Made by a program: the position numbers and the translations under genes
In this document: piece after piece, positions 1-64,000 of the stretch
How positions within the stretch are numbered: position 1 is the stretch's first letter
How the letters are laid out: each line of letters opens with the position of its first letter
Assembly: GCA_003249255.1 (NCBI GenBank)
Contig: QKJP01000026.1
Location: 186,001-250,000 of the forward strand
Direction: 5' to 3'
Source of the DNA: Bacteroidales bacterium
Lineage (GTDB): Bacteria; Bacteroidota; Bacteroidia; Bacteroidales; Marinilabiliaceae
Length of the DNA stretch: 64,000 bases
The notes under the pieces: generated by a model
The model's input: the letters and a program-made list of their open reading frames with translations, nothing else
Told to the model about the DNA's origin: nothing
Databases searched by the model: none

Positions 1-1
1 A

Positions 2-1336
2 AGTTTTGAAACCATTAAAACAAAAAGTGCAGCTCTGCAAGATTCCTCTTTTTGGTCAAATAATCGTCCTCCGGATATGACTTTGGCAGTGGCCAATAAT
101 TATGCGGCCATCGACTCAGTTAACCAACTCAAGGGCGTTAAGGTTTTTGATAATGCCAGTCGCATGTTTATGAATGGTTATTATGATGTAGGTAAGGTTG
201 AACTTGGACCATATATTGATTTTATCAGTTATAACAAAGTTGAAGGTATACGTCCTTTTTTTGGGATGCGAACCAGTAGTGAGATTAGTGATCGATGGAT
301 GCTTTTTGGAGGAGCGGCCTATGGAACCAGAACAGAAAAGTTCTCCGGAAGTTTAGGTGGAGGATATAAGTTTGAGGGTCCCAAACGAAAGATTGCCATG
401 TTACGTTTTGACGATGCATATACTCGTATCGGTGAGAACGGCAAAATTCTATATTTAAAGGAAAATAAACTTTCACCCAACGAAAGTAATCTCGTTGCAG
501 CTCTTTTTACCTTACGACCTTTTATTGCTTTGCACAGGCAACAGTCGGTAAAGTTGTTGTACGAAAACGAATGGCGAACCGGATTCTCCACTAAGTTTAG
601 AGCTGATTGGGGACGTCAGTTTTCTCCTGAGTATTACCCGTTTATATACAAGGGAAATGAAATATCCTCATTCTCTTACACCGATGCTTCTCTGAATTTC
701 AGGTGGTCTTGGAAAGAAAAAGTCATTGATGATGAATTTATGCGCCTTTATGCAGGTACTCAACATCCAATTATTCACTTGGTGATAGGTGGAGGAAATG
801 TTTATTATGCCGATCGAAATGATTGGTACGCAAAGGTTAGTACCGTGTTTAATCACCATTTCCCATTAGGGCCAACTGATTTTAGATACGCTCTTGAAGC
901 CGGAATGTATCATGGTAATTTGCCCTACTGTATGTTAGAAATTCCTCGAGCAAATGAAACATTGGGTTATTTTATTTACGATTTTAACCTGATGAACAAT
1001 ATGGAATATGTGCATGATAAATATGCACACTTGTTCATTGACTATCACTTAAAAGGATATTTTACCAATCGAGTGCCATTCTTTAGAGCTCTTGGATTTA
1101 AAGAAGTCTTGTCGGCAAAACTTGCCGTAGGTAGTTTAGATCGCGATAAATATGACTCATTCGATATTCCTGAAGAACTTTCAACCTTAAGCACACAGCC
1201 TTATGTAGAAGTTGGTGCCGGTTTTGCCAATATTTTTAAGTTGTTGAGAGTAGAAGGGGTGTGGCGTGTATCTCCAGAGTCTCAGGTTGGAGCTCCTAAA
1301 TTTGGAATCAGGTTCAGAGTGCATTTAGAATTGTAA
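2..1336 (+). CDS. DUF5686-type outer-membrane protein, C-terminal part (5' end outside window)
   Basis: The reading frame is open from base 2 through the first ATG at 77, so the gene starts upstream of the window and about 444 C-terminal residues are present. The segment just before the first ATG, reading FWSNNRPPD followed by MTLA, resembles the conserved W-x-RP-x-L region of DUF5686 proteins. These carry an N-terminal carboxypeptidase-regulatory-like domain and a C-terminal outer-membrane beta-barrel. The rest is rich in aromatic, glycine-alternating strands, as expected for a barrel, and ends in FRVHLEL. The molecular role of the family is not established. The 5' part and any signal peptide cannot be assessed. 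Confidence 0.8.
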   Translation, partial: SFETIKTKSAALQDSSFWSNNRPPDMTLAVANNYAAIDSVNQLKGVKVFDNASRMFMNGYYDVGKVELGPYIDFISYNKVEGIRPFFGMRTSSEISDRWMLFGGAAYGTRTEKFSGSLGGGYKFEGPKRKIAMLRFDDAYTRIGENGKILYLKENKLSPNESNLVAALFTLRPFIALHRQQSVKLLYENEWRTGFSTKFRADWGRQFSPEYYPFIYKGNEISSFSYTDASLNFRWSWKEKVIDDEFMRLYAGTQHPIIHLVIGGGNVYYADRNDWYAKVSTVFNHHFPLGPTDFRYALEAGMYHGNLPYCMLEIPRANETLGYFIYDFNLMNNMEYVHDKYAHLFIDYHLKGYFTNRVPFFRALGFKEVLSAKLAVGSLDRDKYDSFDIPEELSTLSTQPYVEVGAGFANIFKLLRVEGVWRVSPESQVGAPKFGIRFRVHLEL

Positions 1337-1452
1337 TTTTTGAACTATTTCATTGATTATGTGTATTATTGTAGCATGAAACGAGCCATGAGGAAAACTT
1401 CCTCACACAGGGAAATAACTAAATTGGCGAGTTCCCCGCCTGGGTCGGGCAC

Positions 1453-1571
1453 AATGTCATTAAGTTAAGGCTGAAAGCCTTGTTTAAATTAGCGTAGGGC
1501 ATCGCCCTGCGTAAATTAGTTCGGTTTTAAATAGCTCTGTAAGAGCGAATGTTTATTAAGTTAATGACATT
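1453..1571. repeat. MITE-like element: inverted-repeat ends enclosing three hairpins
   Basis: The ends are inverted copies of each other: 1453-1468 and 1556-1571 match at 15 of 16 positions (outer 11 bases AATGTCATTAA and TTAATGACATT are perfect). Inside lie three hairpins: 1467-1481 (AAGGCT-GAA-AGCCTT), about 1492-1512 (9-bp stem with two G-T pairs) and 1534-1546 (GCTCT-GTA-AGAGC). Just outside, GGGTCGGGCA on the left and GGGTTCGGGCA on the right form a near direct repeat that could be a target duplication. No coding capacity is evident. The architecture resembles the larger array at 39386-39657. Confidence 0.6.
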
Positions 1572-1614
1572 GGGTTCGGGCAGGCATTTGATAATTGAAA
1601 ACAAATTTGGACAC

Positions 1615-2028
1615 ATGAAAAAACAAAACAGGATATTTGCTTCGCTTCTGTTGGCAGTATATGCCATTGTGTTTTTTCATGCCATTATTCCTCATCATCA
1701 TCATGATGCGGATACTGATAACTGTTCCGGCGTAACAGAGGCTTTTGCTTATAATAATCAGGATCAATGTTGTAGTTATGATAAAGGAAAAGGCTTAAAT
1801 TCCCATACTCAAGAAGATTCGCATCCGGATTATCATTGTCATTTTGAAGTTCAGCCGATTCCTTTAAAAAAGATTGAAATTTCAATTTTTTATGTTGCGA
1901 TAGTAAAATATGCCGATTGTTTAGTCTTACTGCAGCAAGTAGTAGATTATTGCAGTTACTTTCTTCCCTTCAGCACTACCATTTGTTTGGAAGGGATATC
2001 CTTAAGGGGACCTCCCTTTTTTGCATAA
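1615..2028 (+). CDS. Small His/Cys-containing membrane protein, DUF6769-like
   Basis: Predicted 137 aa from the ATG at 1615; the frame extends upstream to 1549 but that part lies in the repeat element, so I prefer the MKKQNRIF start. One N-terminal hydrophobic segment (about residues 8-27) is followed at once by a PHHHHD cluster and later by a CC pair and further His/Cys residues. The C-terminus ends in RGPPFFA. This short, His-rich layout with an RGPP tail is what I recall for DUF6769 of Bacteroidota; the family name is from memory. It precedes a metal efflux operon, so a role in metal binding or sensing in the periplasm is plausible but inferred. Confidence 0.6.
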   Translation: MKKQNRIFASLLLAVYAIVFFHAIIPHHHHDADTDNCSGVTEAFAYNNQDQCCSYDKGKGLNSHTQEDSHPDYHCHFEVQPIPLKKIEISIFYVAIVKYADCLVLLQQVVDYCSYFLPFSTTICLEGISLRGPPFFA

Positions 2029-2192
2029 TTTTTAAATCATCACGATAATAGAACTTTTCTGTTATCCTTTCCAAAAACAAATTGCCGGGATACTGGTCAA
2101 ACAAATCATCTTTTTATTGGAATTTCCTCCCATTAATTGAAATGTTTTTTCATGTTGGGTCGATACCAATAATTGGATTCAAATTAGTTATT

Positions 2193-2411
2193 ATGCAAAA
2201 ACTTATTTACATATTATTCGCCATAGCTTTATTAACTGCTTGTTCTTCTAAAACTAATACATCTCATTCTCATGATGATGAGTCTTGTAATCATGAGCAC
2301 TCTCATTCGCAGGAGACTGTGCAGCAAGAGGTCTTTGAAGTAGATTCGATTACGATTGATGAAACCACTCGTCATGACCACGACCATGAAGATCATCATC
2401 ACCATCATTAA
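2193..2411 (+). CDS. Small histidine-rich lipoprotein
   Basis: Predicted 72 aa from the ATG at 2193. The leader MQKLIYILFAIALLTAC has a clear lipobox with Cys17, so the mature protein is a membrane-anchored peptide of about 55 residues. It is dense in histidine and acidic residues (HSHDDE, HEHSH, and a run of histidines at the very C-terminus), typical of metal-binding tails. An upstream in-frame ATG at 2082 would place the lipobox inside the protein and is rejected. It sits between the DUF6769-like gene and the CusB-like adaptor, which suggests a periplasmic metal-binding accessory. No domain is recognised. Confidence 0.65.
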   Translation: MQKLIYILFAIALLTACSSKTNTSHSHDDESCNHEHSHSQETVQQEVFEVDSITIDETTRHDHDHEDHHHHH

Positions 2412-2777
2412 TGGTTTGTAATCAGGAATAGATTGTTATATCTCGGTTTCGTGGGTCAAAGAATGGAAATAGGATCGGTATTAGTTTAGTGCGGTTCTAT
2501 CAATAATTTATTGATAAGGAGTGATGTAACCGGGATAATTCTCCGTGATTTCGCCTTTAACATTTTTTGTAGGAAACAGAGTTTAATCACATGTTTTTTT
2601 GACTGGATTTACATGATTAACAAGCTTACAGCTAAGATTTTAAAAATAAAATCTTGTAAATCTTGTCTTAAAAGCGTTTTTACTGGGATATTCCTGTTGA
2701 AATTATATTTTTCTGTCTAACACATACCTCTTATTTCCAAAAAGTTAAATGGGATTGGTGTGTTTAATTAAAATCGA
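2412..2777. repeat. Intergenic region with dyad repeats (no gene seen)
   Basis: A hairpin with 8-bp arms lies at 2498-2516 (TATCAATA-ATT-TATTGATA). A second, AAGATTTTA-AAAA-TAAAATCTT, is at 2634-2655, nested inside outer arms GATTTAC (about 2606) and GTAAATC (about 2656). The segment around the second dyad looks like the 'dGATTTAC...GTAAATC' intergenic repeats often seen in Bacteroidota. An open frame at 2511-2720 is judged non-coding because it runs through both arms of the dyad and has no recognisable start signal or domain. Confidence 0.4.
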
Positions 2778-4274
2778 ATGTATTATTATAAATATCTACA
2801 GCTGTTATTTATAGCAGTTTTAATAAGTAGTTGCGGACGGGATAGTCGTGATCATGATCATGCACATGAAGAAGTCGATAACCTTCAAATTATTGAATAT
2901 TCTGATGATTTAGAACTTTTTGCAGAAGTAAGCCCTTTGGTCAAAGATGCTAAAAGCACACTACTTGTACATCTAACAAAGCTTAAGGACTTTAAGCCTT
3001 TGTCTAATGGAAAAGTGAGCGCCACTTTGGTTGTTGGAAAAAAGGGAATTAGGCAAGTGTCTGAAGCGCCGGTTCGAAATGGCATCTGGAAGCTGGAGAT
3101 TCAACCTCCGGTTTCGGGTAAAGCATTTCTGGTTTTTGAGATCGAAACTGAACAGGGAGTGGTAAAGATTACTTCTAAAAATCAATATGTATATGATGAT
3201 GAACATGATTTAAACCATTCCGTTAATGAGCATCAAGAACCGGCCAACTCAATCGCTTTTACCAAAGAGATGTCATGGAAGACTAATTTTTCTACCGGCT
3301 ATCCCGCATTAAAACAGATGGGTGATTTATATCATACCTCAGCCAAAGTTCTTCCTGCTGTTAATGATGAGATTGTGCTGTCATCTAAAACTGCCGGATA
3401 CATTAAGTATGGTAGAAACCTGGTGGAAGGTTGTGCTATTGGTAAGGACGAAGTTCTTTTTAATCTGGACGGAAAAGGAATGGTCAACGATGCTCCTTGG
3501 GTCAATTATGAAAATGCAAAAAATGATTTTTTGTTGGCGAAGTCAAACTACGAGCGCCATCTGGAATTAGCTGATCAGATGCTAATATCTCAAAAAGTAT
3601 TATTAGAAAGTCAGAATGTCTTTGAAAAGGCTAAAGTGCAATGGGAGAACATACAAGCAACCATCAGCTCAGCCGGAGTACTTGTTAAGTCACCTTTCGC
3701 GGGAGCTGTTCAAAGCATTTATGTAAATAATGGAGAATATGTTGAGGCCGGAACTCCTTTGCTTAAAATTCATAAACAAAATCGCATGGTGCTAAAATGC
3801 GGAATACCCTTAGCAAAAAAATCAATGGTTGATGGTTTTGCTAACATGTCACTAGAGTATGCACCTAATCGTTACCATGACTTTAAGCAATTAAATGGCG
3901 TTGTGCTTGCGCAAGGAAATCATCTCGAGCCTAATTCTAATTTATTACCGCTTGCTGTTGAAGTTGATGTCTGGGAAGGCTCCACCATTAATTCATTGGT
4001 AGAAGTTACGCTCGAAGCAAAATCATCTCAAGAAGAAATTGTAATCCCGGTTTCCGGAGTCGTTGAAGAGTATGGTTCTTATTATGTCTTTGTGCAAGTT
4101 ACTCCTGAGTTGTTCGAGAAACGTGAAGTGATTGTAGGGCAAAATAATGGCATGGAGGTCGTGGTGAAATCCGGTATTTCTACTTTGGAGAGAATAGTCA
4201 CCAATGGAGCAATAAAAGTCAAATTGGCAGCTGTTTCAAATAGTGTTGATCCACATGCAGGTCATGTCCATTAA
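2778..4274 (+). CDS. Heavy-metal efflux RND periplasmic adaptor (CusB-like membrane fusion protein)
   Basis: 498 aa. A lipoprotein signal ends at Cys19 (LISSC), followed by a His-rich stretch (HDHAH) and the protein ends DPHAGHVH, so both tails are potential metal ligands. The middle has the usual adaptor order: a beta-barrel/lipoyl half, a helical hairpin at about residues 245-300, the second lipoyl half (VKSPFAGAV) and a C-terminal barrel domain. Such proteins link the inner-membrane RND pump to the outer-membrane channel and can hand metal to the pump. It is followed after 18 bp by the RND gene, with AAGGAGGT just before that start, so the genes form one operon. Confidence 0.9.
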   Translation: MYYYKYLQLLFIAVLISSCGRDSRDHDHAHEEVDNLQIIEYSDDLELFAEVSPLVKDAKSTLLVHLTKLKDFKPLSNGKVSATLVVGKKGIRQVSEAPVRNGIWKLEIQPPVSGKAFLVFEIETEQGVVKITSKNQYVYDDEHDLNHSVNEHQEPANSIAFTKEMSWKTNFSTGYPALKQMGDLYHTSAKVLPAVNDEIVLSSKTAGYIKYGRNLVEGCAIGKDEVLFNLDGKGMVNDAPWVNYENAKNDFLLAKSNYERHLELADQMLISQKVLLESQNVFEKAKVQWENIQATISSAGVLVKSPFAGAVQSIYVNNGEYVEAGTPLLKIHKQNRMVLKCGIPLAKKSMVDGFANMSLEYAPNRYHDFKQLNGVVLAQGNHLEPNSNLLPLAVEVDVWEGSTINSLVEVTLEAKSSQEEIVIPVSGVVEEYGSYYVFVQVTPELFEKREVIVGQNNGMEVVVKSGISTLERIVTNGAIKVKLAAVSNSVDPHAGHVH

Positions 4275-4292
4275 TAATAAGGAGGTAATGAT

Positions 4293-7200
4293 ATGTTAGA
4301 TAATATTATTAGTTTTTCCCTCAAGAATAAACTTCTGGTTTTCATTGGGGCCTTGGCATTAACCATATCAGGTTTGTTTATTGCCAATGATATGGATGTG
4401 GATGTTTTTCCTGATTTAACAGCTCCTACTGTTGTGGTAATGACCGATGCACATGGTATGGCCGCCGAAGAGGTCGAACGCTTAGTTACTTTTCCCATTG
4501 AGACGGCTGTAAATGGCGCTACTGATATTAGAAGGGTGCGTTCGGCCAGTTCACAAGGGTATTCTTTTGTTTGGGTAGAATTTGATTGGGGAACAGATAT
4601 TTTTAGAGCGCGTCAAATTGTGAGTGAAAAATTGGTTTCACTTTCCGGTACTATGCCTTTAGGAGTGGGGCAACCTACATTGGCGCCGCAAAGTAGTGTG
4701 ATGGGCGAGATTCTTTTCATAGGTCTGCGCTCTGATTCCACTTCCATGCAAGAATTGAGAACTATTGCGGAGTGGCAAGTGAAACCCATGCTTTTAGCGA
4801 CCAATGGGGTCTCGAATGTGACCATTATTGGAGGCGACTATAAACAGTACAAAGTATTGGCTGACCCTTATAAAATGCTTGAGTTTAATGTTACGCTTGA
4901 TGAACTGATACAAACCTGTCAGAGTTTAAGTAAAAATAGTTCAGGGGGAATTGTTAGGGAATATGGCAACGAATATGTTGTTCGGGGAATTGCCAGAACA
5001 TCTGATATCGAAACCATTCAAAACACGATGGTGAAAAACAATGATGGTTTACCTGTTTTTGTTTCCGATGTTGCCCGGGTAGTTATTGAAGGTGCTCCTA
5101 AAATGGGTTATGCTTCGATGGATGCTCAACCTGCTGTAATTATTTCAATCTCTAAACAGCCCAATACCAATACGCTAAAACTAACGGAAAGAATCGAAGC
5201 AAATCTAAATAATTTAAAAAGTACTTTTCCCGAAGATGTATATTTAAATTCCAAGATATTTCGTCAGGCAGATTTTATAGAAACTTCTGTAAATAATGTT
5301 CAAAAAGCTTTGCTCGAAGGTGGTTTGTTTGTGATCATCATTCTGTTTTTATTTTTAGGTAGTTTTCGAACAACCATTATTTCTTTAGTAGCCATTCCAT
5401 TATCACTACTTGGTGCTGTTATCGTTATGCATTACCTGAATATCAATATTAACACCATGAGTTTAGGGGGGATGGCCATTGCCGTTGGTTCCTTGGTTGA
5501 TGATGCGATCATTGATGTGGAAAATGTATATAAGCGATTAAAGCATAATCATCTTTTGCTTGCTAGTGAGCGCGTTTCAGCATTTAAAATCGTTTTTGAT
5601 GCATCCAAAGAAATCAGAGCATCGATCTTAAATGCAACTTTGATTATCATTGTGGCTTTTATCCCTCTGTTCTTTTTGTCGGGTATGGAAGGTCGAATGC
5701 TCAAACCTTTGGGAATTGCCTATATCGTTTCATTGTTTGTGTCCTTAATTGTGGCTATGACATTAACGCCACTTATGTGTAAGATGTTATTAACCAATGA
5801 GAGCTATTTGCAAAAGAAGTCCGTCAAACACCGTTTTACCGATGGTTTGATTGCCCTTTATTTGAAATCTTTAGAAAAGGTGCTGGAGCTCAAAAAAAGT
5901 GTATTGGCTGCTTCTCTTATTCTATTTGCAATTGCTATGGGATTACTGTTTTCCATGGGGCGTAGTTTTTTACCTGAATTTAATGAAGGTGCATTAACCA
6001 TTTCTGCTGTAAGTCAGCCGGGAATTTCGTTGGAGGAAAGCCATGAATTAGGCCAGCTTGTTGAAAAAGAATTGCTAAGTATTCCTGAAGTAGTGAGTAC
6101 AGCTCGCCGTACCGGTAGAGGGGAGTTAGACGAACATTCGCAAAGTACCAATAGTGCCGAAGTAGATGTGAATTACGAGTTAAATGGGAGAGATCAAGCT
6201 GATTTTTTACAGGAAGTTCGAGACCGTTTACATAGTGTACCGGGGTTAGCTTTTACTGTGGGACAACCCCTGGGGCATCGAATTGATCACATGATCTCTG
6301 GTACAAGAGCCAATATTGCCATTAAACTATTTGGTGATAATTTGAATAAACTCTATTTAAAAGCCAATGAGATAGCAGCCTCTATTAGACGTGTGGAAGG
6401 TTTAGTAGATGTTAATGTGGAACAACAAACCGAAGTTCCTCAACTTAAAATTGTGCCTAATCGACAGAAATTAGCTCAAATGGGAATCACCATGAACGAA
6501 TTCGATGAATTTGTAGAGGTTGGTATTGCAGGAGAGAAAATGGCAGACATTTATGAAGGCCAACAAAACTATGATTTAGTTTTAAGGTTTGATCATCCCT
6601 TTACTCAAACCAAAGCTGGAATTGAGCAAGCACTCATCGATCGGGTAGAAGGGGGTAAAGTGCCAATTTCTGATGTGGCAAAAGTTGTTTCTTCAGCAGG
6701 TCCGGGTTCAGTTAGTCGTGAAAACGTGCAACGAAAAATTGTCATTTCTGCAAATGTATCAGAACGCGATATTCGAAACGTCGTCAAAGATATCAAAGCT
6801 TCCATTAAAGAAAATGTATCTCTGCCAAAGGGATATAGGATCGAGTTTGGAGGTCAATTTGAAAGTGAAGCACGCGCCTCCCGTATTTTACTATTTGCCT
6901 CCCTGTTTTCAATCCTGATCATTTATTTATTGCTTTATCAAGAATTTAAAAATGCATCTTTAGCCGGCATAATTCTGGTTAATTTGCCATTGGCCTTAAT
7001 TGGAGGTGTTTTTTCGATATGGGTAACAGAAGGTATTTTAAGTATTCCGGCCATTATTGGTTTTATTACACTTTTTGGAATTGCTACCCGTAATGGCATT
7101 CTATTGATTTCTAAATATCAGGATCTGATGGATAAAGGGCTTAATTTGAAACAATTAATCATCGAAGGTGCAACAGATCGTTTAAATCCCATTTTAATGA

Positions 7201-7403
7201 CTGCCTTAACTGCTGCATTGGCTTTGATACCTTTGGCTTTAAATGGCAATGCTGCCGGAAATGAGATCCAAAGTCCAATGGCGAAAGTTATTTTGGGAGG
7301 ACTCTTAACCTCTACGATCTTAAATGTTTATGTAGTGCCCGTTGTGTTTTATATGGTGCAGCAAAAACGAATTCGCATAAATGACAAAAAAACTAATGTA
7401 TGA
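4293..7403 (+). CDS. Heavy-metal efflux RND transporter (CusA/CzcA family)
   Basis: 1036 aa, the normal length for the HME-RND family of proton-driven metal exporters. The ORF begins with a single TM helix followed by the DVFPDLTAPTV motif typical of CusA/CzcA, has two large periplasmic loops and two blocks of six TM segments. The TM4 signature GSLVDDAIIDVEN (around residues 398-410) carries the acidic residues of the proton path. A strong ribosome-binding site (AGGAGG) precedes the start. The local signature is nearer to CusA than to classical CzcA, but I cannot decide between Cu/Ag and divalent ions. It overlaps the TolC-like gene by four bases (ATGA). Confidence 0.93.
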   Translation: MLDNIISFSLKNKLLVFIGALALTISGLFIANDMDVDVFPDLTAPTVVVMTDAHGMAAEEVERLVTFPIETAVNGATDIRRVRSASSQGYSFVWVEFDWGTDIFRARQIVSEKLVSLSGTMPLGVGQPTLAPQSSVMGEILFIGLRSDSTSMQELRTIAEWQVKPMLLATNGVSNVTIIGGDYKQYKVLADPYKMLEFNVTLDELIQTCQSLSKNSSGGIVREYGNEYVVRGIARTSDIETIQNTMVKNNDGLPVFVSDVARVVIEGAPKMGYASMDAQPAVIISISKQPNTNTLKLTERIEANLNNLKSTFPEDVYLNSKIFRQADFIETSVNNVQKALLEGGLFVIIILFLFLGSFRTTIISLVAIPLSLLGAVIVMHYLNININTMSLGGMAIAVGSLVDDAIIDVENVYKRLKHNHLLLASERVSAFKIVFDASKEIRASILNATLIIIVAFIPLFFLSGMEGRMLKPLGIAYIVSLFVSLIVAMTLTPLMCKMLLTNESYLQKKSVKHRFTDGLIALYLKSLEKVLELKKSVLAASLILFAIAMGLLFSMGRSFLPEFNEGALTISAVSQPGISLEESHELGQLVEKELLSIPEVVSTARRTGRGELDEHSQSTNSAEVDVNYELNGRDQADFLQEVRDRLHSVPGLAFTVGQPLGHRIDHMISGTRANIAIKLFGDNLNKLYLKANEIAASIRRVEGLVDVNVEQQTEVPQLKIVPNRQKLAQMGITMNEFDEFVEVGIAGEKMADIYEGQQNYDLVLRFDHPFTQTKAGIEQALIDRVEGGKVPISDVAKVVSSAGPGSVSRENVQRKIVISANVSERDIRNVVKDIKASIKENVSLPKGYRIEFGGQFESEARASRILLFASLFSILIIYLLLYQEFKNASLAGIILVNLPLALIGGVFSIWVTEGILSIPAIIGFITLFGIATRNGILLISKYQDLMDKGLNLKQLIIEGATDRLNPILMTALTAALALIPLALNGNAAGNEIQSPMAKVILGGLLTSTILNVYVVPVVFYMVQQKRIRINDKKTNV

Positions 7404-8575
7404 TAAAGAGATTTATATTATATGCATTCATACTTTCTCAAGGTGTACAAGCTCAGGTTGGTGTTGATGATGCCATTCGAGAAATCATCTCCAATAACAT
7501 CCAATTAAAAGCTTTACAAAGTGGGTTGGAGGCCGGGCAAAGAGAAAGTAAAATTGGGTTGAACCCTGAAAACCCGGAAGTGGAAATGGCTTTTTTAAAA
7601 GGTGATCCCTCTGATTTAGGAACCAGAATGGATTTTAGTGTAACCCAGTCTTTTGATTTTCCAAGTGCGTATAAATTTAGAAAAGAAAAAGCAAAAGCTT
7701 ATTCCGAAGTTCTACAGAATGATTTTGATCAGAGTCGGCGACAATTTTTGTTAGAAATCCAGTTGCTGTGTCATGAATTAGTGTTTTTAAATAAACAGGA
7801 AAAAGTGATCAAAAGACGCTTGGATTTTGCTGAAAGAGTTGCCAACTCTTATCACTTGATGTTTGAAAAGGGAGAAATTAACGTCTTGGAAAAAAATAAA
7901 GCTTTAATCAATTTAATTCGATTCAAAAAAAGGTACAGTGAAATTTCTGTTGATAAGGAGATTGCAGTACAAAAGCTACAAGCATATAATGCAGGTGTTT
8001 CACTAAAAAATACCCCGGATACTTATGATGGGATTAGTTTAGTTGATGATTTTGACAGTTGGTTTAAGCAACAGCAGTTATTAATCCCTGAGTTAACCTC
8101 ATTAAACTCTATGGTTTCTGTTTTGGATGCCGATGTGAAATTGCAAAAAGCTTTATGTTTACCTCATTTGTCTGCCGGATACATGATGGAAAGTGTTGGT
8201 GATGAATCTTTTTCAGGTCTTACCGTTGGGATTTCAGTCCCTTTATGGGAGAATAAAAATACGGTGAAGCATAAAAAGTTTGTTAAGCTTCAAACCGAAC
8301 AAGTTTTGGAGTCGCGAAAAATAGAATACTATTATGGTTTAAAACAGTTACACAGTAAAGCTTTAGCAGTCCAATTATCAGTAATAGAATCTCAGGAGAT
8401 TTTTAAATTGTTAAAGGGTAGTGAGTTGTTAGATTTGGCTCTTGAGAAGGGTGAGATTTCAATTTTGGATTACATTCAAGAGATGGAGTTGTATTTAGAA
8501 ATTGTCGAATCTAATCATCAAACAGAAAAAGAGTTCTATGATTTATTAGCTCAACTAAATGCTTTATCATTATAA
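7400..8575 (+). CDS. TolC-family outer-membrane efflux channel (CusC/CzcC-like)
   Basis: 391 aa with a signal peptide (cleavage probably after about residue 19, QGVQA-Q). Two outer-membrane efflux repeats follow: amphipathic helical segments rich in K/E/Q, and strand segments such as MDFSVTQSFDFP and LTVGISVPLWENKN, the latter a hallmark of the family. It is somewhat shorter than E. coli TolC but normal for CusC-like proteins of Bacteroidota. The start overlaps the stop of the pump gene, so the adaptor, pump and channel are translated together and should form one tripartite exporter. A strong terminator follows. Confidence 0.9.
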   Translation: MIKRFILYAFILSQGVQAQVGVDDAIREIISNNIQLKALQSGLEAGQRESKIGLNPENPEVEMAFLKGDPSDLGTRMDFSVTQSFDFPSAYKFRKEKAKAYSEVLQNDFDQSRRQFLLEIQLLCHELVFLNKQEKVIKRRLDFAERVANSYHLMFEKGEINVLEKNKALINLIRFKKRYSEISVDKEIAVQKLQAYNAGVSLKNTPDTYDGISLVDDFDSWFKQQQLLIPELTSLNSMVSVLDADVKLQKALCLPHLSAGYMMESVGDESFSGLTVGISVPLWENKNTVKHKKFVKLQTEQVLESRKIEYYYGLKQLHSKALAVQLSVIESQEIFKLLKGSELLDLALEKGEISILDYIQEMELYLEIVESNHQTEKEFYDLLAQLNALSL

Positions 8576-8580
8576 AATAA

Positions 8581-8610
8581 AAGCAGGAGAATCAACCTCC
8601 TGCTTTTTTT
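8581..8610. terminator. Bidirectional intrinsic terminator between efflux operon and SUI1-family gene
   Basis: Perfect 9-bp stem AAGCAGGAG (8581-8589) and CTCCTGCTT (8597-8605), loop of 7, followed by a T run on the plus strand and preceded by an A-rich run for the minus strand. The stop codon of the converging gene (8592) lies in the loop, so the last codons of that gene form one arm of the stem. Confidence 0.85.
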
Positions 8611-8936
8611 GATTTATATCCCATTTCAATGAGTATTTCATTTACTTTATCCCTAAAATCACCTTGAATGATAATTTCTCCATCTTTGGCGCTTCCTCCT
8701 ACACCGCATTTCATTTTTAGGGTCTTTCCAAGTTCTTTTAAATCATCACTTGTGCCCACAAAACCAGTTACTACTGTAGCTGTTTTGCCCCCTTTACGTT
8801 TGTTATCACGCATCACTCTTAAATCCTGTTGTTGAGGAGGAAGAGTTTCTGCCTGAAGATTGCCGAAATAGGAGTAGTCGAAGTTATCGTTGGTAGAATA
8901 AACGATTCCTTCACGTTCTTTTTTATTCTTCTTCAT
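8592..8936 (-). CDS. SUI1/YciH-family translation initiation factor
   Basis: 114 aa. The C-terminal two thirds match the SUI1 (eIF1-like) fold: KGGKTATVVTGF, the loop KCGVGGSAKDGEIIIQGD and the closing VNEILIEMGYKSKKAG are standard family motifs. The N-terminal 45 residues are a low-complexity lead-in, as in E. coli YciH (108 aa). Bacterial homologues are thought to bind the small ribosomal subunit and influence start selection, but their physiological role is poorly defined. The gene stands alone and has a hairpin in its leader (8952-8978). Confidence 0.9.
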   Translation of the reverse strand: MKKNKKEREGIVYSTNDNFDYSYFGNLQAETLPPQQQDLRVMRDNKRKGGKTATVVTGFVGTSDDLKELGKTLKMKCGVGGSAKDGEIIIQGDFRDKVNEILIEMGYKSKKAGG

Positions 8937-8951
8937 GATGCCTAATTAAAA

Positions 8952-8978
8952 AGTGGTGCTAATATAATTAACACCACT
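8952..8978 (-). promoter_or_regulatory. Leader hairpin upstream of SUI1-family gene
   Basis: AGTGGTG (8952-8958) and CACCACT (8972-8978) form a 7-bp stem that continues, after one mismatch, with TAAT/ATTA. It begins only about 15 bases upstream of the SUI1-family ATG (8936). If transcribed it would lie just before the ribosome-binding region. No T run follows, so it is not a usual terminator. Confidence 0.35.
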
Positions 8979-9267
8979 CATTATACTTTATCGTATGTAA
9001 AAAACTTTTATGTGTATCTGTTTTTATGCATTATTATATCAACACAAACATGCCCGATGCAGACGGGGCACAAAAGTACAGAGTTGATGAAGTAAAACCA
9101 TAAAACTCTGTGTCCCCGTGTCTCTGTGTTGAAATTTTTTACGTTTTGCCAATCGATTTTGCAATATGCTTAATTGCGGTCATTCAAAACAACTTTTCTA
9201 TCTAAGATTGATGCTAGGTATTTTTTACAAAAGTCTATAATCTAACATCTGTTTTCTAATAACCTGA
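8979..9267. repeat. Intergenic region with degenerate CTCTGTG dyad
   Basis: No gene seen. An imperfect dyad has perfect inner arms ACAGAGTT (9078-9085) and AACTCTGT (9104-9111) and outer arms ACGGGG and CCCCGT. Phrases such as CTCTGTGTC and CCCCGTGTCTCTGTG resemble degenerate intergenic repeats common in Bacteroidota genomes. The remainder is AT-rich. Confidence 0.4.
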
Positions 9268-10767
9268 TTAGTATTCAGAATAAGAATCAACCATTGGTTT
9301 GTCTTTATAACCGTTAGGGCCAAACAAGAAGTTAATACCGGTCATAAATGTAACCGTATCAAATTTACGTGGGCTCGGATAAGTATCACCATCAATGATT
9401 ATTTCGTCATAAGTAACAGGGATATGGTCTAACATAAAGTAAAACTGGAAAGGTCCTCCGCGTAATGCAATACCAAAACCTAGGTCGTTTGAACCGTTAA
9501 TTGTCCAGTTGTAATTGACGGTAGTGGTTAAAACATGATAAAGGTTTAAGTTGGCCGAAAACCTAAAATCCTGTCTAAAGCCATCAGTATAAAAGGTACT
9601 GCGCGAAAGTGCACCCACACCAAAGTAGTGATTTACATCGTAAAAAGCACCCAAATAAGCAATAGGAGCAAGGGTTGTAGTAAACGCTTCGTTCCCTATT
9701 TTGGCGGGGATTTTTTTCATCAAGGTGTCTGCTAATTCTTCAAATAAATCATCTATGTAATCACCATGCTCGTAGTCTTTATCTGCGTTTGCATTTTTGG
9801 CATAGTCATCATAATTCGTAGACAGTCCATCCCAGGAATGTTTCCCTTTAACATTAACAGAATTCAGGCCATCTTTCCATGAAATGAAACCAAGGTTGTT
9901 CAGCGCAGCAGAAAATGACCATGCTTCATTAAGTTCGTAAACGGCACCAAGGTCAAATGCAATACCAGGATTCGAAAAGTTAAGTGCATAAGTAGTCGCA
10001 TCACTGGCTTCAAAATCTTTGGTTTCAACACCATTTGGATAGCCGTTTTCGTCTAGTTCAATAGTTTCAACAATTGGAGCAGAAGTGTAAACGGTAGCAT
10101 CTACATCAGCACTCCATTCTTCAAGACTCGTATTTAAGTCAAATTTATCCACGCGCAATTCAGCAGCAGCTAAACCAAATAGTGGTTTAATGTGTGCACC
10201 TACTTTAAGTTTAGATGTGATATCACGTGCATAGCCTAATGAAAATTCACGATAGTAATAGGTGTTTTGTCCCATTGAAGAAAGGTCAAACTGACTTCCA
10301 TCTGGAAATCCCCGGTCTCCTAGGTTAATTAAATCTTTAGCAATGTCTGTACGGCTACTGATTTTTTCAGACCAGGAAAAGCTGAGGTATGCCTTGCCGG
10401 TTCTAAATCCAAAGTATATTGGAGCAATGCTCAAGTCGTTTTGGAAGGTTAGTGAGTTTCCTTTAATGTTATTGTTCAGTTGTCCATAATCGTAAGCATC
10501 ATTACCAGGAAGTACACCAATTCCATTTTTCGATTGTAGAATGTTTGATTGTGAGGCTTCAGTGTGTATGCTGGTATAAATGCTGTTCGCTCCAGGTAAT
10601 CCTATAAAAACATTAGTTCTTGGAGTCATTGCCGGGTTCAGCATATTCGACTGTGGAATTGTTTCTAAAAAATACAAGGAGGATGCGATCTGAGCTTTAA
10701 CCATTGCGCTACTTAAGCTTAAGATAGTGCATAAAAGAAAAGCTTTTATATATTTATTATTATTCAT
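9268..10767 (-). CDS. DUF5723 outer-membrane protein (PorP/SprF-like)
   Basis: 499 aa with a signal peptide ending around SAMVKA-Q. The mature N-terminus (LETIPQSNMLNPAMTP) is the recognition motif of the DUF5723 family, related in layout to PorP/SprF barrels: an early 'NPA' segment followed by many amphipathic beta strands such as APIYFGFRTGKAYLSFSWSEK. Function is not known; location in the outer membrane is inferred. It is the last gene of a minus-strand operon, 29 bp downstream of a lipoprotein gene, which in turn follows an OmpA-type gene. Confidence 0.82.
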   Translation of the reverse strand: MNNNKYIKAFLLCTILSLSSAMVKAQIASSLYFLETIPQSNMLNPAMTPRTNVFIGLPGANSIYTSIHTEASQSNILQSKNGIGVLPGNDAYDYGQLNNNIKGNSLTFQNDLSIAPIYFGFRTGKAYLSFSWSEKISSRTDIAKDLINLGDRGFPDGSQFDLSSMGQNTYYYREFSLGYARDITSKLKVGAHIKPLFGLAAAELRVDKFDLNTSLEEWSADVDATVYTSAPIVETIELDENGYPNGVETKDFEASDATTYALNFSNPGIAFDLGAVYELNEAWSFSAALNNLGFISWKDGLNSVNVKGKHSWDGLSTNYDDYAKNANADKDYEHGDYIDDLFEELADTLMKKIPAKIGNEAFTTTLAPIAYLGAFYDVNHYFGVGALSRSTFYTDGFRQDFRFSANLNLYHVLTTTVNYNWTINGSNDLGFGIALRGGPFQFYFMLDHIPVTYDEIIIDGDTYPSPRKFDTVTFMTGINFLFGPNGYKDKPMVDSYSEY

Positions 10768-10796
10768 GTTTTATGCTTAATTAGGTTAGTGAGTTC

Positions 10797-12551
10797 TTAC
10801 TCTTCATATCTACCTTTTGCGTCAACTTTAACTTTGATCTTTAAGAAGTTTTCTTTCGTAAGTTTTACATATTCAGTTCCGTCTTTTGGAGTGTTTCCGC
10901 AAGTGTAAATTTCTATAATCTTCACTTTTTCATCTTTCCATTTTTTAACTTGTTGCTGGTCGATGTAAACTTCTTTTTGAGATCTTTCCCCTTCTTTGTT
11001 AACTAGGTAACCATTATCGGCTATTTCCGGATCTCTTAAGAGTGTTATGGTTTCTTCATTCTTATTGAATATGGAATCAACTCTTACCGAATCGGCATTT
11101 AACAAGTAGGCTTGTAATTGTAAATTAAAAGGTAAACCATTGGTGAAATCAAAATATAGTTTCAGATCCTTAATGTTTTCTGAGTAATCAGTATCAGCCT
11201 CGCCATTTTCATCCAATCCTTCGCCATCTGTTAAAATGTCTATGATGTCTAAATCAAAAAACTCTGGATGGCAATAATTGGTTGCTCTAAAATATAATGG
11301 AGCCGTCATGTATAAGGTGTTGAAAACAGTGTCTGACATACCTATGAATTCAATTACATCATCGGCTTGAGGGACTAATCTGGTAGAGTACGAACCAATG
11401 ATACGGTTAGGTTTAAATCCGCCAATGTTTAGAGCGGCAATGTTAGAGTTTGCCTTTGATAAAGTATTGTTACTAATTCTTGGAATAATCGGAATACCCC
11501 ATGTTGCCGGATGTATTGTAAACTCAGGATTTGGATCTGTAATTATTAATTGGCCAGACGTTCCTGTTTCTTCATTGACGAAAGTGATGTTATCAAAGCT
11601 TGTTTCAAAACTAACACCATAGGGGTTGACTGTTTCCAGGCGAATTTTATAATCATCAAATTCGATTGTATGATCCCATTCTAAATCTTCAAAAAGTGAA
11701 AACTTTTGGTCTATTGGTTCTTGATCTATCGAAGCACTACCAAATTTACCAAATGCATATTGAGGTTCTATTGCATTAATTTCAAACTTAAGACCAATTT
11801 TCTCAGTTGGAATGGATGTGATCTCTTTTAAGCCAACATTACTAAAGGTTGTGACAACCTCAATAAATCCATGTGGGTAATCCGGATTACTGATGTCAAA
11901 AGCAATGGTATGGTCTGAAAGATCAACATTATCAGGACTTTCATTAATTGAAGAGGTAGCTAAATCAAATGTTTTTTCTACTGGTATACCATTTTTAGTT
12001 ATCGTCGGTATTGCTATTGTAACATTACCGGTAAACATTTGAAGATTTTGAAGACTGATAACTAGCTTAGCTTCATTTACCACTAAACTATCAAGCTTTA
12101 TGTTTTCTTCCAAATTAAGGGCAATCGTATCTTTGTAGCTATAATCTGCTTGCATAGATTTTAACGACCCAACCTGTTGAGGCAAGTTCCCCAAATTTCC
12201 AATATCCCCTAATAATTCATTTGGCTCTATCCATCTGGCTGTATCCATTGAAGGAATACCATCTAATATGTCCTTAAAAGTATAAGCATTTGTGTCCTTT
12301 TGAACATAGTAAAGGTATAACTCACCATTTTCATCTTCTTTGATGTAATCCTTTATCTCGGTAAAATTCGGATCATCTAAGATGTCTTGTATTGTAACTT
12401 GTGCAGTTCCAACTGGCGCTGCAACTTCATAAATGCGATTGAGTTTTTTGGATTCATCGGTAATCTCAATCGTATCTTTTTTACATGAATAAGATAAGCC
12501 TATTGCCAGTATGCCACTAAGCAATAAGAGTGTTTTTATAGATTTATTCAT
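10797..12551 (-). CDS. Large lipoprotein of unknown function in the OmpA-DUF5723 operon
   Basis: 584 aa. The signal ends in a lipobox-like LSYSC with Cys23, followed by KKDT, so it should be a lipid-anchored envelope protein. The body is rich in beta-type segments and acidic residues, without a motif I can name. The segment FNLQLQAYLLNADSVRVDSIF is like ones seen in other Bacteroidota lipoproteins of unknown role. Spacing of 46 bp from the OmpA-type gene and 29 bp to the DUF5723 gene argues for a shared transcript and a joint envelope complex. Confidence 0.75.
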   Translation of the reverse strand: MNKSIKTLLLLSGILAIGLSYSCKKDTIEITDESKKLNRIYEVAAPVGTAQVTIQDILDDPNFTEIKDYIKEDENGELYLYYVQKDTNAYTFKDILDGIPSMDTARWIEPNELLGDIGNLGNLPQQVGSLKSMQADYSYKDTIALNLEENIKLDSLVVNEAKLVISLQNLQMFTGNVTIAIPTITKNGIPVEKTFDLATSSINESPDNVDLSDHTIAFDISNPDYPHGFIEVVTTFSNVGLKEITSIPTEKIGLKFEINAIEPQYAFGKFGSASIDQEPIDQKFSLFEDLEWDHTIEFDDYKIRLETVNPYGVSFETSFDNITFVNEETGTSGQLIITDPNPEFTIHPATWGIPIIPRISNNTLSKANSNIAALNIGGFKPNRIIGSYSTRLVPQADDVIEFIGMSDTVFNTLYMTAPLYFRATNYCHPEFFDLDIIDILTDGEGLDENGEADTDYSENIKDLKLYFDFTNGLPFNLQLQAYLLNADSVRVDSIFNKNEETITLLRDPEIADNGYLVNKEGERSQKEVYIDQQQVKKWKDEKVKIIEIYTCGNTPKDGTEYVKLTKENFLKIKVKVDAKGRYEE

Positions 12552-12597
12552 AGTATTAATATTTTATAACTCGAATAGTGTTTACTATCGGGTATTA

Positions 12598-15084
12598 TTA
12601 ATCAAGTACTTTAATTTCAACTCTTCGGTTTTGAGCTCTTCCTTCAGCGGTGGTGTTTGGAGCAATAGGTTGGTCAAAGCCATAACCTTCGTACTCAACG
12701 CGCTCTTGTTCTACACCTTTATTGATTAAATAGTTCATTACCGATAGGGCTCTGGATTTAGATAAGCGTTTGTTAATAGTAGCAGAACCTACATTATCAG
12801 TGTGGCCGGATACCTCAATGCGAATGTTGCTGTTTTCTATTAGCAAGTCTGCTAGTTTATCTAATTCTTTGAACGATTCTGGTTTTAATGTCGACTTACC
12901 TGAGGTAAATAAGATGTTTTCTACAACTATTTTTGCCCCGGTAACCATTGGTTTGAGTAGGAAGTTTTTCTCAATGTTTAAGCTGTCTGATTCGGTAAAC
13001 ATACACGAGTCATTCGCAAAGAAGTAACCTTCAGCTTTTACCTCGATTGCAAATGGACCAACTTCTTCAACGGTTATGTTGTATGCGCCATTTGTCGAGT
13101 CTGATTTCGCGACAGCAACCGGTAGTAAATCATCTGGTTTGTAAATATAGATTGCACCATACACCGGTTTGTTGGTTTCTTCCTCCAATATGGTACCATT
13201 CATTTTGTAATAGATTTTGCTACTCTGTAACTGGTAATCTAATTTAATGTTATTACCGGCTATGGCTTTAGCATTTAGACTGTCCTCTTTTGAGTAGTAA
13301 TCAGTGGCAGAAATTTCCAATCTTAACGGATATTTGTCAGCAAGGGTCATGCTATAATATCCGGTTTGAGGATTGGTGTTTTGTTTCAGTAATAGAGTGT
13401 CAGCTCCATTGTCGAATACTCGTATTTCTGCTGCAAGAGGGTTGCCTGAAACAGTGTCTGTTATATTTCCGGCTAAAGTAAAAGGATACTTTAATTTCTT
13501 CAAGAAGAAATCTTGCTGAATAGCTTCGTGTCTCGTATCCGGGCATTTTATACTATCAGCTACCTGGCCATAACCTGGTGCATCGGCTAATATGCTATAA
13601 TCACCTTTGTCTTCAAAGGTCAGAGTGTATTTTTGGGTTAAAGTATCAACTTTAGCAGTGGCGATAAGTTCATCGTTTTCATTGTATACTGAAATTCCTC
13701 CATGAAGTGGTTCCTGGGTTGCTTCATCGTATAAGTAACCGGATAATGCAAATGGAATGCGGGTATCTGTCACAATTTTATAGATATCTAAACCACCAAA
13801 GCCTGCTTCTCGAATGGATGAATAAAGAGCTACTAATGAATCTTGAGTAGGATGATAAAATAACTCATCAGCCGGAGTGTTAATAGGGTAACCCAGGTTT
13901 ACAGGAGCGGTCCAAAATCCGTTTTTACCTTTTTCAGCTTTAAAAACATCAAAACCACCCATTCCATTATGTCCTTTTGAAGAGAAATACAAGGTGTTAC
14001 CATCTTCTGAAATAGAAACACATTCTTCATCAAAAGGGGTGTTAATTGTACTGCCTATATTTTTGATTCGACCAAAGCGGTTATTTCCTTTTCGTTTGGC
14101 ATACCATATATCTTTTCCACCTTCTCCACCTCGTTTATTTGAGACGAAGTAAGTGGTGCCATCTTTGGCAACTGAAATGGTGGTTTCTTTATAGGCAATG
14201 TGGTTGATACAACCGTGTAAACGTTTCTTTTTCTTAGCGTTTATATCCGGATCAATCTTTGTGGAGTTGATTGATCCATTGTGCTGGTGGCCTTTGTAGT
14301 AAAACAAACGCTGTTCTTTATGATCAAGCCCGGCCACACTCATGTGAACATTTGCATTTAATCGGCTAATTGGCTGAACACTAGAACTTGGTGCTTCAAT
14401 GCAATTATCGGTAACAAGGATTTGCTCCTTAAATTTAAAGCGTGAAACTCGTTTTTTAGGCTCTTCACTTGGTCTTTTGGATGTGAAGTAAATTTGATTA
14501 TTCCATGGAGCTAATACGGCACCATAGTCATCATAGTAACTGTTAATAAGTGGACCTAAATTAGTAATGAAAACTGGAGTAGAGTCTTTAATGGCTGTGC
14601 TTCCAAAATCGCAGCTCTTTTTTAGTTGGTTTATTAATGGTGCAATTTCATTTTGTTTCCATTTACCAAGTGACATAAAATATTTACTGTAAGCATCCTT
14701 GGCTTGTTCGTATTTTAAGTTGTATTGGTAGGCTTTTCCAAGTGCAAGGAAATAATCTTTGGCTACAGCAGGGGAGCTGTTTAATAGATATTGAAGTGAG
14801 CTTTTTTTGTCGGATGAAAAAAGGTAACAGATACCAATTTTATAATTCATGGCATCATTTCCTTCGTAGTAATTGTGGAGTCGTAAATAGTACTTTAAGG
14901 CTTCGTCATAAGTTCCTTTTCCTTTTTTGTAATATTTCTCGGCTGTAGCAAATTCCTTTTGGGCCTTTGCTTCATCAGGAGCCTTACTAATAATAAGGTA
15001 CTTTTCAATTTTGGGATTTTCCTGTGCGCATAGGGGTGAAATCATTAATAGCCCAATGCTAATTATAAATAACAGTTTATTCAT
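12598..15084 (-). CDS. OmpA-family protein with TPR, PD40 propeller and carboxypeptidase-regulatory domains (PorE-like layout)
   Basis: 828 aa with a signal peptide (cut near LCAQ). Order: TPR-like helices (about 25-150), WD40/PD40 propeller repeats (about 180-440; e.g. TTYFVSNKRGGEGGKDIW, NTLYFSSKGHNGMGG), three carboxypeptidase-regulatory-like domains (about 445-690) and a C-terminal OmpA peptidoglycan-binding domain (about 715-828, motifs IEVSGHTDNVG and RALSVMNYL). The same order is known for PorE of the type IX secretion system in Porphyromonas, though many paralogues exist, so a T9SS role is only possible. First gene of a three-gene operon; a -7 element TACATTTG lies at 15118-15125 on the minus strand. 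Confidence 0.88.
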   Translation of the reverse strand: MNKLLFIISIGLLMISPLCAQENPKIEKYLIISKAPDEAKAQKEFATAEKYYKKGKGTYDEALKYYLRLHNYYEGNDAMNYKIGICYLFSSDKKSSLQYLLNSSPAVAKDYFLALGKAYQYNLKYEQAKDAYSKYFMSLGKWKQNEIAPLINQLKKSCDFGSTAIKDSTPVFITNLGPLINSYYDDYGAVLAPWNNQIYFTSKRPSEEPKKRVSRFKFKEQILVTDNCIEAPSSSVQPISRLNANVHMSVAGLDHKEQRLFYYKGHQHNGSINSTKIDPDINAKKKKRLHGCINHIAYKETTISVAKDGTTYFVSNKRGGEGGKDIWYAKRKGNNRFGRIKNIGSTINTPFDEECVSISEDGNTLYFSSKGHNGMGGFDVFKAEKGKNGFWTAPVNLGYPINTPADELFYHPTQDSLVALYSSIREAGFGGLDIYKIVTDTRIPFALSGYLYDEATQEPLHGGISVYNENDELIATAKVDTLTQKYTLTFEDKGDYSILADAPGYGQVADSIKCPDTRHEAIQQDFFLKKLKYPFTLAGNITDTVSGNPLAAEIRVFDNGADTLLLKQNTNPQTGYYSMTLADKYPLRLEISATDYYSKEDSLNAKAIAGNNIKLDYQLQSSKIYYKMNGTILEEETNKPVYGAIYIYKPDDLLPVAVAKSDSTNGAYNITVEEVGPFAIEVKAEGYFFANDSCMFTESDSLNIEKNFLLKPMVTGAKIVVENILFTSGKSTLKPESFKELDKLADLLIENSNIRIEVSGHTDNVGSATINKRLSKSRALSVMNYLINKGVEQERVEYEGYGFDQPIAPNTTAEGRAQNRRVEIKVLD

Positions 15085-15117
15085 AAATATTTAGTTATGC
15101 AATTTATTTAACCTTAT

Positions 15118-15125
15118 CAAATGTA
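15118..15125 (-). promoter_or_regulatory. Putative -7 element of the OmpA-type operon
   Basis: Minus strand reads TACATTTG, matching the Bacteroidota -7 consensus TAnnTTTG, 34 bases upstream of the OmpA-type start. I found no convincing -33 TTG at the usual distance, so confidence is moderate. Confidence 0.4.
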
Positions 15126-15168
15126 AATACAATACTTCAAAACATAAAATCTGTATAGTATGTTTAGA

Positions 15169-15194
15169 AGCACAGTCGTACCTTGTACTGTGCT
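15169..15194. repeat. Intergenic hairpin
   Basis: Perfect 8-bp arms AGCACAGT (15169-15176) and ACTGTGCT (15187-15194) with a 10-base loop, between the DUF493 gene and the OmpA operon promoter. No T run follows on either strand, so a terminator role is doubtful; it could be a short repeat. Confidence 0.4.
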
Positions 15195-15219
15195 GGACGT
15201 TTTGTTGATAAGATAAGAA

Positions 15220-15492
15220 TTATAATGGTATTACACCCGGTATTTCACAAACTTTCTTAGTAATATCTACAATAGAATCTGCAGATGGCATTAATGAAAT
15301 ACTTGTTATAGAAACGTATTTGAGGTTAGGCGTGTGTTTAAAAGTAGGAGGGTTGTCTTTGGGGAGTAAGTCAACGACTTTATTTACTCTATTGTCAGAA
15401 TTAGGAACAATAAATTTAAACATGTACTTAATTGGCCACTCGGGACTTTCTAATAAACGGTATCTTAATTTCTCCAGATTCTTATCAGTCAT
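15220..15492 (-). CDS. DUF493 family protein (YbeD-like)
   Basis: 90 aa, the usual length for DUF493. The pattern W-P-x-x-Y-M-F-K-F-I-V-P near the start and the closing strand SITSISLMPSADSIVDIYxK-like segment fit the small ferredoxin-like fold of YbeD. In E. coli YbeD sits beside lipoate genes; no such genes are nearby here. The gene lies 78 bp downstream of the IMP dehydrogenase gene on the same strand, with a small hairpin (about 15531-15546) between them. Function unknown. Confidence 0.85.
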   Translation of the reverse strand: MTDKNLEKLRYRLLESPEWPIKYMFKFIVPNSDNRVNKVVDLLPKDNPPTFKHTPNLKYVSITSISLMPSADSIVDITKKVCEIPGVIPL

Positions 15493-15570
15493 TTGATTAT
15501 ATTAAGGGATTAACACAAGAAAGCCACCCTTTGTAAGGATGGCTTAAATAGTAATGATCTAAACTGTAGT

Positions 15571-17064
15571 TTAATTTTTAGTGTCTTTAACAATAACATC
15601 ATGAGCTCCACCTTCAATGATACTTGTTGATGAAACCAGAGTTATTTTAGACTTGTTTATTAAGTCAGTTAAGTTGATTACACCGCAGCTACACATGGTA
15701 GATTTAATCTTACCTAAAGTGATTGCTAAGTTGTCTTTAAGTTTTCCGGCATAAGGAACATACGAGTCAACACCTTCTTCGAATTTAAGACCTTCAGAAC
15801 CTCCCGAATCGTAACGTTGCCAGTTTCTGGCTCGGTTCGAACCTTCGCCCCAATATTCTTTAACGTAGTTTCCGTTTACCAACATTTTTCGAGTTGGGCT
15901 TTCGTCAAAACGGGCAAAATAGCGTCCCATCATTAAAAAGTCAGCTCCCATGGCAAGAGCAAGCGTCATGTGGTAATCTTGTACAATACCGCCATCAGAA
16001 CAAATAGGAATGTATTCACCTGTTTTTTCATAGTATTCATCTCTGGCTTTTGCAACTTCAATTAAGGCAGTTGCTTGTCCTCGGCCAATACCTTTTTGCT
16101 CTCTGGTGATGCAAATAGAACCTCCACCCACACCAACTTTTACAAAGTCAGCACCGGCTTTGGCTAAATATAAAAAGCCTTCGCGATCAACCACATTTCC
16201 TGCGCCAACTAAAACATTTTTGTCGTAGTTTTTGATGTATTCAATGGTTTCTTTTTGCCAAACCGAAAAGCCGTCTGAAGAATCAATACATACCACATCA
16301 ACACCAGCTTCTACTAATGCAGGAACCCTTTCTGCGTAGTCACGAGTGTTAATTCCGGCACCAACAACCAATCTTTTGTGGTCATCTAATAATTCATTGG
16401 GGTTTTCTTTGTGGTTCTCATAATCTTTTCTAAAAACAAAGTATTGCAATTCACCATTGTCATCAATGATTGGTAATGAGTTAAGCTTGTTTTCCCAGAT
16501 AATATTGTTCGCTTCGCTCAACGAAATACCATGTTTTCCTACTGTTAATTTTTCAATAGGAGTCATGAAATCTTTGACTTTACTTTGTTTATTGTCTCTG
16601 CTAGGTCTGTAATCTCTGCCGGTAACAACGCCTAAAAGTCTTCCGTTTGGTGTTCCATCGTGAGTTATTCCCACTGTGGAGAATCCGGTTTTTAGTTTTA
16701 GAGCAATTACATCAGCTAATGTGTTTTCGGGTGTTAAGTTAGCATGGCTAACAACAAATCCGGCTTTATATTGCTTTACTTTTTTAATCATTTTGGCTTG
16801 CTCTTCAATGGTTTGAGAACCAAAGATGAAAGAAACTCCACCTTCCTTTGCCAAAGCGATTGCCATTCCACTATCGGAAACGGATTGCATAATGGATGAA
16901 ACAAAAGGTATGTTGACCGAGATTTTTGGTTGTTGTCCTTTTTTATATTTAACAAGAGGTGCTTTAAGAGTTACATTATCCGGTGTGCACTCTTTGGTAG
17001 TTAACCCCGGAATAATTAGAAATTCGTTAAATGTTCTTGAAACTTCGTCAATTATCGTCGCCAT
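15571..17064 (-). CDS. guaB: IMP dehydrogenase with CBS domains
   Basis: 497 aa. Converts IMP to XMP with NAD in guanine nucleotide synthesis. The (beta/alpha)8 barrel is interrupted by a CBS pair (about residues 100-220). The active-site loop reads [13 protein letters not shown], where the Cys is the catalytic nucleophile, followed by CSDGGI and the flap region. The motif differs from the usual GPGSICTTR, and the protein begins [15 protein letters not shown], a variant form found in Bacteroidota beside the classical GuaB; IMP as substrate is therefore likely, not proven. I chose the ATG at 17064, because the in-frame TTG at 17091 lies inside a TACTTTTG -7 promoter element (17089-17096, minus strand). 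Confidence 0.85.
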
Positions 17065-17441
17065 AGTGTTTTTTGTTAAAAAATTAGGCAAAAGTATAGA
17101 AATTATGGAGGATATACCACCATTTTTAAATTTTTAACACCAATAAAATTTTGCCCCCAAAAGAGATTTGATAGTTGTACCTGGTTATAGGTTTGTTTTT
17201 AGGATTGATTTAAAAACGAATTGCTTAAAAATAATGTAAATTTGTGCACTTAAATCTATAGGTTACTGTCATTGGGAAAGTAATGGATTGTTTAATAGAC
17301 TTTTTTAATGCTATTTAATCGTTATTGTATTCTAAAATTTGAAAAATACGATTGTTTAAAAACAAGCTTTCATCTTGTTAAATTCAATCCTTCCTTTGCG
17401 GTAAAACTAAAATTTTTAGTTATTATTAAAATATTTCTTGA
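17065..17441. promoter_or_regulatory. Divergent intergenic region between guaB and the cytochrome b operon
   Basis: No gene seen. The minus strand has TACTTTTG at 17089-17096, a good -7 element for guaB. On the plus strand TAAATTTG at 17237-17244 matches TAnnTTTG and could start the cytochrome operon with a leader of about 190 bases, but a matching -33 box is not clear. The rest is AT-rich. Confidence 0.45.
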
Positions 17442-18674
17442 GTGTTAAATTCAATCAAACGTTTTTTATTACATCTTCATCCTCCGCGAGTTGAAATAAA
17501 CGCCATCAAGCTTAATCGGACTTTTGGACTCGGCGGTATGTCTGTATTTTTAGTTTCGCTATTGGCACTTACCGGAATCTTGCTTCGCTTTGTATATGTT
17601 CCTGATGCTGAAAAAGCTTATCGTTCTATCGAATTGTTAAATCATTTTAATTCGGCAGGACGTTTAATTCGAAACATACATTATTGGTCTGCCACCATTT
17701 TGTGCTTATTTAGTGTTTTACATTTACTTCGAGTTCTGTTTTCACAAGCTATTTATTTCGAACGAAAAAAGAATTGGTACTATGGTCTTGTTTTAATGTT
17801 TCTTGTTTTTGCTTTTTGTTTTACAGGATATCTATTGCCTTGGGATCAAGTGTCTTATTGGGCAGTGACTGTGGTGGCCAATGTATTACGATATTTTCCG
17901 GTAATAGGTGATGCTTTAGCTAGTTTTCTCTTAGATGGACGTTTTGTATCAGAGCATAGTTTATTAAGGTTTTATCATTTACACACCGGAGTGCTTCCTG
18001 TTCTTCTTTTTATGGTACTTTCTATTCATATTTGGTTAGTGAGAAAGGCCAAAGGAGTTGCTATTCCTCAAGAGCAGAAAGGCCAATTGGTAAATACCTC
18101 ACCTCATTTAGTGTATAAAGAGTTAGTGGCCTTGTTAATTTTAATTATTGCCATTACGACCTTATCTATTTTTTTTAATGCTCCTTTATCAACTCCTGCT
18201 AATTTAGACCGGGTTCCAGAAATTATTACTGCGCCGTGGTATTTTGCTGGAATGCAAGAGTTATTATTACATATTCATCCTTTGGTTGGAGGGATATTGT
18301 TACCAATTGCGTTTTTAATCTTTCTAATTGTTGTACCAAAGATGGGTTTAGATGAGGTTAAGGTTGGTGTATGGTTCAATGGATCTCGTCAATTAAAGAA
18401 GCTTTATGCCCTTGCACTGATATTCTCAGTTCTTCTTACTGTTTTACTTGTGGTTTTAAGTGATGCAATCATTAAAGATTCATTCAATGTAATATGGGGT
18501 ACTGTGTTTATGGTGAGTGTATATTTTGTAACGGTTTCAGGTTTTCTAATTTTTTTATTGCGCAATTTGAATCGCTCAATGTTATCAATTTCAATGATTG
18601 TTTTTGTATTGTTTACCGGTTCATATATAACACTAACTATTATAGGTTTGCTGCGAGATGCTCAAATAATATAA
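17442..18674 (+). CDS. Cytochrome b of a bc-type quinol:acceptor complex
   Basis: 410 aa, a full-length cytochrome b (N- and C-terminal parts fused). Two pairs of heme-ligating histidines are visible: IHYW...VLHLLR in helix B and LHTG...SIHIWLV in helix D. The quinol-site motif, usually PEWY, reads APWYF (around residue 265), so the Glu is replaced. About eight TM helices are predicted. The start is GTG at 17442: an in-frame TGA lies directly before it and no ATG occurs until deep in the first helix. It is followed after 9 bp by a Rieske gene and then by an octaheme cytochrome, indicating a bc complex that passes electrons to a multiheme protein. Confidence 0.9.
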   Translation: MLNSIKRFLLHLHPPRVEINAIKLNRTFGLGGMSVFLVSLLALTGILLRFVYVPDAEKAYRSIELLNHFNSAGRLIRNIHYWSATILCLFSVLHLLRVLFSQAIYFERKKNWYYGLVLMFLVFAFCFTGYLLPWDQVSYWAVTVVANVLRYFPVIGDALASFLLDGRFVSEHSLLRFYHLHTGVLPVLLFMVLSIHIWLVRKAKGVAIPQEQKGQLVNTSPHLVYKELVALLILIIAITTLSIFFNAPLSTPANLDRVPEIITAPWYFAGMQELLLHIHPLVGGILLPIAFLIFLIVVPKMGLDEVKVGVWFNGSRQLKKLYALALIFSVLLTVLLVVLSDAIIKDSFNVIWGTVFMVSVYFVTVSGFLIFLLRNLNRSMLSISMIVFVLFTGSYITLTIIGLLRDAQII

Positions 18675-18683
18675 TCAGATAAA

Positions 18684-19163
18684 ATGGATTTCAAGGAAAA
18701 GAGTATTTCAAGGAAAAGATTTATAAAGAAAGCATTACTTGCTGTTTTAACAATAGAAGTGTTTTGGTTGTTAGGTCGTTTCTTTGGTTTTCATAAGGGT
18801 AAAAAAAGAACTGATAAGTTGTTTGATGCAGGTAGTATCCAGTCTTTCGAAAAGGGGAAGTTTTATTTTTATCGATCTCAAGGTTTTTGTTTATACTGTC
18901 TGGATGATGGTGGTTTTTTAGCAATGGATTTAAAATGCACTCATCTAGGTTGTAAAGTAAATTTTGATCGAGAATCTCAACGTTTTATTTGTCCTTGTCA
19001 TTCATCGGCCTTTAATGCTATGGGTGAGGTGCTTTCATCTCCGGCCTATCGACCATTGGATTTATATGTTGTAATGCTAGAAGATAATCGATTGAAGGTA
19101 GATCTGTCTAAAGCAGTTAAGAGAAGTGATTTTAATATAAAACAGATTTTTTATCATTCATGA
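18684..19163 (+). CDS. Rieske [2Fe-2S] protein of the bc-type complex
   Basis: 159 aa. The N-terminus SRKRFIKK plus a hydrophobic helix (about 17-33) looks like a Tat-type signal anchor with RK instead of RR. The cluster motifs are complete: CTHLGC and CPCHSS, giving two Cys and two His ligands. It should take electrons from quinol bound to cytochrome b, on the periplasmic side. The protein is somewhat short but normal for bacterial b6f-like complexes. It overlaps the next gene by four bases (ATGA), so the three genes are translationally coupled. Confidence 0.92.
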   Translation: MDFKEKSISRKRFIKKALLAVLTIEVFWLLGRFFGFHKGKKRTDKLFDAGSIQSFEKGKFYFYRSQGFCLYCLDDGGFLAMDLKCTHLGCKVNFDRESQRFICPCHSSAFNAMGEVLSSPAYRPLDLYVVMLEDNRLKVDLSKAVKRSDFNIKQIFYHS

Positions 19164-21463
19164 TTGATTTACAAAAATATAAAAGGATCATACGGGTTTT
19201 ATTTGTAGTGGTCATTTTAATCTTTCCTTTTTATTTATTGGTTAATGTACGTTCTGATTATTCTGAGTTTTCAGGCGAAACAGAAAGCTCTTTTGTTGGG
19301 AAAGAAGCTTGCAAAGAATGTCACGAAGCTGCTTATAAAGAGTGGGAAGGTTCTCATCATGATTTAGCAATGGATGTTGCAAATGACTCAACTGTATTAG
19401 GCGATTTTTCTGGTGTTGAGGTTTTAGGACAGGGAAAAGTTCATCATTTATTCAAAAAAGATGGGCGATTTTTTGCAAATACTGATGGTGAAAATGGTAA
19501 AATGGCTGATTTTGAAATTAAATATGTTTTTGGTTATACACCTCTTCAGCAATATTTAGTAGAATTTGATAAAGGACGTTTGCAAGTATTGGCTTTAACC
19601 TGGAGTGTCACAGATAGCAGTTGGTATCACATGGCTGATTCTATCTATCAAGAAGATGAGTATATTGATCATCACAATTGGCTGCATTGGACCAATCAAG
19701 CTCAAAATTGGAACAGTATGTGTGCCGATTGTCATTCTACCAATGTGCAAAAAGGATATGATCCTGTAAATGAGAGTTACCATACTACCTGGTCTGAAAT
19801 TGATGTGAGTTGCGAGGCCTGTCATGGTCCTGGTTCACAACATATAGCTTGGGCCAAAACTCCGGAATACCTGCAAGATTCTTTTACAAATTCAGGATTG
19901 CAGGTTCGAACAAGTGGGACTGACAATAAAACGTTTGTTGAGAATTGTGCCAGATGCCATTCTCGTCGAACATCCATTTGTGATTTTAAATATAAGAGTG
20001 CTGATGTTTATAATCATATAATTCCAAGTTTGCCGGAAGAACCAAACTGGCATGTTGATGGACAAATCAAAGAAGAAGATTATGTTTATGCTTCCTTCAT
20101 TCAGAGTAAAATGTATATGAATAAAGTACAGTGTAACGATTGTCACAATGTTCATAGTGGAAAGTTGCGTAAAGAGGGTAATCAATTGTGTTTGCAATGT
20201 CATCAAGGTGATATTTACGATTCTCCATCGCATCATTTTCATAAGTCAGCCGGTGAAAAAGGGCAATCTGTTGTTTCTCAATCTGGAGTAGAATTTAAAG
20301 TTGGTGAAGGAACCAAATGTGTAAATTGCCACATGCATGGTCAATATTACATGGGAGTAGATTACCGACATGATCATAGCTTTCGAATCCCTCGTCCGGA
20401 TTTATCCATTCAATTTGGTGTTCCCAATGCCTGTAATCAATGCCATGCAGATAAAAGTATGCAATGGGCACAGAGTTATATTGAAATATGGTATGGCCAA
20501 AGTCGCAATTTTCATTTTAGTGAGGCTTTTGCCAAGGCTGAAAAAGGATCAGAAGAAACATTTATTCAATTGAAAAATATATTTGGAAACTATCTTTATC
20601 CCGCATCCATAAGAGCTATTGCAGTTCGTTTACTGGCAATTCATTATGCAGACAAGTCAAAAGAGCTTTTAAAGAAAGCTTTGGGTAAAAATGAATCAAG
20701 TATTAGATTGTCAGCTCTTTCAAATTATCCAATTACTTCGCAATCCGACTTGGAGAGTATCTTACCCTTATTATTGGATGAAGTTGTGGCGGTTCGAGTT
20801 GAGGTTGTAAGGTTATTGGTGGTGTTTGGTTATAAAGATGTCCCCATTAATTATGCATCGGCTTATACTAAAGCATTTAACGAGTATGAAGGATTGTTGC
20901 GGTATAATTCAGACTTTCCGGCAGGCAAATATAATTATGGTAATTTTTATTATGGCTTGGGAAAACTGGATAGTGCAAAGATTGAATTCGAAAAAACTTT
21001 AGAGTTAGATAACCGGTTCGTTCAAGCCTATTTAAATTTAGCTTATGTTTATAATCATTTGGGGGATAATGGTAAAGCAGAGGCTGCTTTTGAGAATTAT
21101 TTAAAAGAGTATGACTCAGATGTACAAGCTTTGTATGCTTATGGATTGTTATTGTCTGAAATGCAAAAATATGATCAATCACTAAATGTGCTTTTGAAAG
21201 TAGTTCAGTTGGATTCTAAGTTTCCGCGGGCAAATCATAATATTGCTATGATTTATGATTTTCAAGGCGATAAAGAAAAGGCCGAAAAGCATTTGAAATT
21301 AGAAGTATTATTGCAAGATAGTTTTCAGGTAAAGGCTGAATTATTAAGGTTTTATTTATCTAATAATCAAGATTCTAAGGCTAATGCCTTGATCGTAGAG
21401 TTGCGAAAAGAATATCCGGATAATAATGAATTGATGCAATTGGAAAGGTCCTTGTTACCATAA
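19160..21463 (+). CDS. Octaheme c-type cytochrome with C-terminal TPR repeats (cytochrome c554-like)
   Basis: 767 aa. One N-terminal TM/signal helix (about 10-28) exports or anchors it. Eight CxxCH heme sites are visible: CKECH (51), CADCH (about 188), CEACH (218), CARCH (263), CNDCH (325), CLQCH (344), CVNCH (387) and CNQCH (425). The first segment (FVGKEACKECHEAAYKEW) is typical of the cytochrome c554 family. After the heme part come HEAT-like helices and three to four TPRs (about 560-760), a protein-binding module. In this operon it probably replaces cytochrome c1/c as electron acceptor of the Rieske protein. The final acceptor is unknown. Confidence 0.9.
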   Translation: MIDLQKYKRIIRVLFVVVILIFPFYLLVNVRSDYSEFSGETESSFVGKEACKECHEAAYKEWEGSHHDLAMDVANDSTVLGDFSGVEVLGQGKVHHLFKKDGRFFANTDGENGKMADFEIKYVFGYTPLQQYLVEFDKGRLQVLALTWSVTDSSWYHMADSIYQEDEYIDHHNWLHWTNQAQNWNSMCADCHSTNVQKGYDPVNESYHTTWSEIDVSCEACHGPGSQHIAWAKTPEYLQDSFTNSGLQVRTSGTDNKTFVENCARCHSRRTSICDFKYKSADVYNHIIPSLPEEPNWHVDGQIKEEDYVYASFIQSKMYMNKVQCNDCHNVHSGKLRKEGNQLCLQCHQGDIYDSPSHHFHKSAGEKGQSVVSQSGVEFKVGEGTKCVNCHMHGQYYMGVDYRHDHSFRIPRPDLSIQFGVPNACNQCHADKSMQWAQSYIEIWYGQSRNFHFSEAFAKAEKGSEETFIQLKNIFGNYLYPASIRAIAVRLLAIHYADKSKELLKKALGKNESSIRLSALSNYPITSQSDLESILPLLLDEVVAVRVEVVRLLVVFGYKDVPINYASAYTKAFNEYEGLLRYNSDFPAGKYNYGNFYYGLGKLDSAKIEFEKTLELDNRFVQAYLNLAYVYNHLGDNGKAEAAFENYLKEYDSDVQALYAYGLLLSEMQKYDQSLNVLLKVVQLDSKFPRANHNIAMIYDFQGDKEKAEKHLKLEVLLQDSFQVKAELLRFYLSNNQDSKANALIVELRKEYPDNNELMQLERSLLP

Positions 21464-21621
21464 TCCATAAATATGAAATAAACATTCATGAATTGTTATT
21501 TGTTAAAAAAGTTGTTATGTAGTAAATGTGATTCTTTCGAGTATATCAATGTTGTAAAATGTTTGCTTAAGGATTGAAATCACTGCTTTAGTAACCAATA
21601 TTAACTAAAAATAATAACCCT

Positions 21622-22497
21622 ATGAGTGTTTTAGTTCATAAAGAATCCAAGGTTTTAGTGCAAGGTTTTACAGGGAGTGAAGGTACTTTTCATGCTTCTC
21701 AAATGATTGAATATGGAACAAATGTTGTTGGCGGAGTAACACCGGGAAAAGGAGGTACTCAACATCTTAATTTACCCGTTTTTAATACAGTTCAAGAGGC
21801 TGTTATAGAAACTGCTGCAGACTTATCTGTTATTTTTGTTCCTCCTCCATTTGCTGCTGATGCTATAATGGAAGCTGCCAATGCCGGAATTAAATTAATT
21901 ATTACCATTACCGAAGGGATACCAACTGAAGATATGGTAAAAGTTAAGCATTACTTATCTGATAAGGATGTTCGGTTAATAGGTCCTAATTGTCCGGGTG
22001 TGATTTCTCCGGGAGAGGCTAAGGTTGGTATAATGCCTGGATTTATTCATAAAAAAGGTCGAATAGGTGTTGTTAGCCGTTCAGGGACTTTAACTTACGA
22101 AGCTGTTGATCAATTAACAAAGCTTGGTTTAGGTCAGAGTACATGCATTGGGATAGGAGGTGATCCAATTATAGGGACCACAACTAAAGAAGCCGTTAAG
22201 CTATTAATGGAAGATCCGGATACTGATGGAATCATTATGATAGGTGAAATAGGTGGAAGTATGGAAACGGAAGCCGCTCGTTGGATAAAAGATAATGGGA
22301 CTAAACCCGTAGTTGGTTTTATTGCCGGGCAAACAGCTCCTAAAGGCAGGCGAATGGGGCATGCCGGTGCTATCATTGGAGGTGACGAAGATACTGCTGC
22401 TGCTAAAATGAAGGTAATGAAAGAGTGTGGTTTATACGTTGTTGCATCTCCTGCAGAAATAGGGGTGACAATGAAAAATGCTTTGGAGAAGAATTAA
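21622..22497 (+). CDS. sucD: Succinyl-CoA synthetase alpha subunit
   Basis: 291 aa, standard length. Binds CoA and carries the phosphorylated histidine; with the beta subunit it interconverts succinyl-CoA and succinate plus NTP in the TCA cycle. The CoA-binding N-terminus ([18 protein letters not shown]), the motif GPNCPG, and the active-site segment GHAGAIIGG with His247 are all present. No sucC is adjacent, so the subunits are encoded apart. A strong terminator follows. Confidence 0.97.
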
Positions 22498-22517
22498 TTT
22501 GTGTTAGTAGAACAAAA

Positions 22518-22544
22518 AAAAGCCGCGTAAATGCGGCTTTTTGT
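22518..22544. terminator. Bidirectional terminator between sucD and the STAS gene
   Basis: Stem AAAAGCCGC (22518-22526) with GCGGCTTTT (22533-22541), loop GTAAAT, flanked by A and T runs; serves sucD on the plus strand and the STAS gene on the minus strand. Confidence 0.85.
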
Positions 22545-22871
22545 TTAGAAGCAATCTTCTTCAGTATCGTAAATGTCAAAAACCTTGTCAAGTTTCATCA
22601 GGGAGATTAAACTCATGACATCCTCATTTATTGAACAAAGCTGAAATGTACCATTGTTTTGTCTGGCAGTTTTTAATGCGCTAATTAAGGCTCCAATTCC
22701 TGTACTGTCAATGAACTTAATGTTTCCCAGATTAAGGATCATTTTTGTCCCATCGTTAGATAGTATGTCTGAAAGTTGAGCTTTAATATCTTGTGCAACT
22801 GTAGCATTTAGTCTATCTGTTTCTGTGAATGAACCAACAATACGGTCATTTTTTTCTTTCAATTCTACCAT
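22545..22871 (-). CDS. STAS-domain anti-anti-sigma factor-like protein
   Basis: 108 aa, a single STAS domain. The phosphorylatable serine is conserved in FIDSTGIGAL (Ser56). Such proteins act in partner-switching with a serine kinase/anti-sigma factor and a PP2C phosphatase, none of which is encoded nearby. It lies 17 bp downstream of an Hpt-domain gene on the same strand, so the two are probably co-transcribed, which is an unusual pairing of a His-Asp phosphorelay part with a STAS switch. Confidence 0.88.
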   Translation of the reverse strand: MVELKEKNDRIVGSFTETDRLNATVAQDIKAQLSDILSNDGTKMILNLGNIKFIDSTGIGALISALKTARQNNGTFQLCSINEDVMSLISLMKLDKVFDIYDTEEDCF

Positions 22872-22888
22872 AAGATATAGTTGTATTT

Positions 22889-23359
22889 CTAATTTTCAAG
22901 AACGGAATTAAGTTCTTTTTGGGATTGCGTACAAGCAAAATTAAACTTTTCTATTAATTCTTTAATTTTTTCGATGTTAGAATTAGTTCTAACCCAATCA
23001 ATTTTCTCTTGAGAATAACTTTCCAAATTTTTGGTTAATCTCTCAATTTCCTCAGTGTTAGCTTCAGTTTCACCATTTTTTAATTCTTCAATTCGGCATT
23101 GTTTAGAAATTAGTTCAAGATTTTTTAAGTCTGTTTCACCTAGATCGTTCATGCCCATAGAAATAACTGATGATTTAGCTTTGTGGGCAACGGCAGCAAT
23201 TTTATTCCAATCTTTATTGGAGAAGCCTTCCTTAAAACCTTCAGTGAATTCTGGTATTTGTTCAATGAAAATGTTGATTAGTTCATCAATCATTTCCTTA
23301 TTACCATCAGTAATATCGTTTAAATAGGTTAAGTCAATATATTTATATGGTTTACTCAT
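22889..23359 (-). CDS. Hpt (histidine phosphotransfer) domain protein
   Basis: 156 aa, all helical. The motif AHKAKSSVISMGM carries the phospho-accepting His59 in the normal Hpt context (HxLKGSS-like). It would shuttle phosphate between a hybrid histidine kinase and a response regulator. A longer C-terminal helical part (about 110-156) contains repeated acidic and basic residues suggestive of a coiled coil. No kinase is nearby. It is upstream of the STAS gene in the same direction. Confidence 0.85.
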   Translation of the reverse strand: MSKPYKYIDLTYLNDITDGNKEMIDELINIFIEQIPEFTEGFKEGFSNKDWNKIAAVAHKAKSSVISMGMNDLGETDLKNLELISKQCRIEELKNGETEANTEEIERLTKNLESYSQEKIDWVRTNSNIEKIKELIEKFNFACTQSQKELNSVLEN

Positions 23360-23849
23360 AATTCGTTGGTTTGTAAAATGTAAAAATAGAAAAATAATAA
23401 TAACCCGATTATCCTTTTTGATAAAATTAGTAATTTCTCATGTTAAGACTACTGAATCATGTTTAATGTATTGAATCGTGATGTTGGTTCTGGAGTGGTC
23501 TTTGGGGGTGTGCAACTATAAAAAAAAGTTATAGAAGTGATGATTGTGTATAACGTATAACTATTTCAAAACTGTTTTACTTCCTTAATTACAGAAAAAT
23601 TTCTATAAATTGATTTTTACATTTTGGTTTATGTAAGTTTCAGTGATATAGGCAAAAATGTCTTGTGGTTTGGGGTGGGTGTTTGATGGAGTAATGTTTT
23701 TTTTCATGAAAAGAGATAGATTTTAATTATTTTCGACTGCTATAACACAGATATTTCATAATTTTGTTTTCGCAAAAAAATAAGAAAAAGACGCATTTGA
23801 TATTAAAATGTGTTTAATATATTATCAATAAGAAAAAAGATAAAACAAT
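23360..23849. promoter_or_regulatory. Divergent intergenic region between the Hpt gene and serC
   Basis: No gene seen in 490 bases. A -7-like TAATTTTG lies at 23759-23766, about 84 bases before serC; the best upstream partner is poorly spaced. A hairpin CTATAA...TTATAG sits near 23516-23533, and TATAAC is repeated around 23553. The region is AT-rich with G/T-rich patches near 23640-23690. A small RNA cannot be excluded but nothing specific supports one. Confidence 0.3.
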
Positions 23850-24920
23850 ATGAAGACTCATAATTTTTCAGCAGGACCTTCTATTTTACCTGAGTCTACA
23901 ATTAAGAACTCAGCAGATGCAGTAATGAACTTTGCAAACACTGGTTTGTCATTGTTAGAAGTATCTCACCGAAGTAAAGAGTTTATTGCTGTTATGGATG
24001 AAGCACAGCAATTATTTAAAGAGTTATTGGATATACCTGAAGGTTATGAAGTGATCTTTGTAGGCGGAGGAGCAAGTCTTCAGTTTTGTATGGTTCCCTT
24101 TAATTTAATGCAAAAGAAATCAGCTTATTTACATACTGGTACCTGGGCTAAAAAAGCCATGAAAGAAGCACAGGCTTTTGGTGAAGTTGTAGAAGTAGCA
24201 TCTTCTGCCGATAAAATATATAATTATATTCCAAAAGATTATGAAGTACCTGCTGATGCAGATTATTTTCACATTACCACAAATAATACAATTTACGGTA
24301 CAGAAATTCGTAAAGATTTAGATGTTAATGTACCATTAGTGGCTGACATGTCATCTGATATTTTCTCACGTCCAATTGATGTTTCGAAATACGCCATTAT
24401 TTATGGTGGAGCTCAAAAGAACCTTGCGCCTGCAGGTGTTACTTTTGCAATTGTGAAAAAAGATATTTTAGGTAAAGTAGATCGTCATATTCCTACGATG
24501 TTAGATTATAGAACTCATATCGAAAATGGATCGATGTTTAATACTCCTCCTGTTTTTTCAGTATATGCTGCATTACAAACCTTAAAGTGGGTAAAAGAGC
24601 AAGGTGGTGTGGCAGCAATGGAAAAGATGAACATTGAAAAATCTGACCTTCTTTATGATTTCATCGATAACAGTAAGCTTTTCAAAGCAGTTGTTGCTGA
24701 TAAAGAAGATCGTTCGATTATGAATGTTTGTTTTGTAATGAAAGATGAGTACAAAGAGCTTGAAAAAGATTTCTTTGATTATGCAACTTCTCAAGGTATG
24801 AGTGGAATTAAAGGTCACCGTTCAGTGGGTGGTTTCCGTGCATCCATTTATAATGCAATGCCAAAATCTAGCATTGAGGCATTAATTACAACAATGAAAG
24901 AGTTTGAAGCAAAACACTAA
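23850..24920 (+). CDS. serC: Phosphoserine aminotransferase
   Basis: 356 aa, normal length. Transfers an amino group from glutamate to 3-phosphohydroxypyruvate in serine synthesis, and can act in pyridoxine synthesis. The start [10 protein letters not shown] is the family signature, and the PLP-binding lysine is in [12 protein letters not shown] (Lys190). It is followed by serA, but a strong terminator lies between, so the two genes may be only partly co-transcribed. Confidence 0.97.
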
Positions 24921-24937
24921 TTTTAGATAACCGTTTT

Positions 24938-24971
24938 GTAAGCTCCTTTTTTGAGGAGCTTACTTTTTTTA
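24938..24971 (+). terminator. Intrinsic terminator between serC and serA
   Basis: Stem GTAAGCTCCT (24938-24947) and AGGAGCTTAC (24954-24963), short T/G loop, then a run of T. It lies inside the 78-bp gap between two genes of one pathway and is well formed. Confidence 0.85.
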
Positions 24972-24998
24972 CATACTTTTTATTAAGACTTATTAGAT

Positions 24999-25922
24999 AT
25001 GACAAAAGTACTTGTTGCAACAGATAAACCATTTGCAAAAGAAGCAGTAATGAAAATTGAAGAGGCTGTTAAGTCAGCTGGTTTAGAAATTGCTCTTTTG
25101 GAAAAATATAGTAGTAAAGCTGAATTGTTAGAAGCTGTAAAGGATGCAAATGCATTAATTGTACGTTCTGATATTGTTGATCGTGAGGTTATTGAGGCTG
25201 CCACTGAATTGAAAATTGTTGTGCGTGCAGGAGCAGGGTATGATAATTTAGATCTTGAGGCTTGTACCGAGAAAGGTATTGTAGCCATGAATACCCCGGG
25301 ACAAAATTCTAACGCAGTAGGTGAGTTGGTATTAGGTATGATGGTGTTTATGGCTCGTAACGGTTTTAATGGTGCTTCAGGAACCGAATTAAGAGGAAAA
25401 AAGATTGGTATTCATGCCTATGGTAATGTTGGTCAGTATGTAGCTACTATTGCTAAAGGATTTGGAATGGAAGTATATGCTTTTGATCCATTTGTAGCAA
25501 AAGAGGTGATTGAAAAAGCAGGTATTACACCAATTGATACCGTTGAAGAATTATATAGTACTTGTGATTATGTTTCGTTACATATTCCGGCTACTCCTCA
25601 AACTAAAGAATCTATCAATTATGATTTATTAACAAAAATGCCAAAAGGTGGTGTTTTAGTTAATACAGCTCGTAAAGAAGTAATTCATGAAGCAGAGATT
25701 CTTAAAGTTATGGCTGATCGTCCTGACTTTGTTTATATTTCTGATATTGCTCCAGATAATAAAGCCGAATTTGAAGCTAATTACAAAGGCCGTTTCTTTT
25801 TTACACCTAAGAAAATGGGTGCTCAAACAGAAGAAGCAAATGTTAATGCAGGTGTTGCTGCAGCAAACCAAATTGTTGGTTTTTTCAAAAATGGTGATGA
25901 AACTTTCCGAGTAAATAAGTAA
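24999..25922 (+). CDS. serA: D-3-phosphoglycerate dehydrogenase, short lysine-type
   Basis: 307 aa, the minimal form without ACT or ASB regulatory domains. Oxidises 3-phosphoglycerate with NAD, first step of serine synthesis. The nucleotide-binding segment reads KIGIHAYGNVGQ, and NTARKE carries the conserved Arg226. At the place of the usual catalytic His (PHxGA) the sequence is TPKKMGAQTEEAN, so lysine (271/272) replaces histidine. This is known from the Entamoeba/Bacteroides-like type III lysine form of the enzyme. The gene follows serC, which supports the assignment. A terminator follows. Confidence 0.93.
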   Translation: MTKVLVATDKPFAKEAVMKIEEAVKSAGLEIALLEKYSSKAELLEAVKDANALIVRSDIVDREVIEAATELKIVVRAGAGYDNLDLEACTEKGIVAMNTPGQNSNAVGELVLGMMVFMARNGFNGASGTELRGKKIGIHAYGNVGQYVATIAKGFGMEVYAFDPFVAKEVIEKAGITPIDTVEELYSTCDYVSLHIPATPQTKESINYDLLTKMPKGGVLVNTARKEVIHEAEILKVMADRPDFVYISDIAPDNKAEFEANYKGRFFFTPKKMGAQTEEANVNAGVAAANQIVGFFKNGDETFRVNK

Positions 25923-25941
25923 TCATTAAAATATTTTTATC

Positions 25942-25972
25942 AAAGGCTTCGATTTATCGAGGCCTTTTTTTT
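25942..25972 (+). terminator. Intrinsic terminator after serA
   Basis: Stem AAAGGCTTCGA (25942-25952) with TCGAGGCCTTT (25957-25967), one G-T pair, loop TTTA, then a T run. The end of the T run overlaps the -33 box of the yggS promoter. Confidence 0.85.
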
Positions 25973-26001
25973 GCTCTAGATATAGATGCATTGTAATTTT
26001 G
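25970..26001 (+). promoter_or_regulatory. Bacteroidota-type promoter of yggS
   Basis: TTTG (25970-25973), a 20-base spacer and TAATTTTG (25994-26001) match the -33 TTTG / -7 TAnnTTTG consensus. Transcription would start near 26006-26010, shortly before the ATG at 26020. Confidence 0.65.
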
Positions 26002-26019
26002 CAATTTAAAGGGAAGACT

Positions 26020-26691
26020 ATGGAGATTGCAGAACAATTATCAATAATTAAAGCCAAGATTGGCGATCGAGCAAAATTAGTAGCTGTTTCAAAAACAAAA
26101 CCTAATTCGGCCATACAAGCTGCGTATGAGTGTGGTCAGCGCGTTTTTGGAGAAAATAAAGTTCAAGAATTAACCAAAAAATTTGATGAACTGCCTAAAG
26201 ATATCGAATGGCATTACATTGGTCATCTTCAAACTAATAAGGTTAAATATATTGCGCCATTTGTGTCTTTAATTCATGGCGTTGACTCAATTAAACTGGT
26301 TAAAGTTATCGATAAGGAAGGTAAGAAGTGTGGTCGAAAAATTAAATGTCTCTTGCAATTTCATATTGCTAAGGAAACAACCAAGTTTGGGTTTTCATTA
26401 GAGGAACTCCGTGAGAATTTAACGAAGGATTTAATTAGTGGTTTAGCAAATGTAGAAATTGTTGGAGTTATGGGAATGGCTACTTTTTCTGATGATGAAG
26501 CCCTTGTGCGATCAGAATTTCAAGAATTAAAACGCCTTTACGATACGTTAAAACTTGAACTATTTGCAGATGTTAATACATTCACTGAGATAAGTATGGG
26601 GATGTCAGATGATTATTTAATTGCCATAGAAGAAGGAAGTACAATGGTTCGTATTGGAAGTTCTATTTTTGGAGAAAGAAATTATTCCTAA
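26020..26691 (+). CDS. yggS: YggS-family PLP homeostasis protein
   Basis: 223 aa. Single-domain PLP-binding (alanine racemase N-terminal fold) protein that keeps pyridoxal phosphate levels balanced; no catalytic activity is known. The PLP lysine is in VAVSKTKP (Lys25), and FGENKVQE, WHYIGHLQTNK and SMGMSDDY are family signatures. The in-frame TTG at 25999 is the last part of the -7 promoter box and cannot be a start; the ATG at 26020 has AAGGGAAG upstream. Confidence 0.93.
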   Translation: MEIAEQLSIIKAKIGDRAKLVAVSKTKPNSAIQAAYECGQRVFGENKVQELTKKFDELPKDIEWHYIGHLQTNKVKYIAPFVSLIHGVDSIKLVKVIDKEGKKCGRKIKCLLQFHIAKETTKFGFSLEELRENLTKDLISGLANVEIVGVMGMATFSDDEALVRSEFQELKRLYDTLKLELFADVNTFTEISMGMSDDYLIAIEEGSTMVRIGSSIFGERNYS

Positions 26692-26904
26692 TCATTTCTC
26701 CAGGATAGAAATGCCTTATTGGATTATTTGTGAAACTGAAACGTTTGTAAAATACTACTGAAGCTTTTTAAATTCACCAGCAGTTAAAATAGTGTTCTTA
26801 TTAAACTTTGGTTTACGAAAGAAATTGATTCGAGTGTTTTAACTTTTACATATTTCCATATATTTGTTTGTGTTTAACTGAATTCATGAAAAAATCATAA
26901 ATAT

Positions 26905-27891
26905 ATGGCAAGTTTAGAAACCAAATACTTAGGCTTAATCTTAAAGAATCCTATTGTAGTTAGTAGTTCGGGTTTAACCAATAGTGTCGAGAAAATTGAA
27001 AAGCTGGTTAACTCAGGTGCAGGCGCGGTAGTTTTAAAGTCGCTATTTGAAGAGCAGATCAATCATGAAGTTAATAAAGCGATATATAACGGAGAAGGAT
27101 TTGATTACCCAGAAGCTGTAGATTATGTGACAGCCTATACACGTGATAACTCAGTTGGTGAGTATCTTTCTTTAATTCAAGAAGCTAAGGCTAAGTTTGA
27201 TATCCCCATTATAGCCAGTATCAACTGTTATTCTTCTGCAGAATGGATTGAATTTGCCACTCAAATTGAAGCTGCCGGAGCTGATGCCATTGAGCTAAAT
27301 GTATTTTTTGTGAATACCAGTAAGAACAGTGAAGCTAAAGAATATGAAGAAGTGTATTATGAAATAGTATCCAATGTAAGTAAATTGATTAATATACCAG
27401 TTAGTATCAAACTAAGTTCCAATTTCTCCAATTTAGTTTCTGTTGTAAATAAGTTATCTGTACTGGGAGCTAAAGGAGTGGTTATGTTTAATCGATTTTA
27501 TGAACCGGATATAGATATAAATAACTTATCTCTTGTTTCTGCAGATGTTTTAAGTAGTGCTTCAGATATGAGACGAACTACCAGGTGGGTTGCTATCGTG
27601 TCTGATAAAGTTAAAAATATTGATGTTGCTGCATCTACCGGAGTACATGATGGAACCGGTGTTATTAAGCAATTATTAGCCGGGGCAAATGTAGTTCAGG
27701 TGTGTTCGGCAATTTACCGTAATGGGCCTGAAATTATTACTAAGATGAAGGATGAACTTGAAAAATGGATGGAATCAAAAGAATATTCTTCGCTTGAAGA
27801 TTTTAGAGGGCTGATGAATTATGGAAAAATTGGAGATCCTTCCATATACGAAAGAGCTCAATTTATGAAGTATTTTTCAAAATATGAATAA
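26905..27891 (+). CDS. Dihydroorotate dehydrogenase-like flavoprotein
   Basis: 328 aa TIM-barrel protein. The start LETKYLGLILKNPIVVSSSGLT and the IELNVFF, VSIKLSSNF and STGVHDGTGV segments follow the PyrD/DHOD class 1 barrel with FMN-binding regions. However, the substrate loop that reads N-x-S-C-P-N in true class 1 enzymes is FVNTSKNSEAKEY here, so orotate chemistry is uncertain. Bacteroidota and other anaerobes often carry this divergent paralogue. It stands alone, with a terminator after it. Confidence 0.82.
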   Translation: MASLETKYLGLILKNPIVVSSSGLTNSVEKIEKLVNSGAGAVVLKSLFEEQINHEVNKAIYNGEGFDYPEAVDYVTAYTRDNSVGEYLSLIQEAKAKFDIPIIASINCYSSAEWIEFATQIEAAGADAIELNVFFVNTSKNSEAKEYEEVYYEIVSNVSKLINIPVSIKLSSNFSNLVSVVNKLSVLGAKGVVMFNRFYEPDIDINNLSLVSADVLSSASDMRRTTRWVAIVSDKVKNIDVAASTGVHDGTGVIKQLLAGANVVQVCSAIYRNGPEIITKMKDELEKWMESKEYSSLEDFRGLMNYGKIGDPSIYERAQFMKYFSKYE

Positions 27892-27893
27892 TG

Positions 27894-27923
27894 AAAAAAA
27901 AGTCTCAATTGAGGCTTTTTTTA
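27894..27923 (+). terminator. Intrinsic terminator after the DHOD-like gene
   Basis: AGTCTC (27901-27906) and GAGGCT (27911-27916), loop AATT, extended by flanking A and T runs of seven or more. Confidence 0.8.
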
Positions 27924-28075
27924 TTTTTTAGTATTATCTTTTTTTTTAAATGATTCATTTGGTATTAAAATATGCACAAAACCTAAGAGTATTACATATT
28001 TTTGATATTTTTATATTAAATTTCCAATCATTTTGAATTTTTTGTAAATTAAAAAATAGAAATAACTAATATATT

Positions 28076-29002
28076 ATGAAAAGATTTATTACTAATTCGT
28101 TCTACTTTATCGCTTTAGCTGGTTTAGCTTTAAGTTTTAATGCGTGTGTCTCAGGAAATCAAAAGCAACAAAAGTCTGTTGAAGAAAATATAGTTGGTAC
28201 TGCAGGACCAAATGATGAGATGATGGAGGAGTTTGCTAAATCAAAACTCATTTTTTATTCATTGCCTTCTCCTTTAGAAACTGCAATGTTAATTAAGCGT
28301 TCAGGAGCATCTTTTAATGAAGAGCTGTTAAATCCTTTAGAAAATATAGATAAGTATACGACAAATAAGAAGATGGCTTTAAATTTAGGTGTGTATTCAG
28401 CCGACTTAAGTTATACCAGCTTGTTTGATCAAACACAAAGTTCTATTAAATACATGGCCAATGCTAAAAGATTAGCAGATGGACTTGGGATTTTAGATGC
28501 TATTGATGAAAGTACAATTCATCAGTTGGAAGAAAATATGAATAACAGAGATGTTATCTTAGATATTATTTCTGAAACTTTTATGTCTTCAAATGCTTAC
28601 CTAACCGAAAATAATCGTCCGGCTTTAGCTGCTATGGTTTTAGTTGGTGGATGGGTAGAAGGTTTGTATTTAGCTACAAAACTTAGTAATGGATCACTTG
28701 AGAATAATAAAAAATTAATTGATAGAATAATTTATCAAAAGCTTAGTTTAATAACTGTCATTAATCTTTTAGAAGAATATAAAGAAGAAGAAGATGTAGC
28801 TTCTGTTTTAGCTCAAATGAATCAATTACAAGTTATTTTTGAACAAGTTAAAATTGTTAATACATCTAAAGTGGAAGTTGAAACAGATGCTGAAAATAAA
28901 ACAACAACCTTGAAAGCTGATTCAGAAACCCATATTTCAAAAGATGTATTTGAGAAATTATTAAATAAAGTGGATGAGATAAGAACCGAATTTATTTCGT
29001 AA
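28076..29002 (+). CDS. Lipoprotein of unknown function
   Basis: 308 aa. The N-terminus is a lipoprotein signal with lipobox-like FNAC and Cys24. The mature protein is mostly helical, with long Leu/Ile/Glu-rich segments (about 60-250), and ends in TEFIS. It has no motif I can name. A -7-like TATTTTTG lies at 27997-28004. It is followed 25 bp later by another small exported protein in the same direction, so the two may work together in the envelope. Confidence 0.75.
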   Translation: MKRFITNSFYFIALAGLALSFNACVSGNQKQQKSVEENIVGTAGPNDEMMEEFAKSKLIFYSLPSPLETAMLIKRSGASFNEELLNPLENIDKYTTNKKMALNLGVYSADLSYTSLFDQTQSSIKYMANAKRLADGLGILDAIDESTIHQLEENMNNRDVILDIISETFMSSNAYLTENNRPALAAMVLVGGWVEGLYLATKLSNGSLENNKKLIDRIIYQKLSLITVINLLEEYKEEEDVASVLAQMNQLQVIFEQVKIVNTSKVEVETDAENKTTTLKADSETHISKDVFEKLLNKVDEIRTEFIS

Positions 29003-29027
29003 TTTGTTAGTTTAATTAGGTAGTATT

Positions 29028-29468
29028 ATGAGTAGAGCTTATAAAGCTATCATATCAACAGTTATTGCAATTTTACTTGTGGCAAAAGTAAATGGTCAAT
29101 GTGTTGCTTTTGCTAAAGAATCTTGCAAGAGTAAATTAGAGACCTATGTTCATGATGGTAATTATCATGCTGCCACTTTAAGTGAAGGTGAAGGGGTTGA
29201 GTTGCACAAAACCTTTTTTGAAGGACAAGATTATCGCTTAGTTATTTGTAAAGCTGAAAAATTACCCAATATTTATTTTAAAGTAATTAATGAGTTGGGA
29301 CGTGTTGTTTACGATAATTCAAAAGAAAACTATAAAGCTATATGGGATTTTAATACATCTAAAACCCAAGAACTTACAGTGCAAATAATGGTTACTGAGG
29401 ATTCTGAAAAGCAAGTGTTGTCTGGATGTGTTGCAGTAATGTTTGGAATTAAAAAAATGACGGATTAG
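29028..29468 (+). CDS. Small secreted protein of unknown function
   Basis: 146 aa with a signal peptide (cleavage near KVNG-Q, about residue 24). Three Cys near the mature N-terminus and middle (QCVAF, ESCKSK, VICKAE) and one near the end (SGCVAV) could form disulfides. The body looks like an all-beta domain: EGEGVELHKTFFEGQDYRLVIC, then YFKVINELGRVVYDN. No known family recognised. Its position just behind the lipoprotein gene suggests a shared transcript. A bidirectional terminator follows. Confidence 0.7.
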   Translation: MSRAYKAIISTVIAILLVAKVNGQCVAFAKESCKSKLETYVHDGNYHAATLSEGEGVELHKTFFEGQDYRLVICKAEKLPNIYFKVINELGRVVYDNSKENYKAIWDFNTSKTQELTVQIMVTEDSEKQVLSGCVAVMFGIKKMTD

Positions 29469-29486
29469 TCAGATTTATATAAATAG

Positions 29487-29515
29487 AAAAGCCCAACTTG
29501 GTTGGGCTTTTTTGT
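29487..29515. terminator. Bidirectional terminator between the secreted-protein gene and uvrA
   Basis: Perfect 11-bp stem AAAAGCCCAAC (29487-29497) and GTTGGGCTTTT (29501-29511), loop TTG, T run on the plus strand and A run for the minus strand. Confidence 0.88.
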
Positions 29516-32301
29516 TATTTAAGATATGGTTTTAAGTAGTTGCCTGTATAGCTTTCTTTACACCTTATTAAGTCTTCAGGCCTTCCTTCGAAAACCAGAT
29601 TTCCTCCTTTTTCTCCGCCTTCCGGTCCTAAGTCAATTATCCAATCAGCTGTTTTAATTACATCCATGTTGTGTTCAACAATAATGATGGAATGGCCGTT
29701 TTTAATTAAAGCGTTAAATGCCTCAAGGAGCTTTTTTATATCGTGAAAGTGTAGGCCTGTGGTTGGCTCATCAAAAATAAACATGGTTGGTTCTGCGCGT
29801 TCGTTTGCTAAAAAGGATGCCAGTTTAACGCGTTGACTTTCACCACCAGACAATGTGCTGGAAGCTTGTCCTAATTTTACGTAGCCTATACCTACATCAG
29901 CAAGTGGTTTTAATCTTTTGATGATGCGTTTTTCAGTTGTTTTTGCCTCTGAATTGAAAAAATTAATAGCCTCTTCGATGGTCAATTCAAGGATGTCGTG
30001 GATGTTTTTGTCTTTGTATTTAATTTCCAATACTTCATCTTTGAAGCGTTTTCCCTGGCAACTTTCGCATTGCAATACGATATCTGCCATGAATTGCATT
30101 TCGACTTTTATTACACCTTCTCCTTGGCATTCTTCGCATCTTCCTCCATCTATATTAAAAGAGAAGTGCGAGGGCTTTAATCCGGTTTGTTTAGCCAGTT
30201 GTTGATCAGCCATCAATTTTCTGATCTCATCATAAGCTTTTAAATAGGTAGCAGGATTTGATCTAGAACTTTTACCAATAGGATTTTGATCAACGAATTC
30301 AATGTCTGTTATTTTATCTATTGCTCCATCTAATTTATCAAACGATCCGGTTCTTTCTGCGTATCCTCCAAGGTGTTTCTTTATTGCAGGATATATTATT
30401 GTCTTTACTAAGGTAGATTTACCTGAACCTGAAACTCCTGTTATAACTGTGATGTTATTAAGAGGTATTTTTGTAGTTATGTTTTTAAGGTTGTTTTCAC
30501 AAGCTCCTTTTATTGTTATGTAATCAGAATGATTTCTTCTTGAAATTGGAAGGGGAATGGTCTCCTGCCCATTTAAATATTTTGTTGTTAAGCTTTTTTC
30601 TGAAACCTCCAGTGACTCATAATCTCCTTTAAATATAACTTCACCACCTAGTCTACCAGCCAGTGGACCTATGTCAATAATCTGATCTGCAGATCTAATT
30701 ATATCTTCGTCGTGTTCTACAACGATTACAGTATTACCTATTTTTTTTAAATTTTTGAGTACTTTAATCAGAAGCTCTGTGTCTCTGGAGTGTAATCCAA
30801 TACTTGGTTCATCAAGAATGTATAAGGAGCCAACTAAACTGCTTCCTAGGCTGGTCGCTAAATTGATTCTTTGACTTTCACCACCGGATAGCGTAGATGA
30901 TAGTCTGTTTAAGGTCAGGTAGCCTAATCCTACATTACATAAAAAGTTTATTCGGTTGGTTATTTCAGTATAAAGACGTTTGGCTATTTTTTCCTGATGG
31001 GTGTTGAGTGTGAATTTATTAAATATACTTTGTAAGTCTATTATCGGAATATTGACTAATTCGTTAATTGATTTCCCATTTATCTTTACCCAACTTGCTT
31101 CTTTTTTTAGTCTGGTGCCTTTGCATTCCGGACATGTTGTTTTGCCGCGATAGCGTGAAAGCATTACGCGAAATTGTATTTTGTATTGTTTTTCTTCTAG
31201 GTAACTAAAAAAAGTGTTAATGCCATTGAAATATCGGTTTCCTTCCCATAGAGTGTTTTTTTCTTTTTCGGATAATTGGAAATATGGAGTGTGTACAGGA
31301 AAATTAATGTGATGTGAGTTGTTGATTAATTCTGTTTTCCATGTTTTAAATTTATCACCCTTCCAACAGGCAATAGCATCTTCAAAGATTGACAGGCTTT
31401 TGTTAGGAATAACTAAGTCTTCATCAATACCAATAACGCTGCCAAAACCTTCGCATTTAGGGCAAGCTCCCACCGGATTGTTAAAAGTGAACAGGTGTTC
31501 GGAAGGTTCTTCGAATTCAATGCCATCTAATTCAAATCGGTTTGAAAAATGATATGAAGTAGTTTCTTTGTCATAAGTTTTTACTACTAATTCGCCATTA
31601 CCTTCGTAAAATGCAGTTTGTATAGAATCTCCCAAGCGGTTTATGGTATCTTCATCTCTATTGGCAGATAGCCTGTCTATAACCAAAAGAATTTCATCGT
31701 TATTGTTGAATGAAAATTCATTTTCAAAAAGGTCATCTATTCTCACTAAACTATTGTTTAGTTCTACTCTGCTAAAACCTTGTTTTAATAAAATCTCAAG
31801 TTGCTGCTTAAGTGTACGATCTTCTCGTTTGTGAATTTCAGATAGAATGGCAACCTTAGTTTTGGGCTCAAGGTTAATAATAAAATCAACGACATCTTTT
31901 ACTTGATGGCGTTTTACTACATGACCACTAATGGGAGAAATGGTTTCACCTATACGTGCATATAAAAGTTTGATGTAATCATAAATTTCGGTACTTGTTC
32001 CAACAGTGGATCTGGGATTTCGAGTATTTACTTTTTGTTCTATGGCGATGGCTGGTGGAATACCTTTAATAAAGTCAACTTCAGGTTTATCTAGGCGTCC
32101 TAAAAATTGACGGGCATACGAACTTAAACTTTCAACATACCGTCGTTGACCTTCTGCATATAAAGTGTCAAAAGCCAAAGATGATTTACCGGAACCGGAT
32201 ACTCCGGTTATTACAATGAATTTATTTCGAGGTATGGTTAAATCAATGTTTTTTAAATTGTGAACTCTGGCTCCCTTAATTTGTATGTCGTTCGAACTCA
32301 T
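29515..32301 (-). CDS. uvrA: Excinuclease ABC subunit A
   Basis: 928 aa. DNA-damage recognition ATPase of nucleotide excision repair, working with UvrB. Two ABC modules are complete: Walker A GVSGSGKSS near residue 33 and GVSGSGKST near 620, signatures LSGGESQRINLA and LSGGESQRVKLA, and Walker B LDEPSIGLH and FDEPTTGLH. Zinc-binding Cys sets are CPKCEGFG, CPECKGTR and CEECQGEG...CESCQGKRF. Length is normal for UvrA. It is transcribed alone. Confidence 0.97.
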   Translation of the reverse strand: MSSNDIQIKGARVHNLKNIDLTIPRNKFIVITGVSGSGKSSLAFDTLYAEGQRRYVESLSSYARQFLGRLDKPEVDFIKGIPPAIAIEQKVNTRNPRSTVGTSTEIYDYIKLLYARIGETISPISGHVVKRHQVKDVVDFIINLEPKTKVAILSEIHKREDRTLKQQLEILLKQGFSRVELNNSLVRIDDLFENEFSFNNNDEILLVIDRLSANRDEDTINRLGDSIQTAFYEGNGELVVKTYDKETTSYHFSNRFELDGIEFEEPSEHLFTFNNPVGACPKCEGFGSVIGIDEDLVIPNKSLSIFEDAIACWKGDKFKTWKTELINNSHHINFPVHTPYFQLSEKEKNTLWEGNRYFNGINTFFSYLEEKQYKIQFRVMLSRYRGKTTCPECKGTRLKKEASWVKINGKSINELVNIPIIDLQSIFNKFTLNTHQEKIAKRLYTEITNRINFLCNVGLGYLTLNRLSSTLSGGESQRINLATSLGSSLVGSLYILDEPSIGLHSRDTELLIKVLKNLKKIGNTVIVVEHDEDIIRSADQIIDIGPLAGRLGGEVIFKGDYESLEVSEKSLTTKYLNGQETIPLPISRRNHSDYITIKGACENNLKNITTKIPLNNITVITGVSGSGKSTLVKTIIYPAIKKHLGGYAERTGSFDKLDGAIDKITDIEFVDQNPIGKSSRSNPATYLKAYDEIRKLMADQQLAKQTGLKPSHFSFNIDGGRCEECQGEGVIKVEMQFMADIVLQCESCQGKRFKDEVLEIKYKDKNIHDILELTIEEAINFFNSEAKTTEKRIIKRLKPLADVGIGYVKLGQASSTLSGGESQRVKLASFLANERAEPTMFIFDEPTTGLHFHDIKKLLEAFNALIKNGHSIIIVEHNMDVIKTADWIIDLGPEGGEKGGNLVFEGRPEDLIRCKESYTGNYLKPYLK

Positions 32302-32484
32302 ATTTCCCTTTTTAATATAAGGGATAAAGATAAAATAGGTTTAGGTAATAGATAGGGAAATAATGAATAAAAGTTTGATTTGTTATTTTTTTTTGTTTTT
32401 TTTACACTTTGTAAATTATTTCAACAACTAAACAAAATTGCCTATTGGTACACTTTTACAAGATTTAATTTAAAAAAGAGTGGT

Positions 32485-33075
32485 ATGAAAAAGCTTAAAA
32501 CGCTTTCGGACGACTGTCTTGTGAAAGGATTTATAGCAGGTAATGCTAGTTGTATAGATGTTTTGATTGAACGTCATAAAAGTAAGATCTTCTCTTACGT
32601 TTTAATGTGTGTTAAGCAACAAGAGCTTGCTGAAGACATTTTTCAAGAATCATTTATTAGAGTCATTCGATCATTAAAAAGAGGAAAGTATTCGGATACC
32701 GGAAAGTTTTCTTCCTGGGTAATGCGTATTTCCCATAATTTGATTATTGACCATTTTAGAAAGCAAAAAAATCAATCTGTAGTTTCAAATGATAATTACG
32801 AGTTTGATTTGTTTAATTCAGTAAAATTTTCTGAGAAATCTGTCGAAGAGAAATTGGTATATAATCAAATTTTAAGTGAGGTAGGGGATTTGGTGAAATT
32901 GCTTCCGGATAATCAAAGGGAAGTGGTGGAATTGCGTCACTATATGGGGCTTAGTTTTAAAGAGGTTGCAGAGGAGACGAATGTAAGTATTAATACTGCC
33001 TTGGGGCGAATGCGCTATGCCTTAATAAATTTGCGTCGATTAATGGAAGAGAAAAACATTTCATTAAGTATTTGA
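32485..33075 (+). CDS. ECF-type RNA polymerase sigma factor
   Basis: 196 aa from the ATG at 32485; an upstream extension from 32380 has no family similarity and is omitted. Region 2 is recognisable (ELAEDIFQESFIRVIRSLKRG, then FSSWVMRISHNLIIDHFRK) and region 4 contains the helix-turn-helix LPDNQREVVELRHYMGLSFKEVAEETNVSINTALGRMR. No anti-sigma factor with a TM segment lies next to it; instead a 70-aa soluble protein follows after 54 bp. Regulon and signal are unknown. Confidence 0.9.
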   Translation: MKKLKTLSDDCLVKGFIAGNASCIDVLIERHKSKIFSYVLMCVKQQELAEDIFQESFIRVIRSLKRGKYSDTGKFSSWVMRISHNLIIDHFRKQKNQSVVSNDNYEFDLFNSVKFSEKSVEEKLVYNQILSEVGDLVKLLPDNQREVVELRHYMGLSFKEVAEETNVSINTALGRMRYALINLRRLMEEKNISLSI

Positions 33076-33129
33076 AATGTTAATACTAAATTAAAATTAT
33101 TTGCGTTATAGGAATAGTACAATTAATCT

Positions 33130-33342
33130 ATGCCTATGATGAATTTATACACTCAAAAATTGAGTTCCATCGAAAAAGAGGTTGATCTGTGGTATGAAGT
33201 ATTTGAATCCTTTTCAGATGAAGAGGCTCAGGTGTCTTTACAGCAGCCTTCGGAAAACTGTTTGAACCATATAAAAAGCTTTGCAAGAGCTTATGAGAGT
33301 TTGGCAGTAATGAATGAACCTAAAGATTTAATTTTAAATTAA
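33130..33342 (+). CDS. Small protein downstream of the ECF sigma factor, unknown
   Basis: 70 aa, soluble, acidic, without signal or TM segment. Two helices are likely (about 5-30 and 40-60). Coding is supported by position 54 bp after the sigma gene in the same direction and by its end meeting the converging glycosyltransferase gene with a 4-base overlap. It takes the place normally held by an anti-sigma factor, so a regulatory role is possible, but there is no motif evidence. Confidence 0.5.
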   Translation: MPMMNLYTQKLSSIEKEVDLWYEVFESFSDEEAQVSLQQPSENCLNHIKSFARAYESLAVMNEPKDLILN

Positions 33343-34334
33343 TCGTAAAATGATTGGGCAAAGCGTTGGAAATTACCTTTGCCCATTATTATTCTTACCC
33401 AAAAAGCATTAATAAAACCACTGCCATACCCGAATAACTGGACGAATGAGGCTAGGATGCTTAGGGTTGCTACGTTGAGTGATTTCATTTGCTTCCAGGC
33501 ATCCAGTAAAATGATTGCTGGAAATGCTAAAATCAGCCACCAGAATACATTAGAGACGAATATTGCCAATAGTATAGCGATGGGGTAAGCGATGGTAAAT
33601 AAGGAGGGTAGTAAATGAACTACCTTTAGGGTGTTTTTGTGTTTTAAAGCTAAGTCTACTCTGGCGATGCCTGAGTTAAATACTTGTTTATAAAAAGAAT
33701 AAAATTTTGTTCTCCTTTTGTGGTAAACGAAGGCTGTATTGATAAGTCCAACTTTTAATCCAGCTTCATTGGCTCTCATACTAAAGTCTAGATCTTCACC
33801 AAATCTCATGTTTGAAAATCCTCCAAGTTGATCGAAATGTTTTTTTGAAATACCCAAATTAAAGCTGCGCGGATAGAATTTATCCATTTTCTTTTTGCCA
33901 CCTCTTATACCCCCTGTCGTTATGGTAGATGTCATGGAGTAACTAATTGCTTTTTGGATTGGAGTAAAAAATGTGTGTGCTTTATCGGGCCCTCCAAAGC
34001 AATCAAGTTTATGTTCTTCGATGTAGTTAAAGACGAGTTCGAAATAATTAGAGGGTACAATGCAGTCCGAATCAAAAAAGACTAGCATTGAACCTTTGGC
34101 TTTTGAAGCTCCGAGGTTTCTAGCAATGCCTGGACCCGAATTTTCCTGAAAAAAATATTTTAAGTCTAGTTGTGAATAGTATGGTTCAATCACTTGATCG
34201 CATTTGTTGGAGGAGCCATCTTCAACAACGATTACTTCAAATGTGCCTTTTACCGATTGAAGAGTTAGGGATTCTAATAACTCTACAATTTCATCAGGTC
34301 TATTGTATACGGGTATTATAACAGAGAACTGCAT
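33339..34334 (-). CDS. Family 2 glycosyltransferase with membrane anchor
   Basis: 331 aa. The GT-A core begins at once (FSVIIPVYNRPDEI), with VVEDGSS, the metal-binding region FFDSDCIVPS (DSD) and the acceptor motif GFSNMRFGEDLDFSMRA (ED). The C-terminal part (about 235-310) has two to three TM helices, placing it at the inner membrane. It likely adds sugars to a lipid-linked or surface polysaccharide. No other polysaccharide genes are nearby, so the product is unknown. A TATCTTTA sequence upstream may be its -7 element. Confidence 0.88.
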   Translation of the reverse strand: MQFSVIIPVYNRPDEIVELLESLTLQSVKGTFEVIVVEDGSSNKCDQVIEPYYSQLDLKYFFQENSGPGIARNLGASKAKGSMLVFFDSDCIVPSNYFELVFNYIEEHKLDCFGGPDKAHTFFTPIQKAISYSMTSTITTGGIRGGKKKMDKFYPRSFNLGISKKHFDQLGGFSNMRFGEDLDFSMRANEAGLKVGLINTAFVYHKRRTKFYSFYKQVFNSGIARVDLALKHKNTLKVVHLLPSLFTIAYPIAILLAIFVSNVFWWLILAFPAIILLDAWKQMKSLNVATLSILASFVQLFGYGSGFINAFWVRIIMGKGNFQRFAQSFYD

Positions 34335-34675
34335 TTTTCAATTGGATTTGTTGTAAAGATAGTATTTATAAGGGCTTAATATTGTGAATAAATGTTAAAC
34401 AAGGTATTGGTAGGTCAATTATGTATAGTTGCTTTATTGTTCTTTTGTTAAATTTTTAAATTTAAAAAGTTTTCTTTTGTTTGTTAATGTGTTTGTTTAT
34501 AATTAAATATGTTAATGTATAGTGAGTTTATAGAAATGAAATTTTATAAGAAGTATTGTCTTGGATTTTTTTTGATTCTAATAAAAAATAAGCAAATTTG
34601 CAAGTTGTGTTGAACGGATTGAAGTTTAGACATAAAATATATTATTTAATTATAAATACTTAATAGTTAGGCAAG
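34335..34675. other. Divergent intergenic region between the glycosyltransferase gene and pfp
   Basis: 341 AT-rich bases without a gene. Runs such as TTTTTTTTGATTCTAATAAAAAATAAG occur, but no TAnnTTTG with a matching -33 is clear for pfp. Confidence 0.3.
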
Positions 34676-36322
34676 ATGATTAAAAGTCCATTGCAAATTG
34701 CAAGAGAGAACTACAGCCCTAAGTTACCTTCATCGTTAAAAGGAGCTGTAAAGATTGTAGAAGGAAAAAAGACAGAATCTGTAGCAGATCAAGCTGAGAT
34801 TGAAAAATTATTTCCTAACACGTATGGTATGCCCTTGCTTACCTTTGAAAAAGGTGAAGCAACATCAAAAGAGGCAGTTAATGTAGGTGTTATTCTTTCA
34901 GGAGGACAAGCGCCAGGTGGTCATAATGTGATTTCAGGTATTTTTGATGGAATTAAAAAGTTAAATCCCAATAGTAAATTATATGGGTTTTTAGGTGGTC
35001 CCGGTGGTTTAGTAGACAATGAATATATTGAATTAACAGCAGATATTGTTGATCATTATCGTAATACAGGTGGTTTTGATATTATTGGTTCTGGTCGTAC
35101 TAAATTAGAGGAAACTGATCAGTTTGATCAAGGTTTAGAGAACTGTAAAAAGTTAGGGATTACCGCTCTTGTCATTATTGGTGGTGACGATTCAAATACA
35201 AATGCTTGTGTTTTAGCTGAGTATTATGCTCAAAAAAATGCCGGTGTTCAGGTGATTGGTTGTCCAAAAACAATTGATGGTGACCTTAAAAATGAAATGA
35301 TTGAAACTTCATTTGGTTTTGATACTGCTTGTAAAGTATACAGTGAGTTAATCGGAAACATTCAAAGAGATGCTAACTCAGCTAAAAAATACTGGCATTT
35401 TATTAAATTAATGGGACGTTCAGCTTCTCACATTGGTTTAGAGTGTGCTTTACAAACTCAGCCAAACATGTGTATTATTTCTGAGGAAGTTGAAGCAAAG
35501 CAATTAACATTGGATGATGTTGTAACGTCAATTGCTGATGTTGTGGCAAAGCGTGCTGCAAAAGGGGATAATTTTGGTACCGTTCTTATTCCGGAAGGTT
35601 TAGTGGAGTTTATTCCTGCAATGAAAAAACTTATTGCTGAATTAAATGAATATTTAGCACATAATGAAGAAGCTGTAAATGCTTTAGAAGGAAATAAGGA
35701 AAAGAGAGACTTAGTGGCGGAAAATTTATCAGCAGAGTCTCAAGAAGTATTTAATTCTCTTCCAAACAATATTGCAAACCAGTTAATGGCAGATCGTGAT
35801 CCACATGGTAATGTTCAGGTTTCTTTAATCGAGACAGAAAAGATGTTGATTGACATGGTTAAGGTGAAGTTAAAGAAGATGAAAAAAGCAGGTGAGTTTC
35901 AAGGGAAATTTGCTGGACAGCCACACTTCTTTGGATATGAAGGACGTTGTGCCGCACCATCAAATTTTGATGCTGATTACTGTTATTCTCTTGGTTTTAC
36001 GGCTTCGGTATTAATTGGTGAAGGTAAAACCGGTTACATGGCATCAGTTCGTAATACAACCGGATCTGCTGATGAATGGATTGCAGGAGGTGTACCTGTT
36101 ACAATGATGATGAATATGGAGCGTCGTCATGGTAAGATGAAGCCTGTTATTCAGAAAGCTTTGGTCGAATTAGATGGAGCACCATTTAAATTCTTTGCGT
36201 CAGTAAGAGATGAGTGGGCTATGAAATCTGAGTATGTTTATCCGGGCCCAATTCAGTATTTTGGTCCTTCTGAAGTTTGTGATATTACCACTAAAACTTT
36301 AGCCTTAGAGCAAGGTAAATAA
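34676..36322 (+). CDS. pfp: PPi-dependent 6-phosphofructokinase
   Basis: 548 aa, the long (plant-type beta subunit-like) form. Phosphorylates fructose 6-phosphate with pyrophosphate reversibly, so it serves glycolysis and gluconeogenesis. The phosphate-site sequence [11 protein letters not shown] (Asp-Asp in place of the Gly of ATP-dependent enzymes) and PKTIDGDL fix the PPi specificity; [10 protein letters not shown] and the MGRSASHI segment bind substrate. It is usual in anaerobic Bacteroidota. A terminator follows. Confidence 0.96.
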
Positions 36323-36346
36323 GCCTACTAAAATGGTAAAAAATAT

Positions 36347-36380
36347 AAACCTGCAATTCTTTATAATTGCAGGTTTTTTT
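36347..36380 (+). terminator. Intrinsic terminator after pfp
   Basis: 12-bp perfect stem AAACCTGCAATT (36347-36358) and AATTGCAGGTTT (36365-36376), loop CTTTAT, followed by T run that merges into the -7-like TATATTTG (36380-36387) before the Rrf2 gene. Confidence 0.85.
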
Positions 36381-36387
36381 ATATTTG
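36380..36387 (+). promoter_or_regulatory. Putative -7 element of the Rrf2-family gene
   Basis: TATATTTG matches TAnnTTTG, 48 bases before the start. A -33 box at the usual spacing is not evident because the pfp terminator occupies that place. Confidence 0.4.
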
Positions 36388-36434
36388 CACACAATCAATT
36401 ATTTAAGTAATTAATTTCTTTAATCACCGAAATT

Positions 36435-36836
36435 ATGTCAAAGATAGTTACCTTATCTGAAGCTGCGTCTATTGCATTACATTCTATGGTTTTAATTGCA
36501 AGAAGTGAAGAGAAGCTTAATGTGGGGCAGATAGCCGAAAAGATAGATAGTTCAAAGCATCATGTTGCTAAGGTAATGCAACGTTTGGCTAAAGAGAATT
36601 TTGTATCGTCTAATAGAGGCCCAAGTGGGGGTTTTGTGTTAAAGAAGGATCCTCAAGAAGTAACTCTTTTAGAAATTTATGAAGCTATTGAAGGAGCTGT
36701 TGTGATTCAAAATTGCCCTGGTGACAAGCCAACTTGTCCTTTTGGAGGTTGTTTGTTGGGCGATTTATCAACAAATATGACTAAGGAATTTAAGAAGTAT
36801 ATGGAGCAAAAAACGCTTAGCGATTATTTAAGTTAA
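36435..36836 (+). CDS. Rrf2-family transcriptional regulator
   Basis: 133 aa. N-terminal winged helix (SEAASIALHSMVLIA, KIDSSKHHVAKVMQRLA) typical of Rrf2. Three cysteines in NCPGDKPTCPFGGC are placed like the [2Fe-2S] or similar cluster ligands of IscR/NsrR/RsrR, so it is probably an iron-sulfur sensing repressor of redox, NO or cluster status. No Isc or Suf gene is adjacent. Its end overlaps the converging M90 peptidase gene by four bases. Confidence 0.88.
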   Translation: MSKIVTLSEAASIALHSMVLIARSEEKLNVGQIAEKIDSSKHHVAKVMQRLAKENFVSSNRGPSGGFVLKKDPQEVTLLEIYEAIEGAVVIQNCPGDKPTCPFGGCLLGDLSTNMTKEFKKYMEQKTLSDYLS

Positions 36837-38185
36837 GCGCGTTTTATTACCCACTTTTGGTCTTGCTTTACTAAAATGTCTCTTTTCATTAATTCTTTTT
36901 GAAGTCTTTTTATAGATGGATAACGGGTGTATAGGGGGACTTCGATTTCTTTCACTATTTCGTCTTCCAAATAGATGATGTTTAATTCATAAAGCGTCAG
37001 CAGATATGAGAACTCAACGTAAAGAATATTAGTCTGGTGAATACTTTGAATGGAGGAAGACCAAAAATTATGCTTAATGATTAAATAATCGCCAAGTAAT
37101 TTTAATTTTTTCGCTTTTATACCAAGATAGCCCATGATTACAGCAAAATAGCCTAATAAAATGGTGTAGTTTGCATTAGGTTTTATGAGGTAGTTAATTA
37201 CAAAGGGTATTGTAATAATGTAAAACAATGCGATGCCAAAGCCGGGAAATAAAATTTTCCATGACGGTTTTATTGTGATGCTTGGTTTAAGGGAAAGATA
37301 ACTTCCTTCCGGTATTTGGTTTTTAAATTGGTGATTTTGTGGTGTGATAAATCCTCTATGAAGTTTATGAAAGGGATCCTGGTTAAGTATTCTACATAGT
37401 TCGTAGTATAATTCAGGCAGGTTTGATTGAAAATCCTGAGGATCTTCAAAAAAATGTTCTACTGCTACTGAAAAGAATTCTCTTAGGTTTGTTCCACCAT
37501 AGGAGCGAAAAGTACTTTCATTAGAGGTTCTTATTTTTAGCAATTCTGAAATGGCAGTTTTCTGAAAATGCTCCATTAGCCTTCTTAAATAGTACTTTCT
37601 TCCCTGCGATAAGAATAATGAAAGGTCTAAGGCATGTGCCATTTCATGAAGGCCAAGATTTATCTTGTCGTGAGAATTTGCATAACCGTTTATGAAATCT
37701 TCCCATGATAATACAATTTCTCCTTTTAGGTTTACTTCACCTTTATGAAAAGCATGTGTAAGCTTGTTGTAGTATGCTTTTTCATGAATTTTTATGGTTT
37801 TGAATCGATCAAAGCTTATTTTTGGGAGCCCAAATGTTAATTGAACAGCCGATGCTGCTACAAGTATTTTTCTTTCTTCATTTACTTCCTTATCATCTTC
37901 TTGAAAAAAGCTTGTTGTGTTAATGAATTTAATTACGCGCTGTATAAATTCTATTTTTAGTTCCTGAGGGAGTTCTCTATAATAAGGAAAGCTGGAGTAT
38001 AAAACTTCTTCTGGGTATTTGCCTGAGAAGTGTCGACTTTTGATTTTTACTTTAAAGCTTTCTGATTTTAAAAAGTTATGATAACCCTTCACTAACATCA
38101 AAATAGGTATTCCTATCGTGAAAATGATAATTGTTGTAAGGATGATTAGGTCTTGGTTTTCACTTGTATTCAGAAATGTTGGCAT
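36833..38185 (-). CDS. MtfA-type zinc metallopeptidase (M90), membrane-bound
   Basis: 450 aa. N-terminal TM helix (about 12-34), then a peptidase domain with the zinc motif LHEMAHALD (about residue 180; HExxH) and further conserved segments FRSYGGTNLREFFSVAVEHFFEDP, where the Glu is the likely third ligand. After this come two TM helices and a C-terminal domain resembling a PH-like membrane domain, making it longer than E. coli MtfA (265 aa). The target is unknown; in E. coli MtfA binds the Mlc repressor. It is 7 bp downstream of rsmE on the same strand, suggesting co-transcription. Confidence 0.82.
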   Translation of the reverse strand: MPTFLNTSENQDLIILTTIIIFTIGIPILMLVKGYHNFLKSESFKVKIKSRHFSGKYPEEVLYSSFPYYRELPQELKIEFIQRVIKFINTTSFFQEDDKEVNEERKILVAASAVQLTFGLPKISFDRFKTIKIHEKAYYNKLTHAFHKGEVNLKGEIVLSWEDFINGYANSHDKINLGLHEMAHALDLSLFLSQGRKYYLRRLMEHFQKTAISELLKIRTSNESTFRSYGGTNLREFFSVAVEHFFEDPQDFQSNLPELYYELCRILNQDPFHKLHRGFITPQNHQFKNQIPEGSYLSLKPSITIKPSWKILFPGFGIALFYIITIPFVINYLIKPNANYTILLGYFAVIMGYLGIKAKKLKLLGDYLIIKHNFWSSSIQSIHQTNILYVEFSYLLTLYELNIIYLEDEIVKEIEVPLYTRYPSIKRLQKELMKRDILVKQDQKWVIKRA

Positions 38186-38192
38186 TCGGGGT

Positions 38193-38888
38193 TTATTGAT
38201 TCATGAAATGGATTGAGTGACAGGCTACTAAACCTGCTGTTTCTGTTCTTAATCGGGCAGAACCTAAGCTGATTGCAGTTATTTTTTTTTCTGTTGCTTC
38301 TTTAATTTCTGCTTCAGAGAAATCACCTTCAGGACCAATGAGTATTGTTGCATTTTGGCCTACGTTGTAACAATTTTTTAGCAGTTGTTTTTCTTCATCA
38401 CGGCAGTGTGCAATGTAGGTTTGTTCCGGATTTTGAGTCTTGATAAAATCAGAGAATTTGATTAGATCATTAACGGTTGCAAAATTTGCTTTTAAGGATT
38501 GCTTTGACGCCGAGATAACTACTTTTTCAATTCTGTCTAAACGTAGTTTTCTTCTTTCGGAATGATGGCAAATGATTAAAGTAATTTCATCTACTCCCAT
38601 TTCAACGGCTTTTTCTACCATCCACTCTAAGCGATCATTATTCTTAGTAGGTGCAATGGCAATGTGAATACGATATGGTCTTGAAGGTTCTTTAGTTGAA
38701 CTAATTAGTTCCAACTCACATCGTTTGGGGTGTGGGTTTGTTATTCTAGTTTTATAAAATGTGCCTTTGCCATCTGTAACGGTTATGGTATCACCTTCTT
38801 TGTGTCGAAGTACATTGATGCAGTGCTTGCTTTCTGATTCTATAAGGCTACCACTTCCAGTGAAATAGGGATCGTAGAATAATTCCAT
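38193..38888 (-). CDS. rsmE: 16S rRNA m3U1498 methyltransferase
   Basis: 231 aa. SPOUT-class enzyme that methylates U1498 in 16S rRNA. The start MELFYDPYF plus the N-terminal PUA-like domain (KHCINVLRHKEGD), the SAM-knot motifs LIGPEGDFSEAEI and LGSARLRTETAG identify it. The in-frame TTG at 38909 lies inside a TATCTTTG box (38907-38914, minus strand) that looks like the -7 promoter element, so the ATG at 38888 is the start. Confidence 0.94.
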   Translation of the reverse strand: MELFYDPYFTGSGSLIESESKHCINVLRHKEGDTITVTDGKGTFYKTRITNPHPKRCELELISSTKEPSRPYRIHIAIAPTKNNDRLEWMVEKAVEMGVDEITLIICHHSERRKLRLDRIEKVVISASKQSLKANFATVNDLIKFSDFIKTQNPEQTYIAHCRDEEKQLLKNCYNVGQNATILIGPEGDFSEAEIKEATEKKITAISLGSARLRTETAGLVACHSIHFMNQ

Positions 38889-38906
38889 TTTAGTGTTCTT
38901 TGTGGC

Positions 38907-38914
38907 CAAAGATA
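38907..38914 (-). promoter_or_regulatory. Putative -7 element of rsmE
   Basis: Minus strand TATCTTTG, matching TAnnTTTG, 19-26 bases before the rsmE start. No good -33 box at 17-21 bases. Confidence 0.4.
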
Positions 38915-38967
38915 ATGATATACTTGCTGATTGCTTAAAGCCGCAAACGATAATCTGGTTTTATTGC

Positions 38968-38992
38968 AAAAAAAAAGCGCCGGAGGCGCTTT
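38968..38992 (-). terminator. Terminator of the small HTH-like gene
   Basis: AAAGCGCC (38974-38981) and GGCGCTTT (38985-38992) with loop GGA; the A run at 38968-38976 gives a T run on the minus strand, right after the gene ending at 39003. Confidence 0.8.
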
Positions 38993-39002
38993 AACAGGTG
39001 TG

Positions 39003-39263
39003 TTATGCATGGCCCTTGGTTCTTTTAATCATATCTTTGGCCATATCTAAAATTGTTGTGTCATCTAATTCAACGATACCTCCATCAGGTCCTTGTTCTG
39101 TGTGAATACCTACGCTTGTACCATGGTCATAGTCCGATCCTCCAAAGTAATTCCTAACCGTTTCATCTTCCATGTGGAGTTTTTCTGCAATGGTATGAAT
39201 TGCTCCGGATGGTAGGCTGTCTTTTATCTTTCTAAGCTGATTAAAAGTTAATGTCGCTGTCAT
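39003..39263 (-). CDS. Small conserved-looking protein with HTH-like segment
   Basis: 86 aa. The segment LPSGAIHTIAEKLHMEDETVRNYFGG has the spacing of a helix-turn-helix, so DNA binding is possible. The rest (GTSVGIHTEQGPDGGIVELDDTTILDMAKDMI) is acidic with a predicted helix. An own terminator and a good ATG support it as a real gene. I recall similar short proteins in Bacteroidota, but no family name can be given with confidence. Confidence 0.7.
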   Translation of the reverse strand: MTATLTFNQLRKIKDSLPSGAIHTIAEKLHMEDETVRNYFGGSDYDHGTSVGIHTEQGPDGGIVELDDTTILDMAKDMIKRTKGHA

Positions 39264-39385
39264 ACTATAAAGATTTAAGTTATCATTAGATATTAAATAA
39301 GGTACGACATTATTGATCCATTGGAAACCCTGATTCCATACTTTTTGGATGAAACCAAGGTTTTTATTTGATGAATGTTTTTATT

Positions 39386-39657
39386 GAGGTCAGTAGATAA
39401 GTACATACATTTCTGTATAAATCTAAAAAAGCCCTAAAGTGGGCGATATCCCAAAGCCTAGCCTGTAAGGGCTAGGATATTAATCAGGTATTTTATTTAA
39501 GCACCAAAGGTGCGTAGTCTTAATCACACGACTACGCACCTTTGGCGCTAACAATATCATGCCATGATATTCATAGCCCTCCAGGCTATGCTAAATGACA
39601 CCGCATCTTTGATGCTAACGTATGCTTACTATTGATAAGTATTTAACTACTTACCTC
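39386..39657. repeat. Hairpin-array element bounded by inverted repeats
   Basis: Ends GAGGTCAGTAG (39386-39396) and CTACTTACCTC (39647-39657) are inverted copies with one mismatch. Between them lie consecutive hairpins: GCCC/GGGC (39431-39444), CCTAGCC/GGCTAGG (39467-39486), a 19-bp pair with one mismatch (39501-39519 and 39530-39548), itself containing GCACC-AAA-GGTGC, then ATATCAT-GCC-ATGATAT (39554-39570), CATAGCC/GGCTATG (39572-39590) and GCATC-TTT-GATGC (39603-39615). No reading frame is credible. The layout matches the smaller element at 1453-1571. Confidence 0.65.
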
Positions 39658-39664
39658 TATGTTT

Positions 39665-40081
39665 TTATTTAACTTGTGATAGAAAAGTGTCAATATCAAC
39701 GACGTAACGTTCGTGGGCTCCAATTGCAACTGATCTATGGTTTTCATCCACAATAACTACATCAAAGAATAGTTTATATTTATCAATGAATTTTAGAAGT
39801 GCTTTACAGATTATTTTTGTTCCGGGTTTAACAGCTCTCAGATGTTTAACATTGATTTCAACACTCACGCTTTCTGCACCAATGGGAAGGTAGTCTTTGA
39901 TGAGAGCAATACAGGCTTGTTCCATTATAATAATGCCGGCAGGGGTCGAAAGTACATCTAACTCTCCTGTTTTATAGCTAGATGCCAAATCCTTTTGTTC
40001 AACAATTTTTTCAATTGAGAATTGTATATTAGGCCTTAGTGAATTTTGCCATGTAATGGTTTTTATCTCAATGTTTTCCAT
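39665..40081 (-). CDS. Thioesterase of hot-dog fold (FlK-like)
   Basis: 138 aa from the ATG at 40081; an upstream in-frame extension to 40111 is less likely. The pattern LDVLSTPAGIIIMEQACIALIKDYL followed by SVSVEINVKHLRAVKPGTKIICKA is characteristic of fluoroacetyl-CoA thioesterase-like hot-dog proteins, which hydrolyse acyl-CoA thioesters. The actual substrate cannot be read from sequence. A TATCTTTA sequence upstream may be its -7 element. It lies next to, but is probably separate from, prfC, which has its own terminator. Confidence 0.85.
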   Translation of the reverse strand: MENIEIKTITWQNSLRPNIQFSIEKIVEQKDLASSYKTGELDVLSTPAGIIIMEQACIALIKDYLPIGAESVSVEINVKHLRAVKPGTKIICKALLKFIDKYKLFFDVVIVDENHRSVAIGAHERYVVDIDTFLSQVK

Positions 40082-40150
40082 GGTAAGTAGATTTATGGGG
40101 TAAAGATACACAGATAATCAGAAAAATATCAAGGAGGATTCCATGATGGT

Positions 40151-40182
40151 AAAAAAAATCCCATTGAATAAAGTCAATGGGA
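40151..40182 (-). terminator. Terminator of prfC
   Basis: TCCCATTGA (40159-40167) and TCAATGGGA (40174-40182), loop of six; the A run at 40151-40158 supplies the T run on the minus strand. Confidence 0.82.
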
Positions 40183-40190
40183 ATAAATTT

Positions 40191-41768
40191 TTAAAATTCA
40201 GAGGTGAAATGAAATTTTATCTTGCTAAAATTATCTTGTGCCATTTGAAGCATGTAACTAGAATCGGCCATAAATACATCCCTGCCAAATTTGTCTTTGG
40301 CCATGTACTGTAGCTTTCGCTGTTTGAAATCGTCCAATTGTTTGGCATCACTACTTTCTAACCAGCAGGCTTTGTATAGATTGATTGGTTCATAGCGACA
40401 TTTAGCACCATATTCGTGCAACAGACGGTACTGGATTACTTCAAACTGAAGAGCACCAACGGTACCGATTACTTTTCGACCGTTCAATTGACTAACGAAT
40501 AACTGGGCAACACCTTCATCCATTAATTGGTCAATTCCTTTGGCCAATTGTTTAGATTTCATTGGGTCGTCATTCTCGATGTAACGGAATAGCTCAGGAG
40601 AGAAACTTGGTAAACCTTTAAAGTGAAATTTTTCTCCCTCGGTTAGTGTGTCACCAATTTTAAAATTACCAGAATCCGGAATACCTACAATATCCCCCGG
40701 GTAAGCTTCATCAATAATTGATTTTTTGTCGGCCATGAAGGCTGTTGGGCTGGAGAATTTCATGTTTTTTCCATGACGGACATGAAGGTAATTGGTGTTA
40801 CGTTCAAATTTACCGGAACAAACTTTAACGAATGCTAATCGGTTACGGTGATTTGGATCCATGTTGGCGTGGATCTTAAATACGAAACCTGAGAATTTTT
40901 CTTCATACGGGTTAATTATTCTTTCATCAGCTTGGGATGGAAGAGGAGATGGCGCTATGTGTAAAAAGCAATTGAGCAGCTCTCGAACTCCAAAATTATT
41001 TAATGCACTACCAAAAAATACCGGCGCAACAGTAGCATCCAGGTAGGTTTGTTTGTCAAATTCAGGGTATACACCCTCTACAAGTTCCAATTCGCCACGT
41101 AAATCGCTTGCAAAGCTTTCGCCGATTAATTTGTCTACTTTCGGGTCGTTTACGTTTTTAATGGCAATTCCTTCTTCTAATGATTGTTTGCTTGGTTCGA
41201 ATAGATATAAACTCTCATCAAATAGATTGTAAACTCCTTTAAAGTTAGGCCCATTGTTTATTGGCCAACTTAATGGACGAACTTTGATTTTAAGCTCTTC
41301 TTCTACTTCATCTAAAAGTTCAAATGGGTCTTTACTTGGTCGGTCTAATTTATTGATAAAGACAATAACCGGAGTATGGCGCATGCGACACACTTCCATT
41401 AGCTTTCGGGTTTGAGCTTCTACACCTTTGGCTGAATCAACTACAATAATTACACTGTCTACGGCGGTTAATGTTCTAAAAGTATCTTCTGCGAAATCCT
41501 GGTGACCCGGGGTATCCAAAATATTAACCTTACAACCGTTATATTCAAACCCCATTACCGAGGTGGCTACTGAAATACCGCGTTGCTTTTCAATTTCCAT
41601 AAAATCGGATGTTGCTGTTTTTTTAATCTTGTTTGATTTTACAGCTCCTGCAACATGAATAGCTCCTCCAAAAAGTAGCAGTTTTTCGGTTAATGTTGTT
41701 TTTCCCGCATCAGGGTGACTTATGATGGCAAAGGTACGTCTTCTATTAATTTCGTCGTTAAATCCCAT
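40191..41768 (-). CDS. prfC: Peptide chain release factor 3
   Basis: 525 aa GTPase that recycles RF1/RF2 after termination. G1 motif [13 protein letters not shown], switch region [11 protein letters not shown]3 DTPGHQDF and G4 NKLD are present, followed by the translational GTPase domains II and III with the RF3-specific C-terminal part ([18 protein letters not shown]). Length is normal. A promoter of Bacteroidota type precedes it. Confidence 0.96.
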
Positions 41769-41788
41769 TTATCTAATTTTAGCGGGTG

Positions 41789-41817
41789 CAAAAATACAAT
41801 AGATAGATCAGATTCAA
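41789..41817 (-). promoter_or_regulatory. Bacteroidota-type promoter of prfC
   Basis: On the minus strand TTG (41815-41817), an 18-base spacer and TATTTTTG (41789-41796) fit the -33/-7 consensus, about 21 bases before the start codon. Confidence 0.6.
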
Positions 41818-41963
41818 TCACATCGGAATGATTATTTATTATAAAATAGTACCGTTAACGGTTTAATTTATTGTAAAGATTTTGATTTATTCCTGCGTGT
41901 TGTAGTTTTTATCTTAATATTGAGTTTTATTTGAATTGTAAAGGAATTAAAAGAAAGTATCGT

Positions 41964-42827
41964 ATGAGAAGTTGGACTAATTATCATGGTCATTGTAATT
42001 ATTGTGATGGTCGTGGAGAAATGGAAGCTTATATTAAAAAAGCCATTGAATATGGAATGAAGAATATTGGTATTTCTTCTCATGCTCCTGTTCCTTTTAA
42101 TGTGGATTGGACCATGTCTCCAGGAAAGTTGAATGCTTATGTAAATGAAATAGATGCATTAAAGGCCAAGTATGCAGATGAAATTCCTGTTTATAAATCT
42201 TTGGAGGTTGATTATATTCCGAATGCTATATCTGTCAACTCAGCACATATAAGAAATGCACAACTTGATTATTCAGTTGGGTCCATTCATTTTGTTGATT
42301 TCTTCAAGGATGGAACACCATGGGCTATTGATGGCCCTGTTGATGAGTTTAAATCCGGTTTAGACGAAATTTTTGCAGGAGATATGAAAGCCGCAACTTT
42401 ACGTTTTTTTCAGCTCCAAAAAGAAATGTTAGATCAGGCACCTCCAACCATTTTAGGTCATTTTGATAAAATGAAAATGCACAACCGTACGTTTGGTTTC
42501 TTTAATGAAGAGGAGGATTGGTATCTTAAAGAAGTGAAGGAGACATTAGATTTAGCTCAAGAAAAAAATGTTATTGTAGAAATTAATACAAAAGCTATTG
42601 GAAGCTTGGGTGTATTGTATCCGGGACCTGAGATATTTTCATTTTTAAAAGATAAAAATGTACCAATAACCATTAATAGTGATGCTCATGATGATTACAA
42701 ATTAGTGTTAGGCTTTGCTGAAACAGCACAGTTGTTAAATGATGCAGGTATAACTCAATGCTTTGAACTCCTAAATGGCGATTGGCAGGCTTTTTCTTTC
42801 AATAAAGATGGCATCTTTTTTGACTAA
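41964..42827 (+). CDS. PHP-domain histidinol-phosphatase-like protein
   Basis: 287 aa from the ATG at 41964; the in-frame TTG at 41931 is not a convincing start. PHP metal motifs: YHGHCNYCDG at the N-terminus (HxH), SSHAP, a conserved ILGHFDKMKMH and the closing INSDAHDD. The best match by layout is histidinol-phosphatase of the HisJ/HisK type, but many PHP phosphoesterases look alike and no his genes are present here. Confidence 0.82.
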   Translation: MRSWTNYHGHCNYCDGRGEMEAYIKKAIEYGMKNIGISSHAPVPFNVDWTMSPGKLNAYVNEIDALKAKYADEIPVYKSLEVDYIPNAISVNSAHIRNAQLDYSVGSIHFVDFFKDGTPWAIDGPVDEFKSGLDEIFAGDMKAATLRFFQLQKEMLDQAPPTILGHFDKMKMHNRTFGFFNEEEDWYLKEVKETLDLAQEKNVIVEINTKAIGSLGVLYPGPEIFSFLKDKNVPITINSDAHDDYKLVLGFAETAQLLNDAGITQCFELLNGDWQAFSFNKDGIFFD

Positions 42828-42831
42828 TATT

Positions 42832-43023
42832 CTACTTGATAGTTGCCGTAAGCCCTATTAACATGCCATATAAAATACTTGATATGGGAGACGAGCTGAT
42901 GGGGCATGAGCCATTGCTGCAACCGATAAAATTATAATAAAGGTATACTCCAAGTGCACCTAGTATTACACCTATTAAGGTTTTAATTGTGAAGTGTTTT
43001 TTTAGTTTTGAAAGATGTCTCAT
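42832..43023 (-). CDS. Small DUF6132-like membrane protein
   Basis: 63 aa from the ATG at 43023. Two TM helices (about 14-30 and 45-61) are separated by a Cys-containing loop, GCSNGSCPISSSP, the mark of the DUF6132 family as I recall it. Some relatives sit beside thiosulfate/sulfur-transport or rhodanese genes; nothing of that kind is nearby. Role unknown. Confidence 0.72.
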   Translation of the reverse strand: MRHLSKLKKHFTIKTLIGVILGALGVYLYYNFIGCSNGSCPISSSPISSILYGMLIGLTATIK

Positions 43024-43140
43024 AGGTTTATAATTTTCACGCAAAGACGCACAAGGAAATTTAATCATCTCCCTGGGTGTAGAGCTTTTTGCATGATCGT
43101 TTCATAATATGCTTGTTTAAAAAATAATTTTTGTAAAGAT

Positions 43141-44364
43141 ATGAAAATATATAGAAATATACATGTGTTGATATTTATTTTTATTGTCTCTTGTTTAAGT
43201 GCTCAAAATCCTGATATTCATGGGTTAATTGATCAATATATTGCAATAGATTCAATAAAAGATGTAAATGTTAAGCGTTATTCTTTAAATCAATTTAGTG
43301 AAGCTTTTTTGAAGTGGTTTGAAGAATCGGAGGTAAATACTAATGAGCTTAACGTAAACCATATTTTTCATCTTCAATCTAATGATTTTGAGACATATTT
43401 ATTTTCAAAATGCATATCAGGAAAAAGTTATCAAATCAATTGGTTTGTTAAAAATAACATTACCCAAAAAGTATATGCTTATAAAGAGGATAAAGTTCTT
43501 AATGATATAAAGGATCATATTTTAAGATTGTCAGGAGAATATAAAACAATTAGTAAATCCGGGTATGAGAGAAAAAGTTTAGTAGTTAAAGAACAAAACT
43601 CACAAGAGGTTTTAATTAACGTGGTAGATTTAAGCTTAAAATGTTCTTTTGAAGATTTGTTTAATGCTAAAAATGATGACGAAAAAGAGCGCTTGAATGA
43701 TGTTATTTCTAATAAGTTAGAGAAATTAGGTAAAGATGAAACAACTTTTTCTCATGATTTTGCGAATATTAAACGAATGAAGACCATTTTTTCAAAAGAT
43801 GGAAAAGTGAAAATATGTACCTATAATGTAGAAAATTCAGGTTTTCAACACCATTTTTATGGAGCGGTTATGTTTAAATCGGATGATCAATTTCTTTACT
43901 TTCCTTTGATAGATAAAACCGATAAAATTCAAACTCCTGAACGGGTTACTGTTTCTAATAAAAAATGGTTTGGAGCGTTGTATTTAGATGTTATTGATGT
44001 TAAAGTGAAAGGTGAAACTTATTATACTTTAATTGGTTATAAAGGGCATGACGAATTTGTAAAGCGACGGGTTTTAGATGTTATGTTTTTACAAGGAAAT
44101 CGATTGAGTTTTGGGCATCCATTGTTTAAAACAGATAAGTTTACACGTCATCGAATGATTTATGAATACTCTGCTGGTACTTCGATGATGTTGCGGTATG
44201 ACAGAGATGAAAAAATGATTGTGATGGATAATTTGGTGCCAAGTGAAACTGTGTATACAGGTGTATATCAGTTTTATGGTCCCGATTTTACCTATAATGG
44301 ATTTAAGTTTACAAAAGGTTATTGGGAATTAAGAGAAGATATTGATTTACGTAATTCTCAATAA
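43141..44364 (+). CDS. Secreted protein of unknown function
   Basis: 407 aa with signal peptide (cleavage near CLSA-Q, about residue 22). The N-terminal half is helical and charged; the C-terminal half has many aromatic beta segments (FYGAVMFKSDDQFLYFPLID, WFGALYLDVIDVKVKGETYYTLIGYKG). I do not recognise the family. The gene ends 18 bp before the M49 peptidase gene, so both may share a transcript. Confidence 0.72.
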   Translation: MKIYRNIHVLIFIFIVSCLSAQNPDIHGLIDQYIAIDSIKDVNVKRYSLNQFSEAFLKWFEESEVNTNELNVNHIFHLQSNDFETYLFSKCISGKSYQINWFVKNNITQKVYAYKEDKVLNDIKDHILRLSGEYKTISKSGYERKSLVVKEQNSQEVLINVVDLSLKCSFEDLFNAKNDDEKERLNDVISNKLEKLGKDETTFSHDFANIKRMKTIFSKDGKVKICTYNVENSGFQHHFYGAVMFKSDDQFLYFPLIDKTDKIQTPERVTVSNKKWFGALYLDVIDVKVKGETYYTLIGYKGHDEFVKRRVLDVMFLQGNRLSFGHPLFKTDKFTRHRMIYEYSAGTSMMLRYDRDEKMIVMDNLVPSETVYTGVYQFYGPDFTYNGFKFTKGYWELREDIDLRNSQ

Positions 44365-44382
44365 ACGACTAAGAATAACAAT

Positions 44383-46362
44383 GTGATGGAAAATAATTTT
44401 CAGTATTTAGTAGAGCAATTTGCCGATCTAAGGATTTTGCGTTTCAATATTCCAAATTTTGAAAAACTACCGCTACCACAAAAGAAATACATTTATTATC
44501 TAAGTCAGGCAGCATTGAGTGGGCGTGATATATTATGGGATCAAAATAATAAATATAACCTGTGGTTGCGTCATGTTTTAACGGCCATTTATACCGCCAA
44601 TAGTAAAATTGAAGATCAAGGTGAGGCATTTAAACTATTCGAGGTCTTTTTTAAGCGTGTTTTGTTCTCAAATGGTTTTCATCACCATTACAGTACCGAT
44701 AAGTTAGAAGTGAATTTTTCGAAGGAGCAGTTGCAGAGCTTGGTGGCGCACTTAACGGAAGGACAAATAAACGGACTTCGTGGTGGTTCAAAGGAAGAAT
44801 TGTTTGAGAAATTGTTGTGCTTGTTATACGATGCTAGTTTTGCGTCAAAACGCGTATGTCAGGATCCCACTAAGGATTTGCTTGTTGAATCCGCTAATAA
44901 CTTTTACGAAGGAGTTACCCAGAAAGAAGCCGAGTCTTATTATCAGAAAAAATACCGGGAGAGTGGCCATCAATCAATTTCTCATGGCTTAAATAGTCGT
45001 TTGGTAAAAGAAGGAGACACTTTAAAAGAGGAAGTATGGAAAAGTGGCGGAGTTTATGGAATGGCCATTGATCAAATTATCTATTGGTTAGAGAAAGCAG
45101 GTAAAGTGGCTGAGAATAAAGATCAAGAGACCTATATTAAATTGTTGTGTGATTATTATCGTACCGGAGATTTACATCTTTTTGATGAATACAGTATTAA
45201 ATGGATTCACGAGCAAAGTGGTGATGTAGATTTTATCAATGGCTTCATAGAAGTGTATGGCGATTCTTTAAGTTATAAAGCAACCTGGGAAAGTTTGGTA
45301 AATATTAAAGACCGGGAAGCAAGTGAGCATGTAAAAGTAATTAGCGATAATGCTCAATGGTTTGAAGATCGTTCTCCTGTTGATGTAGGTTTCCGAAAAA
45401 AACAGGTGAGCGGAGTTTCCATGAAAGTTATTAGTGCGGTAATGCTTGGTGGTGATTGTTATCCGGCTTCTCCCTTGGGAATTAATTTGCCAAATGCAGA
45501 ATGGATAAGAGAGGTGCATGGATCTAAATCTGTTTCATTAGAAAACATTAGTTATGCTCATGGTCAAGCCTCTTTAAAAGCCGGTGTGCTTGAGGAATTT
45601 GCAGCCAACGAAGAGCAAATTGAATTGCATAAAAAGTTTGGCTCAATTGCCGATAATTTGCACACACATCTGCATGAGTGTCTTGGTCACGGATCGGGTC
45701 GTATGTTAGAAGGCATAAAGATTGACGATTTAAAAGCCTATGGTTCTACCATAGAAGAAGCACGCGCCGATTTATTTGGTTTATACTTTATGGCTGATGA
45801 GAAAATGCTTGAGTTGGATTTAGTTCCTGATATGGATGTGTATAAAGCTCAATATAATTCTTATTTGCGAAATGGATTAATGGTACAAACAGCCCGAATA
45901 CAGTTGGGTAAAGATATCGAACAAGCTCACATGCGTAACCGCCAGATGATTTCGAAATGGGTATTAGAGAAGGGGCAGAAGAACAAGGTCGTTGAACTTA
46001 CTCAAATCGAAGGCAAAAAGTATATTGTAATTCATGATTATGAGCAATTACGAGCTTTGTTTGGAGAGTTGTTGAAAGAGATTCAACGCATAAAATCTAC
46101 CGGTGATTACCAGGCTGCAAAAGATATGATTGAAACTTATGGTGTAAAAATAGATCAAGATTTACATCAGGAAGTTTTGGAGCGTTACAAAAAATTAAAT
46201 GTTGCGCCTTATACGGGATTTTTAAATCCGGTTCTTGAGCCTGAATTAAATGATACAGCCGAAATTGTTGATGTGAAAATTAGCTATAAGGAAAGCTTTT
46301 TGGAACAAATGCTTCGATATGGAAGAGAGTATTCTTTTATAGACAATTTTGAAAGAATGTAA
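44383..46362 (+). CDS. Dipeptidyl-peptidase III-type metallopeptidase (M49)
   Basis: 659 aa. Zinc enzyme that removes dipeptides from short peptides. The M49 hallmark HExxxH reads HECLGH (431-436), and a second conserved part IEEARADLFGLYFMAD (457-472) carries the glutamate ligand (458/459). No signal peptide is evident, so it should be cytoplasmic, in line with many family members. Length is near that of the Bacteroides enzyme. Confidence 0.9.
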   Translation: MMENNFQYLVEQFADLRILRFNIPNFEKLPLPQKKYIYYLSQAALSGRDILWDQNNKYNLWLRHVLTAIYTANSKIEDQGEAFKLFEVFFKRVLFSNGFHHHYSTDKLEVNFSKEQLQSLVAHLTEGQINGLRGGSKEELFEKLLCLLYDASFASKRVCQDPTKDLLVESANNFYEGVTQKEAESYYQKKYRESGHQSISHGLNSRLVKEGDTLKEEVWKSGGVYGMAIDQIIYWLEKAGKVAENKDQETYIKLLCDYYRTGDLHLFDEYSIKWIHEQSGDVDFINGFIEVYGDSLSYKATWESLVNIKDREASEHVKVISDNAQWFEDRSPVDVGFRKKQVSGVSMKVISAVMLGGDCYPASPLGINLPNAEWIREVHGSKSVSLENISYAHGQASLKAGVLEEFAANEEQIELHKKFGSIADNLHTHLHECLGHGSGRMLEGIKIDDLKAYGSTIEEARADLFGLYFMADEKMLELDLVPDMDVYKAQYNSYLRNGLMVQTARIQLGKDIEQAHMRNRQMISKWVLEKGQKNKVVELTQIEGKKYIVIHDYEQLRALFGELLKEIQRIKSTGDYQAAKDMIETYGVKIDQDLHQEVLERYKKLNVAPYTGFLNPVLEPELNDTAEIVDVKISYKESFLEQMLRYGREYSFIDNFERM

Positions 46363-46417
46363 AAAAATGTGGCTTTTACATTGTGAGGAATTACAGCTTC
46401 TTGGCAATGTAAAAGCC
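46360..46417 (-). terminator. Terminator overlapping the 3' end of the methyltransferase gene
   Basis: A perfect 13-bp inverted repeat, GGCTTTTACATTG (46371-46383) and CAATGTAAAAGCC (46405-46417), with a 21-base loop containing the stop codon at 46391. An A run at 46360-46366 gives T residues after it on the minus strand. One arm lies in the last codons of the gene (GFYIAK). Confidence 0.75.
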
Positions 46418-47137
46418 ATAACCATAGAAGTTATGGTATTTATTAAAAATGGCTATGTCTTTTTTTTCCTCCTCAACGATGTCTTGAGCTTCCAGCGAAT
46501 GATTGTATTTTTGTAAAAATGCTTCAAATCCATTCTCAAGCGGTTTGTAATAGTTTTCCATCCAACAATCTTTCGAAATAATAAAGTGTGCAACCGGAGA
46601 ATATCCGTTGCTTTCTAACTTGCGTATATTGCCAGAAACAGTATCTATCTGAGGATATTCTTTTTGCCAATGCGCTGTTAGTTCTTCCGGACGTTCATTG
46701 CTTAACCACGATATTTCAGATACAGCGATGTAGCCTCCTTTTTTTAGGAATTGTTTCCAATAATTTATACCAGCTTCAAATCCCATGTTATAAATGGCCC
46801 CTTCGGACCAAATTAAGTCAAAAGTTTCTTGGTCAAAAGAAAGCTGATCCATCGAGCCGGCTCTTGTGTTTATATTGTTTAGTTTTAATTTATGTGCAGT
46901 TCGATTGAGTTTGTTAAGAAAAACCGGATAGATGTCAATTGCGGTAATTGCGGCTTTTGTGTTTTTGGCAAGTGTTATGGTTTGCGCTCCGGTGCCACAG
47001 CCAATGTCAGCGATTTTTATTGAGTTTTCAGGGCTTAGACCTGTTAACTCAAAAGCCTTCATGGTTGTTTCGTCATTTCCGGGACCTTGTCTATGGTTGG
47101 TGATGTGTAAATCAATCAATAATTCTAATTCATCCAT
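46391..47137 (-). CDS. Class I SAM-dependent methyltransferase
   Basis: 248 aa. The SAM-binding motif I is IADIGCGTGAQTITLA, motif II ITAIDIYPVF (Asp binding ribose), and LIWSEGAIYNMGFEAG follows as the family's motif IV-like region. The C-terminus GYGFYIAKKL is also usual for this UbiE/small-molecule-type group. The substrate is unknown. It is monocistronic and ends in a long hairpin. Confidence 0.88.
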   Translation of the reverse strand: MDELELLIDLHITNHRQGPGNDETTMKAFELTGLSPENSIKIADIGCGTGAQTITLAKNTKAAITAIDIYPVFLNKLNRTAHKLKLNNINTRAGSMDQLSFDQETFDLIWSEGAIYNMGFEAGINYWKQFLKKGGYIAVSEISWLSNERPEELTAHWQKEYPQIDTVSGNIRKLESNGYSPVAHFIISKDCWMENYYKPLENGFEAFLQKYNHSLEAQDIVEEEKKDIAIFNKYHNFYGYGFYIAKKL

Positions 47138-47185
47138 TTCTATTGAATTTTAAGATCATATAGTAGTTCATACGAGGAAAATAAT

Positions 47186-47228
47186 AAAAGCACCTACCAT
47201 TCAAAGGAGTTTAACAGTAAGTGCTTTT
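47186..47228 (-). terminator. Putative terminator of the hydrogenase-like/MCP gene
   Basis: AAAAGCAC (47186-47193) and GTGCTTTT (47221-47228) with a long loop, A-rich upstream giving T residues on the minus strand. The loop of 27 bases makes it weaker than others. Confidence 0.55.
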
Positions 47229-47243
47229 TATTATCAAACAACC

Positions 47244-49091
47244 CTAAATAACCGGAATCATGAGATTATTGTATGTTTTTACGTTGCCTTGGTGTTGATT
47301 TAAATTTTCAACTTTAGCATGTAACTGATGGGTTATGACTTCTAGTTCCAGTACCGCGGTGGTAACATCATTAGAAAGAGAATTTGTTTTTTCAAGGTTA
47401 TTCGAAGCTGCTTTGATTTTCTCTTGAATGCTGTTAAATAAGCTTAGGATTTCTTCTGAATATGGCTCTATTTTTCCGGCCTCATCTGAAGTTTCATTGG
47501 CTAGTTTTCTCACTTCATTGGCTACAATCGAAAAGCCTTTTCCTGCTTGACCGGCTCTTTTAGCCTCAATGCTTGCATTTAGTGCTAATACATTTGTTTC
47601 GAGAGAGATGTTGTTTATTTTTTCAGAAATCGATTTAAAACTTTCCAGGATATTAAAATCAGTTTCTATTTGGGCGTTTAAATGTGAAAATGACTTGAGT
47701 TGTTCTTCATAGTTTTTACTAAGTTCCAGAATTTTTAATCTAATTTGGTTATTCTGTTTATTCACTTCTTTCATGGTGAATGCTACCTCCTGAGTCATTT
47801 CACTTATTTGTGCTTCCTTGTAGAAATGGCAATTGTTAACCTGGTTTAAACCATTATAAATGGCTTTAGCCATATCTTTACAGGTTCCATATCCACATGC
47901 CGCACAGTTGTATTCGTCTTCCGGTTTGTATTTTTTGAGTGATTCGTAGATGTTTTTAAGTTCAATCTCATTTATTTCTTTGACGTTATTTAAATGCGAC
48001 TTGTCAACGTATTTGCGTGAATATATACCCGGTTTCCAATAGTTATTTACTTGTTTTTGAATGTTGTTTTTCTTTTTGAAACTGAGAATTGTTGATTTTT
48101 GGTTTTTCGAGATGTGAACCTTTGTTCTTTTTTGAAGATAATAATCTTGTTCATCTAATGATAAATTACTGTTTTGTGCACCGGTTCCTTTATTACAACC
48201 ATGTTCACAATTTAAACAATCGATTAAAAGCGGAGCAACATCTTTTTGAATACTTTCGGATAGATTATTTAAGTATGGGTATAACACTTTTGCACCTTCT
48301 ATTTTACGAGCCATACTTTTAATGCCCGGAGCTTCCCTTTCAGCAGTTTCCAATAATCCACCCGGAGCAGAGAAGAGAACTCCACGTTCTGCTGCCGGAT
48401 TGGTATATTCAATTGCCGGGTATGCGGTTATTTGAATCTGATTATTTTTTAAATACTCATGAATCGAATCAAACGTAACATTTAAAACATGTTCTCTTAC
48501 CGAATCAAACTCTTGTTTTTTAGTTGCGCATGGAGAAATAACGACAATCTTATGGTTTTGATATTCCGGATAAAAATGTTTGATCATTTTAATGGTGTGC
48601 ATCATTGGACTATCTACCGGAGCCAAATATTTGATGAGTTGGGGTTGATAGATTTCAATGTAATTGACCACAACAGGGCAAGGCTGAGCAATTAGTGTTT
48701 CTACTTTTTGCTTTTTGATTTCTTCTAAATATGATTTGATGGTCAATTCAGCACCAAAGCTGACATCAAAGTAGGCTTTAATACCTAAACTTTCCAACCA
48801 GCCATTAAGGTGCAAATATGTTTTAGGAAAATAAGTTGCAATGGCCGGTGCAATAATGGCGACCGTTTTTTGGTGACGTTTGTTTTTACCTACCAATTGA
48901 TGAATGTCATCGTTAAAAGTACGGGCTTTATGAGTGCATTTTTGAACACAGTTTCCACAACCAATACATAGGTTTTCATTTATCTTAACATAATTGCCAC
49001 TACTGTCGTTGCAAAATTTTACAGGGCAACTTGAAATGCAGTTATGACAATTGCTGCATTTTTCTTCATCCACATGGATTAGCTTTCTCAT
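47244..49091 (-). CDS. Ferredoxin - [FeFe]-hydrogenase-like - 4Fe-4S - chemoreceptor signalling fusion protein
   Basis: 615 aa, no TM segments. Domains in order: two [4Fe-4S] motifs (C12/C15/C18/C22 and C42/C45/C48/C52); a hydrogenase large-subunit-like domain (about 75-310); a 4Fe-4S domain with CAACGYGTC (396-404) and C421; and a methyl-accepting-type signalling hairpin (about 490-540, [18 protein letters not shown] and [12 protein letters not shown]). H-cluster motifs compared with active enzymes: L1 TSCCP reads AQPCP (C138 kept, the preceding Cys lost), L2 PCxxKKxE is SPCATKKQE (C188 kept), L3 MACPGGC is CLNCEHGC (C295 and C299 kept). So all four cubane ligands remain, but the proton-path Cys is missing. 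It is probably a redox or H2-related sensor, not a catalyst. No maturase genes are nearby. Confidence 0.87.
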
Positions 49092-49120
49092 GTAATATAG
49101 GTTATGTTGGTTTAATATTA

Positions 49121-49149
49121 CAAAAATAAAAACATTGTTTAATTAACAA
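49121..49149 (-). promoter_or_regulatory. Bacteroidota-type promoter of the hydrogenase-like/MCP gene
   Basis: Minus strand TTG (49147-49149), 18-base spacer, TATTTTTG (49121-49128); about 30 bases before the start at 49091. Confidence 0.6.
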
Positions 49150-49623
49150 TGGAATTGTAAGAAATTGTTAATTGTTAGAAGGTGTAGCTTAATTTAATGT
49201 GAAAAACCTAATTTAATGTGATGTATGTATGTTGTTTATTATCAATCAAATAAATGTTTGTTTGAGGAGTGTATTCGAGCTCTTAAAGAATTATACTTAT
49301 TAACTTAACGGTCATCAATGATGCAACTAATGAGTGTAAACTAACTCCTACACTAAGTATACCGCCTGTCATAGAGTTAAGTAATCAGGATATATACGGT
49401 AGGTTCTTGAGATAGGGATTTCGCTTTTAGCGAAATGTTTATTCCCTGACCACTAAAATCATTTTTTATCATCCACGAAAGTCACTACAAACCACGAAAA
49501 AATTGAAAATCAGCGAAGCTAAATTAGTACCCTAATTTTTGTTTTCGTGTGTTTTTGTGTTTTTCGTAGTTAAAAATAAATTGTTTTGTTTAAAAGCAAT
49601 TTCCCTGGTTCTTGAGATAATTC

Positions 49624-49652
49624 TTTGGTGTAAATTAAAAGTTCTACTTTTG
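49624..49652 (+). promoter_or_regulatory. Bacteroidota-type promoter of the BtuFCD-like operon
   Basis: TTTG (49624-49627), 17-base spacer and TACTTTTG (49645-49652), 49 bases before the ATG at 49701. Confidence 0.65.
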
Positions 49653-49700
49653 CCTTTGTTTGAGTTGTTTTATTAAATAATTAGTTTGTAATTCTCCAGA

Positions 49701-50837
49701 ATGTATAGATTGTTAAGTGGTTTATGTTTGATCTTTAGTTTACTGTCATGTCAGGATTTTAAGTCTTCAAAATCAACGGCTAATGTAACTCACCCTGATA
49801 GTGTACTAGTGCCAAAATATGCAAAGCGTTTTTCGATAAGTTATTTTAAAGGATATAAAGTCATTCATCTTAAAGATCCTTGGACTCCTGATACCAAATC
49901 AACCGATGTTTTTTTGTCCTCTGACTCTTCAATTGTAAAGACATTTGAAAAAGAGGGGAAGTTGGCTATTCAAACGCCAATTACAAAATGGGTAGCATTA
50001 TCCTCAACAATGGTAAATTTTGCCGATGAACTTGATGTGAAAAATACCATAAGAGGAGTTGCAGAACCGCAATATATTTCCGATTCAATTATTCAAAATG
50101 GGATTGAAAAAGGTAAGATTGTAAATGTAGGAACAGCCTTTGCACCTGATGTTGAAAAACTAATTGATTTAAATCCTGATTTTGTAATGAATTCTCCTTT
50201 TAAAGAAGATTATTCCGGAGCTATTCGTAATGCCGGGATTAAAGTAGTTGCAAACTCCAGTTATTTGGAAAACCATCCTTTAGGTAGAACAGAATGGATT
50301 CTGTTTATGGCAAGCTTTTTCGATAAAGAAGAAAAAGGGCTTTGCTATTTTCAGCATATCGAGCAAGAATATTTGGCAGTAAAAGCCCTAACAGACTCTG
50401 TAAAAGACAAACCTTCCGTGTTTACCGGTTATGTTTATCAAGGGATCTGGCACACTCCGGCAGGTGAAAGTTACAAAGCCAATTTTTTTAAGGATGCCGG
50501 TACCAATTACATCTATCGAGAGACTAAAGGGCAAGGCTCTCTCTTTTTAGATTTTGAAACCATGCTGGATAAAGCCCATGATGTGGATTATTGGATGCTG
50601 ATACTGCGCAATGAGGGACCAGTCGATTATTCGACAGTTTTAAGTATGGATAGTCGTTACCGGGACTTCAAAGCTTTTAAGCAAAAACAAATTGTTTACA
50701 CCAATGCGGCTATTTCCGGTTATTACGAAGAAGGTGTGCTTCAGCCTCATGTTGTTTTAAAAGATTTAGTCAATGCTTTTCATCCAGGATTATTAAAAGA
50801 TTATTCACCGGTTTATTTTAGTCGTTTAGAAAATTAA
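49701..50837 (+). CDS. ABC transporter substrate-binding lipoprotein (BtuF/FecB-like)
   Basis: 378 aa. Lipoprotein signal with Cys17 (LLSC). Class III substrate-binding fold: IRGVAEPQYISDS, VGTAFAPDVEKLIDLNPDFVM and a conserved ENHPLGRTEWI segment. Such proteins bind corrinoids, heme or ferric siderophores in the periplasm. It starts an operon with permease and ATPase genes (5 bp gap to the next). A corrinoid substrate is suggested only by the riboswitch-controlled receptor at 56.5-59.2 kb; an iron complex is equally possible on sequence alone. Confidence 0.88.
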   Translation: MYRLLSGLCLIFSLLSCQDFKSSKSTANVTHPDSVLVPKYAKRFSISYFKGYKVIHLKDPWTPDTKSTDVFLSSDSSIVKTFEKEGKLAIQTPITKWVALSSTMVNFADELDVKNTIRGVAEPQYISDSIIQNGIEKGKIVNVGTAFAPDVEKLIDLNPDFVMNSPFKEDYSGAIRNAGIKVVANSSYLENHPLGRTEWILFMASFFDKEEKGLCYFQHIEQEYLAVKALTDSVKDKPSVFTGYVYQGIWHTPAGESYKANFFKDAGTNYIYRETKGQGSLFLDFETMLDKAHDVDYWMLILRNEGPVDYSTVLSMDSRYRDFKAFKQKQIVYTNAAISGYYEEGVLQPHVVLKDLVNAFHPGLLKDYSPVYFSRLEN

Positions 50838-50842
50838 TTACT

Positions 50843-51877
50843 ATGAATATAAAGCATAGGCGAGTGGCTTATTTGTTAATCCTATTGTTGTTGGTATTAC
50901 TTTTTCTAATTAATATCGGCTATGGATCGGTAGATATTCCATTAAATGAAATTTTTTCAGTTTTAATGGGAGGTGAAGCCTCTAAATCAGCCTGGACTTC
51001 AATTGTTATAAATACACGTTTGCCACAAACCATTACGGCTTTGTTAGCAGGGGCAGGTTTGGCCATTGGGGGGTTACAAATGCAGACCTTATTTAGAAAC
51101 CCTTTAGCCGGACCATCCATACTTGGAATTTCCAGTGGGGCTGGTTTAGGCGTTGCACTTCTACTGTTAGTTGCCGGTAATATTTTTGGTTTTTCCATTA
51201 GCGGTTTTGGTGCTTTAGGTCACATGGCGGTTGTGGTAGCGGCTTTTTCAGGAGCATTTCTGGTTTTATTGTTAATCGTCTTTTTTTCCCGATTGTTAAA
51301 TGATAATTCAATGCTTTTAATTGTGGGTATCATGATTGGATATGCCGCAGCTTCGGTTATTGGTGTGATGAAGTATTACAGCCCAAAAGAAGATGTTCAT
51401 GCCTATGTAATTTGGGGATTAGGAAGTTTTTCAAGCGTATCTTGGGGACAGCTAGGTGTGTTTGCAACAGTTATTATTCTAGGATTGATTTTTAGTTGCT
51501 TGTTAATTAAACCCCTTAATATTTTGGTGTTGGGAGAGAATTATGCTTATAATTTGGGACTAAATATAAAACGTACCCGATTATTTTTGTTGCTGTGTAC
51601 CGGTGTGCTAACTGCTGTAATAACTGCTTTTTGTGGGCCTATTGCATTTTTGGGATTGGCCGTGCCGCATTTAACCAAGGGATTGTTTAGAACCTCGGAT
51701 CAAAAAATATTAGTACCTACCGTTATTTTAACCGGAGCAGTGATGGCATTGTTTTGTAATTTTATTGCTCGCATGCCCGGCTTTGATACGGCACTTCCTA
51801 TTAATGTGGTAACGGGTATTATTGGAGCTCCCATTGTGATATCTGTTGTTTTGAAACGTCGCCGTATTAGTGCATAA
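50843..51877 (+). CDS. ABC transporter permease, FecCD/BtuC family
   Basis: 344 aa with about ten TM helices. Family markers: NTRLPQTITALLAGAGLAIGG near the start, RNPLAGPSILGISSGAGLG, and the coupling region CGPIAFLGLAVPHLTKGLFR before the last helices. It forms the homodimeric channel of a class II importer. The gene lies between the binding protein and the ATPase with gaps of 5 and 11 bp. Confidence 0.92.
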   Translation: MNIKHRRVAYLLILLLLVLLFLINIGYGSVDIPLNEIFSVLMGGEASKSAWTSIVINTRLPQTITALLAGAGLAIGGLQMQTLFRNPLAGPSILGISSGAGLGVALLLLVAGNIFGFSISGFGALGHMAVVVAAFSGAFLVLLLIVFFSRLLNDNSMLLIVGIMIGYAAASVIGVMKYYSPKEDVHAYVIWGLGSFSSVSWGQLGVFATVIILGLIFSCLLIKPLNILVLGENYAYNLGLNIKRTRLFLLLCTGVLTAVITAFCGPIAFLGLAVPHLTKGLFRTSDQKILVPTVILTGAVMALFCNFIARMPGFDTALPINVVTGIIGAPIVISVVLKRRRISA

Positions 51878-51888
51878 TCTTTAAGTTT

Positions 51889-52905
51889 ATGAGTTTGTTG
51901 TTAGAAACTAATAATCTATCCGTTGGTTATTTCGAGAAGAAAGGGCAACCTAAATGTATTCATCAGAATATAAATGTTTCTCTGGCACATGGTGAATTTG
52001 CTTGTTTGTTAGGACCCAACGGTGCAGGTAAATCAACCTTGATCAAAACTCTTAGCGGTTTTATTCCCCTGATCGATGGAGAGGTGATAATTAATGGGCA
52101 GCAGTTGGGAGAGATAAGGCGAGAAGAACGGTCAAAAACCATTAGCGTAGTTCTTACCGAAAAGCTTCAAACCCCTAACATGACTGTTTTTGATGTGGTT
52201 TCTTTAGGGAGAGTTCCTTATACCGGGTTCTTTGGCCGTTTAACCCAAAATGATGAAACACTTGTAGAAAAAGCCATTGTGGATGTAGGACTAAAAGGTT
52301 TTTCAAATCGTCAGATCTTACAGATGAGTGATGGCGAGCGGCAAAAGGTGATGATTGCTAAAGCTTTGGTTCAGGATACGCCCTTGATCATTTTAGATGA
52401 GCCAACTGCTTTCTTAGATCTTCCTAGTCGTGTTGAAATCATTCAATTACTCCGAAAGTTGGCCAAGGAACAACACAAAGCTATTCTTTTGTCGACGCAT
52501 GATTTAGATTTGGCTTTGCAGTTAGCCGATAAAGTGTGGTTGTTATCGCAGGGTAAAAACCTGATGTATGGAGTTCCTGAAGACTTGGTCTTGTCCGATG
52601 GATTCCGCCAGTTTTTTGAGAAGGATGGTGTTCTTTTTGACAATGAAAGTGGCTCCTTTAAGGTATCTGCTGATGAACTGAAAAGTATTAAAGTAGTCGG
52701 AACCGGTTTAGAGTATAAATGGGTGAGTAGAGCCTTGGCGCGAAAAGGTTTTAAAACAACCGATGAAAAAGGTGATTACCCGGCCGTAGAGATTAGTACC
52801 GATGAAAAACAGCACTATAGAGTTACCTTGGCCGATGGTTCTCAAACTTACCTAAGAACCATTGAAGATTTGCTGGAGCATATTTGCAAGCAGTATGATG
52901 AGTAG
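51889..52905 (+). CDS. ABC transporter ATP-binding protein with C-terminal extension (BtuD/FecE-like)
   Basis: 338 aa. Walker A GPNGAGKST, Walker B LIILDEPT, H-loop STHD. The signature normally LSGGQ reads MSDGERQ, a common FecE/BtuD-type change. The core ends near residue 255; an extra 80-residue tail with an alpha/beta pattern (VVGTGLEYKWVSRALARKGF...VTLADGSQTYLRTIEDLLE) is absent from the short family members and may be regulatory. It completes the importer operon. Confidence 0.9.
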   Translation: MSLLLETNNLSVGYFEKKGQPKCIHQNINVSLAHGEFACLLGPNGAGKSTLIKTLSGFIPLIDGEVIINGQQLGEIRREERSKTISVVLTEKLQTPNMTVFDVVSLGRVPYTGFFGRLTQNDETLVEKAIVDVGLKGFSNRQILQMSDGERQKVMIAKALVQDTPLIILDEPTAFLDLPSRVEIIQLLRKLAKEQHKAILLSTHDLDLALQLADKVWLLSQGKNLMYGVPEDLVLSDGFRQFFEKDGVLFDNESGSFKVSADELKSIKVVGTGLEYKWVSRALARKGFKTTDEKGDYPAVEISTDEKQHYRVTLADGSQTYLRTIEDLLEHICKQYDE

Positions 52906-52944
52906 TTACTCCTTATTGAAAAACACATTTTATTTAATCAGGCA

Positions 52945-52976
52945 TTTGGAATAAATATTCCAATGTTATACATTTG
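52945..52976 (+). promoter_or_regulatory. Promoter of the TetR-type gene, overlapped by its operator
   Basis: TTTG (52945-52948), 20-base spacer, TACATTTG (52969-52976). An inverted repeat TTGGAATA-AA-TATTCCAA at 52946-52963 covers the -33 box and spacer, where a TetR dimer could block polymerase. Transcription should start at or near the GTG at 52981. Confidence 0.65.
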
Positions 52977-52980
52977 TATC

Positions 52981-53532
52981 GTGAATAAAAAAGAAAAAAT
53001 ATTAACAGCTGCACTTGAACTTCTTGTTGAAAAAGGAATTCATAACACGCCGATGTCGGCTATAGCAAAGGCTGCGAGTACCGGAATGGGAACTATATAT
53101 AACTATTTTCCTAATAAGGAGATACTCATTAATGAGATATACTTAAGAATAAAGGAAGATGAAAAATCAGCCTTTGTAGCATTTGATACAAGTATGCCTA
53201 TAAAAACACAGTTCGAAAATTACTCAACTTCAATCATTAATTTTTTCATTAACAACCCTTCGTATTTTAAGTTTATGGAACAATTACAGGCTTCACCTAT
53301 TATAACTCAGGAAAGCCGTGCTGAAGGCAATAAATCTATTGAGCCCGTGGCCCTTCTTTTAAAACAAGGACAACAAGAAAGAATAATTAAAAATATTGCA
53401 ATAGACGAAATTTTGATGTTTATAGGTGGTGCTGTTCTATCGTATTTAAGGTGGTATTTTAGCCAATCGAAAACATCAGCAACTTCTCTCAAAAACCAAA
53501 CTCAAATGGTTTGGGATGCAATCAAAGAATAA
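52981..53532 (+). CDS. TetR/AcrR-family regulator
   Basis: 183 aa from GTG at 52981. The N-terminal HTH is clear: KKEKILTAALELLVEKGIHNTPMSAIAKAASTGMGTIYNYFPNK. The in-frame ATG at 52963 lies between the -33 and -7 boxes and inside the operator palindrome, so it is outside the likely transcript; GTG would then give a nearly leaderless mRNA. The C-terminal ligand domain is divergent. It is followed by an SDR and a DoxX gene, whose operator resembles its own, suggesting autoregulation and control of those genes. Confidence 0.85.
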   Translation: MNKKEKILTAALELLVEKGIHNTPMSAIAKAASTGMGTIYNYFPNKEILINEIYLRIKEDEKSAFVAFDTSMPIKTQFENYSTSIINFFINNPSYFKFMEQLQASPIITQESRAEGNKSIEPVALLLKQGQQERIIKNIAIDEILMFIGGAVLSYLRWYFSQSKTSATSLKNQTQMVWDAIKE

Positions 53533-53550
53533 TTTTTTTCATTTAATAAT

Positions 53551-53568
53551 GGAATGAATGTTCATTCC
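53551..53568 (+). promoter_or_regulatory. Palindromic operator before the SDR gene
   Basis: Perfect inverted repeat GGAATGAA-TG-TTCATTCC. Its left part GGAATxAATxTTC agrees with the TetR promoter palindrome (52948-52960) at 11 of 13 bases, so the same regulator probably binds both. It lies 16 bases upstream of the ATG at 53584. Confidence 0.6.
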
Positions 53569-53583
53569 GAAATAACAATAATT

Positions 53584-54444
53584 ATGAAAAAGAATGTATT
53601 AATAACAGGAACCTCAACAGGTGTAGGATTTGAAAGTGCAATATTATTTGCAAAAAATGGATTTAAAGTTTATGCCTCTATGCGTAATACGTCTAAATCA
53701 GATTCATTAAAAGAAATTATAAGAAAAGAGAATCTTGATATTGAAGTACTTCAACTTGATGTTACAGATATTAAGTCGATTAATTCAGCTGTAAAAACCA
53801 TAATAGAAAAGGATAATCGGATTGATATCCTTGTTAATAATGCCGGTGCTGGTTTTGCTAAAGCAACAGAACAATCGTCAGAGGAAGAAATAAGATGGGT
53901 AACTGAGGTAAACTACCATGGTGTGGTATTTTGTACACAAGCTGTCTTGTCCTATATGAGAAATCAGAAATCAGGCCGGATAATTAGCATTACCTCTGTT
54001 GGTGGCTTAGTTGGACAGCCGTTTAATGAATTATACTGTGGGGCCAAGTTTGCCGTTGAAGGTTTTATGGAAGGACTTGCCACCTATGTTAGCGATGCCT
54101 TTAATATTAAAATCAGCAACATTGAACCGGGCGGTATTGCAACCGAATTTATGACTTCAGCCATTAGTAAAACTGCTGTAGATGGAAAGTTTGCCTCTGG
54201 TGAATATGAGCCAATTTTTGAAAGGTATATGGCCGGTAATCAAAAAAGAGCAAACGAAAGTAAAGAGCTGGTTTACCAAACAGGTGCAGAAGTGGCAGAG
54301 GTAGTTTTAAAAGTAGCATTAAATGAATATCCACCATTTAGAATTAGAACATCAAAATGGGCAGAAGATTTTTGTGAATTGAAAACAAAAGCTGACCCTG
54401 ATGGCACAAAGCAATTGAATCAATTAAAAGAACAGTTTTTATAA
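53584..54444 (+). CDS. Short-chain dehydrogenase/reductase
   Basis: 286 aa from the ATG at 53584; the extension to 53554 overlaps the operator and is dropped. NAD(P)-binding motif LITGTSTGVGFES (TGxxxGxG) at residues 5-17, NNAGAG, catalytic Ser in ITSVGG, and YCGAKFAVEG with the catalytic Tyr and Lys. The substrate is unknown. It follows the TetR gene and precedes a DoxX-family gene, forming a small regulated cassette. Confidence 0.9.
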   Translation: MKKNVLITGTSTGVGFESAILFAKNGFKVYASMRNTSKSDSLKEIIRKENLDIEVLQLDVTDIKSINSAVKTIIEKDNRIDILVNNAGAGFAKATEQSSEEEIRWVTEVNYHGVVFCTQAVLSYMRNQKSGRIISITSVGGLVGQPFNELYCGAKFAVEGFMEGLATYVSDAFNIKISNIEPGGIATEFMTSAISKTAVDGKFASGEYEPIFERYMAGNQKRANESKELVYQTGAEVAEVVLKVALNEYPPFRIRTSKWAEDFCELKTKADPDGTKQLNQLKEQFL

Positions 54445-54465
54445 TGCTCAAAAATACATAAAGAA

Positions 54466-54816
54466 ATGTACTGGATATTTACAATAATAACCTCGGCTTA
54501 TTTATACTTAAGCGCTTACACTTACTTTTTTTCTGAAAGTACAATTCGTGGTGTAAGGGAACTTGGCTTCCCCGATTTTTTTAGAATCCAATTAGCGATT
54601 CTAAAACTAATTGCCGCCACAATTATTCTTATACCCGGTATTCCAACCCACTTCAAAGAGTGGGCATATGCCGGTATTGGCTTGTTTTACATTACCGCAA
54701 TTACTGCTCATATTGCCCATAAAGATCCCATGATAATTAACATTATTAACATAGTACTGTCTGGATTACTGGTTGCATCTTATGTCTATTTCAGGAAATT
54801 ATCAGGACTAGCTTAA
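54466..54816 (+). CDS. DoxX-like membrane protein
   Basis: 116 aa with four TM helices (about 3-22, 42-60, 68-88, 92-110). The segment RELGFPDFFRIQLAILKLIAATIILIP is typical of small DoxX/DUF-type relatives, many with SDR or TetR neighbours. Function is not known; links to redox stress have been proposed for relatives. It is 21 bp downstream of the SDR gene. Confidence 0.8.
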   Translation: MYWIFTIITSAYLYLSAYTYFFSESTIRGVRELGFPDFFRIQLAILKLIAATIILIPGIPTHFKEWAYAGIGLFYITAITAHIAHKDPMIINIINIVLSGLLVASYVYFRKLSGLA

Positions 54817-54998
54817 CTTTCTGTTAAATGGAATTCTTCTTTGTATAGAGATAGATTCGTTAGAAGTGGAATATGCATTGCGGATTGGAAATAAGCCAAT
54901 TGGAGTTTTGGGATGTCAACTGACAAAAGATTTACCACGAAGAATTACAAAATTATTAATCTGACGAAAAATTGATTGCCATAAACTTAAGAAATAAA

Positions 54999-55033
54999 AA
55001 AAGGCCGCTTCCGTTGAAACGGTCTTTTCTTTG
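54999..55033 (-). terminator. Terminator of the receptor-DUF4625 operon
   Basis: AAAAGGCCG (54999-55007) with CGGTCTTTT (55020-55028), one G-T pair, inside it CCGT-TGAA-ACGG as an alternative stem. A run before it provides T residues on the minus strand. Confidence 0.7.
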
Positions 55034-55048
55034 GAAAAAACAATTAAG

Positions 55049-55522
55049 TTATTGTTCTATTTTAATGCTAATGCCCGTCCAGTTTTGGTTGCCATTAATG
55101 TCAGTCACATACAGTAAGGCGTGATAATCTCCGGGCTGATAATCTGCCGGAAGATCATAAGTAACATCTAATTCGAATTGTTTTTCATTTGGCAAATCAT
55201 CTGACCACGCTTTAAGAAATGGATTGTTTGCGTCTTTCTTGTCATCCATCTCACACACTTCTTTATGATTACCATGTGTATGGTGATCAAAATTATGGTG
55301 AATGTTTAGCTTGTAGCCTTTTAATCCTTCATTATCTGATAAAATGGCATGTAAGCGTATGCTATTCCCAAACTGTTCAATGGCACAAGGCTCCGGTGAT
55401 AGCACTTTGATAACAGGAGGCTCAACATCATATTCCTCCTCACACGACAGAAGCAAGGTTGTGCTAATAAGTAAACTAATTGATGTTAATGCTGTTAAGA
55501 ATTTCAATTTCTGAATCTTCAT
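55049..55522 (-). CDS. DUF4625 lipoprotein, single domain, His-rich
   Basis: 157 aa. Lipobox around Cys27 (LLSC). One DUF4625 domain: Ig-like pattern beginning EPPVIKVLSPEPC and ending YHALLYVTDINGNQNW. A loop with IHHNFDHHTHGNHKEVCEMDD is unusually rich in His, suggesting metal or corrinoid contact. Its start overlaps the end of the preceding DUF4625 gene by 47 bases, indicating coupled translation. Last gene of an operon headed by a TonB receptor and a B12 riboswitch. Confidence 0.82.
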   Translation of the reverse strand: MKIQKLKFLTALTSISLLISTTLLLSCEEEYDVEPPVIKVLSPEPCAIEQFGNSIRLHAILSDNEGLKGYKLNIHHNFDHHTHGNHKEVCEMDDKKDANNPFLKAWSDDLPNEKQFELDVTYDLPADYQPGDYHALLYVTDINGNQNWTGISIKIEQ

Positions 55523-56273
55523 TGTCTTTTATAAATAAGTGAAATGATTGTTTTCCTTTAACGCCGTTCCAATCACTTTTAATGGTGATCTCTTGGTAAA
55601 CGGTTGCCTTTTCTAATCCTTCAAAGCCTTCTTTAAATCCATTATTGATTACTTTTACTTCATCGTTTACGTTTCCTGATGTTGGATTGTCGTGGATTTC
55701 GATGTGGTAACTCTCTAATTTTCTACCTGCTTCTGTGTCAGCTTCAGCATAAAACTCAACAATAATCACATCACCTACTTCAAACTCCATCGATTTTTTA
55801 TTAACATCCTTTTTATTGTAGATTTTTAGGCCAGTAACCTTTGGAATATTTGGGTTTTCGATAACGCTTAACTCAACATTTTTAACGGTTATATTTCCAT
55901 CGTCATCTTTTACCGAAATTTTTAAAGTGTAATCACCTACAGGAGAGTCTGCATAAACCATGGCATGTGTGTGCACATGGGCATTTCTTAACCCTGTGAA
56001 AATATCCGTGTCGATGTAAGTTTCATCAAAGATTTTAGAGTTATCCACCTTTGAAATAATTTCGAAACGGTAATTCTCTAACCTTGTTTCAGGATCAGAT
56101 GCAACATCAAATTCGATACAGACCGACTCACCTTGCTTAAATTCTTGACGTGCCGCATCGTGATCGCCCACGTAGAAGTTTGAAATAGCTGGCGCTTTAG
56201 GATCCTTATCACAACTGCTTAGGATAAGTAATGGTAAAGCAACCAATAAAAAGATTAAGTTGTTTTTGTTCAT
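55476..56273 (-). CDS. DUF4625 lipoprotein with two Ig-like domains
   Basis: 265 aa. Lipoprotein signal with Cys21 (LSSC). Two tandem DUF4625-type beta domains: residues about 28-140 (KQGESVCIEFDVASDPETRLENYRFEI, with HVHTHAMVYADSPVGDYTLKI) and about 145-262. The His-Val-His-Thr-His stretch is a possible metal site. Family role unknown. It follows the TonB receptor gene by 229 bases in the same direction and should lie on the same riboswitch-controlled transcript, as an accessory surface lipoprotein. Confidence 0.8.
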   Translation of the reverse strand: MNKNNLIFLLVALPLLILSSCDKDPKAPAISNFYVGDHDAARQEFKQGESVCIEFDVASDPETRLENYRFEIISKVDNSKIFDETYIDTDIFTGLRNAHVHTHAMVYADSPVGDYTLKISVKDDDGNITVKNVELSVIENPNIPKVTGLKIYNKKDVNKKSMEFEVGDVIIVEFYAEADTEAGRKLESYHIEIHDNPTSGNVNDEVKVINNGFKEGFEGLEKATVYQEITIKSDWNGVKGKQSFHLFIKDNEDSEIEILNSININ

Positions 56274-56502
56274 TGTTTTTCTTTTTTAAAAATTGATTAT
56301 ATCACAGTAATAGACGGTGTTATTCGATGAGGAACATTTCATAAGTAGCTGTTATCTAATTGATCGTTTTTTGCAGTTAATGAAAGAATTTTCAAATGGT
56401 AACAATTGGCATCGGACACCGAACTTCGGACTTCGGATCCATGTTCCATAGCACTATTTGTTATTCTAATTACTGGTCTTTTTTGTGATAGAGTTTAACT
56501 AT

Positions 56503-58863
56503 TTATCTGTTTCCAAATGGAATAGTTATGGTTAATTGAATATTTATACCGGCTTCAGGCATGTTAATACGCCTGTAAATGCTGAGGTGGTTGTAATATT
56601 CGCTGTTGAATAGATTATCGATTCTAAAATTGAAGCTGGGAGCATTTATTCCTTTGCTAAATTTTCCGGAAGCTCCCAAGTAAACAATACTATAAGCCTG
56701 TGTAGTGCCACCCGGTACTTCATTAGGTACTGTTCGGTTTTGCCCGGTTAAATGTTTTACTCCGGTAAATGTTTTGAGATTATAAGCTTTGATGCGAGTG
56801 CCGTTTAGTTTGTAATCTACAGAAGCATCAATACTCATTGGTGGAGTAAAGGGTAGGGGCGTGTTGTTTCGTAAGTTTTCTACAAATACATACTCCATTA
56901 GTACATTAAAATCTATTGAGCGATGAGGTTTGATGGTTGTGTATATTTCTCCACCTGTTCTAATGGCTTCTGTTTCCTGATAGTTATACACCTGTCCGGC
57001 TCCCACGTCGTTATTGAAATCGCCGGTAGGATTGGCAAAAATATAATGGCTAAAGTAACTGTAGAATCCGGCTATGGTAAAGTCTATTACCGGATGCGTG
57101 TAATTGATTTCACCATCCAGTTGATAAACTTCTTCCGGATTAAGATTCTGGTTTCCTATTTCGTATCTGGCAGCACTAAATATCATCCCATTCGCACTTA
57201 ACTCTCGTATGGATGCTATTCTAAAGCTTTTACCCAAACTGGCTTTCGCATGAATATTCTCCGAAAGTTGGCCCGTATAACCTATGTTACCGGTAATGCT
57301 TTGAAAGGCTTTGTGAGTGTCTTTAGATAAGATCAGTTCCGGATTTCTGGGATGGATGTATCCTTCAATATCCATCATCCCATAATCGTAGCGGACACCG
57401 GCATCAAAATAACTTTTTTCTTTTAGTTGCTTTCTGTAAAGCACATACCCACCTGTTATCATTTTTTGATAAGTAGGGATGTTAAAGTTAAAACCACTGC
57501 GTTTGTTGTCAATGTATTGAGCTGATAATCCACTGCTTAATTCTGTCTTGTCTAGCTTTTTTTTGTATTTAACATTGCCCGAAAATGTTTGCAGTTTTAA
57601 ACGTGTACTAATGTGATCTTCAGGCAAAACTTTGCTTACTCCATATTTATCACTTAAATGCTCATAATCGGTATGAGTATTAGTTTGATAGGCCGCATTT
57701 GCTGTTAATTTAGTATTGGCATCAAAGTTTATAATGGTTTGGTTAGAAGCTCTGAAGTGATTAACCAATTGGTTTGGAATCTGTATGTCTCTTTGGCTCT
57801 TTGCATGGTCGACGGGGATTTGAGTTCTTATTTCCACCCCAAAGGCATCGGCATAAAAACCAGACTTGCGATATAAGTTGGAAACCATAAATGTCGTACT
57901 TCCTTTGTCGAAGATTTTCCCGAACTCAGAACAAACTGCCGCTTCTTTTCCGGCTGTGTTTTTTGCACGGTAGTTTAAATGAAGATTATAAGTATTGTAT
58001 TCGAACCAATCTTTGGGCACCCTAAAGTCTCCATAATCGAGATAAGTCATTCTAAGGTTGTAGAAATAATCTTCTTTTCGTTGTTTGATCAAAAAGCTGG
58101 ATCCCAATAAATCATTATTACTTTTTCCCACGGCTTTAAGCTCACCACTTGTGGAATTTGGCGCAGGAAGATTCGTTGGCATTATTTCAATCACCCCGGC
58201 TAAAGCATCACTACCATACATGATGGAAGCCGGGCCTTTAATGATTTTTACATTTTCAATGGCATATTGGTCTAATTCAAGTCCATGCGTTTCACCCCAT
58301 TGTTGACCTTCTAACTTAATGCCGCTATTGACAACTGCAACCCGGTTAAAACTCATACCTCTGATAATGGGTTTTGATGCCGAAGCACCCATGTCGATAG
58401 AACTAACGCCGGGTACTTTACTGAGTGTTTGCATGAGACTGGCAGCTGCATTTTCGGTAATGAATTGATGATCCACTTTTACTGCCGAGATACTATTGAT
58501 TTTGACTTCGCGTGCATATTTATCTGCTACAATGTTAACTTCTTGAAGATCGGTATCTGTTTTTGAGAGCGTTATCCGAAGGGGTTGATCGTTACCGGTA
58601 ATTTCTATCGTCTTTTTAAGGGTGCTGTAGCCTAAATACGATATGTTAAGGATGTATTCACCAGCTTTCAGGTTTGGAATCGAGAAGTTACCTTCTGCAT
58701 CTGCAATTACGCCATTTTCTCCGTCGTTTATACTGATGGTAGAATAAGCCAAAGGCTCTGCCTGCTCGTTACAGATATGTCCACTAAGTTTATGTGCAAG
58801 GGCATAAGATGGTATACACCCAATAGCTAGTGCTAATAGAAGTAGTTTTCTAAAGTTCATCAT
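56503..58863 (-). CDS. TonB-dependent receptor under cobalamin riboswitch control (BtuB-like)
   Basis: 786 aa. Signal peptide (MNFRKLL...SYALA), N-terminal carboxypeptidase-regulatory-like domain (SGHICNEQAEPLAYSTISI), plug domain (VSSIDMGASASKPIIRGM, VKIIKGPASIMYGSDALAGVI) and a 22-stranded barrel. The C-terminus ends in ITIPFGNR, without a terminal aromatic residue. Start at 58863 (ATG ATG); an ORF to 58893 has no better start. The leader holds a classical cobalamin riboswitch, so a corrinoid is the likely ligand. However, receptor-DUF4625 sets may also handle metals, so the ligand is inferred. Confidence 0.9.
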   Translation of the reverse strand: MMNFRKLLLLALAIGCIPSYALAHKLSGHICNEQAEPLAYSTISINDGENGVIADAEGNFSIPNLKAGEYILNISYLGYSTLKKTIEITGNDQPLRITLSKTDTDLQEVNIVADKYAREVKINSISAVKVDHQFITENAAASLMQTLSKVPGVSSIDMGASASKPIIRGMSFNRVAVVNSGIKLEGQQWGETHGLELDQYAIENVKIIKGPASIMYGSDALAGVIEIMPTNLPAPNSTSGELKAVGKSNNDLLGSSFLIKQRKEDYFYNLRMTYLDYGDFRVPKDWFEYNTYNLHLNYRAKNTAGKEAAVCSEFGKIFDKGSTTFMVSNLYRKSGFYADAFGVEIRTQIPVDHAKSQRDIQIPNQLVNHFRASNQTIINFDANTKLTANAAYQTNTHTDYEHLSDKYGVSKVLPEDHISTRLKLQTFSGNVKYKKKLDKTELSSGLSAQYIDNKRSGFNFNIPTYQKMITGGYVLYRKQLKEKSYFDAGVRYDYGMMDIEGYIHPRNPELILSKDTHKAFQSITGNIGYTGQLSENIHAKASLGKSFRIASIRELSANGMIFSAARYEIGNQNLNPEEVYQLDGEINYTHPVIDFTIAGFYSYFSHYIFANPTGDFNNDVGAGQVYNYQETEAIRTGGEIYTTIKPHRSIDFNVLMEYVFVENLRNNTPLPFTPPMSIDASVDYKLNGTRIKAYNLKTFTGVKHLTGQNRTVPNEVPGGTTQAYSIVYLGASGKFSKGINAPSFNFRIDNLFNSEYYNHLSIYRRINMPEAGINIQLTITIPFGNR

Positions 58864-58999
58864 TTTATTACTATCACTTGTTGTTGATAACAAAAGTCAC
58901 AGCAGTAAATGTGGATGTCTTAACCGATGAACAATTCTAGTAAACGAATTATCTCACGAATAATTAAACCATCTTCTAACCCCGGAAGCTTTTGTCAAT

Positions 59000-59200
59000 T
59001 TCATCTAGGCAGGTTTCCTGACTTATTCCGACTTTGAACTTCCTTCCCATCGCTTAACGCAACAGTGGATATGTAGATTCAAAGCATACTATTCTGTTAA
59101 TACAGAATCGGAACTTACAGTAGCGGGTACTGTTGCCGAATTTCACGGCATTCCCTTTTAACAGTCATGTGAATAACATGTTCTGTTCACCTAAAGTGCT
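59000..59200 (-). promoter_or_regulatory. Cobalamin riboswitch
   Basis: Read on the minus strand, all main elements of the class are present in order: AAAAGGGAATGCCGTG and AAATTCGGCAACAGTACC, then CCCGCTACTGTAAG, a GGGAAGG-type region (plus 59041-59047), and the B12 box AGTCAGGAAACCTGCCT (plus 59007-59023). The aptamer spans about 200 nt in a leader of about 330 nt before the TonB receptor. B12 binding is expected to lower expression, at the level of transcription or translation; the exact mechanism is not clear from the sequence. Confidence 0.95.
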
Positions 59201-59201
59201 G

Positions 59202-59231
59202 CAAAAGTAGAACAATTTTATCAATGCGCAA
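59202..59231 (-). promoter_or_regulatory. Bacteroidota-type promoter of the riboswitch leader
   Basis: Minus strand TTG (59229-59231), 19-base spacer, TACTTTTG (59202-59209), directly before the aptamer. Confidence 0.65.
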
Positions 59232-59452
59232 TAGTTTGTTGAAATCAAATAGCAAAAACATGCAACTCGAAGTGTTGCGACGTAATCGGAAAACCGACAA
59301 ATGGACATTTTTATAGAAGAGAAAAAAGTAAATCTGTCAGCTGTCAGTGGGTGTTCGTGCCGTTCTGTCATAAAAAATAAAATGGCACAGCCTTTGGAAA
59401 TAAGAGCAGCAGAAATTAGAAAATTTGTTTAACTAAAAATAATCATTGCAAC

Positions 59453-61507
59453 ATGCAAAAAGGACATATTGGGGTAACTACCGAGAACATTTTCCCTATC
59501 ATTAAAAAGTATTTATACAGCGATCACGAAATTTTCTTACGTGAGTTAGTTTCAAATGCTGTGGATGCATCACAAAAATTAAAGACATTAGCCTCCGTTG
59601 GTGAATTCAAAGGCGAACTTGGCGATTTAACAGTTCATGTTAATGTAGATGAAAAGGCAAAAACGGTTACCATTTCTGACCGTGGTATTGGTATGTCGGC
59701 AGAGGAAGTTGATAAGTACTTAAATCAGGTTGCTTTTTCCGGTGCAAATGAGTTCTTAGATAAGTATAAGAAGGATGCCAATGCCATTATTGGTCACTTT
59801 GGTTTAGGTTTCTATTCTTCTTTTATGGTGGCCAAAAAAGTAGAAGTGCTTACTAAATCGCATGTGGAAGGCACACCAGCTGTGAAGTGGACTTGTGATG
59901 GTAGTCCTGAGTTTACTTTAGAAGAAGTCGAAAAAGAAGATCGTGGTACAACTATCACACTTTTTATTGATGATGAAAATACGCAGTATGCTACCAAAAC
60001 TGAAATAAACAAGTTATTAAACAAGTACTGTAAGTTTTTACCGGTAGAAGTTGGTTTTGGTAAAAAGACTGAATGGAAAGATGGTAAAGAAGTAGAGCTC
60101 GATGAGGTTAATGTTGTAAACGATACTAAACCTGTTTGGACACGTACGCCATCTGAACTGAATGACGAAGATTACAATAAATTTTATCGTGATCTTTATC
60201 CAATGAGTGATGACCCATTATTCAATATTCACTTAAATGTAGATTATCCGTTCAACTTAACCGGTGTTCTTTATTTTCCAAAACTGAAGAACAATGTTGA
60301 AGTTCAAAAGAATAAAATTCAATTATACTGTAATCAGGTTTATGTTACAGATTCTGTAGAAGGAATTGTACCAGAGTTCTTAACTTTATTACACGGTGTA
60401 ATTGATTCTCCGGATATTCCATTAAATGTTTCTCGTTCATACTTGCAAAGTGACGGTAATGTGAAGAAGATTTCTGGTCACATCATGAAAAAAGTTGCTG
60501 ATCGTTTAGAAGAAATCTTTAAAAAAGACCGTGAGTCTTTCGAAGCAAAATGGGATGATCTTAAAATATTCATTGAATACGGAATGCTTTCTGAAGAGAA
60601 ATTCTACGATAGAGGTAAGAAATTTACTTTGTTAAAGAATGTGGATGGTAAGTATTTCACTTTAGATGAGTATAAGGACATTATTACCACCAATCAAACC
60701 GATAAAGATGACCAACTAGTTTATTTATATACAACCGATGTTCAGGGACAGCATAGTTTTATCGAAGCTGCTAAAAACAAAGGTTACGACGTGTTAGTGA
60801 TGGATGGTCAGTTGGATTCTCACTTCATTAACTCGTTAGAAAGTAAGTTTGAAAAATCTCGTTTCGTTCGTGTTGATGGTGATGTAGTTGATAAACTAAT
60901 CCCTAAAGCTGAAGAAATGAAAATGAACTTAACAGATGTTCAAAAACAAGATTTAACTTCTGTATTTAGTTCGCAAGTTCCAAAAGGAGATAAAACTAAC
61001 TTCATCGTGACTTTCGAAGCAATGGGCGAGAATGATACCCCTGTGATGATTACTCAGCAAGAGTTTATGCGCCGTATGAAAGAAATGAGCCAGTTAGGTG
61101 GTGGAGGTATGAACTTCTATGGAGAATTGCCTGATAGCTACAATTTAGTAGTGAATGGAAATCATCCTTTAGTAACGCGTATCTTAGAAGATGAGGAAGC
61201 AGCAGTTGGTGAAAAAGTATCTTCTTTACGCAGTAAAATCGAAAGCTTAGATAAGAAAAAAACTGAATTGCAAAAAGCGAAAGAAGGTAAGAAGGATGAG
61301 GAAATTCCTCAGGCAGATAAAGATGAGTTAGTTGATATTGAAAAGAAAATTTCTGATCTAAGAGCTAAAAAAGAAGAAGAATTAAAAGGATTTGCTGATG
61401 GAAACAAAATGGTTTCTCAGTTAATTGACTTAGCCTTATTATCGAACAACATGTTAAAAGGGGAGTCTTTAACTAAGTTTGTTAAGCGAAGTATCGATTT
61501 GATTTAA
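59453..61507 (+). CDS. htpG: Molecular chaperone HtpG (bacterial Hsp90)
   Basis: 684 aa. ATPase domain motifs: FLRELVSNAVDASQK (ATP-binding Asn), ISDRGIGMSAEEV, and GHFGLGFYSSFMVA, then middle domain with SRSYLQSDGNVKKI (catalytic Arg region). It carries a charged insertion near the C-terminus (about 585-640, KSLDKKKTELQKAKEG-like), longer than in E. coli (624 aa), as in other Bacteroidota. It stands alone with a terminator behind it. Confidence 0.96.
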   Translation: MQKGHIGVTTENIFPIIKKYLYSDHEIFLRELVSNAVDASQKLKTLASVGEFKGELGDLTVHVNVDEKAKTVTISDRGIGMSAEEVDKYLNQVAFSGANEFLDKYKKDANAIIGHFGLGFYSSFMVAKKVEVLTKSHVEGTPAVKWTCDGSPEFTLEEVEKEDRGTTITLFIDDENTQYATKTEINKLLNKYCKFLPVEVGFGKKTEWKDGKEVELDEVNVVNDTKPVWTRTPSELNDEDYNKFYRDLYPMSDDPLFNIHLNVDYPFNLTGVLYFPKLKNNVEVQKNKIQLYCNQVYVTDSVEGIVPEFLTLLHGVIDSPDIPLNVSRSYLQSDGNVKKISGHIMKKVADRLEEIFKKDRESFEAKWDDLKIFIEYGMLSEEKFYDRGKKFTLLKNVDGKYFTLDEYKDIITTNQTDKDDQLVYLYTTDVQGQHSFIEAAKNKGYDVLVMDGQLDSHFINSLESKFEKSRFVRVDGDVVDKLIPKAEEMKMNLTDVQKQDLTSVFSSQVPKGDKTNFIVTFEAMGENDTPVMITQQEFMRRMKEMSQLGGGGMNFYGELPDSYNLVVNGNHPLVTRILEDEEAAVGEKVSSLRSKIESLDKKKTELQKAKEGKKDEEIPQADKDELVDIEKKISDLRAKKEEELKGFADGNKMVSQLIDLALLSNNMLKGESLTKFVKRSIDLI

Positions 61508-61527
61508 CGAGTTTTTAATAGATTATG

Positions 61528-61563
61528 AAAAAGCGAATCTCACTTGAGGTTCGCTTTTTTATT
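61528..61563 (+). terminator. Intrinsic terminator after htpG
   Basis: AAAAAGCGAATCTC (61528-61541) and GAGGTTCGCTTTTT (61546-61559), loop ACTT, one G-T pair, followed by T residues. Confidence 0.88.
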
Positions 61564-61638
61564 ACAAATGCCTGATACAACAATCAAAATGCAATTGATC
61601 TAACGGTTCATTCTTATTAATTAATCCAAAGAGAAGTT

Positions 61639-62343
61639 TTAATTTTCAAGAGCGTTTCGCACTTGCTCTTTATAATTTCTGCCAATTGTCAATTGTTGGT
61701 CATCAATCCTGACGTACGATGAGGTGTAATGATCAATCCGGTTCACATTAATAATGTAAGAACGGTGGATGCGTAAAAACGCCTCAGCCGGTAAATCATT
61801 CTCAATGCTAGATAAGGAATCGTAACAGATGAGACTTTTACTTGATGTGTTGATTTTGATGTAATTATCTAAACTTTCAATATAAGATATTGAATCCGAA
61901 GGGATTTTGTAGGTCTTCTTATCAGCTTTAATCAGAATAAATTCGTTAGCTTTTTTGTCTTGAGCATTTTCGCTTTGCATTAAAAGAAAGCGATTTATCG
62001 ATTTTAGAAATCTAGCGGTAGAAACAGGCTTTACCAAATAATCGAGTGCATTCAATTCAAAGGCATCCACCGCAAATTCACGGTAAGCGGTTGTGAAAAT
62101 TACGTAGGGTTTATTCGGTAAGGCTTTAATAAATTCGATTCCGTTAATAGCCGGCATGTTAATATCTAAAAATAAGATATCAACGTTTTCCGTATTCAAA
62201 ACTTGCAAGGACTCAATGGGCTTGGTAAATGTACCGATACACTCTATTTGCTCACTAAAATTTTCGAGGTGTTCTTGTATTACTTCTATCGCTAAAGGTT
62301 CATCGTCAATAATCAGGCAGGTATATTTATTATTCTTAGGCAT
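61639..62343 (-). CDS. LytTR-family response regulator
   Basis: 234 aa. Receiver domain with DILFLDINMPAING (phospho-accepting Asp60), conserved Thr in FTTAYREF and Lys in YLVKP. The C-terminal LytTR DNA-binding domain follows (about 135-234; SYIESLDNYIKIN and FLRIHRSYIINVNRID are signature parts). The start overlaps the stop of the kinase gene by one base (TAATG), so the two proteins form a coupled two-component system. Confidence 0.95.
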   Translation of the reverse strand: MPKNNKYTCLIIDDEPLAIEVIQEHLENFSEQIECIGTFTKPIESLQVLNTENVDILFLDINMPAINGIEFIKALPNKPYVIFTTAYREFAVDAFELNALDYLVKPVSTARFLKSINRFLLMQSENAQDKKANEFILIKADKKTYKIPSDSISYIESLDNYIKINTSSKSLICYDSLSSIENDLPAEAFLRIHRSYIINVNRIDHYTSSYVRIDDQQLTIGRNYKEQVRNALEN

Positions 62344-63410
62344 TATCGCTTAATCTTTAAATTTACATCGAAAATATTTTGCTGCTTGCTAATTCTCAAA
62401 TCGTACTTGTTATTGTAAATAAGCTCCAGCCGTTCCTGTACGTTTTTTAGGCCTAAACCTTTATTTTGTTTAGCAGCCGTACTTAAAGAAGCATTGTTTT
62501 GAATATTGTTTTTTATTTTAAATATAACAAGTTCCGAAGTGGGCTCTAATTGCATTTCAATGAAATCATTTTTAGTTTGTTTTAAACCGTGTTTAAAAGC
62601 ATTTTCTACAAAAGGAAATAAAATTAAGGGCGCTATCTTAAAATTAGGAATCGCATTGGGAAAATTTGTCTTAACATTAAAACTTTCATCGTGCCTAATT
62701 TTTTCTAACTCGATATAATTATTGATAAAGTTAATTTCTTTACTCAGCTCAACAAACTCGGTATTGCACTCATAAAGCATATAATCCAATAAATCAGAAA
62801 GGCGTACAATCACTTCCCTCGAAAGGGCAACATCGTTTTTTACCAAGGCGTAAAGGTTATTCATCATATTAAAGATGAAATGCGGATGGATTTGTTCTTT
62901 CAGTAATTCTAACTGCACCTCTTTAAGTTTTAACTCCAGTCTGTTTTTTTGCTGCTCTACATCAGACTTTTCAATTTGAAAACGAAAAGATTCCTTAACA
63001 AAATAAAATGAAGAGGATATCAATGATATTAAATAGGTGCCTAAGAGCAGTATAGTTACATCTTTAAGTGTGGGTATTACCTTATGTGGAAAAATCACAC
63101 TGTAATAAAGAACGAAAAACGAATAGCATAAAGTGATAAACCATAAGGAAAATACAACAAGCGCAAAGAGTAAGTAAGAAAAGGCTATTTTCTTTCCTTT
63201 AAAGAATAATTTAGGAATTAGAAACTTATTGAGCACATAGGCATTGCCGAAACTTATTGCAAAAAGAATGGATGAAAAGCCCATTCGGATTTTCACGTCA
63301 TACTCTCTATTACTTAGAACATAAAAAATATAGAGAGCTGCAACCAGCCAATATAAGAACTCCCATACCGGTAACTCAAATTTATTTTTTGTTGAATTAT
63401 TTATAGCCAT
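62343..63410 (-). CDS. LytS-type sensor histidine kinase
   Basis: 355 aa. Four to five TM helices (about 12-150), a linker coiled coil, then the His_kinase domain with QIHPHFIFNMMNNLYALV (phospho-accepting His near residue 175) and ATP-binding motifs FPFVENAFKHGL and GLGLKNVQERL. No extracytoplasmic sensing domain is visible; the signal may be read in the membrane. It is the first gene of the kinase-regulator operon. The input and target genes are unknown. Confidence 0.93.
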   Translation of the reverse strand: MAINNSTKNKFELPVWEFLYWLVAALYIFYVLSNREYDVKIRMGFSSILFAISFGNAYVLNKFLIPKLFFKGKKIAFSYLLFALVVFSLWFITLCYSFFVLYYSVIFPHKVIPTLKDVTILLLGTYLISLISSSFYFVKESFRFQIEKSDVEQQKNRLELKLKEVQLELLKEQIHPHFIFNMMNNLYALVKNDVALSREVIVRLSDLLDYMLYECNTEFVELSKEINFINNYIELEKIRHDESFNVKTNFPNAIPNFKIAPLILFPFVENAFKHGLKQTKNDFIEMQLEPTSELVIFKIKNNIQNNASLSTAAKQNKGLGLKNVQERLELIYNNKYDLRISKQQNIFDVNLKIKR

Positions 63411-63622
63411 AGCTGTTAAAGATAAATGTAAAACGGATTAAATAATAGCTCAGAGGTTTATTTTATGCCAATGGTAAATATGCGACTCTAAACAACCTAT
63501 ATGTCACTAACAAGCTTAAATTTGTAGTTAAGCCTAACATAATAGTTATTCAAATAATATGTTTTAAAAGAAATATTTAATCCTGTACCATTGTTCCAGT
63601 ATTAACCAAAAACAATAGAGTT

Positions 63623-64000
63623 ATGATAATTAGATTACTTCATGAGGGTGGGACAAGCTTTTCGTTTCCAATAGCATTTATGTGGATAACAAATATTGTG
63701 CTAGCTATTCTTTTTCTTATTTTTTACTTTCTAAAACGAAATCCTCAACTACTAAAACGTATTAAAGATGGCATCTTGTTTATCGGCAGCTTTGCCTTTT
63801 TATTTGGTGTGTTAGGACAAATGATTGGCCTAATAGCCGCTTTAGATGCAGTGTAGGTTGCACAAGGAGCTATAAAAGCAGACTACATTGCAGGGGGCTT
63901 AAAGGTGACATTTATAGTTCCTGTTTTCGGCTTATTGCTATTATTAGCGTCTTCTTTGGTGTGGTTTGTTTTTCGTAATCTTTTACTCTCCAGAAATAAA
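63623..64000 (+). pseudogene. MotA/TolQ/ExbB-family protein gene interrupted by an in-frame TAG
   Basis: The frame runs from ATG 63623 to a TAG stop at 63854-63856 (77 aa), then stays open without interruption to the window end. Combined, the product matches the small ExbB/MotA-like family: two TM helices (15-40, 47-72), then IGLIAALDAV, stop, VAQGAIKADYIAGGLKVT and a third TM segment (FIVPVFGLLLLLASSLVW). The GGLKV motif after the stop is a core part of the family. The codon was probably CAG or AAG, one base from TAG. The gene continues beyond the window. Whether it is a true nonsense mutation, a sequencing error or readthrough cannot be told. Confidence 0.75.

Follow-up and report, generated by a model that had tools for sequence, protein, structure and literature searches.

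A soluble chemoreceptor with a group C2-type [FeFe]-hydrogenase-like module, a putative sensor of H2 or redox state, in a Bacteroidales bacterium

Group C2 of the [FeFe]-hydrogenases has been listed in HydDB (2016) as "Chemotactic (putative)" (PMC5037454, Table 1): As in the protein described here, an H-domain is joined to a methyl-accepting chemotaxis (MCP) output and H2 sensing is putative, and the accessible part of that account gives no details of the metal site, the outputs, the operon or the host. The group C protein TmHydS of Thermotoga maritima likewise has an H-domain in which the relay cysteine is replaced (PMC10055695), and it shares the N-terminal and C-terminal Fe-S domains of groups C and D (PMC8163306). 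In TmHydS, however, the relay residue is Ala rather than Pro, the M353 and M497 places are taken by Gly and Ser rather than by Ser and Leu, and the output is a PAS domain instead of an MCP module (PMC10055695). The group D protein TamHydS agrees with our protein in the Ser at M353, the Leu at M497, the Cx2Cx4Cx16C motif and the loss of the group A proton-path residues, but it has no PAS domain and the accessible part of its description mentions no output domain, whereas our protein has an MCP output (PMC8163306). The kind of protein studied here thus already has a name, since it fits group C2; we infer this from HydDB's description of the group and not from a comparison with HydDB sequences.

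Chemotaxis receptors usually steer the flagellar motor, and FrzCD of Myxococcus xanthus steers gliding reversals. The best solved matches to the hairpin tip of our protein belong to what we take to be the Tm14-type soluble chemoreceptor of T. maritima (PDB 3g67 and 3g6b; tip fragments 3ur1 and 4jpb), which has a similarly short MCP hairpin and which, unlike our protein, is to our knowledge without a hydrogenase sensor. FrzCD, too, is a cytoplasmic MCP, but it binds DNA whereas our protein has a metal-site sensor instead (PMC12077210).

The receptor gene lies on the minus strand of a 64,000-nucleotide stretch of a Bacteroidales genome (the window; all feature coordinates of the gene refer to its minus strand). 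It covers 47244..49091 with the ATG at 49091 and encodes 615 amino acids; the plus-strand reading of 47244-49091 is full of stops. The first-pass annotation had described a single protein composed of two ferredoxin-type clusters, a hydrogenase H-domain, a further 4Fe-4S domain and an MCP hairpin, and Pfam confirms this architecture, with matches far beyond chance for Fe_hyd_lg_C, PF04060 and MCPsignal. The two ferredoxin-type 4Fe-4S motifs (residues 6-56, 48924..49076; Pfam Fer4 matches within residues 5-72) contain C12, C15, C18 and C22 as well as C42, C45, C48 and C52, with C27 as an extra cysteine. The H-domain (residues 75-302, 48186..48869; Fe_hyd_lg_C, E=4.6e-30) was also recognised by Foldseek: All 50 listed matches in the PDB were [FeFe]-hydrogenases or hydrogenase subunits of the same fold (best E 2.4e-17). 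It is followed by the C-terminal Fe-S site (residues 394-422, 47826..47912; PF04060, E 5.8e-7), in which C396, C399, C404 and C421 make up the Cx2Cx4Cx16C motif, by the ascending signalling helix (residues 422-512, 47556..47828), by the MCP hairpin tip (residues 496-530, 47502..47606) and by the descending hairpin helices (residues 514-610, 47262..47552). In the AlphaFold2 model, a monomer without cofactors computed from a 30-row alignment (mean pLDDT 84.7), residues 422-512 form a single long helix that breaks at residue 513 and is followed by helices 514-539 and 541-610, i.e. an MCP hairpin. The MCPsignal match (residues 486-597, E 6.2e-23) spans positions 36-147 of the 172 of the profile, and both profile ends are missing. 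The tip itself is conserved as judged by Pfam, phmmer and tip comparison; among PDB chains, phmmer found 4jpb_B as the best solved MCP chain (E=2.3e-15, residues 470-550), which is presumably part of a receptor-CheA-CheW complex. Residues 426-615 matched neither of two rough consensus patterns for methylation sites. In agreement with the earlier description, no transmembrane helix was detected in a Kyte-Doolittle scan; since the highest 19-residue mean was only 1.1, the receptor should be soluble.

Related proteins are widespread. Among 149 relatives of the window's genome, the 430-aa sensor half revealed a sharp gap between orthologues at about 50% identity and a group at about 30%, and one member of the latter that was scanned fully (L044) is a histidine-kinase-linked sensor. 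These relatives are mostly metagenome assemblies, and copy counts are not independent. In named genomes, at least 453 related stretches were found; the best 80 of these, at 46-55% identity, span eleven phylum-level groups by record title: Spirochaetota, Bacteroidota, Acidobacteriota, Desulfobacterota, Bacillota, Ignavibacteria/Chlorobiota, Planctomycetota, Verrucomicrobiota, Riflebacteria, Fibrobacter and Auribacter. An MCPsignal output is present in 68 of the best 80, a SpoIIE domain in four and HisKA in another four; two of the remaining four stop soon after the Fe-S site, and the other two have a PAS domain alone, in one case in a protein truncated at a contig end. We therefore rejected the possibility that only the window's genome has the MCP fusion. 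The MCP part, the loss of which in close homologues would have spoken against a receptor, is kept in most of them, and six proteins among the window's relatives carry a PAS-SpoIIE output. In three relatives (L084, L145 and L147) the hairpin has a deviant tip, TKIIAFNAELEASSxG, in which the usual RAG is lost; judged from this motif, these hairpins may not bind CheA and CheW in the customary manner.

The metal site is conserved throughout the family. Our alignment comprised 98 rows, 18 from the window's genome and its relatives and the best 80 of the at least 453 named-genome stretches, four of the named rows being contigs already included. The eight N-terminal cluster cysteines are present in all 97 rows that reach this region. 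The four cysteines expected to hold the H-cluster, C138, C188, C295 and C299, each occur in 98 of the 98 rows, and so do S186, P187, K191, E194, D291, C292, L293 and G298 as well as C396, C399, C404 and C421 of the C-terminal Fe-S site. Three motifs surround the putative cluster. In L1 (Q136-P137-C138-P139, 48675..48686), proline takes the place where the proton-relay cysteine would be; P137 is found in 96 of the 98 rows, with Ala in the other two, and Q136 in 97. L2 (S186-P-C188..K191..E194, 48510..48536) has Ser at the M353 place, and L3 (D291-C292-L293-N-C295-xx-G-C299-N-K-G302, 48186..48221) has the extra C292 and Leu at the M497 place; both places were set by alignment with group A rows, in what we take to be the numbering of CpI. 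The retained cysteines and the AQPCP and CLNC peculiarities pointed out in the first-pass annotation are thus common to the family. The DCL of L3 was found in 39 of 39 C2 rows and in none of the 33 other rows compared, and in the C1, C2 and C3 rows, the window protein included, the alignment has a gap where the Glu stretch of the proton path would be. With Pro137 in place of the relay cysteine, the gap at the Glu stretch, and NCBIfam scores of 129 bits for TIGR04105 (cut-off 450) and 91 bits for TIGR02512 (cut-off 406), the catalytic features of groups A and B are lacking. How such a site might behave can be judged from studied proteins: TamHydS, with Leu and Ser at the M497 and M353 places, nevertheless has an active, if slow, H-cluster (PMC8163306), whereas M497L in a prototypical enzyme prevented proper insertion of the [2Fe] part (PMC10055695, section 6). 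Given the latter result, we count the invariant Leu against an H-cluster in our protein. Proline at the relay place has been given for about 10% of the HydDB sensory sequences (PMC10055695, section 6), a share that would fit with C2 members.

In a 72-row tree of the H-domain, the 39 C2 rows including the window protein form one side of a branch (support 100/99), separate from groups A, B and C1/C3. The rows were chosen from fetched loci (39 of the 98 C2 rows, with some group A and B loci omitted), the labels A, B, C1 and C3 come from NCBIfam and Pfam matches, scores and motifs rather than from HydDB sequences, the C1 and C3 rows are intermixed so that these labels do not separate, and the bootstrap was unsettled (correlation 0.95); HydDB sequences, TmHydS and TamHydS are outside the tree. 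Such a tree had been proposed in order to place the protein among the HydA, HydS and HsfB groups, and it does not join the window protein to the HsfB-like row (L006, labelled by architecture), which is the only one of its kind and sits on a very long branch. Membership in the HsfB-like proteins or group D does not fit: The protein has a fused MCP part, and the tree, built without TamHydS, keeps the HsfB-like row apart. Within C2, a nested clade (100/96) unites 12 of the 13 non-MCP rows, and the remaining one, L120, is placed elsewhere. The output has thus been exchanged at least once, and probably twice, as judged from the tree. In the literature that we searched, which covered few of the subscription papers, we found neither an experimental paper on C2 proteins nor any account of C292 and the invariant pocket set, of a phased linker, of a che operon or of a host without a FliG match. 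C2 hits in acetogens were dropped after checks in one study, in which the [FeFe] checks required the H-domain cluster motif (PMC9431212).

How could such a sensor address the receptor part? C421, the last ligand of the C-terminal Fe-S site, directly precedes the signalling helix in the AlphaFold2 model. For groups C and D, exactly the same motif has been described (PMC8163306). In 80 MCP-form proteins the distance from C421 to the hinge is mainly 141, 92, 88, 127, 85 or 113 residues, and 45 of the 80 lengths equal 1 modulo 7, among them that of the window protein (92); a common out-of-phase length is 88 residues (nine proteins). When the proteins were grouped into 23 clusters by linkage at 40% identity, 15 of the 23 shared one heptad phase (binomial 3e-8; this and the following p values are given before a factor of 7 that corrects for choosing the phase). 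If repeated lengths are collapsed into one, 7 of 15 lengths are in phase in the cluster set (p 0.003) and 7 of 22 overall (p 0.03); a length of 59, wrongly measured for the gene's second copy (see below), is one out-of-phase entry among the 22 lengths and is not among the 15. Since the signal becomes much weaker in this way and independence matters, the result is suggestive only. The phased linker would fit a continuous coiled coil from the Fe-S domain to the tip. Because C421 abuts the helix and the spacing between this cysteine and the hairpin tip tends to differ by multiples of seven residues, the data suggest that the Fe-S domain moves the signalling helix directly. For TamHydS it was found that H2 does not reduce the C-terminal cluster, which may still have a structural role (PMC13104023); the C2 geometry fits this structural reading.

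As regards a chemotaxis output, CheW domains were found in 61 of the 64 genomes of a second, overlapping C2 set, and in the three others the C2 protein is of the non-MCP type (one fragment, one histidine kinase and one SpoIIE protein); all 47 genomes with the MCP form have CheW as compared to 14 of 17 with other forms (Fisher p 0.016). Che genes lie within 4.5 kb of the receptor gene in at least 7 of 93 loci, a lower bound due to the few query proteins and the overlap filter, by which the CheW- and CheB-like ORFs of locus L139 were missed. In the Riflebacteria locus L110, the order by Pfam is CheY-like receiver, CheA, receptor, CheW, CheB and CheR, and if the first Met is taken, the start codons of the receptor, CheW and CheB genes each share one base with the stop codon before them; judged from its ORFs, L139 resembles this order. 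In Brevinematales L080, CheB and CheR come after the receptor, and then a receiver-like ORF and CheW. L081:5584-7044 encodes a 487-aa C2 sensor that lacks an MCP part; CheR- and CheB-like ORFs come next. There is no conserved gene neighbourhood among the loci; the commonest neighbour family, a response regulator by sequence, occurs in 8 of 94. The window gene has no che neighbour, either among the window ORFs or among the CheW-domain matches of the genome. A class I methyltransferase gene (46391-47137) lies on the same strand 106 bp downstream, and its product gave no CheR match. Beyond the start of the receptor gene, a probable ABC importer of the iron/siderophore type, consisting of binding protein, permease and ATPase, was recognised by eye on the plus strand (49701-52905).

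As had been observed earlier, CheA, CheW and HydEFG genes are absent from the window; HydG (above the cut-off) and CheW-domain genes are encoded elsewhere in the 4.55-Mb source assembly. The search of this genome that the first-pass annotation had called for, which covered HydG and the che components, yielded HydG and both che components: There are two CheA proteins confirmed by Pfam, which account for two of the seven CheW-domain matches, and the gene cluster on contig C53 reads by eye as cheB, cheD and cheR, too. MCPsignal matches number 30, including the window gene and its second copy. The search for flagellar and gliding genes covered FliG and GldJ: A profile search for FliG_C gave no match in this genome, and GldJ was found just above the cut-off (461.5 versus 458.2 bits); the output of the receptor is therefore probably not flagellar. 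Five further H-domain matches were found, four of them in one region of contig C37, which encodes two group A-like HydA proteins (one by NCBIfam, one by score and motif), a C3-like sensor beside a SpoIIE-type gene, with a PAS-like stretch visible by eye but no PAS match, and one HsfB-like protein. The fifth, on C58 (L008:8400-10220), is the second copy of the receptor gene, 68% identical to the window protein in the sensor half. It has an in-frame TGA after the L1 motif, which we count against our main reading, and in the relative G002 both copies are broken as well; sequencing error, decay or recent loss may lie behind this. The second copy is adjoined by an L-lactate-type MFS transporter gene and then by pflA and pflB (L008:10763-15174; NCBIfam over cut-off), and in Spirochaetia L098 and L141, related MFS genes likewise occur close to the receptor gene.

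An H-cluster of the usual kind would call for maturation. In the first set of 64 C2 genomes, HydG was above the cut-off in 48 and HydF in 51, while 12 had neither. In 11 of these 12 genomes a group A-like or group B hydrogenase is present (in G174 as judged from the Pfam score only), and in the twelfth, G135, the C2 gene is represented by a fragment; the gaps therefore look like missing contigs rather than maturase-free sensors, and we rejected them as evidence that the sensor works without maturases. Among the 149 relatives, full HydG was present in 12 of 15 C2 genomes and in 76 of 134 others (p 0.10), with a strict E-value that leaves out HydG fragments in two of the 15. Strict co-occurrence of C2 and HydG was thus not significant, which we also count against our main reading. 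Eleven genomes with catalytic-looking [FeFe]-hydrogenases lack HydF and HydG over the cut-off (G157, G165, G166, G172, G174, G183, G184, G185, G188, G190 and G196, the last with nine H-domain matches); these are probably assembly gaps, and if real, they would indicate an unusual maturation.

We consider it probable, though by no means certain, that a non-catalytic or slow [FeFe]-hydrogenase of the C2 kind serves as the sensor of this protein, which would be a cytoplasmic chemoreceptor passing a putative H2 or redox signal to CheA/CheW in a bacterium that seems to lack the flagellar motor. Several observations support a sensor with a chemotaxis-type output: the MCP part in 68 of the best 80 of at least 453 relatives, the che genes beside at least 7 of 93 loci, CheW in all 47 MCP-form genomes, and the HydG, CheA and CheW genes of the source genome. 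From the single sequence, a sensor of H2 or redox state with such an output had been judged plausible, and the comparative evidence agrees with this. The invariant metal site, the C2 clade, the match to TamHydS, the HydG/HydF genes, the L110 operon and the heptad phase speak for this reading as well, whereas the small share of loci with che genes, the lack of such genes beside the window gene, the missing methylation consensus and the weakening of the phase signal with distinct lengths speak against it. We propose that H2, or a low-potential electron pool via the two N-terminal clusters, would set the state of an H-cluster with C138, C188, C295 and C299 as its ligands. As the usual proton-relay residues are missing, turnover would be slow and the site might report its occupancy or redox state rather than act as an enzyme. 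The H-domain would then alter how the C-terminal Fe-S domain, with its last ligand abutting the signalling helix, is packed, and a shift or twist could travel down the coiled coil to the hairpin tip and change the activity of CheA in a CheA/CheW array. In this host, with GldJ but no FliG found, the response may be gliding behaviour or another output of CheA, and both its direction and its target belong to the proposal, as do the occupancy of the H-cluster, H2 as the signal and the mechanical coupling. It is tempting to go further and to imagine a widespread C2 chemosensory system for H2 in which a remodelled pocket (Pro137, Cys292, Leu293 and Ser186) moves a heptad-phased Fe-S domain, giving CheA a mechanical readout of H2 occupancy, the sensor head has moved, mostly in one nested clade, to PAS-SpoIIE and histidine kinase outputs, and gliding or something else is steered in non-flagellated bacteria; this full picture is possible, but we regard it as doubtful.

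H2 might also not be the signal at all. A redox receptor could read the ferredoxin/flavodoxin pool through the N-terminal clusters, the H-domain being an electron sink or a structural relay, as the invariance of the eight N-terminal cysteines, the loss of the proton-relay residues and the position of the second copy near pflA and pflB in a fermentation locus might suggest. We hold this to be unlikely, since the invariance of the H-cluster ligands and of several pocket residues across the eleven phylum-level groups of the best 80 of at least 453 relatives is hard to explain if the site merely relays electrons; moreover, H2 still reacts with sensory enzymes whose relays are just as broken (PMC8163306, PMC10055695). 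That the H-domain holds a cubane [4Fe-4S] cluster alone, or another metal centre that uses C292 and is not matured by HydEFG, seems rather more unlikely: The same Leu/Ser pair does not keep TamHydS from holding an H-cluster (PMC8163306), and the 12 of 64 genomes with neither HydF nor HydG, which would favour such a centre, look like incomplete assemblies as set out above. Still, the invariant C292 close to C295 remodels the pocket together with Pro137 and Leu293, and M497L blocked [2Fe] insertion in a prototypical enzyme (PMC10055695).

The other doubts concern the output. The hairpin may be vestigial or non-chemotactic and serve dimerisation alone or another partner; the same sensor carries PAS-SpoIIE and histidine kinase outputs, most loci are without a che neighbour, the Pfam match lacks both profile ends and no methylation consensus was matched, and three relatives have the deviant tip. 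The well-conserved tip of the window protein with 4jpb_B as its best solved match and the Riflebacteria operon with cheA, cheW, cheB and cheR make this improbable. An ordinary catalytic hydrogenase or electron carrier with an incidental receptor tail would account for the retained H-domain fold and cofactor ligands, but it is scarcely credible in view of the absent proton-relay Cys and Glu stretch, the clade apart from groups A and B, and the scores far below the TIGR04105 and TIGR02512 cut-offs.

Our preferred reading of the protein as an H2- or redox-responsive chemoreceptor has a practical side: As the C2 output is fused straight to the C-terminal Fe-S domain and some of the genes lie in che operons, signal transmission by sensory [FeFe]-hydrogenases could become addressable by a standard CheA kinase assay. 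If this reading is true, C2 proteins would be candidate receptors for H2 taxis or for gliding guided by H2 across some eleven phylum-level groups of bacteria, as counted in the best 80 of at least 453 relatives.
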